A stretch of 44,083 nt of DNA from an uncultured Phycisphaeraceae bacterium (GTDB taxonomy: Bacteria; Planctomycetota; Phycisphaerae; Phycisphaerales; UBA1924): the NCBI GenBank assembly GCA_937899905.1, contig CALCCF010000078.1, forward strand, positions 1 through 44,083. Direction: 5' to 3'. Shown here piece after piece: positions 1 to 44,083 of the stretch. Every line of letters starts with the position of its first letter. The first letter of the stretch is position 1. Made by a program: the position numbers and the translations under genes. Below the pieces are notes generated by a model. The model worked only from the letters and a program-made list of their open reading frames with translations, ran no database searches and was not told the origin of the DNA.

Positions 1-209
1 TACTGGTCGTAGCGGGCCTTCTTCTCGGAGTCGCCGAGGACCTCATACGCCTCGGCCGCCTCCTTGAACTTCGCCTCTGCCTCGGCATCGTCCGGGTTGC
101 GGTCCGGGTGATACTTCAGCGCCAGCCGGCGATAGGCCCGTTTGATGTCGTCGTCCGACGCATCACGCTCGAGGCCAAGGATCTCGTAGTAGTCGCGGGT
201 GGTGGGCAT
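1..209 (-). CDS. dnaJ: DnaJ chaperone, N-terminal J domain (partial)
   Basis: Only the first 69 codons are inside the window; the gene continues past the left edge. The translation opens [20 protein letters not shown] and contains the J-domain signature HPD in the stretch [10 protein letters not shown], which stimulates the ATPase of DnaK. The helix-IV sequence [16 protein letters not shown] follows as expected. The ATG at 209 places the DYYEILG motif where DnaJ proteins normally have it. The gene lies downstream of groEL on the same strand, separated by about 77 bases containing a hairpin, which fits a protein-folding cluster. Zinc-finger and C-terminal domains are not visible, so a DnaJ-like co-chaperone lacking them cannot be excluded. 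Confidence 0.9.
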
Positions 210-239
210 TCGTGCTTTCGGTGCTCAGGATGCACAAGA

Positions 240-263
240 GGCACAGGACGCGTGCCCTGTGCC
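240..263 (-). terminator. Hairpin between groEL and dnaJ
   Basis: A perfect 8-bp inverted repeat, GGCACAGG and CCTGTGCC with an 8-base loop, lies between the groEL stop (287) and the dnaJ start (209). There is no real T-run after it on the minus strand. It may act as a partial terminator or as an mRNA processing/stability element that sets the GroEL to DnaJ ratio. The repeat is seen directly; the function is inferred. Confidence 0.4.
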
Positions 264-286
264 CCACCGTTGGCGGATTACTTGGC

Positions 287-1900
287 TTACGAAACCGCCC
301 CCACCACCGGCTCGGTCTCATCCTTCAGCTCGGTGATGAGCACGTCGGTCGTGAGCATCAGGCCCGCAACCGACGCGGCGTTGACCAGCGCAGTACGCGG
401 CACGAGGGCGGCGTCGATGATGCCGGCCTTCACGAGGTCCTCGTACTCGCCGGTGGCGGCGTTGAAGCCCTCCTTAGCGGCGCTCTCGCGCACGTTCTCG
501 ACCACAAGGTCGCCGTCGTAACCGGCGTTCTCGGCGATCTGACGCACGCAGCTCTCGACGGCGTCGTAGACAATGTCGAAGCCGATCTGCTCGTCGCCCT
601 TGGCCTTCTTACGGCCGGCCTCGATCGCGTCCTGCGTGCGGAGCAGCGCGACGCCGCCGCCGGGCACGTAGCCCTCTTGGGCCGCGGCGCGGGTGGCCGC
701 GAGCGCGTCGTCGACGAGGTCCTTGCGCTGCTTCATCTCGACCTCGCTGCCGCCGCCGACATGGATGATGCACACGCCGCCGGTGAGCTTGGCGTGGCGC
801 TCCATCAGCTTCTCGCGGTCGTACTCGCTGGTCGACGCCTCGTGCTGGGCCTTGATCTGCTCGGCCCGGGCGGTGATGTCCTTCTTCTTACCGGCACCCT
901 CGATGATCGTGGTGTCGTCCTTGGTGATGACGATCTTCTTGGCCTTGCCAAGCTCGTTGAGCTCGATCGACTCGAGGCTGCGGCCCAGGTCCTCGCTGAA
1001 GAACGTGCCGCCGGTCAGGATGCCGATGTCCTGCAGCATGGCCTTGCGGCGGTCGCCGAAGCCCGGAGCCTTGACGGCGGCGATTTTCAGCGAGCCGCGC
1101 AGGCGGTTGACCACCAGCGTCGCGAGCGCCTCGTTCTCGACGTCCTCGGCGATCAGCAGCAACGGCTTGCCGCTCGACACGGCCTTGTTCAGCAGCGGCA
1201 GCAGATCGGTCAGGTTGGCGATCTTCTTCTCGTGGATGAGGACCAGGCAGTCCTCGAGCACGCACTCGCCGCTCTTGGGATCGGTCATGAAGTACGGCGA
1301 GAGGTAGCCCTTGTCGAACTGCATGCCCTCGACGAACTCGAGCTCCGTCTCGTTGCCGCGACCTTCCTCGACCTCGACCACGCCCTCGGCGCCGACCTTG
1401 CTGATCGCCTCGGCGATGAGATCACCGACGGCGGCATCGTGATTCGCCGACACGCTGGCGACCTTCCGGTAGTCGTCCTTGCCCTTGCATTTGACCGAGA
1501 AGCCCTCGATCGCTTCGCTGGCGATGTTGGCCGCCGCGTTCACGCCGCGCTGCACCTGCACAGCGTTGGCGCCGGCGGTGACGTGGCGCAGGCCGGCGTT
1601 GAAGATGGCTTGCGCAAGCACGGTCGCGGTGGTCGTGCCGTCGCCGGCCTTGTCGTTGGTCTTCTTGGCGACCTCGTGGACCATCTTCGCGCCCATCGAC
1701 GCGAACGGCTCGGGCAGCTCGACCTCGCGGGCCACGCTCACGCCGTCCTTGGTTACCTGCGGGTTGCCGAAGCTCTTCTGGATGACCACGTTCCGGCCGG
1801 CGGGCCCCATGGTGCACTTGACGGCATCGGCGAGACGGTCGACACCCTGCTTCATCTCGAGGAGCGCGGCGTCGTCAAACATGACCTGCTTGTGCGACAT
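287..1900 (-). CDS. groL: Chaperonin GroEL, paralogue lacking the GGM tail
   Basis: A 537-residue 60-kDa chaperonin that would assemble into a double ring and fold proteins with GroES and ATP. It has the equatorial ATP-binding motif [12 protein letters not shown], the apical stretch [20 protein letters not shown] and the late equatorial motif [11 protein letters not shown]. The open frame extends upstream to 1945, but the ATG at 1900 ([10 protein letters not shown]) has a purine-rich AGGAAAGGAAG ribosome site and matches the family start. The C-terminus ends [10 protein letters not shown], without the Gly-Gly-Met repeats that the other GroEL here (3854-5614) carries. In multi-GroEL bacteria the tail-less copy is often specialised, so this is probably the accessory chaperonin (inference). 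It sits 41 bases downstream of a sulfotransferase gene and upstream of dnaJ. Confidence 0.96.
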
Positions 1901-1941
1901 TGGATCGACTTCCTTTCCTGTATGGCGCCGCGGCGCCGCTC

Positions 1942-3018
1942 TCATGCATCCCGGTTGGCGTCACGCCCGTAGCCTTCGGCCACCAGCGCCTCGCCGGCAC
2001 ACTCGTCGACAACGCGATCGAACACGTCGTTGCGGTAGTGCTCCCAGTCTCCAGGCTGTCCTTTGCGATAGAAATTCATGACACGCTCCTGCTTGAAGCC
2101 AGGCAGCGTGCGCGACTTATGGGATGCGCCGGCAGCGAGCGCCGGATCCGCACCAATAAACTTGTACACCTTCGACCGCACCGGATTGAAGTCGGCGTGA
2201 AGGTCTTCGTAACGCAGCGTCATCACCGGCGTCTCCGGCGAATCGACGGACGCCTCGAAAATGCCCTTGCGATCCTCGGCGACCTGCCGTGCCCATATGT
2301 TGGCCACGAACCGGACCCACCACTCCTCGCTCAGCAGCTGCTTCGCCACCCGACGCTTGATCTCGTCGTCCTCGGTTTTGTGGAAGTCCTCGGCGAACCT
2401 CGGAAAGCGATCCTTCAGCTCGTCGGGCCACCATTGGATGTTTCCGGGCTTCAGCCGCAGATAGTGGTACGTGTAGCTGATGATGACGTCGCGGCCATCG
2501 CGGACGAGGTTGATGATCGGGCAGCCCGGCACCAACACCGAGAAGGGCCGCGGGCTCTTGTCGCCGATGAACCGGACGCCCGGCTTGTTGCCGATGCCAG
2601 CGAGCATCATGCGACGCACCGTGTCCTCGATGCCCATCCGCGCCGCCTGCCGGTACGGCTCATAGTGGCCGCTCTGCCAGCTCGGCTCACAAAGCGTCCG
2701 CAGCCCCTGCTCCCAGAGCAGCTGGAACTGGAACTCGCCCGGATCGACATAGACTTCGGGGTGCAGGTTCAGCACGTTGCCGAGCCAGTTCGTGCCCGAC
2801 TTGCCGACGCCGGTGATGAAGAAGAACCGACACTCGCGCCCCTGGAACGTCGCCGCGTTCGGTGGGTCGACGCTGAGCCTCGCGTCGGCGAGGTCCTGCC
2901 GCAGTTCGTCGGACCACGCGACACCCGAAGGCGATGACGCCGGAGTGCCCTCAACCTTGTCGAGGGTGGCGGCCGTGCCGGCCTTCGGCTTGCGTCGCGT
3001 GAACCACACCGGCCTCAA
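1942..3018 (-). CDS. Sulfotransferase domain protein
   Basis: A PAPS-dependent sulfotransferase-like protein of about 358 residues. The 5'-phosphosulfate-binding loop reads [20 protein letters not shown] (Lys about residue 73). The 3'-phosphate-binding region reads [15 protein letters not shown] near residue 170, preceded by GDKSPRP. These two motifs define the family; the acceptor is unknown. The start is either TTG at 3018, overlapping the groES stop TGA, or GTG at 3009. The GTG has a GAGGG site about nine bases upstream that lies inside the end of groES. Either way translation is coupled to groES. Its place between groES and groEL is odd and suggests insertion into a chaperonin operon or a link to chaperonin-dependent folding (inference). 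Confidence 0.85.
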
Positions 3019-3305
3019 CCCTCCATAACGCCGAGCAACTCGCTCTCCCGCAGGATCAGGTGCTGGTCGCCCTTCACCTCGACCTCGGTGCCGGCGTACT
3101 TGCCGTAGACGACGGTGTCGCCCTTCTTGACGCTGGGCTTGGCGCGCTCGCCGTGGTCCAGACGCAGGCCCGGGCCGACGGCGATGACCTTGCCGGTCAT
3201 CGGGCGCTCCTTGCTCGTCTCGGGCAGGAAGATGCCCGACTCTGTCTTGGTCTCTTGCGGCGCGGGACGGACGACGATTCTGTCATCGAGGGGTTTGACG
3301 ATCAT
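3015..3305 (-). CDS. groES: Co-chaperonin GroES
   Basis: A 96-residue 10-kDa co-chaperonin that caps the GroEL ring. It opens MIVKPLDDRIVVRPAP, has the mobile loop ETKTESGIFLPETSKERPM and the typical GKVIAVGPG and KKGDTVVYGKYAGTEV strands, and ends near [12 protein letters not shown]. The length is normal for the family. It is the only groES in the window and must serve at least one of two GroEL paralogues lying on either side. The ATG at 3305 is the family start. Its stop overlaps the start of the downstream sulfotransferase gene. I looked for a CIRCE operator upstream and saw none. Confidence 0.96.
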   Translation of the reverse strand: MIVKPLDDRIVVRPAPQETKTESGIFLPETSKERPMTGKVIAVGPGLRLDHGERAKPSVKKGDTVVYGKYAGTEVEVKGDQHLILRESELLGVMEG

Positions 3306-3337
3306 TGATCACAGACTCCGTTGATGCGGTCACATGC

Positions 3338-3844
3338 TCAAGGCTGTGACGACGCGATGTGAAACACTGCAATTCTGGCCACCAAACCGGTGGCTAGGCC
3401 GAGGCAGACGCTCGTAAAACTAATTCTCAATCTACAAAAAGCGATCATCTTCGCGAAGCCATACCCCTGGGTTTGTTGGGCAAAAGCAGTCCAGCCTGGC
3501 AACATTTTCAGTGCAATCCAGGCCACTGCAGCGATTAACAATCCGGGCATCCAAAAGTATGCAGCCACTGCAAAGACCACTCGCTCAATGATCCCCGTCG
3601 CGATTGCGCCGTACGTCGATAGCACAGCTGAATCGTTCCATCTCCAGAGTTCAGCAAGCTTGGGCGCGCCTGAGCTAGCGTACTCCTTCTCCTTTTCAGT
3701 ACAGATCCGCTTCGCCCAACGGTCTTGTGCTACTCGAAGCCAATAGATGATTGGAATCAACAACACGAGCGAAGTCGTCGCACAAATCCACACGATGATC
3801 GTCTGGAGAGTCGGCGTAGTGAGAACAACAGTCTCGTGCGTCAT
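3338..3844 (-). CDS. Small multi-pass membrane protein, unknown function
   Basis: A 168-residue protein I do not recognise. It has about four hydrophobic segments: near residues 14-37 (TSLVLLIPIIYWL), two close together in the middle (GAIATGIIERVVFAVAAYFW and LLIAAVAWIALKM) and one near the end (VCLGLATGLVARIAVF). The loop after the first segment is charged (RWAKRICTEKEKEYASS). The ATG at 3844 is preferred; an in-frame TTG at 3853 is also possible. It begins 10 bases after the groEL stop and ends 33 bases before groES, so it is probably cotranscribed. Its DNA looks visibly richer in A and T than its neighbours, which could mean recent acquisition. Confidence 0.65.
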   Translation of the reverse strand: MTHETVVLTTPTLQTIIVWICATTSLVLLIPIIYWLRVAQDRWAKRICTEKEKEYASSGAPKLAELWRWNDSAVLSTYGAIATGIIERVVFAVAAYFWMPGLLIAAVAWIALKMLPGWTAFAQQTQGYGFAKMIAFCRLRISFTSVCLGLATGLVARIAVFHIASSQP

Positions 3845-3853
3845 GGCTGTCAA

Positions 3854-5614
<1,761 letters not shown>

Positions 5615-5907
5615 GTGTCGCGTCTCCGTTTCGGTCGGGTCGTCGGGCGGTGCACTGATTCGAGTCGGGGCAGCGACCGCGAGCGCGGACGGGTTGCTCC
5701 GTGAGGACGCGTGGTACAAGCCGCGCGCCAATCCCTCCGGCCCAGCACGAGGGTTCTGGAAGGCCGAAAACCCTGCCCACCGCCAGCGGCGGGCGCGCCC
5801 GACCGCCAAAGTGGCACCCCGACCCCCCCCAACGATCGCGTGCGTGAGGCCCCGCACAAAGCACCTCGGCGAGATGGGCCGACCACACCACGCCTATCCT
5901 CGGCCCT
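5615..5907. other. Intergenic region between divergent groEL and nuoA
   Basis: 293 bases that must hold the groEL promoter on the minus strand and the nuoA promoter on the plus strand. I see a run of eight C near 5822 and a 10-base palindrome GGGCGCGCCC at 5791-5800. There is no CIRCE repeat, no sigma-70 promoter for groEL that I would defend, and no convincing small gene. Confidence 0.5.
5895..5900 (+). promoter_or_regulatory. Possible -10 box of a leaderless nuoA transcript
   Basis: TATCCT ends seven bases before the nuoA ATG at 5908, and there is no Shine-Dalgarno sequence between them. That spacing would put the transcription start at the ATG itself. No good -35 box is seen, so this is weak by itself. 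It gains some weight because hisL and the second arsR gene in this window have the same arrangement. Confidence 0.35.
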
Positions 5908-6300
5908 ATGACACTGGGCGTCACCGATCCTGCCACCTACCTGCCGCTGGTCATCATCATCAAGGCGGTCGTGGGCTTCTCGGTGATGAACCTCGTCCTC
6001 ACGAGGATCCTGGGCCCGAACCGGGCCGGCGAGACCAAGGCCCTCTCCTACGAGAGCGGCATGGAGCCGGTGGGCACCGCCCGCAAGCGATTCAACGTGC
6101 GGTTCTACCTGATCGCGATGGTCTTCCTGGTCTTCGACGTCGAGGTGGTCTTCCTCTATCCGTGGGCCACGACGTTCGCCAACCTCGAGTTGGGCTCCGA
6201 GGACCGCCTCTGGTGGCTGATCCGTATCCTCTTCTTCCTCTTTACCACGGTCGTCGCATTCCTTTATGGCCTGCGCAAGGGCGTCTTCCGGTTCGACTGA
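5908..6300 (+). CDS. nuoA: NADH-quinone oxidoreductase subunit A
   Basis: A 130-residue membrane subunit of respiratory complex I, located at the hinge between the peripheral and membrane arms. The family signature is complete: ALSYESGMEPVGTARKRFNV, then FYLIAMVFLVFDVEVVFLYP with the conserved acidic FDVE, and WA. Three transmembrane helices are apparent, at about residues 12-33, 70-90 and 100-123. Normally nuoA starts a nuoABCD... operon. Here it is followed by a hairpin and then a histidine kinase, so it is solitary and the other subunits must be elsewhere. No Shine-Dalgarno site precedes the ATG. Confidence 0.95.
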   Translation: MTLGVTDPATYLPLVIIIKAVVGFSVMNLVLTRILGPNRAGETKALSYESGMEPVGTARKRFNVRFYLIAMVFLVFDVEVVFLYPWATTFANLELGSEDRLWWLIRILFFLFTTVVAFLYGLRKGVFRFD

Positions 6301-6302
6301 CC

Positions 6303-6328
6303 GTCCGTGAGAACATTAGTTCTCGGAC
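6303..6328 (+). terminator. Hairpin downstream of nuoA
   Basis: The arms GTCCG(TG)AGAAC and GTTCTCGGAC form a 10-bp stem with a two-base bulge and an ATTA loop, beginning three bases after the nuoA stop. There is no T-run after it, so it is a probable but atypical terminator. It supports the view that nuoA is transcribed alone. Confidence 0.5.
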
Positions 6329-6458
6329 CTTCGGCGCAAGCCCCACCAACCCGTTCAACTTGCCTTGAGTGCCGCTCCCGCACCGCCGATAGAACCGGGC
6401 GAGAGCGTGCAGGTGCGCGCCTCTTGCCCTAACTGACGGGAAGGCAGGGGTTTACGCC

Positions 6459-7883
6459 ATGGGCTGGAAGCGCTTACAGCCCCGGGAACGGACGATTCTG
6501 GGCTTCGGCCTAGCCGGCACGGGTGTCGTGCTCGCCGTTATCGGAGCTTTCACATACCTCCTGATCGACGCCTCGGCCGGCCAAATGACGACCGTTCTTT
6601 GGGTCGAGCTCGGCGCGATCGCAGCCGGGGCCGGGCTGCTTCTTGCGCTGGCGTTCCGCTGGATGCGTCGCCGGGTGCTGGCGATGTCGGCCCTGAAAGA
6701 AGCCGTGCTCGCCTCGACGGACTCTGCCGTGCCCGCTGCCGAGTTGCAGCTCGTGGAGACCTTCGGCCGCGAGGCCATCGCCTGGAACACCCTGATCGAA
6801 CGCCTCGGCGATCCGAGCGTCCAGCACGCGGAGGGCGCCCAAACCAGCGCGGTCGCGGCCTCGGCCGACGAGCGACTCGCGCTGTCGGTGTGCTCGGCCC
6901 TCTGGCAGGGGGTCGTCGTCGTGGGCGAAGACCTGCGGGCCCGATATGCCAACCCCGCCGCCGCCATGCTCGTGGGCGTCAACGCGGAGGTCCTGCGCGA
7001 GAAGCCCATCACCGACTACCTCGACATCTCTGGGCTCTTGGACGAGTCAGGCGGTGTCCGCCGCGGCAGCATCGAGATCGATCGTCGCGAGGGCGACTCG
7101 GTGACGCAGCTACGCATCTCTGTGCGGCACGGTCGCGAGGGCGACGGCAGCGTGCTCGTCATCGAAGACGTCACCCAGCAGAACGCGGCTGAGCAAGCGC
7201 GTGCGAACTTCATCGCGCACGCCACCCATGAGCTGCGTACGCCGCTGACCAACATGCGTCTGTACGCCGAGACGGCACTCGGCGACGATTGCGACGAGGC
7301 GATGCTGGGCACGTGTCTGAACGTGATCAACCAGGAGGTCCGCCGCCTGGAGCGTGTGGTCTCGGACATGCTCAGCGTGAGTGAGATGGAAGCGGGCGCA
7401 CTCTCGATCCAGGAAGGCGACGCACGCATCGATCAGCTCTTCGACGAGCTGCGACAGGAATTCGAGCCGCAGGCGCAGGCAAAGAACATCACGCTGAAGT
7501 TCACGCTGCCGCCGAAGCTGCCGGTCGTCAAGGGCGACCGCGACAAGCTGCTGCAGGCCTACCACAACGTGCTCGGCAACGCCATCAAGTACACACCCGA
7601 CGGCGGCGAGGTGAGCTTCCAAGCCGATTGGGGCGAGGACGGCTTCGCGGTCACCGTGCGAGACACCGGCGTGGGCATCGGCGAGGACGATCGCCAGCGG
7701 ATCTTCGACCGCTTCTACCGGAGCGATGAGGTCCGTTCTTCGGGGACGCAGGGCACGGGCCTCGGCCTCACGCTGGCCAAGGAGATCATGCTCTCGCACG
7801 AGGGCGCGATCGATGTCGACTCGACCCCTGGCAAGGGCAGCCTGTTCACCATGTCTCTTCCGGGCGCGCGATTGGTCGCCTGA
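6459..7883 (+). CDS. Membrane sensor histidine kinase with PAS domain
   Basis: A 474-residue kinase with two transmembrane helices (about 12-36 and 46-68) and only a short external loop. A cytoplasmic region around 140-240 has a PAS-like fold (GVVVVGEDLRARYANPAAAM). The HisKA dimerisation domain has phospho-acceptor His257 in FIAHATHELRTPLTNMR. The ATPase domain has the N box HNVLGNAIKYTP (Asn374), G1 DTGVGIG and G2 QGTGLGLTLAKEI. All catalytic motifs look intact. An AGGGG site lies upstream of the ATG. No response regulator is adjacent. It heads a cluster with a STAS protein and pilus/secretion genes 18 bases or less apart, so it may control that machine (inference). The small external loop argues for sensing within the membrane or cytoplasm. 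Confidence 0.9.
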   Translation: MGWKRLQPRERTILGFGLAGTGVVLAVIGAFTYLLIDASAGQMTTVLWVELGAIAAGAGLLLALAFRWMRRRVLAMSALKEAVLASTDSAVPAAELQLVETFGREAIAWNTLIERLGDPSVQHAEGAQTSAVAASADERLALSVCSALWQGVVVVGEDLRARYANPAAAMLVGVNAEVLREKPITDYLDISGLLDESGGVRRGSIEIDRREGDSVTQLRISVRHGREGDGSVLVIEDVTQQNAAEQARANFIAHATHELRTPLTNMRLYAETALGDDCDEAMLGTCLNVINQEVRRLERVVSDMLSVSEMEAGALSIQEGDARIDQLFDELRQEFEPQAQAKNITLKFTLPPKLPVVKGDRDKLLQAYHNVLGNAIKYTPDGGEVSFQADWGEDGFAVTVRDTGVGIGEDDRQRIFDRFYRSDEVRSSGTQGTGLGLTLAKEIMLSHEGAIDVDSTPGKGSLFTMSLPGARLVA

Positions 7884-7901
7884 GTACGCGGGAGGCACGC
7901 G

Positions 7902-8233
7902 ATGCGCATCGACGAACAGGTAAAGGGAGCCGTCACATTTCTGCGCCCCGATGGCGCGATCGCGCAGAACGACTCAAAGGCGTTCCGCACGGCGTTGCTC
8001 GACGCGGCCAAGCGCTCGATGGGCCGATGCGTTGTTGATGCGACGGCTATTCCCTTCATGGATAGCGCGGCGCTCGAGGCACTTCTCGACGCAAACGACG
8101 AGCTGGGTTCGGCCGGCCGCGTACTGAAGCTGTGCGGGCTCAACGAGACTATCCGAGAGTGCCTCGAGCTCACAGGCCTCGCCGGGCGATTCGACATCTA
8201 TGACGACGGCGTCTCGGCCGCCAGGAGCTTCCT

Positions 8234-8237
<4 letters not shown>
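7902..8237 (+). CDS. STAS-domain protein (anti-sigma factor antagonist type)
   Basis: A 111-residue single STAS domain. The diagnostic loop reads TAIPFMDSAALEALLDAN, with Ser55 where SpoIIAA-type proteins are phosphorylated. The family works by phosphorylation-controlled partner switching. A strong GGGAGG site precedes the ATG. Its last codons overlap the GTG start of the pilB/gspE gene, so the two are translationally coupled. That makes a role in regulating the assembly ATPase or pilus expression attractive. No anti-sigma kinase or sigma factor is adjacent; the neighbouring HisKA kinase is not of the anti-sigma type. Confidence 0.85.
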
Positions 8238-10032
<1,795 letters not shown>

Positions 10033-10036
<4 letters not shown>

Positions 10037-11241
10037 ACTGGCGTTACTCCGGCTACAACACCGACGGTTCGCCCAAGCGGGGTACGGTCGAAGCGCCAAA
10101 CGAGGCAGCCGCGCGCGACATGCTGAGCCGCAAGGGCATCCTCGTGCTCGAGATGGCCGAAGACAACGGCCGGTCAGCCGCACCAAAGCGAGTCAAGGGC
10201 CCCAAGGGCAAGCTGGGTGATATCTCCCAGTTCATGCGCCACTTGTCGGTGCTCATCTCCTCGGGCACGCCGCTCACCGAGGGCGTGCAGGCGATGGCAT
10301 CCCAGACCAACGACGAGAAGTTCAGGGCCATTCTCAAGAAGGTCCAGGCCGAGCTCGAGGCCGGCAACGCGCTCTCTGATGCGATGGCTTCCCATCCGGG
10401 GTACTTCGATGAGGTCTGCCGTGCGATGGTCGCCGCGGGCGAGACCAGCGGGCGTCTGGGCGACATGCTCGAGCGCGTGAGCATCCTGATGCGCCAAAAG
10501 CTCGCAATGCGGCGGGCCATCGTGGGCGCGATGATCTACCCATCGATCCTCATCGGTATTGGCATCATCGTCGTGATCGTCATGCTCATGATGGTGTTCC
10601 CAAGGTTCGAGGAGATGTTCGAGTCGATGGATACGGCGATCCCGCCGAGCACGCAGCTGTTCCTATGGATCAGCGAGATCATGCGGCAATGGTGGTGGGC
10701 GATCCTCATCGGCCTGGTGCCCAGCGCCATCATCGCGAGGTTCGTGCTCATCCAGCCGGCGACCACACGCTTGATCGAGCGGACCATGCTCGGCGTGCCC
10801 AAGATCGGTGAGATCGTCCGATCGATCGCGAGCGCGCGCATGAGCCGGATGATCTCGCTCCTCCTCGAGAGCCAGCTGCCGCTGCTCGATGTGCTCTCGC
10901 TGTGCGCGGGCTCGATGCGCAGCCCGGATTACGCCAAGCTCTTGTACGACGCCCGTGACGCCGCGGAGGCCGGCCAGCCGATCAGCGCGGTGTTCGAGAA
11001 GACCACGCTTCTGCACGGCCTCGTGCGCGAGAGCGTGCGCACCGGCGAGCGCAGCGGCAACGTCGGCACCATGCTCGGCAACGTGGCCGACTTCTTGGAA
11101 GAAGAGAACGAGGCGACCCTCAAGTCCCTCAGCGCGATTATCGAGCCGCTGCTGCTCGTCACCCTCGGCTTGGTCGTCGGCGGCATCGCCACGAGCATGT
11201 TCCTTCCGCTGTTCGACCTCACGGCTTCGGCGGGCGGGTGA
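10033..11241 (+). CDS. Inner-membrane platform protein (PilC/GspF)
   Basis: A 402-residue polytopic platform protein that connects the ATPase to the growing pilus or pseudopilus. It has the duplicated GspF domain architecture. The first repeat contains FMRHLSVLISSGTPLTEGVQ and VAAGETSGRLGDMLERV, and the second MISLLLESQLPLLDVLSLC and RTGERSGNVGTMLGNVADFL. Transmembrane helices lie near 163-190, 219-240 and at the C-terminus (LLLVTLGLVVGGIATSMFLP). The N-terminus (MNWRYSGYNTDGSPKRGTVE) is the usual short cytoplasmic extension. It overlaps the preceding ATPase gene by ATGA. Confidence 0.94.
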
Positions 11242-11271
11242 TCGGGCGACGAGTTCACGGGAGTCCAAACC

Positions 11272-12153
11272 ATGCCTATTCGTACCGGCATCGACATCTC
11301 ACCGACGACCGTCACCGCGGCACAGATCAAGATCGGCAAGTCCGGATGGTCGCTGCTTGCCAGCGCGCGCATGTCCCGATCGAGTGAAGACTCGGCCCTT
11401 GAGGCCCACGAGGCCAGACGCCTTGAGTCGTTGTTGTTCCGCCGGGGGTTTACATCAGCGGCGTGCGTCATCAACGCACCAGCAGACGCCCTGACGTCGG
11501 CGACGATGGAGCTTCCACCAGCCACATCGGGGGCCCCGATCGACAAGCTGGCTCGCGCCGAGTTTGCGCGGCGCAGCCAACTTGAGCAGGGCGACTTCGT
11601 GCTGTCGTACTGGGGCTTGCCCAACAACGGACCGGCGAACCAAGTGATGGCCGTGGGCTGCCTCATTGAGCCGACCGATGCGTGCATCGACTCGCTCGAA
11701 TCGGCGGGCCTGAATGTGGCGGGCGTCGACGACCCGGCGCGCGCAATGGGGCGGTTGCTATCCGGTGTGCCCGGCGCCACGACGGTGCGCGTCGGGGCGC
11801 GCGTGGAAGCGTCGGGCACGTGCATCGTCGTGCTCCACCACAGCACAATGCTGTACTCGCGCTCGCCGATCGGTTTAGAACTCCATCCAGATCCGAGCGA
11901 GCACGCCGAATTCGCGAGCCGCCTTGGTCGAGAGATCGAGGCCTGCGTGTCGTTCGCACGCCATCGCAGCCGAAGCCATGCGCCGGCCGCGGTGAGCATC
12001 CTGGGCGAGGGCGCGCACAGTTCGACGCTGATGCAATCCCTTTCTCGCAAGTTTGGCGATTCGATCAGCCAGCCGGTGTCGCCTAGTGGCGACCAGATCG
12101 ACGCCACGCTTGCTCCGGCGATCGGCCTTGCATTGCTGGAGGACATCGCATGA
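11272..12153 (+). CDS. PilM-like cytoplasmic protein of the pilus/secretion platform
   Basis: A 293-residue protein with an actin-like N-terminus (RTGIDISPTTVTAAQIKIG) resembling the first phosphate motif of PilM (GIDIGsssVKav). Family knowledge places PilM in the cytoplasm, bound to the N-terminal tail of PilN. It is shorter and more diverged than typical PilM, so nucleotide binding is uncertain. No transmembrane segment is seen. A GGGAG site precedes the ATG. The four-base overlap with the next, PilN-like gene supports the assignment. A cytoplasmic GspL-type protein is the alternative. Confidence 0.7.
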   Translation: MPIRTGIDISPTTVTAAQIKIGKSGWSLLASARMSRSSEDSALEAHEARRLESLLFRRGFTSAACVINAPADALTSATMELPPATSGAPIDKLARAEFARRSQLEQGDFVLSYWGLPNNGPANQVMAVGCLIEPTDACIDSLESAGLNVAGVDDPARAMGRLLSGVPGATTVRVGARVEASGTCIVVLHHSTMLYSRSPIGLELHPDPSEHAEFASRLGREIEACVSFARHRSRSHAPAAVSILGEGAHSSTLMQSLSRKFGDSISQPVSPSGDQIDATLAPAIGLALLEDIA

Positions 12154-12689
12154 TCCATGAGAATCTGCTTCCGGCGCACCGGATCGCTCGTCGCAAGCTG
12201 CATCGCTGCATCAACGCGTGGGTGATGGCCCTCGGCATCCTTGGCGTGCTCACCGGCGGCCTGATCGTTGGGGCAAACATCACCAAGGCGCGGCCACCGG
12301 CCATGCCCGCGGGGCTGACGCAGGATATCGAACTGGGTCGATCGCAGCTCGGCATGCTCGAGGTGCAGCTCGAGCAACTCCAACGCGCTCGCGACGCTTA
12401 TGAGCGCGCCGAGTCGACACCGCGCTGGGATCGCCTGCTCCAGGTGATCGCGCGCGAGTCCGCCGGCCGGGCGCAGCTCAAGTCGATCCAGATTGCGTCC
12501 GGCTCGGATGGTCAGTCGTCGTGGTCGGTATCCATCCATGGATCGACGTCCGACGCCCAGAGCCCGAACGTGCTGGTTGCGCGGCTCGAAGCAACGGGAC
12601 TGTTCTCGAACGTCCGCCGACGCTCGGCGCCCGGTCTGCCCACCGGCGACCGGACCGAGTTCTTCCTGGACTGCTCGATCAACCCCTAG
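12150..12689 (+). CDS. PilN-like inner-membrane protein
   Basis: A 179-residue bitopic protein. A basic cytoplasmic N-terminus that includes the PilN-like motif NLLP (MIHENLLPAHRIARRKLHRC) is followed by a transmembrane helix (about 24-45, WVMALGILGVLTGGLIVGAN). A periplasmic heptad-rich segment (LGMLEVQLEQLQRARDAYER) and a small alpha/beta domain complete it. Size, topology and position between PilM-like and PilO-like genes match PilN, which forms the alignment complex linking the motor to the secretin. Sequence identity to known PilN is low by eye, so the call rests largely on architecture and context. Confidence 0.7.
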   Translation: MIHENLLPAHRIARRKLHRCINAWVMALGILGVLTGGLIVGANITKARPPAMPAGLTQDIELGRSQLGMLEVQLEQLQRARDAYERAESTPRWDRLLQVIARESAGRAQLKSIQIASGSDGQSSWSVSIHGSTSDAQSPNVLVARLEATGLFSNVRRRSAPGLPTGDRTEFFLDCSINP

Positions 12690-12698
12690 GACACGGAC

Positions 12699-13322
12699 AT
12701 GGACACTCGCGCACTGGTACAAAGCAAGCTGGCGGGCTTTCGCCCCACGAAGACTCAGGTGCATGCCACGGGCGCTGTAGGCGTGTTGGCACTGGCGGCC
12801 ACCTCGTACTTGATGGGCTATGTGCCGACGGTCAAGGCCCAAGATCGCGCATCGATCGAGCAGGCGTCGATCGACCTCGCACGAGCCGAGTCCATTTCCA
12901 CGACGGAGAAGGTCGAGCGTGCGCGCGCCACACTCACGGACTTGCAAGCCGAGCTCGGACAAGCCATGCGTCGAGCGGCGGATCCCGTACAGTCGATCCG
13001 AAGCTCCGCGAGCGAGGCCGGACTGGAAGTCCGTGCGCTCACCGAGGGCCAGATCATCGAAGTCGAAGACCTCCAGCGCACGAGCCTGGCCCTCGATGCA
13101 ACCGGCACGTTCTCGGACATTTCCGATTGGCTGGCGGGCGCAGGCGAGGCGGTGCCTGGGCTTGTGATCGTCGGGCTCTCGATCGCGACGCCGATGGGCG
13201 ACCAAGACGTGCTCTCGTTCCAAGCGTCGCTTTCGGTCTATGCCCCGCAGCCGATATCACCCGGCGACCCAAGCACAACCGAAGGCCCAACGGCTCAGAC
13301 ACTCGCATCGCCGGATCGATAG
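12699..13322 (+). CDS. PilO/GspM-like inner-membrane protein
   Basis: A 207-residue bitopic protein. A short cytoplasmic tail precedes a transmembrane helix near 24-44 (ATGAVGVLALAATSYLMGYV). A long periplasmic helix with coiled-coil character follows (IEQASIDLARAESISTTEKV), then a ferredoxin-like domain (SASEAGLEVRALTEGQ and TFSDISDWLAGAG). This is the PilO/GspM plan; PilO pairs with PilN in the alignment complex. It lies 9 bases after the PilN-like gene and 7 bases before the PilP/GspC-like gene. Confidence 0.7.
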   Translation: MDTRALVQSKLAGFRPTKTQVHATGAVGVLALAATSYLMGYVPTVKAQDRASIEQASIDLARAESISTTEKVERARATLTDLQAELGQAMRRAADPVQSIRSSASEAGLEVRALTEGQIIEVEDLQRTSLALDATGTFSDISDWLAGAGEAVPGLVIVGLSIATPMGDQDVLSFQASLSVYAPQPISPGDPSTTEGPTAQTLASPDR

Positions 13323-13329
13323 CACTCGC

Positions 13330-13884
13330 ATGGTGCTCACAAAGGAACGGAAGGTCCTGTTCGGCTTGCTTGGCTCGGCCGGACTGATACTGGGGATCGA
13401 TCAGCTCTTTCTCGGACCGCCACAGCGCGCAACGGCCGACGTGCCGGCCGCGGCCCCCGCTCCGGCTGCAGCAGTGCCAGCGAGCCAAACAGCCGTACCA
13501 ACCACAGGGACTGCGACGCCGGGCACGAGCGCCCCCGTCGACCCGTCGGCCGGTGTCAACCTGTGGAACGACCGCCTCGAGCAGGTCCACGCCGAGGCGG
13601 ACGGCAGCAGCGACGCTGTTGACCCGTTTTCGGAATCGGCCGAGAGCGAATCGGCGTCGAGCATAACGATCACGCCGGCGCGGTTTGCGTCTGACCACAC
13701 GCTTTCGGCCGTCGTGACGAGCGGCGCTGTCGGTGTTGCAATGGTGAACGGAAGGGCCGTTCGTATTGGCGACGAGATCGCTGGTTATCGGTTGATCCGT
13801 GTCGACACCAGATCCGCGGAGTTCCAAGCCGGCGAAGAGGTCGTACGTCTGGAGTTGCCCATGCAGGGCCGCGACGGTTCGTGA
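13330..13884 (+). CDS. PilP/GspC-like periplasmic linker protein
   Basis: A 184-residue protein starting MVLTKERKVLFGLLGSAG, with one N-terminal transmembrane helix. An Ala/Pro-rich linker follows (residues about 37-70), then a small C-terminal beta domain (LSAVVTSGAVGVAMVNGRAV, then RIGDEIAGYRLIRVDTRSAE). That beta pattern, in which a short mature domain states that a setting or gap is overridden by an inner-membrane partner, is typical of the HR domain of GspC/PilP, which contacts the secretin. The frame is open further upstream, but the ATG at 13330 gives the membrane anchor and avoids overlap with the previous gene. Its presence implies a secretin, which is not in the window. Confidence 0.65.
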   Translation: MVLTKERKVLFGLLGSAGLILGIDQLFLGPPQRATADVPAAAPAPAAAVPASQTAVPTTGTATPGTSAPVDPSAGVNLWNDRLEQVHAEADGSSDAVDPFSESAESESASSITITPARFASDHTLSAVVTSGAVGVAMVNGRAVRIGDEIAGYRLIRVDTRSAEFQAGEEVVRLELPMQGRDGS

Positions 13885-13916
13885 TGTGACGGCTGTTCCG
13901 GTTATGCGGGCGATGA

Positions 13917-13934
13917 CGAAGACAAACGTCTTCG
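13917..13934 (+). other. Intergenic hairpin before the major pilin gene
   Basis: CGAAGAC and GTCTTCG form a perfect 7-bp stem with an AAAC loop, in the only sizeable gap (134 bases) of the pilus/secretion operon. No T-run follows, so a simple terminator is unlikely. An RNA processing or stability element that uncouples pilin dosage from the assembly genes is plausible (inference). Confidence 0.45.
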
Positions 13935-14018
13935 AACACTGGACTTCGGTCCGGCGTGTGTCGATGACCAAACAGAACACGGTTCGGAATCTACTCGCCC
14001 GGAATCGGAGGTAGCACG

Positions 14019-14495
14019 ATGGTTGGGATGTTGCGAACACGCCGGGCTGGTTTCAGCCTGATCGAGCTGGTCATTGTCATTGCGATCCTTGGGATCCTCG
14101 CCGCCGTGGCGGTACCCCGGATGAGTCGCGGCGCCGCTGGCGCTACGTCATCGCGTCTGCGTGCAGACCTGGCCACGATGCGCAGTGCTCTCGAGCTGTA
14201 CTACGTCGAGCACAACAACACGTATCCGGCCGTTGCCGACTTCGCCAACGCCCTGGTCAACCAGTACAGCGATGTCGACGGCAACCTGAACGCGTCCAAG
14301 ACGGGCGTGTTCATCTATGGGCCGTACCTGAAGGAGATCCCGACCATCCAAGTCGGTGCTCGCAAGGGCAGCAACGGTGTTGCCGCGGCCGACGCCGCTG
14401 GCATCGGCTGGCTGTACAACGCGACCACCGGCGTGATAACGGCCAACTCTGACACGGCCACCGATGATGCGGGCACGTTGTTCAGCACGTATTGA
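14019..14495 (+). CDS. Type II secretion major pseudopilin/type IV pilin (GspG-like)
   Basis: A 158-residue prepilin. The leader MVGMLRTRRAG ends in the Gly cleaved by prepilin peptidase. The mature N-terminus is FSLIELVIVIAILGILAAVA with Glu at position +5. After the helix, SRLRADLATMRSALELYYVEH and NTYP are typical of GspG. The body has two Asp/Asn-rich loops (DVDGNLNASKTG) that could bind calcium, as in GspG (inference). A GGAGG site lies eight bases upstream of the ATG. It is the first of five tandem pilin-like genes and probably the most abundant product. Confidence 0.9.
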   Translation: MVGMLRTRRAGFSLIELVIVIAILGILAAVAVPRMSRGAAGATSSRLRADLATMRSALELYYVEHNNTYPAVADFANALVNQYSDVDGNLNASKTGVFIYGPYLKEIPTIQVGARKGSNGVAAADAAGIGWLYNATTGVITANSDTATDDAGTLFSTY

Positions 14496-14961
14496 GCGTC
14501 GCCGCGTGCCTCGGCACGCGTTCACACTCGTCGAGCTGATCGTCGTCCTGGTGATCATCTCAGCGGTTGCGGGCCTCGCGTTGCCGGCTTACGGCAGCGC
14601 GTTGGCCCGGTATCGTCTTGATGCGGCGGCCTATGACTTGAGCCGCGAGCTCGATCGCGCGGCCACCCACGCTCGGGCTACATCCACCACCGTCACGATC
14701 CGGTTCGATACCACGAACCATGTGGTCGGATTCGACGATCTCCCCGAGCGCATCACCGCCGCGACGAGCTTCGCGTTCGACCTACGCGAGAGCCCGCGGG
14801 ACGCGACGTTCTTCTCCGTCGATTTCTCTGGTACTGAGGATTATCAGATCTCCGGCTTCGGCGTGCCCTCGAGCGAGGGCCTGATCGTGCTGACCAACGG
14901 CGGAATCGAGCGACGCATCAAGGTCGATGCGGCCACTGGGATGTCGAGGGTGTCTCGATGA
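14464..14961 (+). CDS. Minor pseudopilin, GspH-like
   Basis: A 165-residue prepilin. A basic leader is followed by HAFTLVELIVVLVIISAVAG, with Ala rather than Gly before the cleavage site and Glu at +5. The following YRLDAAAYDLSRELDRAATH and ATSTTVTIRFD match the GspH layout. The start is ATG at 14464, which overlaps the major pilin gene by 32 bases; an in-frame GTG at 14506 would give the much shorter leader MPRHA. The gene overlaps the next one by ATGA. Confidence 0.8.
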   Translation: MMRARCSARIERRRVPRHAFTLVELIVVLVIISAVAGLALPAYGSALARYRLDAAAYDLSRELDRAATHARATSTTVTIRFDTTNHVVGFDDLPERITAATSFAFDLRESPRDATFFSVDFSGTEDYQISGFGVPSSEGLIVLTNGGIERRIKVDAATGMSRVSR

Positions 14962-15893
14962 AGCTCGTCCAGACGAGGAAGGCCTTCACGCTCGCCGAGT
15001 TGGTGGTGGCGCTGGGTATCACCTCTACCGTGATGATCGGGACGGTCGCCGCCATCGGCATTGGTGGCCGCACGTTCCAAGTGGCTACCACCGGCATTGG
15101 CTCATCGGAAGCTAATGACGGACTGGCGCGCATGTCCGCCGACATCGAGCAGGCCATCCACTTCGACGAGCGGACCGCGACGGCGATCGCCTTCTACGTT
15201 CCTGATCGCACCGGTGACGGCACCCCGGATCACTTGCGATATGCATGGTCGGGTACGCCCGGCGACTCGATCACGCTGTCGTTCAATGGTTCCGATGCGG
15301 CACCAGTGATCGAGGGAGTCGAGACGGTCTCCTTCGAATACGTGTACTCCGAGGTTGCCGGCACGCCCTCGTGGGCCTCCGCCGCCGTTGAGTACACGAT
15401 CTTCGACGATCCATACAGCGGCTCGCACACGGCGTTCATCGAGCTCGAACTCGACGACGCCGTGGCCGCCATCGTTGAACCGGCAGCGCCCGCGGGCGCC
15501 TCACAGTACGCGATCGTCCGGGTCGAGGTCGCCGTGCTCGACGCCGCGTTCGCTGGCGATGACGTCACCGTGAGCATCCACGGCGTTGATCGTGTCCGTG
15601 CAACACCGCTCGAGCCCGAGCTCGCAAGTGGGACCATTCTGCATGAGGATCTGCCCGACTCGTACACCATGGTCGCCGTCGAGTTTGAAAACCCACCGGT
15701 GTTCAGCGATGGCGACTTTGTAGCCATCGTCATGCGTTCCTCTCGCGGCGGCGAATCTGCGTACGTGCCGCTCGAGGACTCCCCCGAGTTCCTTGCCAAT
15801 GGCTGGGTTGCGGCCGGCGACTACCCGGATACATGGACCCTCTATGGCGCGTTAGACATGCCAGTCGTGATCTACGCGATCGAGGTCGAGTGA
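14958..15893 (+). CDS. Minor pseudopilin, GspJ/PulJ-like
   Basis: A 311-residue prepilin with leader MKLVQTRKA and mature start FTLAELVVALGITSTVMIGT (Glu at +5, Ala at -1). The early region ANDGLARMSADIEQAIHFDE corresponds to the GspJ segment after the helix. The C-terminal half is a long beta-rich domain (from about residue 170) beyond the usual GspJ length, which could be a binding or tip domain (inference). It overlaps genes on both sides by ATGA and TGATG. Confidence 0.75.
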   Translation: MKLVQTRKAFTLAELVVALGITSTVMIGTVAAIGIGGRTFQVATTGIGSSEANDGLARMSADIEQAIHFDERTATAIAFYVPDRTGDGTPDHLRYAWSGTPGDSITLSFNGSDAAPVIEGVETVSFEYVYSEVAGTPSWASAAVEYTIFDDPYSGSHTAFIELELDDAVAAIVEPAAPAGASQYAIVRVEVAVLDAAFAGDDVTVSIHGVDRVRATPLEPELASGTILHEDLPDSYTMVAVEFENPPVFSDGDFVAIVMRSSRGGESAYVPLEDSPEFLANGWVAAGDYPDTWTLYGALDMPVVIYAIEVE

Positions 15894-16528
15894 TGCGGGG
15901 CGTGTGGAGTTCGCAACGGAGTCAGAGTCGTCGCGGCTTTTCGATCATCGAGGCCACCCTGGCTGTCGTACTGGTCGGCACGGCGCTCGTCGCCTCCCTC
16001 AACGTAGCCGCTGCTGCAAGCCGGACTTCGGCGACGTCGAGCGATCGACGCCAGGCCTTGCAACTGGCGCACATGCTGATGGACGAGATCATGGCCCAGC
16101 CTGCATCTGGGACAACCACGTCCAACGGGAGCACGGGAAACCGAATCGACACGTTTACGCATGTCACAGACTACGACGGCTTCCGTGAATCGCCGCCGAC
16201 CACCGCCAATGGGGAGATCTGCGGACCGGACGGCTGGGAGTGGCGTGCATCCGTGAGCGAGCGACCAGCCGAGTCGTTCGACAGCAGGACCGTCGACTTC
16301 CAGATGTACCAGATTGCCGTCCGAGTCGTCATGCCCGATGGCACGGAAGTCGTGCTCGCGTCGTTGCGATCGAGGACCAACATGCTCGATCGCGCACCGA
16401 CATCCACCGTTGAATCGGTGACGCAAGTGCCGATTTCGATGCGCCTCGGCGACGGCACGAAGCACTTCGCGCAGCCTGAGGTGCGTGCCAACCGACCGCC
16501 CGAGGGTGCCACGGTACGGAAGAAGTAG
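15893..16528 (+). CDS. Minor pseudopilin, GspI-like
   Basis: A 211-residue prepilin. The leader MRGVWSSQRSQSRRG is followed by FSIIEATLAVVLVGTALVAS, with Gly at -1 and Glu at +5. The segment QALQLAHMLMDEIMAQPASG is the GspI/PulI-type helix (AxxLAxxxMDEI). The ATG at 15893 overlaps the preceding stop; upstream frame extension is rejected because it lies inside the previous gene. With GspG, H and J-like proteins it would form the pseudopilus tip complex. Confidence 0.75.
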   Translation: MRGVWSSQRSQSRRGFSIIEATLAVVLVGTALVASLNVAAAASRTSATSSDRRQALQLAHMLMDEIMAQPASGTTTSNGSTGNRIDTFTHVTDYDGFRESPPTTANGEICGPDGWEWRASVSERPAESFDSRTVDFQMYQIAVRVVMPDGTEVVLASLRSRTNMLDRAPTSTVESVTQVPISMRLGDGTKHFAQPEVRANRPPEGATVRKK

Positions 16529-16530
16529 CT

Positions 16531-17808
16531 ATGAAGCGTCGATCAAACATCCCGATGCGTCATGGCGCCGCGTACATCGTCGCCTTGCTCGCGGGCACGA
16601 TCGTCACGATCACCGGCCTGAGCGCGCTATCGATCGCTACGACCCAGGCCCGGACAAGAACACTGTCCGACCAGCACACCATGTCCCAGCTCATGGCGCG
16701 CACCATGATGGAGCACGCGAAGTCGGCTGTGGCAGCCCACCTCCGAGACGGCAATACTCGCCTTGACCTTCCGGGCAACATCGACGTCGTGCTCACCTCC
16801 CCGTACGGTGATGGATACTGGCGCTTTGCCGAGCTTGATGGAGCGCGCCTCAACAACATCGATGGACCCGTCGCTATCCAGCTACATGGAGAGAACGGGG
16901 ATGCGTTGTTCCACCAAGAGGCGTTGCTGTTTCCCGCTGGCGAGACCTACGACGTGATGGGCATGGCGATGTACTCCGGCGGGTCGCTCACGCTCCGATC
17001 TGGCGCAAGCGTGACATCCGAGTTACCGATCGGAGCCGTCGGCGGTGTCACCGCGGACGCCGCGATCGTCGACGCACCTGTTGAGAGCGCGGGTTCGATC
17101 TCGGGCGCCGCCTATCTGGGTTCGGTGGATTCGGATGCCGCATCACGCTTGATGCCCAGCGACACACTGTTTGGGTACTACACCGACCTCGGCGAGCGGA
17201 TCATCCTTTCAGATCTTCCTTTTCGAGCCGGCTCGTACTGGCTTGAGGACCTCGTGCTCAGTCCTTCCGAGAATCCATTCGGGGCGACAAACCCACTCGG
17301 CATCTACGTCATAGATTGTGGAGGTTCGTGGGTGACGCTGCGCAACGTGCGGGTTGTGGGAACGCTCGTGCTGTTGAACGCTTCAAACTCGGTCTGGATC
17401 GGCCAGAACACGCTCATTCAGCCCACACACCCGTGGATGCCGTCGCTCCTAGTGGAAGGCGATGCGGGCTTCTATGCCGGAGACACGGGGCCTAGCGAGG
17501 CGGCAGCTGGCATCAACATGAACCCCCGAGGCACGCCGTATCAATTCGAGTCCGATTCGGACAGGAGCGACGTTTACCCCGCCGAAATCCAAGGTGTGGC
17601 CTATGTCTCCGGAGATGCGGTGTTCTATCTGCCCTCCCAGACCATCCGCGGTAAGCTCATCGCCGGCGGAGACATCAGGGTGCGAACGGGCGTCGATGTG
17701 GACATCTTCCCCGACCCCGATGTCGAGCGATACCCTCCGTTCGGCTTCTTCGAGGACACCGGCGGGCTCGCGCTCGACCCGAACACGATTACGTGGACGA
17801 TGCCCTGA
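16531..17808 (+). CDS. Large pilus-associated protein, PilX/GspK-like N-terminus
   Basis: A 425-residue protein. The N-terminal hydrophobic helix GAAYIVALLAGTIVTITGLS lacks the +5 Glu, as in GspK and PilX_N proteins. The next region QLMARTMMEHAKSAVAAHL also fits. The large remainder is predicted beta-rich. It alternates small residues in a way that suggests a beta-helix (SVTSELPIGAVGGVTADAAI and later IYVIDCGGSWVTLRNVRVVG), not the two GspK SAM-like domains. It starts three bases after the GspI-like stop and is the last gene of the cluster. It may cap the pseudopilus or act as a large adhesin-like tip (inference). Confidence 0.6.
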   Translation: MKRRSNIPMRHGAAYIVALLAGTIVTITGLSALSIATTQARTRTLSDQHTMSQLMARTMMEHAKSAVAAHLRDGNTRLDLPGNIDVVLTSPYGDGYWRFAELDGARLNNIDGPVAIQLHGENGDALFHQEALLFPAGETYDVMGMAMYSGGSLTLRSGASVTSELPIGAVGGVTADAAIVDAPVESAGSISGAAYLGSVDSDAASRLMPSDTLFGYYTDLGERIILSDLPFRAGSYWLEDLVLSPSENPFGATNPLGIYVIDCGGSWVTLRNVRVVGTLVLLNASNSVWIGQNTLIQPTHPWMPSLLVEGDAGFYAGDTGPSEAAAGINMNPRGTPYQFESDSDRSDVYPAEIQGVAYVSGDAVFYLPSQTIRGKLIAGGDIRVRTGVDVDIFPDPDVERYPPFGFFEDTGGLALDPNTITWTMP

Positions 17809-17861
17809 TCTGATTCAGATTCGAGCGTGGTCCTTGACCTTGATGTGTGTTCGCTGCCTGC

Positions 17862-19379
17862 TTAGGCCGCGGTGCGCTGGGCGGCCGTGCCATCGTCGTG
17901 ACCGACCTTGAGGAGCTGGTCGAATCGCTCGAAGTCCAGGCTCAGGAAGGCGCGTGCCATCCGAGGGTCGAAGTGCGTGCCGCTGCTGCGCTCGATCTCG
18001 GCGAGCACTTCGTCCCGAGGAAGAGCCTTGCGGTACGCGCGGTCGCTGCTGAGGGCATCGAACACGTCGGCGACAGCAAGGATGCGACCAAAGAGGCTGA
18101 TCTCCTCGCCGGCGGCGCCGGTCGGATAGCCCTTGCCGTCCCACCGCTCGTGGTGGTGCAGCACGCCGGGGAGCACGTCCTCGAGGCTGGGGATGCCGCG
18201 CAGGATGTCGAACCCGATGCGCGGGTGCCGCTTGATCATGTCGAATTCGTTCTCGGTCAGGCGGCCCTTCTTGGTCAGCACCGTCTCGGGCACGCCGATC
18301 TTCCCGATGTCGTGCAGCAGGCCGGCCAGGTGGGCCCGCTCTGCCGTGGCTTCGTCAAGGCCGATGGCCAGCGCGAGCTCTCGCGCGCCCCAAGCGACCC
18401 GCTCGGAGTGGCCTCGGGTGTACGCGTCCTTGGCATCGATCGCCGCGGTGAGCGAACCAACGGTGCCTAAGAACATCGCGACCTGTTCCTCGTGCCGCCG
18501 GAGGTTGTCGTGGAACACGCCCAGCAGGTCGGCGACCGCGTCAAGGATCTGGATGTCGACGCTGTCGATGTCGCTCTTGCGACCACCCTTGTTTCCACAC
18601 ACCACCATGCCCACGGTCCGGCCGCGGTGCGTGATCGGCTCGATGAGCATCTCGGTCTGGACGAGCTTCCCGATGATCGGATCATTCGAGTCGATGACCC
18701 GTGTCCACGCGTCTGCCGGATGCACGCGCGCGTACTCATCGCACGCCTGGTTGAGCGCGAACATCGAGCATGGCAGATCACCGATGGTGGTCGACGTGCC
18801 GGCCAGGCTCTCGGCCGCCCCGCGATCGGAGAGCACGACCATCGCCAGCCAGCCGTACTTCATCGTCCGGCGGACTTCCTGGGCCACGGTCTGCATGACC
18901 GTCAGCGGGTTGGTCACGTGGTTCATGAACCGGCCGACGAACAGCAACAGGCTGATGTGCTCGTACGACTCGGAGAGCTGCTCGCTGAACGTGCTGATCA
19001 GCTCATCGCGCGATCGGATGACGTCCTGCTCGCGGTCCCACGCCCACTGGCCAAGCTCGCACAGCCGGAGCACGTGGCCGAGGCTCGCCGAAGGCGAGGA
19101 AGCCTCCGGCGGATCGATCGAGAGCACGACATCGCATTGGCGGCGAGATGTCGGATCGCTGCCCTGGCTGAATCCCACGATGTGGATGCCGGGAAGGAGC
19201 TCTTGGCCATCGACCGATGTCGGGCCCAAGCGCGCGATGCGTTCCATCTGCTCGTGCGCATCGGTGGACGACAAACGCTCGATCAGCTCAGACTCGATGC
19301 CGTCATCGATGGAAAAGCCGTGGAGCGATGACCACTGGACGACAACGAGGTCGCGCTGATCGGGACCGTTTTCGCTCAT
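17862..19379 (-). CDS. HD-GYP domain protein (cyclic-di-GMP phosphodiesterase type) with GAF-like region
   Basis: A 505-residue cytoplasmic protein. The middle (about 140-300) looks GAF-like (RRTMKYGWLAMVVLSDRGAA). The C-terminal HD-GYP domain is complete: THGH-type start YTRGHSERVAWGAREL, HLAGLLHDIGKIGVP (His356, Asp357, Lys360), HHHERWDGKGYP (GYP at 417-419) and the motif VADVFDALSSDRAYRKAL. Such domains hydrolyse cyclic di-GMP. The start overlaps the end of the response-regulator gene by ATGA, so the two form a two-protein signalling unit. It is convergent with the pilus/secretion operon, a natural target for cyclic-di-GMP control (inference). Confidence 0.9.
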   Translation of the reverse strand: MSENGPDQRDLVVVQWSSLHGFSIDDGIESELIERLSSTDAHEQMERIARLGPTSVDGQELLPGIHIVGFSQGSDPTSRRQCDVVLSIDPPEASSPSASLGHVLRLCELGQWAWDREQDVIRSRDELISTFSEQLSESYEHISLLLFVGRFMNHVTNPLTVMQTVAQEVRRTMKYGWLAMVVLSDRGAAESLAGTSTTIGDLPCSMFALNQACDEYARVHPADAWTRVIDSNDPIIGKLVQTEMLIEPITHRGRTVGMVVCGNKGGRKSDIDSVDIQILDAVADLLGVFHDNLRRHEEQVAMFLGTVGSLTAAIDAKDAYTRGHSERVAWGARELALAIGLDEATAERAHLAGLLHDIGKIGVPETVLTKKGRLTENEFDMIKRHPRIGFDILRGIPSLEDVLPGVLHHHERWDGKGYPTGAAGEEISLFGRILAVADVFDALSSDRAYRKALPRDEVLAEIERSSGTHFDPRMARAFLSLDFERFDQLLKVGHDDGTAAQRTAA

Positions 19380-19819
19380 GCTACCTCGCCTCGTCGACCC
19401 CTGTACGCCTGGAGATAGTCGGCCGCCAGCTCCAATAGCTCGGACGGCCGGAACGGCTTGCGGAGGATGTGCTCGACGCTGGTGTCCACCAGATCGGCTC
19501 GGCTAATGCGATGCTCGAGCGCCGTGAGCAGGATGACCGGGATCTCCGCGGTGTTCGGATCCTCGGCGAGCGACTTCACCAGCCCGACGCCGTCGAGATA
19601 CGGCATCTGGTAATCGCTGATGATGAGTGCGGGGAGGTGCTTCTTGGCGAGCGACAGGGCCGTGCGACCATCGGCTGCGGTCAGGATGTTGACATCGTGA
19701 GACTTCAGCTTCCATTCCAGCATGAAGCGGATGTGGTGCTCATCGTCGGCGATGAGCACGGTTGGCAAGCTGTTCGTCTCCGCACCGGTCACGGCACCGT
19801 CCTTTCCAGCAGGAAGCAT
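19376..19819 (-). CDS. Single-domain response regulator (CheY-like)
   Basis: A 147-residue receiver domain with no output domain. It has the acidic pair in VLIADDEHHI (Asp25, Asp26), phospho-acceptor Asp69 in LIISDYQMPYLDG, Thr99 in VILLTALEHR and Lys121 in ILRKPFRPSELL. It probably receives phosphate from a histidine kinase elsewhere, or from the orphan kinase at 6459-7883, and passes the signal to the overlapping HD-GYP protein. The ATG at 19819 leaves about 19 extra residues before the first strand; a GTG ten codons in is possible. Confidence 0.88.
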   Translation of the reverse strand: MLPAGKDGAVTGAETNSLPTVLIADDEHHIRFMLEWKLKSHDVNILTAADGRTALSLAKKHLPALIISDYQMPYLDGVGLVKSLAEDPNTAEIPVILLTALEHRISRADLVDTSVEHILRKPFRPSELLELAADYLQAYRGRRGEVA

Positions 19820-19935
19820 CGGTCCGTTCCGGTCCGAACTGAAACCCGACTCGTCGATTCCAGCGATGCCCGCGATTCGGCTCGGACTCTCGGCCGCCCC
19901 GGCACCGACCTACCGTGCTCGCGTCCGAGAATCCG

Positions 19936-20022
19936 GGTGCGGTGGCCGAGTGGTTGAAGGCGTTGGTCTTGAAAACCAATGAGCCCGTCAGGGTTCCGTG
20001 GGTTCGAATCCCACCCGCACCG
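19936..20022 (+). tRNA. tRNA-Ser (anticodon UGA)
   Basis: An 87-base class II tRNA. The acceptor stem GGTGCGG pairs with CCGCACC, with discriminator G. The D arm begins GCCGAG. The anticodon stem-loop TTGGT-CTTGAAA-ACCAA has anticodon TGA. An extended variable arm typical of serine tRNA follows, and the T arm is GTGGG-TTCGAAT-CCCAC. CCA is not encoded. It lies between the divergent response regulator and hydrolase genes. Confidence 0.95.
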
Positions 20023-20031
20023 TTTCCGAAC

Positions 20032-20052
20032 CCGGCGTCCCTCGCTCGCCGG
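20032..20052 (+). terminator. Hairpin downstream of tRNA-Ser
   Basis: CCGGCG and CGCCGG form a perfect 6-bp GC stem with a 9-base loop, ten bases after the tRNA 3' end. There is no T-run. It is a possible tRNA transcript terminator or processing signal. Confidence 0.35.
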
Positions 20053-20214
20053 ACTTCGACGCATGTTCCGAGAATATCGATCCAGTGGGCATCCACCGGG
20101 CTTTCCCGTGCGGATTGAGGGGTAGGCCCAGGCCTTCGAGCCGGGGCCTTGGTATCGTCTCACTCGTGGGCCACTGGGGCCCGGTTTCCAATCTGATGCC
20201 GAAGGAGAGAAGCG

Positions 20215-22401
20215 ATGGCGAAGCGCGCGACCTCGATCGTTGCCGCGGCGGTGTTGGCCTGTGCCGGGGCGACGCTCGCAAACCCCGACACCACGTGCCG
20301 GGCCGACCTCGACGGGGACGGCCAGCTGACGGTGTTCGACTTCCTGGAGTTCCAGAACCTGTTCACGCTCGGCGACCTCGCCGCCGACTTCGATGGCGAC
20401 GGCGAGCTCACGCTGTTCGACTTCCTCGAGTTCCAAACCGAGTTCGACCAGGGATGCCCGCTCGAGCCCGTCAACCTCCAGATGGCCGGAGTTCCCCTGG
20501 ATGAATATCCGTGGTTCGAGGCCACGCGCGCCTTCAACGAGGGTCAGACAGTCTTTCTCGCGATCGACCCGGATCGATTCCCCAGCATCGTCGGACAGTC
20601 GGCCGACCTCTACATCGTTGCGAGCAAGACGAATCTGCAATGGGTGGGCGATCCCACGCTCGTTGACGTGCGCGGCATGCCGCAGGCCCACACGTTCTCG
20701 GCGACTTCGATCGAGACGGCACCCGTCGCGCTCACGGGTAGCGGCAGCCTCGCCTCGACGCAAGGGCTGGACGTCTCCATCGGTTATGACCTCGTGGTCG
20801 ATGTCAACGGCGACGGTGAGCTCGGCGAGGGCGACTACATCGACGGCCTGGAGCTCGATGCGGCCGATGCAAACGGCTTCAGCGTGTTCACCAACATCGC
20901 CGAGATGGGCCCGCTCACGCCGACCATGATCGATAGCAGCAGCTCGCGCGGCGTACTCCGGCTGAACTATCCGGCCGAGCTTGCCGATGTCGGGCCGCTG
21001 CCCATCGCCGTCATCGTGCACGGCGGCGGCCACGACTATCGCTGGTACGACTACCTGCAAGACCAGCTCAGCAGCTGGGGCTGGGTGAGCATCAGCGTGC
21101 AGAACGACTTCAGTGGCACGGGCAACCGGCCGCTGCAGCACACCGATGCGCTCATCGGCGAGCAGGCGTCCATCGCGGGCGGCGTGCTCAACGGGCTCAT
21201 AGACAGCTCGCGCATCGTGTGGATCGGCCACAGCCTGGGCGGACGCGAGTGCAACATCGGCGCAGAGCGCCTCGACCACGGCCTGTTCACGCCCTCGAAC
21301 TACACCGTGGACGACATCGTGCTGGTGAGCTCGATCGCGGCGAACAGCCTTGGCAGCTTCGGTGGCTCGCCTTATCAGGCCGATCCGGGCGACGTGAACT
21401 TCCACATGATCTGGGGCGCTGCGGACGGTGACATCAGCGGGAGCCCGAGCAGCTTCGGAGGTCAGACGATCCCCTTCCGAAACTATGACCGGGCCACGGG
21501 CTTCAAGCACTCGACATACATCCACGGCGCCGATCACAACGTGTTCAATTGCTGCGGATTCCGCAACTTCCAGGGCCCGGTCTCGACCGAGATCGGTCGC
21601 ACCGAGGCGCAGCAGATCGCCAAGGCCATCTGGACGGCGCTCATCAAGCACTATGGCGAGGGCAACTTCGACGCCATCGACTATGTCACTCGGGCCTGGG
21701 ACGGCTTCAAACCGCTGGGTGTGATGGACACGACCACGCTCATCCACATGTACCGCTCCAGCGAAGCCGACAGCACCAGCCGCGTGATCGATGACTTCCA
21801 GAGTAACCCGAGTGTGAGCCAGAGCAGCTCGGGCGGCGCTGTCACCGTTGGAGTCGCGAACGCCGCCGAGGTGCGCCAGGAAGACGCGAACGGCTCGCTG
21901 ACCTGGATCGGAAGTGAGCCCTCCAACGGCATGAACTACGCGTTCTACGCGCAGGACACATCGGCGGGCCTGGTCTTCGACTTCGATAGCGCTTCGTTCA
22001 TCGAGTTTGCGGTGCTGCCGTCGCTCGCCGACGTCACCGGATTCGATCACCTGAGCTTCCGCGTCTGCCAGGGCACGCGACACCCGAACACGATCGCCGA
22101 GTTGGCGCCTCTCACGTTCAACGTCACGCTCGTCGATCAAGCCGGTGTCCGAAGCACGATCCACATCGGCGCCTACGACGCGGGCGCTTCGGAGCCCTAC
22201 CAGCGCGCGGGCGCGGGCAGCGGCGTCGGCTGGCAGAACGAGTACGGCACCGTGCGAGTCCGCCTCAGCGACTTCCTCGCTCAGGGCTCGGGCCTGAACC
22301 TGGGCGAGATCGCGGCCATCCGCTTCGAGTTTGCCGAAGGCGGCGGCTCGTCGATCGGACGCCTCGGCCTCGACGAGATCGAGTTCACCGTCGAGCGTTG
22401 A
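20215..22401 (+). CDS. Secreted alpha/beta-hydrolase with dockerin-like calcium repeats
   Basis: A 728-residue exported protein. The signal peptide ends near residue 22 (VLACAGATLA). Two dockerin-type EF-hand repeats follow at 30-80: DLDGDGQLTVFDFLEFQNLF and DFDGDGELTLFDFLEFQTEF, bracketed by Cys28 and Cys81. Another Asp-rich loop (DVNGDGELGEGDY) occurs near 198. The hydrolase core has an oxyanion-type IAVIVHGGGHDYRW and the nucleophile elbow IGHSLGGRE with Ser340. The C-terminal third (from about 520) looks like a beta-sandwich carbohydrate-binding or cohesin-like module (FDHLSFRVC, IRFEFAEGG). It probably acts outside the cell as an esterase or lipase on polymer-linked substrates. A GGAGAG site precedes the ATG. 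The paired N-terminal repeats are common in secreted planctomycete proteins. Confidence 0.75.
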   Translation: MAKRATSIVAAAVLACAGATLANPDTTCRADLDGDGQLTVFDFLEFQNLFTLGDLAADFDGDGELTLFDFLEFQTEFDQGCPLEPVNLQMAGVPLDEYPWFEATRAFNEGQTVFLAIDPDRFPSIVGQSADLYIVASKTNLQWVGDPTLVDVRGMPQAHTFSATSIETAPVALTGSGSLASTQGLDVSIGYDLVVDVNGDGELGEGDYIDGLELDAADANGFSVFTNIAEMGPLTPTMIDSSSSRGVLRLNYPAELADVGPLPIAVIVHGGGHDYRWYDYLQDQLSSWGWVSISVQNDFSGTGNRPLQHTDALIGEQASIAGGVLNGLIDSSRIVWIGHSLGGRECNIGAERLDHGLFTPSNYTVDDIVLVSSIAANSLGSFGGSPYQADPGDVNFHMIWGAADGDISGSPSSFGGQTIPFRNYDRATGFKHSTYIHGADHNVFNCCGFRNFQGPVSTEIGRTEAQQIAKAIWTALIKHYGEGNFDAIDYVTRAWDGFKPLGVMDTTTLIHMYRSSEADSTSRVIDDFQSNPSVSQSSSGGAVTVGVANAAEVRQEDANGSLTWIGSEPSNGMNYAFYAQDTSAGLVFDFDSASFIEFAVLPSLADVTGFDHLSFRVCQGTRHPNTIAELAPLTFNVTLVDQAGVRSTIHIGAYDAGASEPYQRAGAGSGVGWQNEYGTVRVRLSDFLAQGSGLNLGEIAAIRFEFAEGGGSSIGRLGLDEIEFTVER

Positions 22402-22440
22402 TCTGAGTCATTGCGTCTTTCTACACGCGGGCACCAGCGC

Positions 22441-23712
22441 TCAGGGCGTTGCCGCCTTTTGCATGCGCGCCGCCGCTGAAGCCTCGTGACCCGCTAACCC
22501 CTCCATGCGGGCCAGCGCGATCGCATCCGCCGCAGCCGCCTCGGCACCCGCGGGGTCGTCGATGCGCAGCCACGTCCGCAGGCGCAGGAAGTGGGCCACC
22601 GACAAGCCGGCCATGTACCGGGCCGTACCACCGGTCGGCAGCGTGTGGTTCGGCCCAAATCCGTAGTCGCCGAACACTTCGGCCGAGCGTTCGCCAACGA
22701 ACACGCCGCCCGCATGCCGCACGCGAGCGGCGACGGTCTCGGCATCACGCGTGCAAACCTCCAGGTGCTCGGCCCCGATGTCATCAGCGACGGCAATCGC
22801 TCGATCGATAGTGTCGACCACGCAACAAAAGCCATTCGCGATGCCCAGCCGCGCGGTCTCCACTGTCGACAACGCCTGGATCTGTGCGGCGAGTTCTTCA
22901 TCCACCGCATCGGCCAACTCAGACGACGTCGTCACCAGCATGGCCGACGCATCGGCATCGTGCTCGGCCTGGGCCAGCAGGTCTGCGGCGACTACTGCCG
23001 CGTCCGCAGTCTCATCGGCGATAACGAGCAACTCGCTCGGACCGGCGAGCATGTCGATGCCAACGCGTCCCATGACCAACTGCTTGGCGGCCGTCACCCA
23101 GGCGTTGCCTGGCCCGACAACAACATCGACTGGTGCAATCTCATCGAAGCCGTACGCGAGTGCCGCGATCGCGTGCGCGCCGCCGACACACAGATACTCG
23201 TCGGCTCCGGCGATGGCCGCCGCCGCGAGCATCTCGGCAGTCGGTCGGGGAGAGGCCACCACCACGCGATCGACACCGGCGGCCCGAGCCGTAACCGCGG
23301 TCATCAGCACCGAAGACGGCAGTGGGTATCGGCCACCGGGCGCATAGCACCCCGCCGCGACAACCGGCTCAACGGTGTGCCCGCCCTCACCTCCTGGCGT
23401 AGGTGTGGTGATATCTGAGTACATGCCACGCTGGGCATCGGCGAACGAACGGATTCGGGCGGCTACTCGTTCCAACACATGCCGAGCTTCTGCATCGATC
23501 GAGTCGAGCGCTCCTGCCATCTCACGTTGGCCGACAACAATCGGGGCGCCCGGCTCGGCATCACCAAAACGCTCAGCGTACTCGCGCACCGCGGCGGCCC
23601 CCCGCTCTCGGACGGCTTCAACGATCTGTCCCGCGTCACGGAGCACCTGCGACGACACGGCCGGCCGTCGACCGCGACGCGCGTCCTCGGCATCGATCCT
23701 GTTGAGCTTCAT
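22441..23712 (-). CDS. hisD: Histidinol dehydrogenase
   Basis: A 423-residue zinc enzyme that oxidises L-histidinol to histidine in two NAD-dependent steps, the end of the pathway. Visible motifs: PVVAAGCYAPGGRYPLPSSV, the nucleotide/substrate region VVGPGNAWVTAAKQLVMGRV, DMLAGPSELLVIAD, zinc-ligand region LLAQAEHDADASAML, the catalytic Glu-His pair in GAEHLEVCTRDAE, FGDYGFGPNHTLPTGG and the C-terminal zinc His in GLAGHEASA. The frame continues to 23844, but the ATG at 23712 (MKLNRIDAED) overlaps the preceding stop by ATGA and gives the normal length. It is the last gene of the his operon. Confidence 0.95.
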   Translation of the reverse strand: MKLNRIDAEDARRGRRPAVSSQVLRDAGQIVEAVRERGAAAVREYAERFGDAEPGAPIVVGQREMAGALDSIDAEARHVLERVAARIRSFADAQRGMYSDITTPTPGGEGGHTVEPVVAAGCYAPGGRYPLPSSVLMTAVTARAAGVDRVVVASPRPTAEMLAAAAIAGADEYLCVGGAHAIAALAYGFDEIAPVDVVVGPGNAWVTAAKQLVMGRVGIDMLAGPSELLVIADETADAAVVAADLLAQAEHDADASAMLVTTSSELADAVDEELAAQIQALSTVETARLGIANGFCCVVDTIDRAIAVADDIGAEHLEVCTRDAETVAARVRHAGGVFVGERSAEVFGDYGFGPNHTLPTGGTARYMAGLSVAHFLRLRTWLRIDDPAGAEAAAADAIALARMEGLAGHEASAAARMQKAATP

Positions 23713-24968
23713 GCCTTTGCCTCCCCGCCCCGCCGACTCACGCGCAGGGAGCGTCTTTCCAGTTCCCGTTCGATATCTGCAAGGCCCACACCATGCCGCC
23801 GCGCGGCCGCCAACGCGAAGTAGATCACATCGGCCGCCTCCCACGCCGCCTCTTCGGGCGTTGCGGCCTCACACAACTCGCCCGCTTCTTCTCGTAGCTT
23901 CGAGTCCAGTAGAGCCACGTCATCAAACAGCCGCCGCGTGTACGACCCCTCGGGCGCGGACGCCATGCGTTCACGCAAGGTCTGATCGAGCACTCCCAGC
24001 CCACGCGCCGCCCCGAAGCACGACCGAGTGCCGAGGTGGCAGAAGCCCGAGCCGTCCTGTTCCACGATGAACTGCAATGCGTCGCGGTCGCAGTCGGCCT
24101 CGATCCGGAGGAGCCGCTGGGTATTCCCAGAGGACTCACCCTTCTTCCACAGCCCACCACGCGAGCGTGAGTAGTACACACCCTTGCCCGAATCGATCGC
24201 CGCGCGCACGCTTTCGAGGCTCGAGTACACAAGCCCGAGCGCACTGCCACGCTCATCGCACACGATCGTCGGCCAGAGCCCATCGTCGCGATCACTCTGT
24301 AGCGGTGCGCAGAAGCCGTCCGCAAGGCCCATCGCACCCGTGTAGAGGGACATGCCAACCTGCGCATCGGCCCCAACCTCGTCCGCCTCGCGAACGTCAT
24401 CGGCACTTCGCACCCCGCCAGCGACTGTGAGCCGCGCATCACCACACCGTGCCGCGAGTGCGCGCACACGTTCGATCGGCAGGCCCGTCATCCGCCCCTC
24501 GATCTCGACGAACGTGATAAGAAAGCCGCCGACGTACTGCCGAAGCTCATCGATGCGATCCTCAACGAGGTCACCGGTTTCGGCCTGCCAGCCCTCGACG
24601 ACCACGCGACCATCGACGCCATCCAGCGCAGCGATGACACGATCTCGCGGCAACTCTCGGAGAATCTCCGGCCTCGCCGCCGTACCAAGGATCACCTTCC
24701 GGGCGCCGGCGTCGAGCCAACGGCGCGCGGCCTCGACGTCGCGGATGCCACCACCAACGCGGCACGGCGCGATCGCGAGCAGTTCTTCGATCAGCTCCGC
24801 ATTGCTCCCGCGCCCCATCGCGGCGTCGAGATCGATCACCGCGACCTCGCCCACACGTCCGAACCGCTCGGCGAGCGGCCTGGGATCGCCAGCCTCAAGA
24901 GCCTTCTCCTTACCGCCCACGAGTTGGACGGCTTGCCCATCCATGATGTCGATCGACGGCACGATCAT
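23709..24968 (-). CDS. HisA-HisI-HisE fusion protein (isomerase, cyclohydrolase, pyrophosphohydrolase)
   Basis: A 419-residue three-domain protein. Residues 1-225 form a HisA-type TIM barrel: MIVPSIDIMDGQAVQL with Asp7, CRVGGGIRDVEAA, VIAALDGVDGRVVVEGW with Asp116, and AGGVRSADDV. Residues 228-318 are HisI (PRA-CH): SRSRGGLWKKGESSGNTQRL, metal-binding ADCDRDA and Cys residues in GFCHLGTRSC. Residues 326-405 are HisE (PRA-PH): LDSKLREEAGELCEA and AADVIYFALAA, a MazG-like acidic helix pattern. The protein would carry out steps 2, 3 and 4 of histidine synthesis in one chain. The HisA loop at 153-162 (FVEIEGRMTG) departs from the common DISRDGT pattern. ATGA overlaps link it to hisF and hisD. HisIE fusions are common; joining HisA to HisIE is, to my knowledge, unusual. 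Confidence 0.93.
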   Translation of the reverse strand: MIVPSIDIMDGQAVQLVGGKEKALEAGDPRPLAERFGRVGEVAVIDLDAAMGRGSNAELIEELLAIAPCRVGGGIRDVEAARRWLDAGARKVILGTAARPEILRELPRDRVIAALDGVDGRVVVEGWQAETGDLVEDRIDELRQYVGGFLITFVEIEGRMTGLPIERVRALAARCGDARLTVAGGVRSADDVREADEVGADAQVGMSLYTGAMGLADGFCAPLQSDRDDGLWPTIVCDERGSALGLVYSSLESVRAAIDSGKGVYYSRSRGGLWKKGESSGNTQRLLRIEADCDRDALQFIVEQDGSGFCHLGTRSCFGAARGLGVLDQTLRERMASAPEGSYTRRLFDDVALLDSKLREEAGELCEAATPEEAAWEAADVIYFALAAARRHGVGLADIERELERRSLRVSRRGGEAKA

Positions 24969-25726
24969 CGGCGCACCTCCACCCCTTGGCCCGCGAGCTC
25001 TTGCTTGATCGATGCGACGGTGTGCCGCCCATCGTGGAAGATCGACGCCGCCAACACGGCCGAAGCGCCGGCCTCGAACGCTTCGTGCATGTGCGCTGCC
25101 GAATCTGCCCCTCCTGACGCGACAACAGGGATGCGCACCGACCGGCATACCTCACGCAACAGCGCCGTGTCATACCCCGACAGCGTCCCATCGCGATCCC
25201 AGCTGGTAAGCAAGATCTCGCCGGCGCCCAACGATTGCCCTTGCTCCGCCCACAGGACGGCATCCAGATCAAGCCGTTGCGTGCCGGCGTGGGTGACCAC
25301 GCACCACCCAGGCTGGCCTTCGCCGTTCGCCGCAGCGTCGACAGAAAGCACCACGCACTGCCTCCCGACCCGATCCGCGAGTTCGGTCAGGATCAAGGGT
25401 CGTTCGACCGCAGCCGTGTTCACACCGACCTTGTCGGCACCGGCAGCGAGCAACGCGAGCGCATCGTCCAACGTGCGCACGCCGCCTCCCACGGTTAACG
25501 GGATCCCCAAGACGCGTCGGATGTCCTCGATCGTGTGCAGCGCGGCCGCCCTGCCCTCGCGCGTCGCCGACACATCGAGCACGACAAGCTCGTCGGCTCC
25601 TTGCTGCTCGTATGACTGCGCGAGCTCGGCCGGATCGCCCGCATCGCGCAGACCCTGGAAGCGCACGCCCTTGACGACGCGGCCATCTCGGATGTCGAGG
25701 CATGGGATGATGCGTTGCGTCAGCAT
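24965..25726 (-). CDS. hisF: Imidazole glycerol phosphate synthase, cyclase subunit
   Basis: A 253-residue TIM-barrel cyclase that, with HisH, converts PRFAR to IGP and AICAR (step 5). Motifs include RIIPCLDIRDGRVVKGVRFQ with catalytic Asp, PLTVGGGVRTLDDALALLAA, VNTAA, CVVLSVDA with the second catalytic Asp, ILLTSWDRDGTLSGYD and VVASGGADSAAHMHEAF. The frame is open to 26092, but MLTQRIIPCLD at 25726 is the family start. The start overlaps the end of hisH by seven bases, consistent with stoichiometric production of the two subunits. Confidence 0.96.
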   Translation of the reverse strand: MLTQRIIPCLDIRDGRVVKGVRFQGLRDAGDPAELAQSYEQQGADELVVLDVSATREGRAAALHTIEDIRRVLGIPLTVGGGVRTLDDALALLAAGADKVGVNTAAVERPLILTELADRVGRQCVVLSVDAAANGEGQPGWCVVTHAGTQRLDLDAVLWAEQGQSLGAGEILLTSWDRDGTLSGYDTALLREVCRSVRIPVVASGGADSAAHMHEAFEAGASAVLAASIFHDGRHTVASIKQELAGQGVEVRR

Positions 25727-26328
25727 GGCGTGCCCACTTCCGCCGTGCGCAGCCACGAATCGACAAGCTTCGCGCCGTATGCGCCGGACAACTCCGGGTG
25801 GAACTGGCACGCCAGCACCCCGCCTCGGCGCATCGCCGCGACGAACCGGCCGCCATGCTCGCTCCACGAGACGTCCCAGCCTTCGGGGGCCTGCGTCACC
25901 CGGTACGTATTGGCGAAGTACGCGTATCCGCCGTCGTCTGCGGCACCCGCGGGCACGAGATTCCAGCCAAACTGCGGCCGCACAACCGAGTTTGGAAACT
26001 CCGTGACGCCGCCGGCACAAACGCCGAGCCCTGTCACTCCCGGCGACTCTTCGGACTGCTCGAACAGCATCTGCAACCCGAGGCACACGCACAGCGTCGG
26101 CCGGCCCTGGGCAACACGCTCACGAATCGGCTCGCGGAGCCCGCACTCGTCCAGCAGGCCCATGCCCGCGCCAAACGCACCAACGCCCGGCAGCACGAGG
26201 GCGTCCGCCTCGATCGCATCCTCGACATCGCAGGTCAGCCGGGCTTGCAGGCCAAGCCGCTCGAACAGGGCGCGGACCGAAGCGTTGTTCGCCACGCTCG
26301 TATCGATGATTGCGACTTCACGCGGCAT
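25720..26328 (-). CDS. hisH: Imidazole glycerol phosphate synthase, glutamine amidotransferase subunit
   Basis: A 202-residue class I amidotransferase that supplies ammonia to HisF. The nucleophile elbow is LCVCLGLQMLFE (Cys in CLGLQ, with Val-Cys before it instead of the usual Gly-Ile). The catalytic His-Glu pair is in LACQFHPELSG. The oxyanion-side motif is ALVLPGVGAFGAGM, and PQFGWN is conserved. The ATG at 26328 overlaps the upstream stop as TGATG; a GTG at 26331 is the alternative. Confidence 0.94.
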   Translation of the reverse strand: MPREVAIIDTSVANNASVRALFERLGLQARLTCDVEDAIEADALVLPGVGAFGAGMGLLDECGLREPIRERVAQGRPTLCVCLGLQMLFEQSEESPGVTGLGVCAGGVTEFPNSVVRPQFGWNLVPAGAADDGGYAYFANTYRVTQAPEGWDVSWSEHGGRFVAAMRRGGVLACQFHPELSGAYGAKLVDSWLRTAEVGTPC

Positions 26329-28028
26329 CACAGCACCCCCTTCGTCGAGGGGGCCTCGCCGTCCGGCCGAACAACGCGGACTGCCCGGCCGAGCGCGAGG
26401 GCGAGGGCCTTGAACCCAGCCTCGGCCTTGTGGTGGTCGTTCTCGCCGCGCACGGTGTCCAGGTGGATGGCCGCTCGCAGCCGATCGGCCAACGAGCGCA
26501 CGAAGTGCTCGATGTTCTCGGCGGCCACATCACCGACGAGATCTCGCTTGAGATCGAGGACCACGTGCGCGCTTGGCCGACCGGAGAGATCAACGACCGC
26601 CCGGCACAGCGCGTCGTCGAGCGGCGCGTATGCCTCGGCGAATCGAGCGATGCCCGCACGCCGGCCCAGCGCATCATCGATCGCGCTCCCGAGGACCAAA
26701 GCGCAGTCCTCGACCGTGTGGTGGTCGTCAACCTCAAGATCGCCCCGGCACGCCAGCTCGATGTCGATGCTCGAGTGACGCGCGAGCGCCGTCAGCATGT
26801 GGTCGAGGAAGCCCAGCCCCGTGCGAACCTCAGAAGCTCCCGTGCCGTCCAGTGCCACCGCGCAGCGGATGCTCGTCTCCTTGGTTGAGCGTGTTGCCGA
26901 ACCTCGGCGGCTACCAGACGGCACACGCCACTCTGGCATCGGCCCGCGGCCCATGGCATACTCGAGTGCATCGAGCAAGTAGGCGAAGGACTTGGGATCA
27001 CCAGGCAACGAGACGCGCAGCGCATCCTCCAAACCAGCACGTGCGACAAAGCGGCGAACCGCCACGCCGGCGTCGGCCAGCCGCGTCCACACCGTCTCGG
27101 CATCTTCGAATCGCGCGAGCACGAAGTTGGCAGATGAAGCTTGCGGACGGCCGCCGCAAGACTGAACTCGGTCGATCAGATCTTCGCACTCCGCCCGCAC
27201 ACGCTCGATATACGCGGAGTTGTCGATGGCCAGCGCCTCTCGCGCGACGGCGAGGGCTGGCCCCGACACCGGGTATGGCCCACCGACCGATCGCATCCAG
27301 CCGGCGACGGCCTCTGAAGCGATCGCGTACCCCACGCGTAATCCCGCAAGCCCGAACGCCTTCGAGAACGTGCGCACCACCACCACATTGTCGCACTCGA
27401 GCAGAGCGGTCGTCGGATCTTCGTCTGCGAACTCGACGTACGCAAGGTCGGCAAGCAGTACGGCCCCAAATCGCTGCGCCGCGTCGGCCAGCCGCAGCAG
27501 ATCATCCGACCCCACGGTCGCACCCGTCGGGTTGCATGGGCTCACGACCGCGACCACGCCAACACGCTCGTCGATGCGCTCGATCATTGCATCGACGTCG
27601 AGCGCACCCTCGATCCAGCGCACCGTCGAGACCTCTCCGCCCGACAGCCGAGCCGCCCGCGGGATCATCTCGAACACCGGATCGTGCGTCAGCAAGCCGC
27701 GCCCAGGCTCGATCATCGCGCGGCAGATCCGGTCGATCGCCTCATCGCCTCCATTGGTCACGACGACGCGCAATGGGTCAACGCCGAACTGCTGCGCAAT
27801 GTCCCGCTCGAGATCGCTCGCGACCGGGTACCGCCGCACGGCCTCGCTCAACACCCCGTCGAGCGCCAGCCGAAGATCGGACGAGGGCTCGGGCCCTTCG
27901 TTGCTATCCAGTCGGAGCACGATCGACGGGGCGTACACCGGGGCCGCGTACGCACGGGCCGACACCACCCGTTCCGAGGGGCGGACACCAGATTGAGTCT
28001 TCTCAGCGGTTGCCATCTCGCCTCCCAT
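26328..28028 (-). CDS. HisC-HisB fusion: histidinol-phosphate aminotransferase and IGP dehydratase
   Basis: A 566-residue two-domain protein. Residues to about 365 are a PLP aminotransferase of the HisC family: LRLDSNEGPEPS, VVTNGGDEAIDRICRAM, VSPCNPTGATV and the PLP lysine in RTFSKAFGLAGLRVGY (Lys223). The usual DEAY is replaced by DLAY. From about residue 385 an IGP dehydratase (HisB) follows: TGLGFLDHMLTALARHS, GDLEVDDHHTVEDCAL, PLDDALCRAVVDLSGRP and NDHHKAEAGFKALALAL, with the His and Glu metal ligands present. It would join step 6 (dehydratase) to step 7 (transaminase). A short linker (about 370-385) is rich in Arg and Ser. The start overlaps the hisG stop as TGATG; an ATG at 28016, four bases after GGAGG, is an alternative. 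Confidence 0.93.
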   Translation of the reverse strand: MGGEMATAEKTQSGVRPSERVVSARAYAAPVYAPSIVLRLDSNEGPEPSSDLRLALDGVLSEAVRRYPVASDLERDIAQQFGVDPLRVVVTNGGDEAIDRICRAMIEPGRGLLTHDPVFEMIPRAARLSGGEVSTVRWIEGALDVDAMIERIDERVGVVAVVSPCNPTGATVGSDDLLRLADAAQRFGAVLLADLAYVEFADEDPTTALLECDNVVVVRTFSKAFGLAGLRVGYAIASEAVAGWMRSVGGPYPVSGPALAVAREALAIDNSAYIERVRAECEDLIDRVQSCGGRPQASSANFVLARFEDAETVWTRLADAGVAVRRFVARAGLEDALRVSLPGDPKSFAYLLDALEYAMGRGPMPEWRVPSGSRRGSATRSTKETSIRCAVALDGTGASEVRTGLGFLDHMLTALARHSSIDIELACRGDLEVDDHHTVEDCALVLGSAIDDALGRRAGIARFAEAYAPLDDALCRAVVDLSGRPSAHVVLDLKRDLVGDVAAENIEHFVRSLADRLRAAIHLDTVRGENDHHKAEAGFKALALALGRAVRVVRPDGEAPSTKGVL

Positions 28029-28975
28029 CACGCCACGATCTGCTGTGGTGTGGTCACGATCACGTCCGTGCCGCCCGCAGTGCGGAGGGCACCGATCACC
28101 GACGCCAATTGCTCACGCGGCACGGCCGCCTTCACCGCGTAACCCTCTTGACCGTGCAGCGTCGAAACCGTCGGCTGCCGCATGCACGGCAGCGCGGCGA
28201 CCACGGCGTCCAGCCGATCGGCCGACACATTCACCTCGATGAGCGCCCGCTTGCGGGCCTGCAGCACCGAATCGAGTAAGACGGCAAAGTCCTCGATACG
28301 CGTCCGCTTCGACGGGTCGTCCATCGCGGCGACCGACGCATACAGCCGCGTCGACGAGCGCATCACCTCGCCGCACACGGCCAGCCCATTGGCGGCGAGC
28401 GTCGCCCCGGTCGCCACGTTGTCGACGATCGCGTCCGCATCCTCCGGCGGCAGCACCTCGGTCGCGCCATACGAACGCAACACCTGGGCCTCGATGCCCC
28501 GCTCTTCGATCCACCGGCGTGTCAGCGCGACGTACTCGCTGGCGATCACCAGCGGTCGTCCGTCAATCCCTCGCGCCGGCAGCGAGCCGCCGTCGAGCGC
28601 GCCGACTGGCGCCGCAACGACGAGGCGAACCGGATCGAGGCCGGTGTCCAGCAACTCGACGGGCCGCGAGCCAGGCTCTCCCGCGGCGATGTCTTCCTCG
28701 ACCCAATCCGCGCCCGCGAATCCGAAGTCACGCCGACCGATGGCGAGCATCTCCACGATCGCACGCGGCTTGAGCAGTTTGCACTCCACGCCGTTGAGGC
28801 CGAGCTTTGGGCGATACCCACGCTCGCTGCGTCCAACGCTGACGCCCGCAGCACGAATGAGGTCCAGAACGCCATCGTGCATGCGTCCCTTGGGCAGCGC
28901 TAAGTGCAGGTCACCAACGCTCGTGGCGCTTTGCGATTCGGCTTGCGGCTCGATGTCTGTCGAAGCGGATGTCAC
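28028..28975 (-). CDS. hisG: ATP phosphoribosyltransferase, long form
   Basis: A 315-residue enzyme for the first and feedback-inhibited step of histidine synthesis. Motifs: LHLALPKGRMHDGVLDLI, GFAGADWVEED, DPVRLVVAAP, the PRPP-binding region EDADAIVDNVATGATLAANG and a C-terminal regulatory domain (LPCMRQPTVSTLHGQEGYAV and QLASVIGALRTAGGTDVIV). The C-terminal domain marks the long, HisZ-independent form that binds histidine. The GTG at 28975 is chosen because GGGAGG lies five bases upstream. A longer frame begins at GTG 29017 without a comparable site. It is the first structural gene of the operon, after the leader region at 29034-29211. Confidence 0.95.
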   Translation of the reverse strand: MTSASTDIEPQAESQSATSVGDLHLALPKGRMHDGVLDLIRAAGVSVGRSERGYRPKLGLNGVECKLLKPRAIVEMLAIGRRDFGFAGADWVEEDIAAGEPGSRPVELLDTGLDPVRLVVAAPVGALDGGSLPARGIDGRPLVIASEYVALTRRWIEERGIEAQVLRSYGATEVLPPEDADAIVDNVATGATLAANGLAVCGEVMRSSTRLYASVAAMDDPSKRTRIEDFAVLLDSVLQARKRALIEVNVSADRLDAVVAALPCMRQPTVSTLHGQEGYAVKAAVPREQLASVIGALRTAGGTDVIVTTPQQIVA

Positions 28976-29033
28976 ACTGGCCTCCCGGGAAATCGGGTGC
29001 CGGCCTCCGACGCTCACGCTCTGGTGGTCACTC

Positions 29034-29140
29034 GCCCCAGACCGCTAATCGCCGGTTCGGCCGGCGTCTGGTCTCTGGGGCTCGCTCGTTCAGCCCGTCA
29101 GCACACCACAACGCCAAAGCCCCGGTCAACGGGGTGGCTT
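29034..29140 (-). promoter_or_regulatory. Putative histidine attenuator (alternative RNA hairpins)
   Basis: On the minus strand four segments can pair in exclusive ways. Segment 1 CCCCG (29134-29130) pairs with segment 2 CGGGG (29124-29120). Segment 2 GGGGC (29123-29119) can instead pair with segment 3 GCCCC (29081-29077). Segment 3 GCCCCAGA(GA)CC can pair with segment 4 GGTCTGGGGC (29043-29034), a 10-bp stem with a two-base bulge that encloses a further 6-bp hairpin CGCCGG/CCGGCG (29066-29050). The His codons of the leader ORF directly precede segment 1. A ribosome stalled there would block 1 and favour 2:3, freeing transcription. No U-run follows 3:4, so termination or sequestration is not proven. 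Confidence 0.6.
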
Positions 29141-29175
29141 GAATGGGTGTGATGGTGCAATGAGCTGGCTTGCAT
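29098..29175 (-). CDS. hisL: Histidine operon leader peptide
   Basis: A 25-codon ORF upstream of hisG, translating MQASSLHHHTHSSHP and ending VVVC before TGA. Five of residues 7-14 are histidine (codons CAC, CAT, CAC, CAT, CAC at 29157-29134), in a region where no other gene lies. This is the hallmark of an attenuation leader peptide: slow decoding of His codons reports shortage of charged tRNA-His. The ATG lies seven bases after a possible -10 box and GGAG abuts it with no spacing, so translation may begin on a leaderless mRNA. It is too short to be found by ordinary ORF searches. Confidence 0.7.
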   Translation of the reverse strand: MQASSLHHHTHSSHPVDRGFGVVVC

Positions 29176-29182
29176 CTCCAAA

Positions 29183-29211
29183 TCAATACCGAGGCTGGGG
29201 CCCTGGGTCAA
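29183..29211 (-). promoter_or_regulatory. Putative promoter of the his operon
   Basis: On the minus strand TTGACC (29211-29206) and TATTGA (29188-29183) are separated by 17 bases. The -35 matches consensus at five of six positions, the -10 at three. Transcription would start near 29176-29175, at the leader ATG. Confidence 0.45.
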
Positions 29212-29269
29212 TCAGCCGCCGGCGGCACATCGGGTTGACCCTGACTAAACGTCGGATGATCTACCCTCG

Positions 29270-29755
29270 GTGCAAGCGAATGGAGAGGTCTTCGAAGGCG
29301 TGCTGGAGCCCGTGCTGACATTCGCCGAGTCCCACCAAGGCCTCCTCTGGTCCGTGGGGATCGCCTCGGCCGCGGTCTTTGTCGCAAGCCTCGTCGCGAT
29401 GCCCTGGCTCATCGCGTTGATCCCCGCTGACTACTTCGCCCATGAGCAACGCCCGCCCAGCCGATGGGCCCACCTCCACCCGGTGCTGCGGTTCGTCGTG
29501 TTCGTTGCCCGCAATATCGTCGGCACGCTGCTCGTGCTCGCGGGCATCGCCATGCTCATGCTGCCGGGCCAGGGCATACTCACGATCGTCGTCGGCTTCC
29601 TCGTGCTGGACATGCCCGGCAAGTACACTCTTGAGCGCTGGATCGTTGGGAAGCGCATGGTGCACAAGCCGCTGAACTGGATCCGAGCGAAGCGCGGCCG
29701 CACAGCACTCCAGATCTATCAACACGCACACCCCCAGGAGAGCCCGAACCCATGA
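29270..29755 (+). CDS. PGPGW-type transmembrane protein
   Basis: A 161-residue membrane protein. Hydrophobic segments lie near 27-50 (VGIASAAVFVASLVAMPWLI), 72-95 (VLRFVVFVARNIVGTLLVLA) and 95-115. The signature LMLPGQGILTIVVGFLVLDM followed by PGK matches the PGPGW family of small transmembrane proteins, whose role is unknown. The start is GTG at 29270; no clear Shine-Dalgarno site is seen. The gene is divergent from the his operon. It overlaps the cupin gene by ATGA, so it probably belongs with the cupin and pirin genes. Confidence 0.7.
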   Translation: MQANGEVFEGVLEPVLTFAESHQGLLWSVGIASAAVFVASLVAMPWLIALIPADYFAHEQRPPSRWAHLHPVLRFVVFVARNIVGTLLVLAGIAMLMLPGQGILTIVVGFLVLDMPGKYTLERWIVGKRMVHKPLNWIRAKRGRTALQIYQHAHPQESPNP

Positions 29756-30111
29756 ACGCCATAAGCCTTCGAGACAAGCTCGGCGAGTTCGACGAGACCT
29801 GGTCGCCGCGCATCATCGCCGAGCTCAACGGCCAGCATGTCAAGCTCGCCAAGCTCGAGGGCGAGTTCGTGTGGCACGCGCACGCCGACGAGGACGAGTT
29901 GTTCTACGTCGTCGAGGGAGAACTGATCATGAAGCTGCGCGATCGCGAGGTGCCGCTCAAGGCCGGAGACGTGTTCGTCGTGCCCAGAGGTGTCGAGCAC
30001 TGCCCCTTCGCGCCCACCGGTGCCTCGGTTATGCTGTTCGAGCCCGCGAGCACCAAACACACCGGCGAGGTCGAGCATGAGCGTACCGTCCACGATCAGC
30101 CCCGTATCTGA
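29752..30111 (+). CDS. Cupin-domain protein
   Basis: A 119-residue single-domain cupin. Motif 1 reads WHAHADEDELFYVVEGELIM with the metal ligands His, His and Glu. Motif 2 reads AGDVFVVPRGVEHCPF with the fourth His ligand. Small cupins bind a metal and may act as oxygenases, isomerases or ligand sensors; the substrate cannot be told. The ATG overlaps the stop of the membrane protein gene. The pirin gene, itself a double cupin, starts 21 bases later. Confidence 0.85.
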   Translation: MNAISLRDKLGEFDETWSPRIIAELNGQHVKLAKLEGEFVWHAHADEDELFYVVEGELIMKLRDREVPLKAGDVFVVPRGVEHCPFAPTGASVMLFEPASTKHTGEVEHERTVHDQPRI

Positions 30112-30132
30112 CGCCAGGACTTTGGAGCACCC

Positions 30133-30957
30133 ATGAGCTGGCTGCCATCGAGCGACCCAAGCTGCACGACCGACTGCCCCGAGGCGGTCGAGATGGTCAT
30201 CATCCCGCGTGTCAGCGACATCGGTGGGTTCGAGGTCCGCCGGGCGTTGCCGTTTCGATCCCGACGCATGGTCGGCCCGTTCATCTTCTGGGATCAGATG
30301 GGCCCGGGCGAGTTCCTTTCGGGCCGCGGGCTGGACGTCCGCCCCCACCCGCACATCGGCCTGTCGACGATCACCTACCTCGTCGAGGGCTCGATCGACC
30401 ACAAGGACTCGCTGGGCACCGACAAGCGCATCCTGCCGGGCGACGTCAACCTCATGACCGCCGGGCGGGGCATCACACACTCCGAGCGCACCGGCGAGGA
30501 CGTCCGGCTGAACCCTTCGCGCATCTTCGGCATCCAGAGCTGGGTCGCCCAGCCCAAGGCCCATGAGGACGACCAGCCCGCGTTCGTCCACGCCGCCAAA
30601 GCCGACCTGCCCACGTTTGAGGATCAGGGCGTCACCGGCCGGATCGTCCTCGGCGAGTTCCAGGGCGTGGCCTCGCCCGTCGAAACACAGTGGCCGACGC
30701 TCTACGTCGATGTTGCGCTCGAGGCCGGCTCGCGGCTGACCATCCCGGCGACCACCGAGGAGCGGGCGCTTTACGCGACTACCGGCGAGATCGAGATCGC
30801 CGACACGCGGTACGAACCTCAGCAGATGCTCGTGCTCAAGCCCGGTCAGACAGTGTGCGTTCAGGCACGAACACCAACCCGACTCATGATCCTCGGTGGT
30901 GCCACGATGGACGGCCCACGCTACATCTTGTGGAACTTCGTCTCCTCCTCGAATTAA
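30133..30957 (+). CDS. Pirin family protein
   Basis: A 274-residue bicupin of the pirin family. The conserved N-terminal cupin is complete: PFIFWDQMGPGEF, RPHPHIGLSTITYLVEGSID with two metal His, HKDSLGT, and the fourth-ligand region LMTAGRGITHSERTGED with His and Glu. The C-terminal cupin (pirin_C) spans about residues 160-274. Some pirins have quercetin 2,3-dioxygenase activity and others act as redox-sensing partners; neither can be assigned here. A GGAG site lies upstream of the ATG. Confidence 0.9.
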   Translation: MSWLPSSDPSCTTDCPEAVEMVIIPRVSDIGGFEVRRALPFRSRRMVGPFIFWDQMGPGEFLSGRGLDVRPHPHIGLSTITYLVEGSIDHKDSLGTDKRILPGDVNLMTAGRGITHSERTGEDVRLNPSRIFGIQSWVAQPKAHEDDQPAFVHAAKADLPTFEDQGVTGRIVLGEFQGVASPVETQWPTLYVDVALEAGSRLTIPATTEERALYATTGEIEIADTRYEPQQMLVLKPGQTVCVQARTPTRLMILGGATMDGPRYILWNFVSSSN

Positions 30958-31268
30958 CGCCTGCATGAAGCCACACGACTCTGGCAAGAAGGCGGGTTTC
31001 CAGCAGTGATTGGCGATGATGGCGAGCCGATCGCGATGACGGGATAGCGCACTTTTTCTGCGAGTTTTCTAAGCGTCGTGCCCGCATGCGCTTGCATCGA
31101 GTTCGTACACACTAGTTCGCGTTTTGCACGCACGAACATGGGTGAAAACGCGTCGCGCGCGTGAAGCGCGACGGGCCAGCTTTCCTAAAGACTCTCCATG
31201 GACCGGGCCGCGCGCAGGGAGGCGCGTGGGCGGAGAGAAGCAGAACAGATCCCGTCGTGGAGGTGCCC
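30958..31268. other. Intergenic region before the Tol-like operon
   Basis: 311 bases without a convincing gene. It contains a T-rich stretch at about 31049-31070 that could help end pirin transcription, though I see no strong stem before it. It also holds a perfect 8-bp hairpin CGTCGCGC/GCGCGACG with a 7-base loop at 31151-31173, in the likely 5' leader of the TPR gene. A frame open from 31161 runs into the TPR gene but looks non-coding. No promoter is clear. Confidence 0.5.
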
Positions 31269-34200
31269 ATGCGCGCCCGTCTCGCGATCGCGGTGGTGGC
31301 CGCCGTTTCGGCGTCCGCCTTAGCTCAGGATGGCTCACGGTCGCTGCGGACGGCCAACGGCATGCTCCAACGCGGCCTGTACGACCAGGCCGCGGCCGAG
31401 TACGCCGACGCGCTGCGCGCGCTCGACGAACCGGCGGCGCGTGACGAAGCGCGCTACGGCCTCGCCGTTGCGCGCTTTAACCTCGGCCAGAACCGCCAGG
31501 CCCTCGAAGCGCTCGGCCGCCTGGAACGTGGGTCTCGGTTTGAGTTCAGAGCCGACGCCGATGTGCTGCGACTGCACGTGCTCATGCGGCTCAAGGACTA
31601 CGCGCGCGCTGCGGACGCGGCCGATACGGCCGTGCGCCACCGAGACCACGCCGCCTGGCCCGGCACGGCTTCGCTCCAGATCGAGGCGTTGGCCCGCGCC
31701 GGCCGACATACCCAGGCTGTCCAGGCATACGACAACCATGCCGAGCGGATCGCCGAGGACAACGCCGCGTTTCGGCGGGCTTCCTTCTTCGCCGGAATAT
31801 CGCAGAACGCTCAGGCCCGTCGAACGGCCGATCACGCGCGAGCCGCCGAGTGGTTCGAGCGCGCGATCCCTCGACGCGGCGTGGACGAACTCGCGTCACT
31901 GGCCATGCTCGAACGCGCCAACGCCCTGCGGCGGGCCAAGCTCGAAGAGGAGGCCATCGGCGCCTATCAACGAACGATGTCGCAGGGCAGCGAGCGTGTA
32001 CGTCCCGACGCCATGCTCGCGCTCGGATCGCTCTTGCGCACGCGTGGCCAGAGCGATGCGGCCGCCGACCTCCTGACCACACTGGCCGACCAGCACCCCC
32101 GGCACGAGCCGGGCATCACGCAATACGAGCTGGGCCTTGCGCTACTCGACGACGATCGCCCGCGCGAAGCTACCCGAGCCCTCGACCGCGCCGAGCGTTC
32201 CGCCGACGACGCGTTGCAGGACGACATCGCGTACTGGCGTGCGAAGGCCGATCTGCGTCGCGATCGATCGGCCGAAGCAGCAGAGCGACTGAAGCGTGCG
32301 CTCGACGAGCACCGACGGAGCCCGCTGCGAGCCGAGATGCGATACGACCTTGCCGTGGCGCTCCAGCGGGGTGGCGAGACCGAGGCCGCGGCGGACGCGT
32401 TCGCGACGTACCTCCGCGATCATGGCGACCACGCGATGGCCGCCGATGCGCTCTACGCCCAGGCCTCGCTCACGCTGGAAGCCGGTGATACGGACGCCGC
32501 CGCGGCGCTGGCCGATCGATTCATCGAGTCGTTCCCAAGGCACCGACTCAACCCAGGCGCTCGTTTCATCCGCGGGGAGTCGGCCTATCGCGCTGGCGAT
32601 CATGAGAGCGCAGCCGGCGACTTCGCGACGCTCGTCGATTCGGCAGACGCGCAGCTCGCCGAGCGCTCTCGATATCGCTTGGGCATGAGCCTGCACGCGC
32701 TCGGACGCAGCGTCGATGCCATGAAGCACCTGCGCGCGGTCGTGGTTGGCCCGGAAACCAAGCCCGAGTTCCGGCCGGCCCTGTTCACGCTCGCAGACAT
32801 CGCGTTCGAAGACTCGCGGTGGCCCGAAGCGGAGCGTGGTTACGGCCAGTATATCGAAGCCGCCGGCCGCTCTGGCCCACAGTCCGAGTCCGCAACGTTC
32901 AAGCTCGCGTTGTCTCGCCTCCGCCAGAACAACCTCGATTCTGGCATCGAGGCGCTGCAACAGGTCTTGTCCTCCTGGCCACAGGGGCGCCACGCCGCGC
33001 ACGCCGGGTTCGAGCTGGGCCAGGCGCTCGTGCTCATGGGCGAGGACGCGCAGGCGGATCGCGTGCTGCAACGCCTGATCGCCCAGCACGGCGAGTCACG
33101 CTTCGCCCCGCACGCGTACCGGCATCTCGCCGCGATCGCCAGCAGGCAGGGCGACGCCGAGCGCGCAGCAGATCTCTATGCCCTAGCCGCGTCGGCCGGC
33201 GGAAACGACATGGCGCGCTCCATCGCGGTCGATCGCGCCCGCGTGCTGCTCAACGCCGGTCGCCCCGACGACGCCGCCGACATCCTCCGAGGTATGCCCA
33301 GCGTCGCGCAAGCCTGGCGTGTGATCGCGCTGAGCAGAGCCGGGAACCACGAGGACGCGACCGAACTCAGCGACGACTTCGAAGTCGACGAGATCGGCTT
33401 CGACGCCAACACCCGTGCGATCTACGACTACGCGCTCGCCAAGAGCCTCATCGAGCTCGGCCGCCAAACCGAAGCCGAACCAAGCCTCGCCCGCGCCGCA
33501 CAATCCGATTCCCCCACCGCCCCCTTCGCGGCACTCGACCTCGCCGAGTTACAGATCCAACGCAAGCAATTCGCCGAAGCGGCGTCGCTGCTGGAGCCCT
33601 TCGCAGCCGCAGCAGACATCGACGACTCGGTTCGCGCAAGCGCCGCCTACAAGGCCGCGTGGTCGCGGTACCAGCTCGGTGAGCATCGCGCCGTCGTGAG
33701 CCTGCTCGACAACCGCGACCTCGGCACGCTCGCCGGACCGGGCGCCATGCTCCTCGGCGAGTCGCTTCTCGCGCTCAAACGCAGCAAGGATGCGGCCGCC
33801 CAGTTCGACGTCGCCTTACGAGATCAATCCAGCGACGTCGACAGCGACGCGGCACTGCTCCGCCTCGGCGAGGCCCAAGCCGCTGCTCAAGATTGGCGTC
33901 TGAGCCAACGGGCCTACGAACGCCATCGCCGCGAGCACCCGCGATCACCCCGGTGGTACATGGCCGAGTTCGGCATCGGCTGGGCGCTTGAGAATGGGAA
34001 GAACCAGCGCGAGGCAATCGCACACTACCGCACCGTGGCCGACAAGCACAAGGGCGAGACCGCCGCCCGCGCACAGTTCCAGCTCGGAGAGTGCCTATTC
34101 GCGCTCGGAGAGCACGAAGAGGCCGTCCGCGAGCTGCTCCGCGTCGACATCCTGCACGCCGCACCGAAATGGAGCGCCGCAGCGCTGTATGAGGCCGGCC

Positions 34201-34358
34201 GATGCTTCGAGGCGATGTCCAAGATCGGCGAGGCCCGCGCGCAGTATCGCGAAGTGCGCGAGCGATTCCCCGAGAGCCCCTGGGCGACCGCGGCGGGCGA
34301 ACGGCTCGCCGCCATCGCTGGCCCCGGCGGCACACGAACCAGCGAGCGAGGAGGCTAA
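31269..34358 (+). CDS. Secreted tetratricopeptide repeat protein of the Tol-like operon
   Basis: A 1029-residue exported protein. The ATG at 31269 follows GTGGAGGTGCCC and begins a clean signal peptide, MRARLAIAVVAAVSASALAQ. The mature part is almost entirely helical TPR or Sel1-like repeats; examples are GLYDQAAAEYADALRALDEP and EHEEAVRELLRVDILHAAPK near the end. There is no transmembrane segment after the signal peptide, so it should be periplasmic or lipoprotein-like without a lipobox. Position directly before TolQ/TolR-like genes parallels CpoB/YbgF, a TPR protein of Tol systems, but it is about four times longer. It may act as a scaffold for envelope complexes (inference). The stop is three bases before the GTG of the next gene. 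Confidence 0.8.
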   Translation: MRARLAIAVVAAVSASALAQDGSRSLRTANGMLQRGLYDQAAAEYADALRALDEPAARDEARYGLAVARFNLGQNRQALEALGRLERGSRFEFRADADVLRLHVLMRLKDYARAADAADTAVRHRDHAAWPGTASLQIEALARAGRHTQAVQAYDNHAERIAEDNAAFRRASFFAGISQNAQARRTADHARAAEWFERAIPRRGVDELASLAMLERANALRRAKLEEEAIGAYQRTMSQGSERVRPDAMLALGSLLRTRGQSDAAADLLTTLADQHPRHEPGITQYELGLALLDDDRPREATRALDRAERSADDALQDDIAYWRAKADLRRDRSAEAAERLKRALDEHRRSPLRAEMRYDLAVALQRGGETEAAADAFATYLRDHGDHAMAADALYAQASLTLEAGDTDAAAALADRFIESFPRHRLNPGARFIRGESAYRAGDHESAAGDFATLVDSADAQLAERSRYRLGMSLHALGRSVDAMKHLRAVVVGPETKPEFRPALFTLADIAFEDSRWPEAERGYGQYIEAAGRSGPQSESATFKLALSRLRQNNLDSGIEALQQVLSSWPQGRHAAHAGFELGQALVLMGEDAQADRVLQRLIAQHGESRFAPHAYRHLAAIASRQGDAERAADLYALAASAGGNDMARSIAVDRARVLLNAGRPDDAADILRGMPSVAQAWRVIALSRAGNHEDATELSDDFEVDEIGFDANTRAIYDYALAKSLIELGRQTEAEPSLARAAQSDSPTAPFAALDLAELQIQRKQFAEAASLLEPFAAAADIDDSVRASAAYKAAWSRYQLGEHRAVVSLLDNRDLGTLAGPGAMLLGESLLALKRSKDAAAQFDVALRDQSSDVDSDAALLRLGEAQAAAQDWRLSQRAYERHRREHPRSPRWYMAEFGIGWALENGKNQREAIAHYRTVADKHKGETAARAQFQLGECLFALGEHEEAVRELLRVDILHAAPKWSAAALYEAGRCFEAMSKIGEARAQYREVRERFPESPWATAAGERLAAIAGPGGTRTSERGG

Positions 34359-34361
34359 CCC

Positions 34362-35126
34362 GTGCTCTCGAACACACCCTTGGACTCTGTAACCTCACTC
34401 CTCGCCCAAGCCGCAACACCATCGGTCTTCGAGCTCGCCACCAAGGGCGGGATCATGATGATCCCGATCACCCTGTGCTCGCTCGTCGTGGTCGCCGTCG
34501 TGCTCGAACGCTTGGCCGTGCTGCGTTTGCCCCGTGTCATTGTGCCGGGCTTCGAGAAGAAGCTGCACGACGCGATGGAAACGAGAGACACGGAACAGGC
34601 ACGCGCGGTTTGCAAGAAGAACGACAGCCCCGCCGCTCGAGTCATCGCCGCGGGGCTCGACAAGCTCGGCCACTCGAACGAGGTCGTCGAGAAGCATCTG
34701 ACGGCCGCGGGCGAGAACGAGCTATTCCTGCTCCGCCGCCGCCTGCGCGTGCTCACGGTCATCGCGGCCGTCGCCCCACTGCTCGGGCTCACCGGCACGA
34801 TCTTCGGCATGATCCGCGCGTTCCAGACCGTCGCGATCTCGGGCGACAGCCTGGGCAAGGCCGAACTCCTCGCGGGCGGCATCTACGAGGCCATGATCAC
34901 CACCGCCGCCGGCCTGCTCGTCGCCATGCCCACCATCATTTTCTATCACTGGCTGTCGTCCAAGGTCGATCGGCTGGCCCGCGAGCTCGATCGCATCGCC
35001 GTCGACTTCGTCGAGCGATACGTGCTCGAGCGCCCGCCCGCACCGAAGTTCGCTTCACCAAGTCAGAACGGCGCTGTCCCCGTCAGTTCGGTGAACGAGC
35101 CAATGCCCGCCGGCGTGGAGGGCTGA
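34362..35126 (+). CDS. MotA/TolQ/ExbB proton channel family protein
   Basis: A 254-residue inner-membrane protein that would use the proton gradient as the pentameric stator of a Tol/Exb motor. Three membrane segments: residues about 28-50 (GGIMMIPITLCSLVVVAVVL), 128-152 (VAPLLGLTGTIFGMIRAFQT) and 168-190 (AMITTAAGLLVAMPTIIFYH). The family motif GLTGTIFGMI is intact. The cytoplasmic loop (residues 55-125) is the usual length. The start is GTG at 34362 with a strong GAGGAGG site. It lies next to the TolR/ExbD-like gene. Confidence 0.92.
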   Translation: MLSNTPLDSVTSLLAQAATPSVFELATKGGIMMIPITLCSLVVVAVVLERLAVLRLPRVIVPGFEKKLHDAMETRDTEQARAVCKKNDSPAARVIAAGLDKLGHSNEVVEKHLTAAGENELFLLRRRLRVLTVIAAVAPLLGLTGTIFGMIRAFQTVAISGDSLGKAELLAGGIYEAMITTAAGLLVAMPTIIFYHWLSSKVDRLARELDRIAVDFVERYVLERPPAPKFASPSQNGAVPVSSVNEPMPAGVEG

Positions 35127-35129
35127 TCG

Positions 35130-35543
35130 ATGCTGATCGGCAAGAAGCGCAACGAGGATGCCCCGAGCATCGAGATGACGCCGATCATCGACATGGTGTT
35201 CTTGCTGCTCATCTTCTTCCTGGTCGCCACGACGTACCAGCAGAGCGAGCGCGAGCTTGCGATCGCGCTCCCCGAAGCCGAGGCGGCAGGCCCGATCTCG
35301 ACCATGCTGCGCGAGATCATCATCAACATCAACGCCCAGGGCGAGATCATCGTCGGCGGGCAGGCTATCTCGCTCGAGGAACTGCGCTCACTCGTCGCCG
35401 ATGCCGTGCAAGTGAACCCGGACCAGAAGGTCTCGGTGCGCGGCGACAAGGACCTGCCCTACGGCACGATCGCCCGCGTGCTCGACGTGTGCAAGGCCGC
35501 CGGCGCCCAGCAGCCCTTCCTTGATACCGTTCCGCTTGGGTGA
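35130..35543 (+). CDS. ExbD/TolR family biopolymer transport protein
   Basis: A 137-residue bitopic protein. The short cytoplasmic tail includes SIEMTPIIDMVFLLLIFFLV; the Asp in IDM lies in the single membrane helix and is the conserved proton-carrying residue. The periplasmic domain (about 60-137) has the TolR fold pattern IIININAQGEIIVGGQAIS and VSVRGDKDLPYGTIARVLDV. It pairs with the adjacent TolQ/ExbB protein. Its end overlaps or nearly touches the next gene. Confidence 0.93.
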   Translation: MLIGKKRNEDAPSIEMTPIIDMVFLLLIFFLVATTYQQSERELAIALPEAEAAGPISTMLREIIININAQGEIIVGGQAISLEELRSLVADAVQVNPDQKVSVRGDKDLPYGTIARVLDVCKAAGAQQPFLDTVPLG

Positions 35544-35547
35544 TGCC

Positions 35548-38500
35548 ATGGCCGCGCGTTCACGCTTCATCCTGACCGCCCTCGCACTCGGAGCTCTCGC
35601 CTGCGGCGTGGTCGCAGCATGGTGGTGGTTCGACGTCGACCGGCGCTCGTTCTATACCGACGACCAGTCCATCCGCGCCTCGGCCGAGCAGGCCCAGGTG
35701 CGCGACATCCTCTGGCGACCGCCCGAACCGCTCCGCACCGTGACGGGCGATGCCATCCTCGGCCATGACCCGGCGATCTCACCCGATGGCGACACGCTGC
35801 TGCTCACTCGCAGAAGCGCCACCGGCGACCGTGATCTGTACATCGCCGGCCGCGTGGGTGACAGCTGGACCGAACCCCGCCCGCTCGCCGAGCTGAACTC
35901 CATCGACAACGAGCTCGCTCCGGCGATCTCCGCCGACGGGCAGCGGCTCTACTTCGCCAGTGACCGCCCCGGAGGCCAGGGTGGGCTCGATGTCTGGGTG
36001 TCAATCCGCCAGGACGGACGCTGGCAAGAGCCCACGCCACTCGCGCTCAACTCGAACTACGACGACACCGATCCGCATCCGCTCGCCGGTGCTGGCGGCG
36101 TCGAATCCATCGCCTTCGCTTCCAACCGAACTCGGCCGTCACTCGATCCGACCGATGCGGCACCACTTACTGACTTCGACTTGTACCTCACCGACCTCGA
36201 CTCCGCATCACCGCGGCACCTCGCCGAGATCTCCAGCGATGCCGACGATCTCGGCCCAGCCTCGACGCCCTCGGGCGACTTCCTCTACTTCGCGTCGAGG
36301 CGCCGAGCAGACAGTGAGTCGTACGACCTGTACCGCTCGCGCCTCAGCTCGGATCCGGGCCTTGTGCTCGAACCCCCTCGCACGCTCGGCCCATCGATCA
36401 ACACAGAGAGCGACGAGCTCAATCCCGCGCTCGGCCTCGAGGGCTTCGCCATCTTCTTCGTCGCCGAAACCGACGGCCAGAGCACGCTTATTCGAGCCGT
36501 ATCGCGCGAGGTGTACCTCTCGCGCGTCACCACACGCGGAGACCTGCTCTCGCTGTTGCCCTGGATCCTCCTCGCGCTCGCGCTCGTCTTGCTGCTCGCG
36601 CTGCTACGGCGCACGGTGCGCGACGAGCTCTGGCGAGGTCGGCTCGCCACACTCGGCCTCATGGCCAAGTGTGTGCTCGCGAGCCTGATCGTCCATGCCG
36701 GGCTCATGGCGCTGCTCGCGGCGATGCAGGTCTCGCCCGATGCCGGCCAGCCGTTCGGTGCAGAGGAAGGCGTACGCGTTGCGCTCTCGTCTTCTTCGAT
36801 GCGATCGAGCATCGCCGACCAGATGCGCGGCTCGTCCGAGCCAGCGGCTCTCGAGCGTGCGAGTACACCGGACACGCCCGCGCCATCGGTCTACGCCTCC
36901 GCGTCAGCGCCAACAGCCCCAGCGAGCTTCCAGGTCGAACGCGCCACCGTCTCCGACACGACCACACTTTCGAGCGCCCAAGCCGCACGCGAGTCCGCCG
37001 TTCGCCCCCCCGCCCAGGCCATAGCCTCGGGCGGCTCGCAACTACCCGAATCCACCGAACTCGCAAGCGAAGCTCCGTCGCTGTCGCTCCCCGAGGCCAC
37101 CACCCCCGCGCCACTCGCGCAAGCCGAGACCGGCATCGACTCGCCCGCACGGTCGAGCAACCGCCCGACCGGCGACGCCATAGGCCGAGCCATCGCCGAA
37201 CGAATGGCCGAGGGTGCGGGCTCGCCTTCGACCGTCAGCCTCGCCGCTGAATCGACCGAGTTTGGCGATGCATCAGCGTTCACGCCCAGCCGTGCTGTGG
37301 GCGATGCGACATCGCTCGCGGGCAGCGCCGCTGATACCGCGCCAAGCTCGACGGCGCTCGCCGAGCTACCGGGAGGATCGTCGCTCGCCCCGACACTCAG
37401 CCTGCCATCATCCACCAAGGGCGATATCGAAAGTAGCGAGCAAGGCAACGCTCCACTGCAACGCGCCTCAGCTTTGGCTTTGGACGCGCCCGCAGTGTCA
37501 ACGGTGGGATCGGAACCGGTCGATGTCGTCCAGCTCGCTGCGGACTCGGCGCGAGCCGGTGACTCCTCGGCATTCTCGCCGAGCGCCTCCGTGGCCGACT
37601 CCTCGACCGTCGCGAGCGAACTGCAGAACACGACCACCAGCACCGACGCGTTCGACGACGCCCTGGAAGCGACCGCCTTCGCACCGGCCCTGGCACTGCC
37701 GAGGACCGACGGCGATACCCGACAGCTCGCCGAGCAAGACGTAAACCCACTGCAGCGCGCGATCGACTCGGCCGCACCAGACCAAGCGATAGCCAGCGAC
37801 GGCATCCAGCGGATCGAAACGGTCCAGCTGGCCGCCGACTCGAGCGTGATCGTTGATCGGGCCTTCTCCGCCGGAAACGTCGCCCGGGACGCGGACCCTG
37901 CCTCGGTAGGCCTCGAACCAGAGTTCGAACTCGAATTGCCAACGCTCGGCCTTGCCACGCCCCAGCTCGCGCTGCCCGACGGCGCGACGAATCGCTACGA
38001 GCTCTTCGGCATCGTCATCGACGACCAAACCCAGGCGCCCATCGAGGGCGCACGCGTACGGCTCGACCTCGAGGGCACCGCCGACCTCACGGACCGCACC
38101 CTGGCCGATGGCTCGTTCGTGCTCGGCTTCGATCAGATCCCCGAGAACGCCGCCCTCACCGCCACCCACGAGGGCTACATGCCCGGCGCGGTCAACATCG
38201 CCCAGCGCGATATCGATCTCGAACGCCGCATCGTCGTCCGCCTGCGCAAGGTCGATCCGCTGGTCATCGTGATGGAGCCCGAGCCGCAGGTCAGGCACCT
38301 CGGCAACGACGAATTCTCCGGTCGCATCAACAGCCAGTTCCAGCGACGCAGCGAGGGGCTCGTGCTGCAGATCCCATTCGAGATGACCCGAGCGCACTCC
38401 GCGCTGCCACTACGCGGTGCCGAGCTCCGGTTGTTCGTCAAGGGCACACAGGCCCCCAACCCGGTTCGCATCAACGGCCGGCAGATCGCCACGCTCGCCC

Positions 38501-38694
38501 AGTCTCCACACGACGGCAGCTTCGGTGAGCAGGTCATCCGGATCCCGTCGGGCATACTCCAACTCGGCGAGAACGTCCTCGAGCTCGAATCGGTCGCACG
38601 CCCGGGCAGCGACAAGGACGACTACGAGTTCGTGAACCCAAGGGTCGTGCTGCTGGTTCGCGAGCCAGAAGAACCCACAGCTGCAGTCGACTGA
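35548..38694 (+). CDS. Large membrane protein: PD40 propeller repeats, repetitive linker, carboxypeptidase-regulatory-like domain
   Basis: A 1048-residue protein. A membrane anchor (about 5-28) is followed by PD40/TolB-like propeller blades to about 325 (PAISPDGDTLLLTR, PAISADGQRLYFASDRPGG, STPSGDFLYFASRR). Two more helices come at 333-355 and 374-394. A 400-residue Ala/Ser-rich linker then carries four degenerate repeats of about 93-104 residues, each with an LxLP core. A CarboxypepD_reg-like beta domain lies at 817-880 (IVIDDQTQAPIEGARVRLDL), and a C-terminal beta-sandwich at 925-1040. I chose the ATG at 35548; a TTG at 35521 inside the ExbD gene is the alternative. It follows TPR, TolQ and TolR-like genes. 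I infer a TolB/TolA-like force-transmitting protein reaching across the periplasm. Confidence 0.75.
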   Translation: MAARSRFILTALALGALACGVVAAWWWFDVDRRSFYTDDQSIRASAEQAQVRDILWRPPEPLRTVTGDAILGHDPAISPDGDTLLLTRRSATGDRDLYIAGRVGDSWTEPRPLAELNSIDNELAPAISADGQRLYFASDRPGGQGGLDVWVSIRQDGRWQEPTPLALNSNYDDTDPHPLAGAGGVESIAFASNRTRPSLDPTDAAPLTDFDLYLTDLDSASPRHLAEISSDADDLGPASTPSGDFLYFASRRRADSESYDLYRSRLSSDPGLVLEPPRTLGPSINTESDELNPALGLEGFAIFFVAETDGQSTLIRAVSREVYLSRVTTRGDLLSLLPWILLALALVLLLALLRRTVRDELWRGRLATLGLMAKCVLASLIVHAGLMALLAAMQVSPDAGQPFGAEEGVRVALSSSSMRSSIADQMRGSSEPAALERASTPDTPAPSVYASASAPTAPASFQVERATVSDTTTLSSAQAARESAVRPPAQAIASGGSQLPESTELASEAPSLSLPEATTPAPLAQAETGIDSPARSSNRPTGDAIGRAIAERMAEGAGSPSTVSLAAESTEFGDASAFTPSRAVGDATSLAGSAADTAPSSTALAELPGGSSLAPTLSLPSSTKGDIESSEQGNAPLQRASALALDAPAVSTVGSEPVDVVQLAADSARAGDSSAFSPSASVADSSTVASELQNTTTSTDAFDDALEATAFAPALALPRTDGDTRQLAEQDVNPLQRAIDSAAPDQAIASDGIQRIETVQLAADSSVIVDRAFSAGNVARDADPASVGLEPEFELELPTLGLATPQLALPDGATNRYELFGIVIDDQTQAPIEGARVRLDLEGTADLTDRTLADGSFVLGFDQIPENAALTATHEGYMPGAVNIAQRDIDLERRIVVRLRKVDPLVIVMEPEPQVRHLGNDEFSGRINSQFQRRSEGLVLQIPFEMTRAHSALPLRGAELRLFVKGTQAPNPVRINGRQIATLAQSPHDGSFGEQVIRIPSGILQLGENVLELESVARPGSDKDDYEFVNPRVVLLVREPEEPTAAVD

Positions 38695-38748
38695 CCGATC
38701 CACGTAGAGAACGGGCGCACCACGCCACGCCCAGAATCTCCTAGCGGC

Positions 38749-38778
38749 TTGACATGCAAGTTTTTACTTGCCTATGCT
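38749..38778 (+). promoter_or_regulatory. Promoter with an operator-like inverted repeat (arsR-VOC operon)
   Basis: TTGACA (38749-38754, perfect -35) and TATGCT (38773-38778, -10) are 18 bases apart. Between them lies a perfect inverted repeat, GCAAGT-TTTT-ACTTGC, at 38756-38771. A dimer bound there would block RNA polymerase. This is the expected position for the operator of the ArsR-type gene that starts at 38791. Confidence 0.75.
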
Positions 38779-38790
38779 CCGCCGAGCATC

Positions 38791-39081
38791 ATGGACGAGG
38801 TTTGCCGCGCCATCGCCGATCCGACCCGACGGGCGATCCTGGACGAGTTGGTCGACCGCGATGGCCAATCGCTCTTCGAGCTGTGCGCCAGGCTCACGCT
38901 CAAGCACGGCATCGGCTCGTCGAGGCAAGCCATCTCGCAGCATCTGGAGGTGCTGCAGTCTGCCGGACTGGTACGCGTGGAGCGAGAGGGCAGATACAAG
39001 TTCCATTGGTTTCACGGCGAGCCCCTGGAAGAGATCACCAGGCGCTGGCCGACGAGAACTCAAGGGGAGTCAGACGCATGA
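38791..39081 (+). CDS. ArsR-family winged-helix regulator
   Basis: A 96-residue one-domain regulator. AIADPTRRAILDELVDRDGQ is the typical ArsR start. The recognition helix region is SSRQAISQHLEVLQSAGLVR, followed by the wing VEREGRYKFHWF. No cysteine-rich metal site is seen, so it is of the non-metal SdpR-like type. The frame is open to TTG 38749, but that lies in the -35 box. The ATG at 38791 is only about 6 bases after the expected transcription start and has no Shine-Dalgarno site, so the mRNA is nearly leaderless. It overlaps the VOC gene by ATGA and probably represses its own operon. Confidence 0.88.
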   Translation: MDEVCRAIADPTRRAILDELVDRDGQSLFELCARLTLKHGIGSSRQAISQHLEVLQSAGLVRVEREGRYKFHWFHGEPLEEITRRWPTRTQGESDA

Positions 39082-39470
39082 AGATCAACCTGTCCAGCAT
39101 TCCGGTCGACGATCAGGAGAAGGCGCTGCGGTTCTATACCGAGAAGCTCGGCTTCCAGCCAAAGCACGACATCCCGATGGGCAAGCACCGTTGGATCACC
39201 CTGGTCTCGCCCGAGGATCCCAACGGGCCCGAGCTCTGCCTCGAGCCCGACGAGCATCCGGCGGTCAAGCCCTTCAAGTCCGCGCTCGTCGAGGACGGCA
39301 TCCCGTTCACGTCGTTCGCGGTGAAGGACATCGCCGCCGAGCACAAGCGGCTCGAGTCACTCGGCGTGCGATTCACCCAGCCGCCGGTCGACTACGGCCC
39401 GGTGACCGCGGCCGTCCTCGATGACACCTGCGGAAATCTCATCCAGATCGCAGAGGGGACCATGCAATGA
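39078..39470 (+). CDS. VOC family protein (glyoxalase/bleomycin-resistance type)
   Basis: A 130-residue vicinal oxygen chelate protein made of two paired beta-alpha-beta-beta-beta modules. It starts MKINLSSIPVDDQEKALRFY. The later strands WITLVSPEDPNGPELCLEPD, FTSFAVKDIAAEHKRLESLG and VLDDTCGNLIQIAE are standard. Family members isomerise, oxygenate or sequester small molecules; the substrate is unknown. It overlaps arsR upstream and the second VOC gene downstream, so it is likely controlled by the operator at 38756-38771. Confidence 0.88.
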   Translation: MKINLSSIPVDDQEKALRFYTEKLGFQPKHDIPMGKHRWITLVSPEDPNGPELCLEPDEHPAVKPFKSALVEDGIPFTSFAVKDIAAEHKRLESLGVRFTQPPVDYGPVTAAVLDDTCGNLIQIAEGTMQ

Positions 39471-39964
39471 ACACGGCCACGACGATCCGCATCGCCGCAC
39501 TGTGCCTCGTCCCGCTGCTGCTTGTGGTGGCCGCGCCGAAGAACACTTCCCCCACACCCCACAGCGCACAAGACACCGCCAGAACTACGCAGGAGGCACG
39601 CGCCATGCAGCAGAAGGCGCTCAACGTGCACTATCTCGAGATCGTCACACCATCGGTCCAAGAAACGTGCGAGGCCTTGGCCGCGGCACACGGCGTTGCC
39701 TTCAGCGATCCGATCCCCGAACTCGGCAACGCCCGCACGGCGGACCTCAAGGACGGCGGCCGCATCGGCGTGCGCGCCCCGATGCACGACGCCGAAAAGC
39801 CCGCCGTTCGGCCGTACGTTCTCGTCGAGGACATCCAAACGGCACTGAAGCAAGCCGAAGCCGCGGGCGGCACAACCATGGTGCCAGCCATGCAGATCCC
39901 CGGCCAGGGCACCATCGCGCTCTACAACCTCGGCAGCATCGAACACGGCCTGTGGCAAAAGTGA
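39467..39964 (+). CDS. Exported VOC-like protein
   Basis: A 165-residue protein. The N-terminus IRIAALCLVPLLLVVAAP is a signal peptide or anchor. From about residue 52 a VOC-like domain follows: NVHYLEIVTPSVQETCEALA, AFSDPIPELGNARTADLKDG, VLVEDIQTALKQAEAAGGTT and GTIALYNLGSIEHGLWQ. It overlaps the previous VOC gene by ATGA. A second VOC protein with an export signal in the same operon is unusual. An internal ATG (MQQKALNVHYLE) would give a cytoplasmic form, so the signal peptide needs confirmation. Confidence 0.75.
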   Translation: MNTATTIRIAALCLVPLLLVVAAPKNTSPTPHSAQDTARTTQEARAMQQKALNVHYLEIVTPSVQETCEALAAAHGVAFSDPIPELGNARTADLKDGGRIGVRAPMHDAEKPAVRPYVLVEDIQTALKQAEAAGGTTMVPAMQIPGQGTIALYNLGSIEHGLWQK

Positions 39965-40097
39965 TGGATCGAGCCGAAAGCTGTGGCAGAAGTCCTCTTG
40001 CTGCCGAACCTGTCAGCGAGTGCCAAATCCGGCACTAGTTCGCATGTGCGCTCGGGCCAGAACTTGAGTTCATCCAGTTCCTTTTTCTCAGGACTCT

Positions 40098-40745
40098 TTG
40101 CCCCGCGAGGATCCCCACTTGCCGAGCCATCTGGACACGATCGCATCGCGCTTCGGCCACCGCTGGTGGACCCCACCGCTTTTCTACAACCACTCCTACT
40201 CCCTGCGATTCGAACTGGGCCAAGAGAGCGATTTCTGGCTTGAATATCTCGAAGTCGCGAAACTGCGGGCATGCACAGTCATGGATGTCGCACTCGGTAG
40301 TTCGGGCCCGTTGTTGTTAGCCATCGCTCGATATCAGCAAGGGCCGGAGAGTTCGGCTCAAGAGCAAGCCGACCTTCGCGATGCGCTGGGCGAGTACGGG
40401 CTTCCTGAACTCTCGGCCTTCGAAGCCGAAGTCCATCCCGAAGACGATGCAGATGGCTACGTCTGGCTTGGAGTAGCCGAGCTCGAGAGCGCCCACCGCG
40501 GGCGGGTGGTGTGGGCTTCGATCGCATGTGAATTCGGGTACTTGCCCTCCACCCCGGGAGCGATGTACCTCCTGAGCTTGACGAAAGACCTGATATGCCA
40601 CCCATATGACGCTCGCGGCATGGACGTCGTGGGCACAACAGCCTCGTCACTGGCTGATCTTTACACGACACACAACGAGTGGCTGCTTGACTACGACCGC
40701 GTGAAGATGGACTCCTTGTTCGCGAAGCAAAGTCGATCTTACTGA
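40098..40745 (+). CDS. DUF3885-like protein
   Basis: A 215-residue soluble protein of unknown function. The C-terminal part has the DUF3885 pattern: ICHPYDARGMDVVG, then LYTTHNEWLLDYDRVKMDSL. The start is uncertain. TTG at 40098 gives the longest frame; TTG at 40119 has GAGGA seven bases upstream. The gene stands alone, with 133 bases of non-coding sequence before it. DUF3885 proteins occur scattered in bacteria, sometimes near immunity proteins; nothing here identifies a toxin partner. Confidence 0.65.
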   Translation: MPREDPHLPSHLDTIASRFGHRWWTPPLFYNHSYSLRFELGQESDFWLEYLEVAKLRACTVMDVALGSSGPLLLAIARYQQGPESSAQEQADLRDALGEYGLPELSAFEAEVHPEDDADGYVWLGVAELESAHRGRVVWASIACEFGYLPSTPGAMYLLSLTKDLICHPYDARGMDVVGTTASSLADLYTTHNEWLLDYDRVKMDSLFAKQSRSY

Positions 40746-40951
40746 CGGGCAAAAGGACGCGAGCCAGGAGTGTTCCGGGCCTCGATTCGTCACCCATCGC
40801 CTGACGATGCACTCGTCCAATCCCGTCGAGAGCCCCCTGCGGCCGCGTACGCTCTCCCATGCCCTAGCCACGCGCCCTGCTCCTGCTCACCTACGCCGTC
40901 TTCCTCGGCTCCGGCATCGCCGGGCTCGGCTACCAGGTCGTCTGGGCGCGC

Positions 40952-43435
40952 ATGTTCTCGGTCGGCCTCGGCCACGAGATCCCCAGCGTGTTCGCGGTGG
41001 TCGCCGCGTTCTTCGGCGGGCTCGCCATCGGCGCGATCCTCTTCGACAAGCCGATCAGCCGCTCGCGTACCCCCGGACGTTGGTACGCCGTCCTCGAAGT
41101 CGTCATCGGAGTCTGGGCCCTGGCCACCATCGCCCTCATTCCCTGGATCAACACCACGATCCACGACCTCGTCGGCGTGGCCCCATCTCCCACTCGCCAG
41201 TGGACCGTCTCGTTCCTCGCACCATTCCTCGCGCTCCTGCCCGCCACCGCAGCAATGGGCGCGACGCTGCCCGCCATGGATCGCTTCGTCTCCTCGCTCG
41301 CAAAGCAAGGCCGAACGATCGGCGGAATCTACGCCGTAAACACGCTCGGCGCGGCCGTCGGCGTGCTCGCTAGCACATTCTTCATCATGCCCGCGCTCGG
41401 CTTCCGCGCCACCGTGATCACTTTTGCCGTGATCAACCTGCTCTGCGCGGCCGCCATCCTGCTCTGGCCCGCCAAGCATGAAGCGCAGCGTGAGCCCGTG
41501 CTCGAGCCGATCGAAGACGCCCTCCCCACGTGGCGGTTGAACCTCACCCTGCTGGTCGCGGGTATGCTCGGCATCGGCTACGAAGTCCTCGGCGTGCGCG
41601 TCATGGCGCAGGTCCTCGAGAACACCGTCTACTCCTACGCCGCAGCACTCATCGTGTACCTCTGCTTCACCGCGATCGGCGCGGCGCTCTACCAGAAGCT
41701 GCTTAGCCACCGGCCCTTCCGACCAACACTTGCCTGGCTCGTACTCGGCCTCTCGACATCGTGCATCGTCGGCATCTTCGTCCTCGGCGATTCCCTGATG
41801 ATCTACAACTCGATCGCTATCGGCTCCGGCGGCGGATTCGCCAGGGCGTTGCTCGCCGAGTTCACCATCGCCGCGCTCGTCTTCGCCGTGCCGACACTCC
41901 TCATGGGCGCAACATTCAGCCATCTCGCCCAGGCCGCACGCCGCGAGCGCGGCGGCGTGGGCCGGGCGCTATGCATCAACACGCTCGGCGGATCGCTCGC
42001 AGCAATCTGCTTCGGCGTGATCCTGCTCCCCGCCATCGGCACCAAGTGGGCGCTCGCGATCGTTGCCATCGGATACCTCGTGCTGCTGCCCACGTGGCTC
42101 CACAAGCGCACCGTCTTCGCCGCGTTTCCAGCCGTGCTGGTTGTGTTTCTACCCGCAAACCTCGTGCTCGTCTCTCCGCCTCCGGGCGGCTTCACCCTCG
42201 AGTACCGCGAGGGCGTCATGGCCGCCGTCGCCGTCGTCGAAGACACCAACGGCGAGCGCTTCCTCAAGGTCAACAACCTCTTCCAGATGGGCGGTACGAC
42301 GAGCGGCTTCAGCGAGCGACGCCAGGCCCACATCCCCCTGCTGCTCCATCCCGATCCCGAGCGCGCACTCTTCCTCGGCCTCGGCACCGGCATCACCGCG
42401 GGGGCTGCAACGATCTATCCGAACCTACAGATTGACGTCGTCGAGCTCGTCCCCGAGATCGTGGACATGGTCGATCGCTTCGAGAGCGAGAATGCAAGAC
42501 TCAGCACACAGCCACGCGTGAATCTCAGCGTCGCTGACGCGCGTCGCTTCATCCGTGCAACCAACGAGACCTACGACGCCATCATCGCCGATCTCTACCA
42601 GCCCGCGCGCGACGGCAGCGGCATGCTCTACACACGCGAGCACTTCCAGGCCATTGCCAACCGCTTGGAGCCCGGAGGCATCGCCTGCCAGTGGGTCCCG
42701 CTGTACCAGGTCGACAACGAGACATCCAAGCTCATCATCCGGACCTGGCTCGACGTGTTCCCAAACACGCACGCGTTCCTCGCACACTACAACGTCAACA
42801 CCCCGGTGTTCGGGCTCATCGGCTCGGAGGATTCGCTCGAGTTCCCGGCCGACTGGTATGAACGCCGCGTCAACGGAACGACCATCCTCGAAGGCCTCTT
42901 CCAGCAACGCCAGGCCCTGTATGACGGCTTCGCCCTCTTCGGTACCTTTATCGCATCGCGCGCACAGCTCGAGCGATTCGCCGGCGCCGGCCCCCTCAAT
43001 ACCGACAACCTCCCCATCGTCACGTTCCGCGCCCCACACTTCATCTACGACAAGGCCCGAGTGCCGTACGCCCGCCTGCAATCCATCCTCGCCGAAACGC
43101 AGCGCGATCCCACGGCACTCCTCGCGGCTGGCGACCCCGCGTTCGTCAGCGATCTTCGCGCGTACCTCCAGGCCCGCGACGCCTTCATCTCCGGCGCCAT
43201 CGAGCGCACCCGCGGCGACGCGCCCGGAGCCATGCGCGAGTTCGTACGCAGCGCCGAACTCAGCCCGCAATTCGTCACCGGCTACCTGACCGCGTACCAG
43301 TACGCCACATCGCTCGCCCAGAGCCGCAGCCCCGCCGAGCGCACCGCCGCCCGCGATCTCCTCCGCGAACTGCGGGCCGCGAACCCGACTCGCCCCGAGG
43401 CGGCCGACGCCCTCCGCCAACTCTTCGGCGAGTAG
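40952..43435 (+). CDS. Fused membrane/spermidine synthase-like methyltransferase-fold protein
   Basis: An 827-residue protein from the first ATG. The N-terminal half has many membrane helices in an MFS-like array (SVFAVVAAFFGGLAIGAILF, LLPATAAMGATLPAMDR, LLMGATFSHLAQAARRE). The C-terminal half is a spermidine-synthase-type Rossmann domain: LFLGLGTGITAGAATIYPNL, VVELVPEIVDMV, VADARRFI and ADLYQPARDGSGMLYTREHF. The gatekeeper Asp of true spermidine synthases is not evident, so the reaction is unknown. In-frame sequence before 40952 (LLLLTYAVFLGSGIAGLGYQ) is clearly part of the family's first helix. However, TAG at 40865-40867 separates it from the ATG at 40859, and only CTG codons (40877, 40883) remain. 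It may be a damaged start, a sequence error or a CTG start. Confidence 0.8.
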   Translation: MFSVGLGHEIPSVFAVVAAFFGGLAIGAILFDKPISRSRTPGRWYAVLEVVIGVWALATIALIPWINTTIHDLVGVAPSPTRQWTVSFLAPFLALLPATAAMGATLPAMDRFVSSLAKQGRTIGGIYAVNTLGAAVGVLASTFFIMPALGFRATVITFAVINLLCAAAILLWPAKHEAQREPVLEPIEDALPTWRLNLTLLVAGMLGIGYEVLGVRVMAQVLENTVYSYAAALIVYLCFTAIGAALYQKLLSHRPFRPTLAWLVLGLSTSCIVGIFVLGDSLMIYNSIAIGSGGGFARALLAEFTIAALVFAVPTLLMGATFSHLAQAARRERGGVGRALCINTLGGSLAAICFGVILLPAIGTKWALAIVAIGYLVLLPTWLHKRTVFAAFPAVLVVFLPANLVLVSPPPGGFTLEYREGVMAAVAVVEDTNGERFLKVNNLFQMGGTTSGFSERRQAHIPLLLHPDPERALFLGLGTGITAGAATIYPNLQIDVVELVPEIVDMVDRFESENARLSTQPRVNLSVADARRFIRATNETYDAIIADLYQPARDGSGMLYTREHFQAIANRLEPGGIACQWVPLYQVDNETSKLIIRTWLDVFPNTHAFLAHYNVNTPVFGLIGSEDSLEFPADWYERRVNGTTILEGLFQQRQALYDGFALFGTFIASRAQLERFAGAGPLNTDNLPIVTFRAPHFIYDKARVPYARLQSILAETQRDPTALLAAGDPAFVSDLRAYLQARDAFISGAIERTRGDAPGAMREFVRSAELSPQFVTGYLTAYQYATSLAQSRSPAERTAARDLLRELRAANPTRPEAADALRQLFGE

Positions 43436-43529
43436 CTCCGCCTGTCGCGCGTCGCCTCGAACCCGATGGCGACTGACAACCCAAACAAAATGCAATCATA
43501 CTGCAACCGCAAAACGCGGCGCCTTTGGC

Positions 43530-43557
43530 TTGATTTATATAACTTTGCGGTTATGCT
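43530..43557 (+). promoter_or_regulatory. Promoter of the second arsR gene
   Basis: TTGATT (43530-43535) and TATGCT (43552-43557) are 16 bases apart. The -10 ends six bases before the ATG at 43564, with no Shine-Dalgarno site, so the transcript is likely leaderless. A 5-bp inverted repeat ATAAC-TTTGCG-GTTAT (43539-43554) overlaps the -10 and could be the operator. Confidence 0.5.
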
Positions 43558-43563
43558 TAATGT

Positions 43564-43908
43564 ATGCTCGACGCCCCACTCGCCCTCGACGCCCTCGGCG
43601 ATCCCTCCCGACGGCAGATCCTCATGCTTCTGGCACGCGGGGGCATGTCCGTCTCCGGCCTGCTCGAGCACTTCGACTTCTCCCAGCCCGCCCTCTCCAA
43701 GCACCTTCGCATCCTCCGGGAGGCCGGCCTCGTCACCTTCGTGAAGGACGGGCGAGCGCACCGGTACGAGCTCCGCGGCGAGGCCATCCGAGACGCCGGC
43801 GCCTGGATGATCGAGCTCTACGCCTTCTGGAATGACCGCCTGGACACCCTGGGCAGCACGCTCGACGCGCTCGCCGAAGAGGACGCCAGAGAGGACGCCG
43901 TCCAATGA
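43564..43908 (+). CDS. ArsR-family regulator paired with SRPBCC gene
   Basis: A 114-residue winged-helix protein. ALDALGDPSRRQILMLLARG, the helix-turn-helix SVSGLLEHFDFSQPALSKHL and wing VTFVKDGRAHRYEL are typical; the C-terminus (YAFWNDRLDTLGSTLDALAE) is a dimerisation helix. No metal-binding cysteines are seen. It overlaps the next gene by ATGA. ArsR plus SRPBCC (AHSA1-like) pairs are a common arrangement in which the SRPBCC protein is the regulated product. The small A/T-rich upstream segment carries the promoter. Confidence 0.9.
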   Translation: MLDAPLALDALGDPSRRQILMLLARGGMSVSGLLEHFDFSQPALSKHLRILREAGLVTFVKDGRAHRYELRGEAIRDAGAWMIELYAFWNDRLDTLGSTLDALAEEDAREDAVQ

Positions 43909-44083
43909 GTGGCTTTAAGGTCGAACGCGTCTATCCGCACCCCCGCGACCGAGTGTGGCGGGCGATCACCGATCCCGAGCTGCTCGGTCGCTGGCTGATG
44001 CCCAACGACTTCGCGCCAGAGCTCGGCCACGAATTCACGTTCCGCACCGACCCGGGCCCGGGTCGGTGCGGAACGTGAATTCG
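43905..44083 (+). CDS. SRPBCC/AHSA1-like protein, truncated at the window end
   Basis: Only about 50 codons are reliable. MSGFKVERVYPHPRDRVWRA followed by ITDPELLGRWLMPNDF and HEFTFRTDPGPG is the start of a typical AHSA1-type SRPBCC domain, a helix-grip fold that binds hydrophobic ligands. After RTDPGP the frame runs into the second arm of the terminal palindrome and stops at 44076-44078. That ending is not natural, so the gene should be read as incomplete from about 44056-44062 onward. Confidence 0.8.
44030..44083. repeat. Perfect 54-nt palindrome at the window end
   Basis: Bases 44030-44056 are the exact reverse complement of 44057-44083: 27-bp arms, no spacer, reaching the last base. The centre is the self-complementary CCCGGGCCCGGG at 44051-44062. 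It lies inside a protein-coding gene. A fold-back during amplification or assembly explains it better than a biological hairpin. Confidence 0.9.

Follow-up and report, generated by a model that had tools for sequence, protein, structure and literature searches.

A candidate histidine attenuator upstream of hisG, probably ribosome-mediated and with a leader peptide predicted to be leaderless

Described histidine leaders and the hisG locus

Histidine attenuators have been described in gammaproteobacteria and in some Firmicutes, the latter being the Bacillus cereus group, Peptostreptococcaceae with Lutispora, and Erysipelotrichales, with hisS/hisZ paralogues in bacilli, as far as the available portions of the two sources go (PMC9413887, PMC2965389). 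The locus that we describe here lies in a window of 44,083 nucleotides (the whole stretch of DNA that was analyzed). It resembles the enterobacterial and gammaproteobacterial hisL leader (Rfam RF00514) in that a His-rich leader precedes hisG, that its hairpins exclude one another, and that a stalled ribosome is predicted to select the antiterminator. The RF00514 model gave no match in the window region at E values up to 10, and none in 20 related loci at the gathering score. The Firmicutes His leaders, in the available part of PMC9413887, likewise combine a short leader carrying several His codons and a terminator/antiterminator arrangement with the lack of an RF00514 match. T-box riboswitches from Rfam were not found in the window at the gathering threshold, where only a tRNA was matched, nor in the leader region at E values up to 10.

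Leaderless leader peptides have been reported for leuL, trpL, ilvL, and others in Streptomyces (PMC8079986) and for trpL in Sinorhizobium meliloti (PMC10117765). In the parts of these papers at hand, the attenuator transcript begins at the leader start codon, as is predicted here, and some of the Streptomyces leaderless attenuators also resemble our locus in lacking a U-run (PMC8079986). None of the eight Streptomyces leaders treated in that part is a His leader, whereas here the layout is conserved before hisG in many genomes. Neither PMC9413887 nor PMC2965389 contains the string "planctomycet" in its main text, and no report of a planctomycete leader peptide or of planctomycete attenuation was found in the literature searched, which was limited to titles and the beginnings of abstracts and covered few subscription journals. 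PMC4833913, in its accessible part, mentions Planctomycetes in connection with leader-gene distances. As far as we could find, a histidine attenuator at this locus would belong to a bacterial group from which no such sensors have been described, adding one more lineage to the short list of those that have them. The locus is, in our view, best explained as a histidine attenuator of the ribosome-mediated kind whose leader peptide, ahead of hisG, is predicted to be leaderless, with a probability of roughly 0.88.

The leader peptide ORF, MQASSLHHHTHSSHPVDRGFGVVVC, is read from 29098..29175 on the minus strand, and its identification rests on translation and conservation. As the first-pass annotation of this DNA had claimed, it holds five His codons: among its 25 codons these are residues 7, 8, 9, 11, and 14. 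The putative sensor codons 7-14 cover 29134..29157 (-), a role that is based on translation and on folding with the ribosome stalled at given codons, and the ATG lies 200 nt upstream of hisG on the minus strand. Just upstream is the promoter-like TTGACC-N17-TATTGA (29183..29211, -) that had been pointed out before, with TTGACC at 29211-29206, a 17-nt spacer, and TATTGA at 29188-29183, and 7 nt separate the end of the -10 element from the leader ATG. It is present in the sequence and is the best promoter in the unbiased test described below. A strict consensus scan called neither a promoter nor a terminator in the leader region of the window, because TATTGA does not end in the T that the consensus demands and the tail is without T. 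The four pairing segments proposed in the first-pass annotation are all present as well (CCCCG at 29134-29130, CGGGGC at 29124-29119, GCCCCAGA at 29081-29074, and TCTGGGGC at 29041-29034), and its observation at 29034-29211 is confirmed as genuine.

The first gene of the his cluster is hisG (28028..28975, -; Pfam PF01634 and PF08029); the GTG at 28975 is probably its start codon, and GGGAGG at 28986-28981 its Shine-Dalgarno sequence. By their domain matches, the ORFs behind hisG encode an aminotransferase-IGPD (HisC-HisB) fusion, a glutamine amidotransferase (HisH-like), and a His_biosynth protein (HisF-like). The apparent fusion of hisC and hisB is a single ORF of 567 aa at 26328-28031 (-), in which Aminotran_1_2 is followed by IGPD.

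Conservation of the His-rich ORF and its promoter spacing

The first-pass annotation had named a His-rich ORF upstream of hisG in relatives as a check of its reading, and this ORF is conserved. We gathered hisG upstream regions from genomes found by searching the class, family, and phylum for HisG (one genome standing for one species), together with named records, four of which have a HisG of 56-58% identity while the other ten are archaeal, at 29-34%. The main set consisted of loci with a HisG identity of at least 43% over the fetched part of hisG, and the ORF was sought within 330 nt. Excluded were L001, a duplicate of L002; L051, L121, and L122, whose fetched stretch contained no HisG match; L079 and L109, which came without upstream sequence; and the archaeal loci L073-L082. 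At 88 of the 99 loci with this HisG type, the window included, the upstream region has at least four His per eight codons. Before one locus (L050) was recovered, the counts, again including the window, were 87 of 98 loci at this threshold and 81 of 98 with at least five His per eight codons; the antisense strands of the 98 loci gave three and none, respectively, and 490 shuffles gave five and none. The loci share ancestry and the shuffle comparisons ignore kinship, so the significance of the latter is overstated. Across the leaders, His is encoded by 312 CAT and 248 CAC codons. Runs of CAT and CAC read as Ile, Ser, Thr, or Pro in other frames, and it might be asked whether the ORF is merely a chance run of CAY codons or an untranslated DNA repeat. 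The signal is specific to one frame, with five or more residues per eight codons at 83% of loci for His, 5% for Ile, and 10% for Ser (no other amino acid exceeds 10%), and no ORF of this His density arose in 5000 dinucleotide shuffles of the region in the window. We therefore give this reading next to no credence.

The identity threshold removed four loci with clear leaders (L106, L107, L112, and L117) and four without one (L042, L044, L048, and L045, the four-His cluster of L045 lying in a long unrelated frame); with the filter off, 92 of 107 loci have at least four His per eight codons. Within the phylum but outside the class, 14 of 20 loci reach this level in a slightly wider stretch, once L002 is set aside together with L231, which duplicates the position of L035. 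None of the 39 sampled loci with a divergent HisG does so. These are a sample of the class matches, drawn from 40 stretches of which L164 (10 bases from the wrong place) was discarded, and hisG is not necessarily the first gene there.

Leader length and non-His residues vary widely among loci. His-rich peptides are able to bind metals, and the ORF could in principle encode a functional, metal-binding micropeptide that has nothing to do with attenuation. Such a role is hard to reconcile with this wide variation, with a position upstream of hisG (the sole place searched), with the absence of such an ORF before the 39 divergent hisG genes sampled, and with His codons that sit where a stall flips the predicted RNA fold (see below); we judge it very improbable.

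The 11 loci of the 99 without a four-His cluster are L021, L066, L089, L099, L043, L046, L047, L049, L071, L072, and L108, with L071 and L108 having three His per eight codons. In L021, L066, L089, and L099, which belong to one genus, promoter and hairpin are kept along with a GTG start, and the His codons are scattered (VTKALHQLQHCMKP... in L021). These leaders are possibly a weakened or altered sensor.

The attenuator reading also makes use of where the leader starts. In our promoter test, we took the best promoter ahead of the first His codon and then sought in-frame starts, with no preference for a fitting spacing. A TTGAC-type promoter was found at 79 of the 88 loci with a His cluster, and at 73 of the 88, the window among them, an in-frame start lies 4-11 nt past the -10 element of such a promoter (63 ATG, 9 GTG, and 1 TTG), compared with 15 of 790 shuffles. 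Thus, the placement of the leader ATG at or adjoining the expected transcription start, noted in the first-pass annotation, is a conserved layout, for which no mapped 5' end exists. From this spacing we predict that the leader is translated leaderless, with the 5' end of the transcript at the start codon. In this predicted start the leader differs from hisL, and Shine-Dalgarno-like 4-mers precede its start at only 4 of 93 loci (all loci with a cluster, identity filter off).

Competing stems and a simulated ribosome

Downstream of the leader stop codon lies the hairpin core CGCCGG-CCGAA-CCGGCG (29050..29066, -), which is conserved in relatives and is followed by a T run at most related loci. 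Its arms, at 29066-29061 and 29055-29050, are enclosed in the window by an outer stem, GCCCCAGA / TCTGGGGC (29034..29081, -), supported by sequence and RNA folding. It was this outer stem that had been annotated as the 3:4 hairpin; its arms are present, but the homologous 3:4 hairpin is the inner one, which had not been listed. Folding and comparison across the family further define segment 2 (29092..29115, -), the end of the leader ORF and the bases just past it, and segment 3 (29063..29082, -), which overlaps the 5' side of the hairpin and is the predicted antiterminator partner of segment 2 under an upstream stall. For 2:3, the main pairing predicted in the window joins GGCGUUgUGGU...GGGCU with AGCCC...ACCAGACGCC and corresponds to the pairing in relatives. 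The earlier proposal for 2:3, a CGGGGC:GCCCC-like pairing, is seen for a stall at His14 but is not this main pairing.

Competing stems are also conserved in relatives, which was another check named at the outset: there are compensatory pairs in the hairpin, and the alternative pairing is recovered. The hairpins were chosen as the best-scoring at each locus, so their arms pair by construction and the pair types alone are informative. Among 95 loci (L050 and L108 excluded), core position -2 is A-T in 41 and G-C in 39, a compensatory change, and positions -1, +1, and +5 show a few two-sided changes. The end of the leader ORF is an alternative partner for the 5' arm of the hairpin. In transcripts ending before the 3' arm (97 loci), the mean fraction of the 5' arm paired upstream is 0.79 with the ribosome stalled and 0.35 with it at the stop codon, and 0.57 when the spacer is shuffled. 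Each of 56 of the 97 loci exceeds at least 19 of 20 shuffles. Pairing is greater in the stalled than in the stop state at all 97 loci, a result that is partly built in, because a stall leaves more RNA free.

In full transcripts of 98 loci (L045, excluded afterwards, is still among them), the mean probability of the hairpin is 0.97 without a ribosome, 0.995 with the ribosome at the stop codon, and 0.56 with it at the most disruptive His codon. At 33 of the 98, the probability is below 0.3 at some His codon and yet above 0.7 at the stop, whereas the shuffle means fall below 0.3 at none. When no ribosome is present, the partner of segment 2 is the upstream leader, with a mean probability above 0.5 at 89 of 96 loci, and this may well be one cause of the hairpin being the default state. 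Pairing of segment 2 with the His codons themselves exceeds 0.25 at 78 of the 96, and in this respect, too, there is a difference from hisL, the His codons at these loci partly acting as segment 1.

Each leader with three or more His was then scanned codon by codon with a simulated ribosome, using equilibrium folding (96 loci). In the window, the probability of the hairpin is at most 0.09 at codons 6-16 and at least 0.93 at codons 1-4 and from codon 18 to the stop, with 0.69 at codon 5 and 0.80 at codon 17 at the edges. It is about 0.99 without a ribosome or with the ribosome at the stop, and 0.00-0.04, 0.05-0.49, or 0.07-0.56 with the ribosome in the His codons, depending on the transcript end chosen. 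Of 600 spacer shuffles, 69 had equally low stalls, among which 22 formed the hairpin at the stop as well; only two reproduced the three-state pattern of the window (stall, stop, and no ribosome). When transcripts are extended to hisG, the hairpin of the window is replaced by other pairing in the folding. Among the 96 loci, 46 switch, with a codon at which the hairpin drops below 0.5. In 41 of the 46, the codon with the strongest effect falls within the His span; on average, this span accounts for 41% of the codons of these loci. At the other 50, the hairpin never falls below 0.5 at any codon in equilibrium folding. Of the features expected of a ribosome-mediated amino acid attenuator, a short ORF rich in codons for the product of the operon is present ahead of it, and hairpins that are exclusive in a ribosome-dependent manner are seen in the window in predicted folding only, and at 46 of 96 loci. 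Taken over the family, the ORF, the promoter spacing, the hairpin, and the alternative pairing are conserved, and the predicted folding depends on the codon of the stall.

Control through the accessibility of the hisG Shine-Dalgarno was considered and dropped, since folding gave no clear switch between the stalled and stop states.

The terminating step, coupling, and a trp leader in the same genome

The first-pass annotation had inferred that the his operon is attenuated, an inference that the conserved ORF, the stems, and the stall-dependent predicted fold support. There are no expression data, and leaderless initiation, ribosome stalling, and transcription termination all remain inferences. 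We propose the following scheme. Judging from the promoter spacing, transcription would start at or a few bases from the leader start codon, and a ribosome would initiate on the 5'-terminal AUG and read the His-rich leader as RNA polymerase advances. With ample charged His-tRNA, the ribosome would reach the stop codon and mask segment 2, leaving segment 3 free for the 3:4 hairpin, whose formation would stop expression of the his operon. In the absence of translation, segment 2 would be bound by the upstream leader, at most loci partly by the His codons, and the hairpin would form as well. Under histidine shortage, a stall in the His codons might allow segment 2 to pair with segment 3, which would block the hairpin and permit expression of hisG and the genes that follow.

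How the hairpin would stop expression in the window is the least certain part of this scheme. The claim that the 3:4 hairpin has no U-run holds for the window: neither the inner nor the outer hairpin is followed by one, no T run longer than two follows the hairpin, and the tail reads ATTAGCGGTC. The criterion for an intrinsic terminator (GC hairpin plus U-run) is not met in the window, and the strict scan found none. The window is in a minority in this regard, as the longest T run at the 3' end of the hairpin is at least four at 66 of 97 loci and three or fewer at 31, including the window. Rho-dependent attenuators and those that sequester a ribosome-binding site need no U-run terminator. Given the missing U-run, termination may be U-less or Rho-assisted, or control may be exerted at another level.

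One such level is translation, the leader ribosome governing access to the hisG ribosome-binding site rather than termination, at least in the window with its U-less hairpin. Attenuators that sequester the ribosome-binding site are known (PMC9413887, in the part available), and the GGGAGG of hisG is predicted to be unpaired with a probability of only about 0.2-0.3. We nonetheless find this unlikely, because the predicted accessibility of that site is nearly equal with the ribosome stalled or at the stop, the hairpin lies 47 nt upstream of it, and the homologous hairpin carries a T run of four or more at most loci, as counted above. Alternatively, the attenuator might have decayed, the species of the window having kept the leader and lost the terminator so that hisG is now constitutive, as the tail and the silent strict scan would allow. 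Against it stand the strong predicted switch, with a stall range that coincides with the His codons, and the long outer stem, which, we infer, would not be expected of a decaying element; we doubt this reading. Both possibilities concern the last step in the window and overlap with the best explanation; the odds that we assign do not sum to one.

Ribosome-steered attenuation requires that transcription and translation be coupled. Were such attenuators a feature of the whole phylum (see below), ribosomes would trail RNA polymerase closely enough to steer it in what are probably the Planctomycetota, a phylum for which a separation of the two processes has been claimed. Spatial separation of transcription and translation was reported in Gemmata (Gottshall et al. 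2014, as cited in the available parts of PMC6212462 and PMC6554331), and in the abstract of PMC6554331 the compartment claim is termed outdated. Because its sensor codons occupy the stall sites that flip the predicted fold, the conserved leader would offer a simple genetic test of coupling in a relative that can be cultivated, provided that the phylum assignment holds. This assignment is likely rather than proven; PF07596, a family rich in planctomycetes, is found in the genome of the window and in none of 14 controls. Leaderless initiation is combined here with a hairpin without a U-run, and both steps are testable.

Beyond the single locus, we think it probable, with less assurance than for the attenuator itself, that there is a phylum-scale family of leaderless His attenuators, with a trp counterpart in the genus of the window. 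Unlike the enterobacterial leader, members of this family would use their His codons as segment 1 as well. In the genome of the window and four congeners, trpE is preceded by a Trp-rich leader with GWWWRW or GWLWRW, which in the former is found on contig C109 (locus L189), about 130-250 nt upstream of the trpE domain match. A CATAAT -10 element ends 7-8 nt ahead of the leader ATG, and downstream there are GC-rich hairpins, with competing stems predicted and no clear U-run. The leader occurs in five of the six genomes of the genus with a trpE match (L182, L185, L186, L188, and L189), the exception being G258; G046, also of this genus, has no trpE match and is outside this count, and no shuffle control was made for the trp leaders. 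In the 20 other loci scanned, W clusters appeared only in L178 and L197, in frames not counted as leaders.

A search of the same genome for the leaderless-leader pattern returned 11 matches, compared with 2 in a reversed control. Five of these matches lie at the start of ORFs 10-33 codons long, in none of which a run of one amino acid is apparent. We judge the pattern too strict, as neither the his leader, with TATTGA, nor the trp leader, with CATAAT, is captured by it. Leaders of leuA and ilvB had to be left aside in this genome, LeuA_dimer and TIGR00118 (acetolactate synthase large subunit) having no match in it; in the 21 genomes searched, LeuA_dimer is matched in 3 and TIGR00118 in 9, 3 of these above the cut-off. 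Leucine or branched-chain synthesis may thus be missing or divergent in this organism. The assembly also contains two 16S rRNA genes (contigs C97 and C31; L242 and L244) that are only about 77% identical, and one of these contigs is possibly a contaminant.
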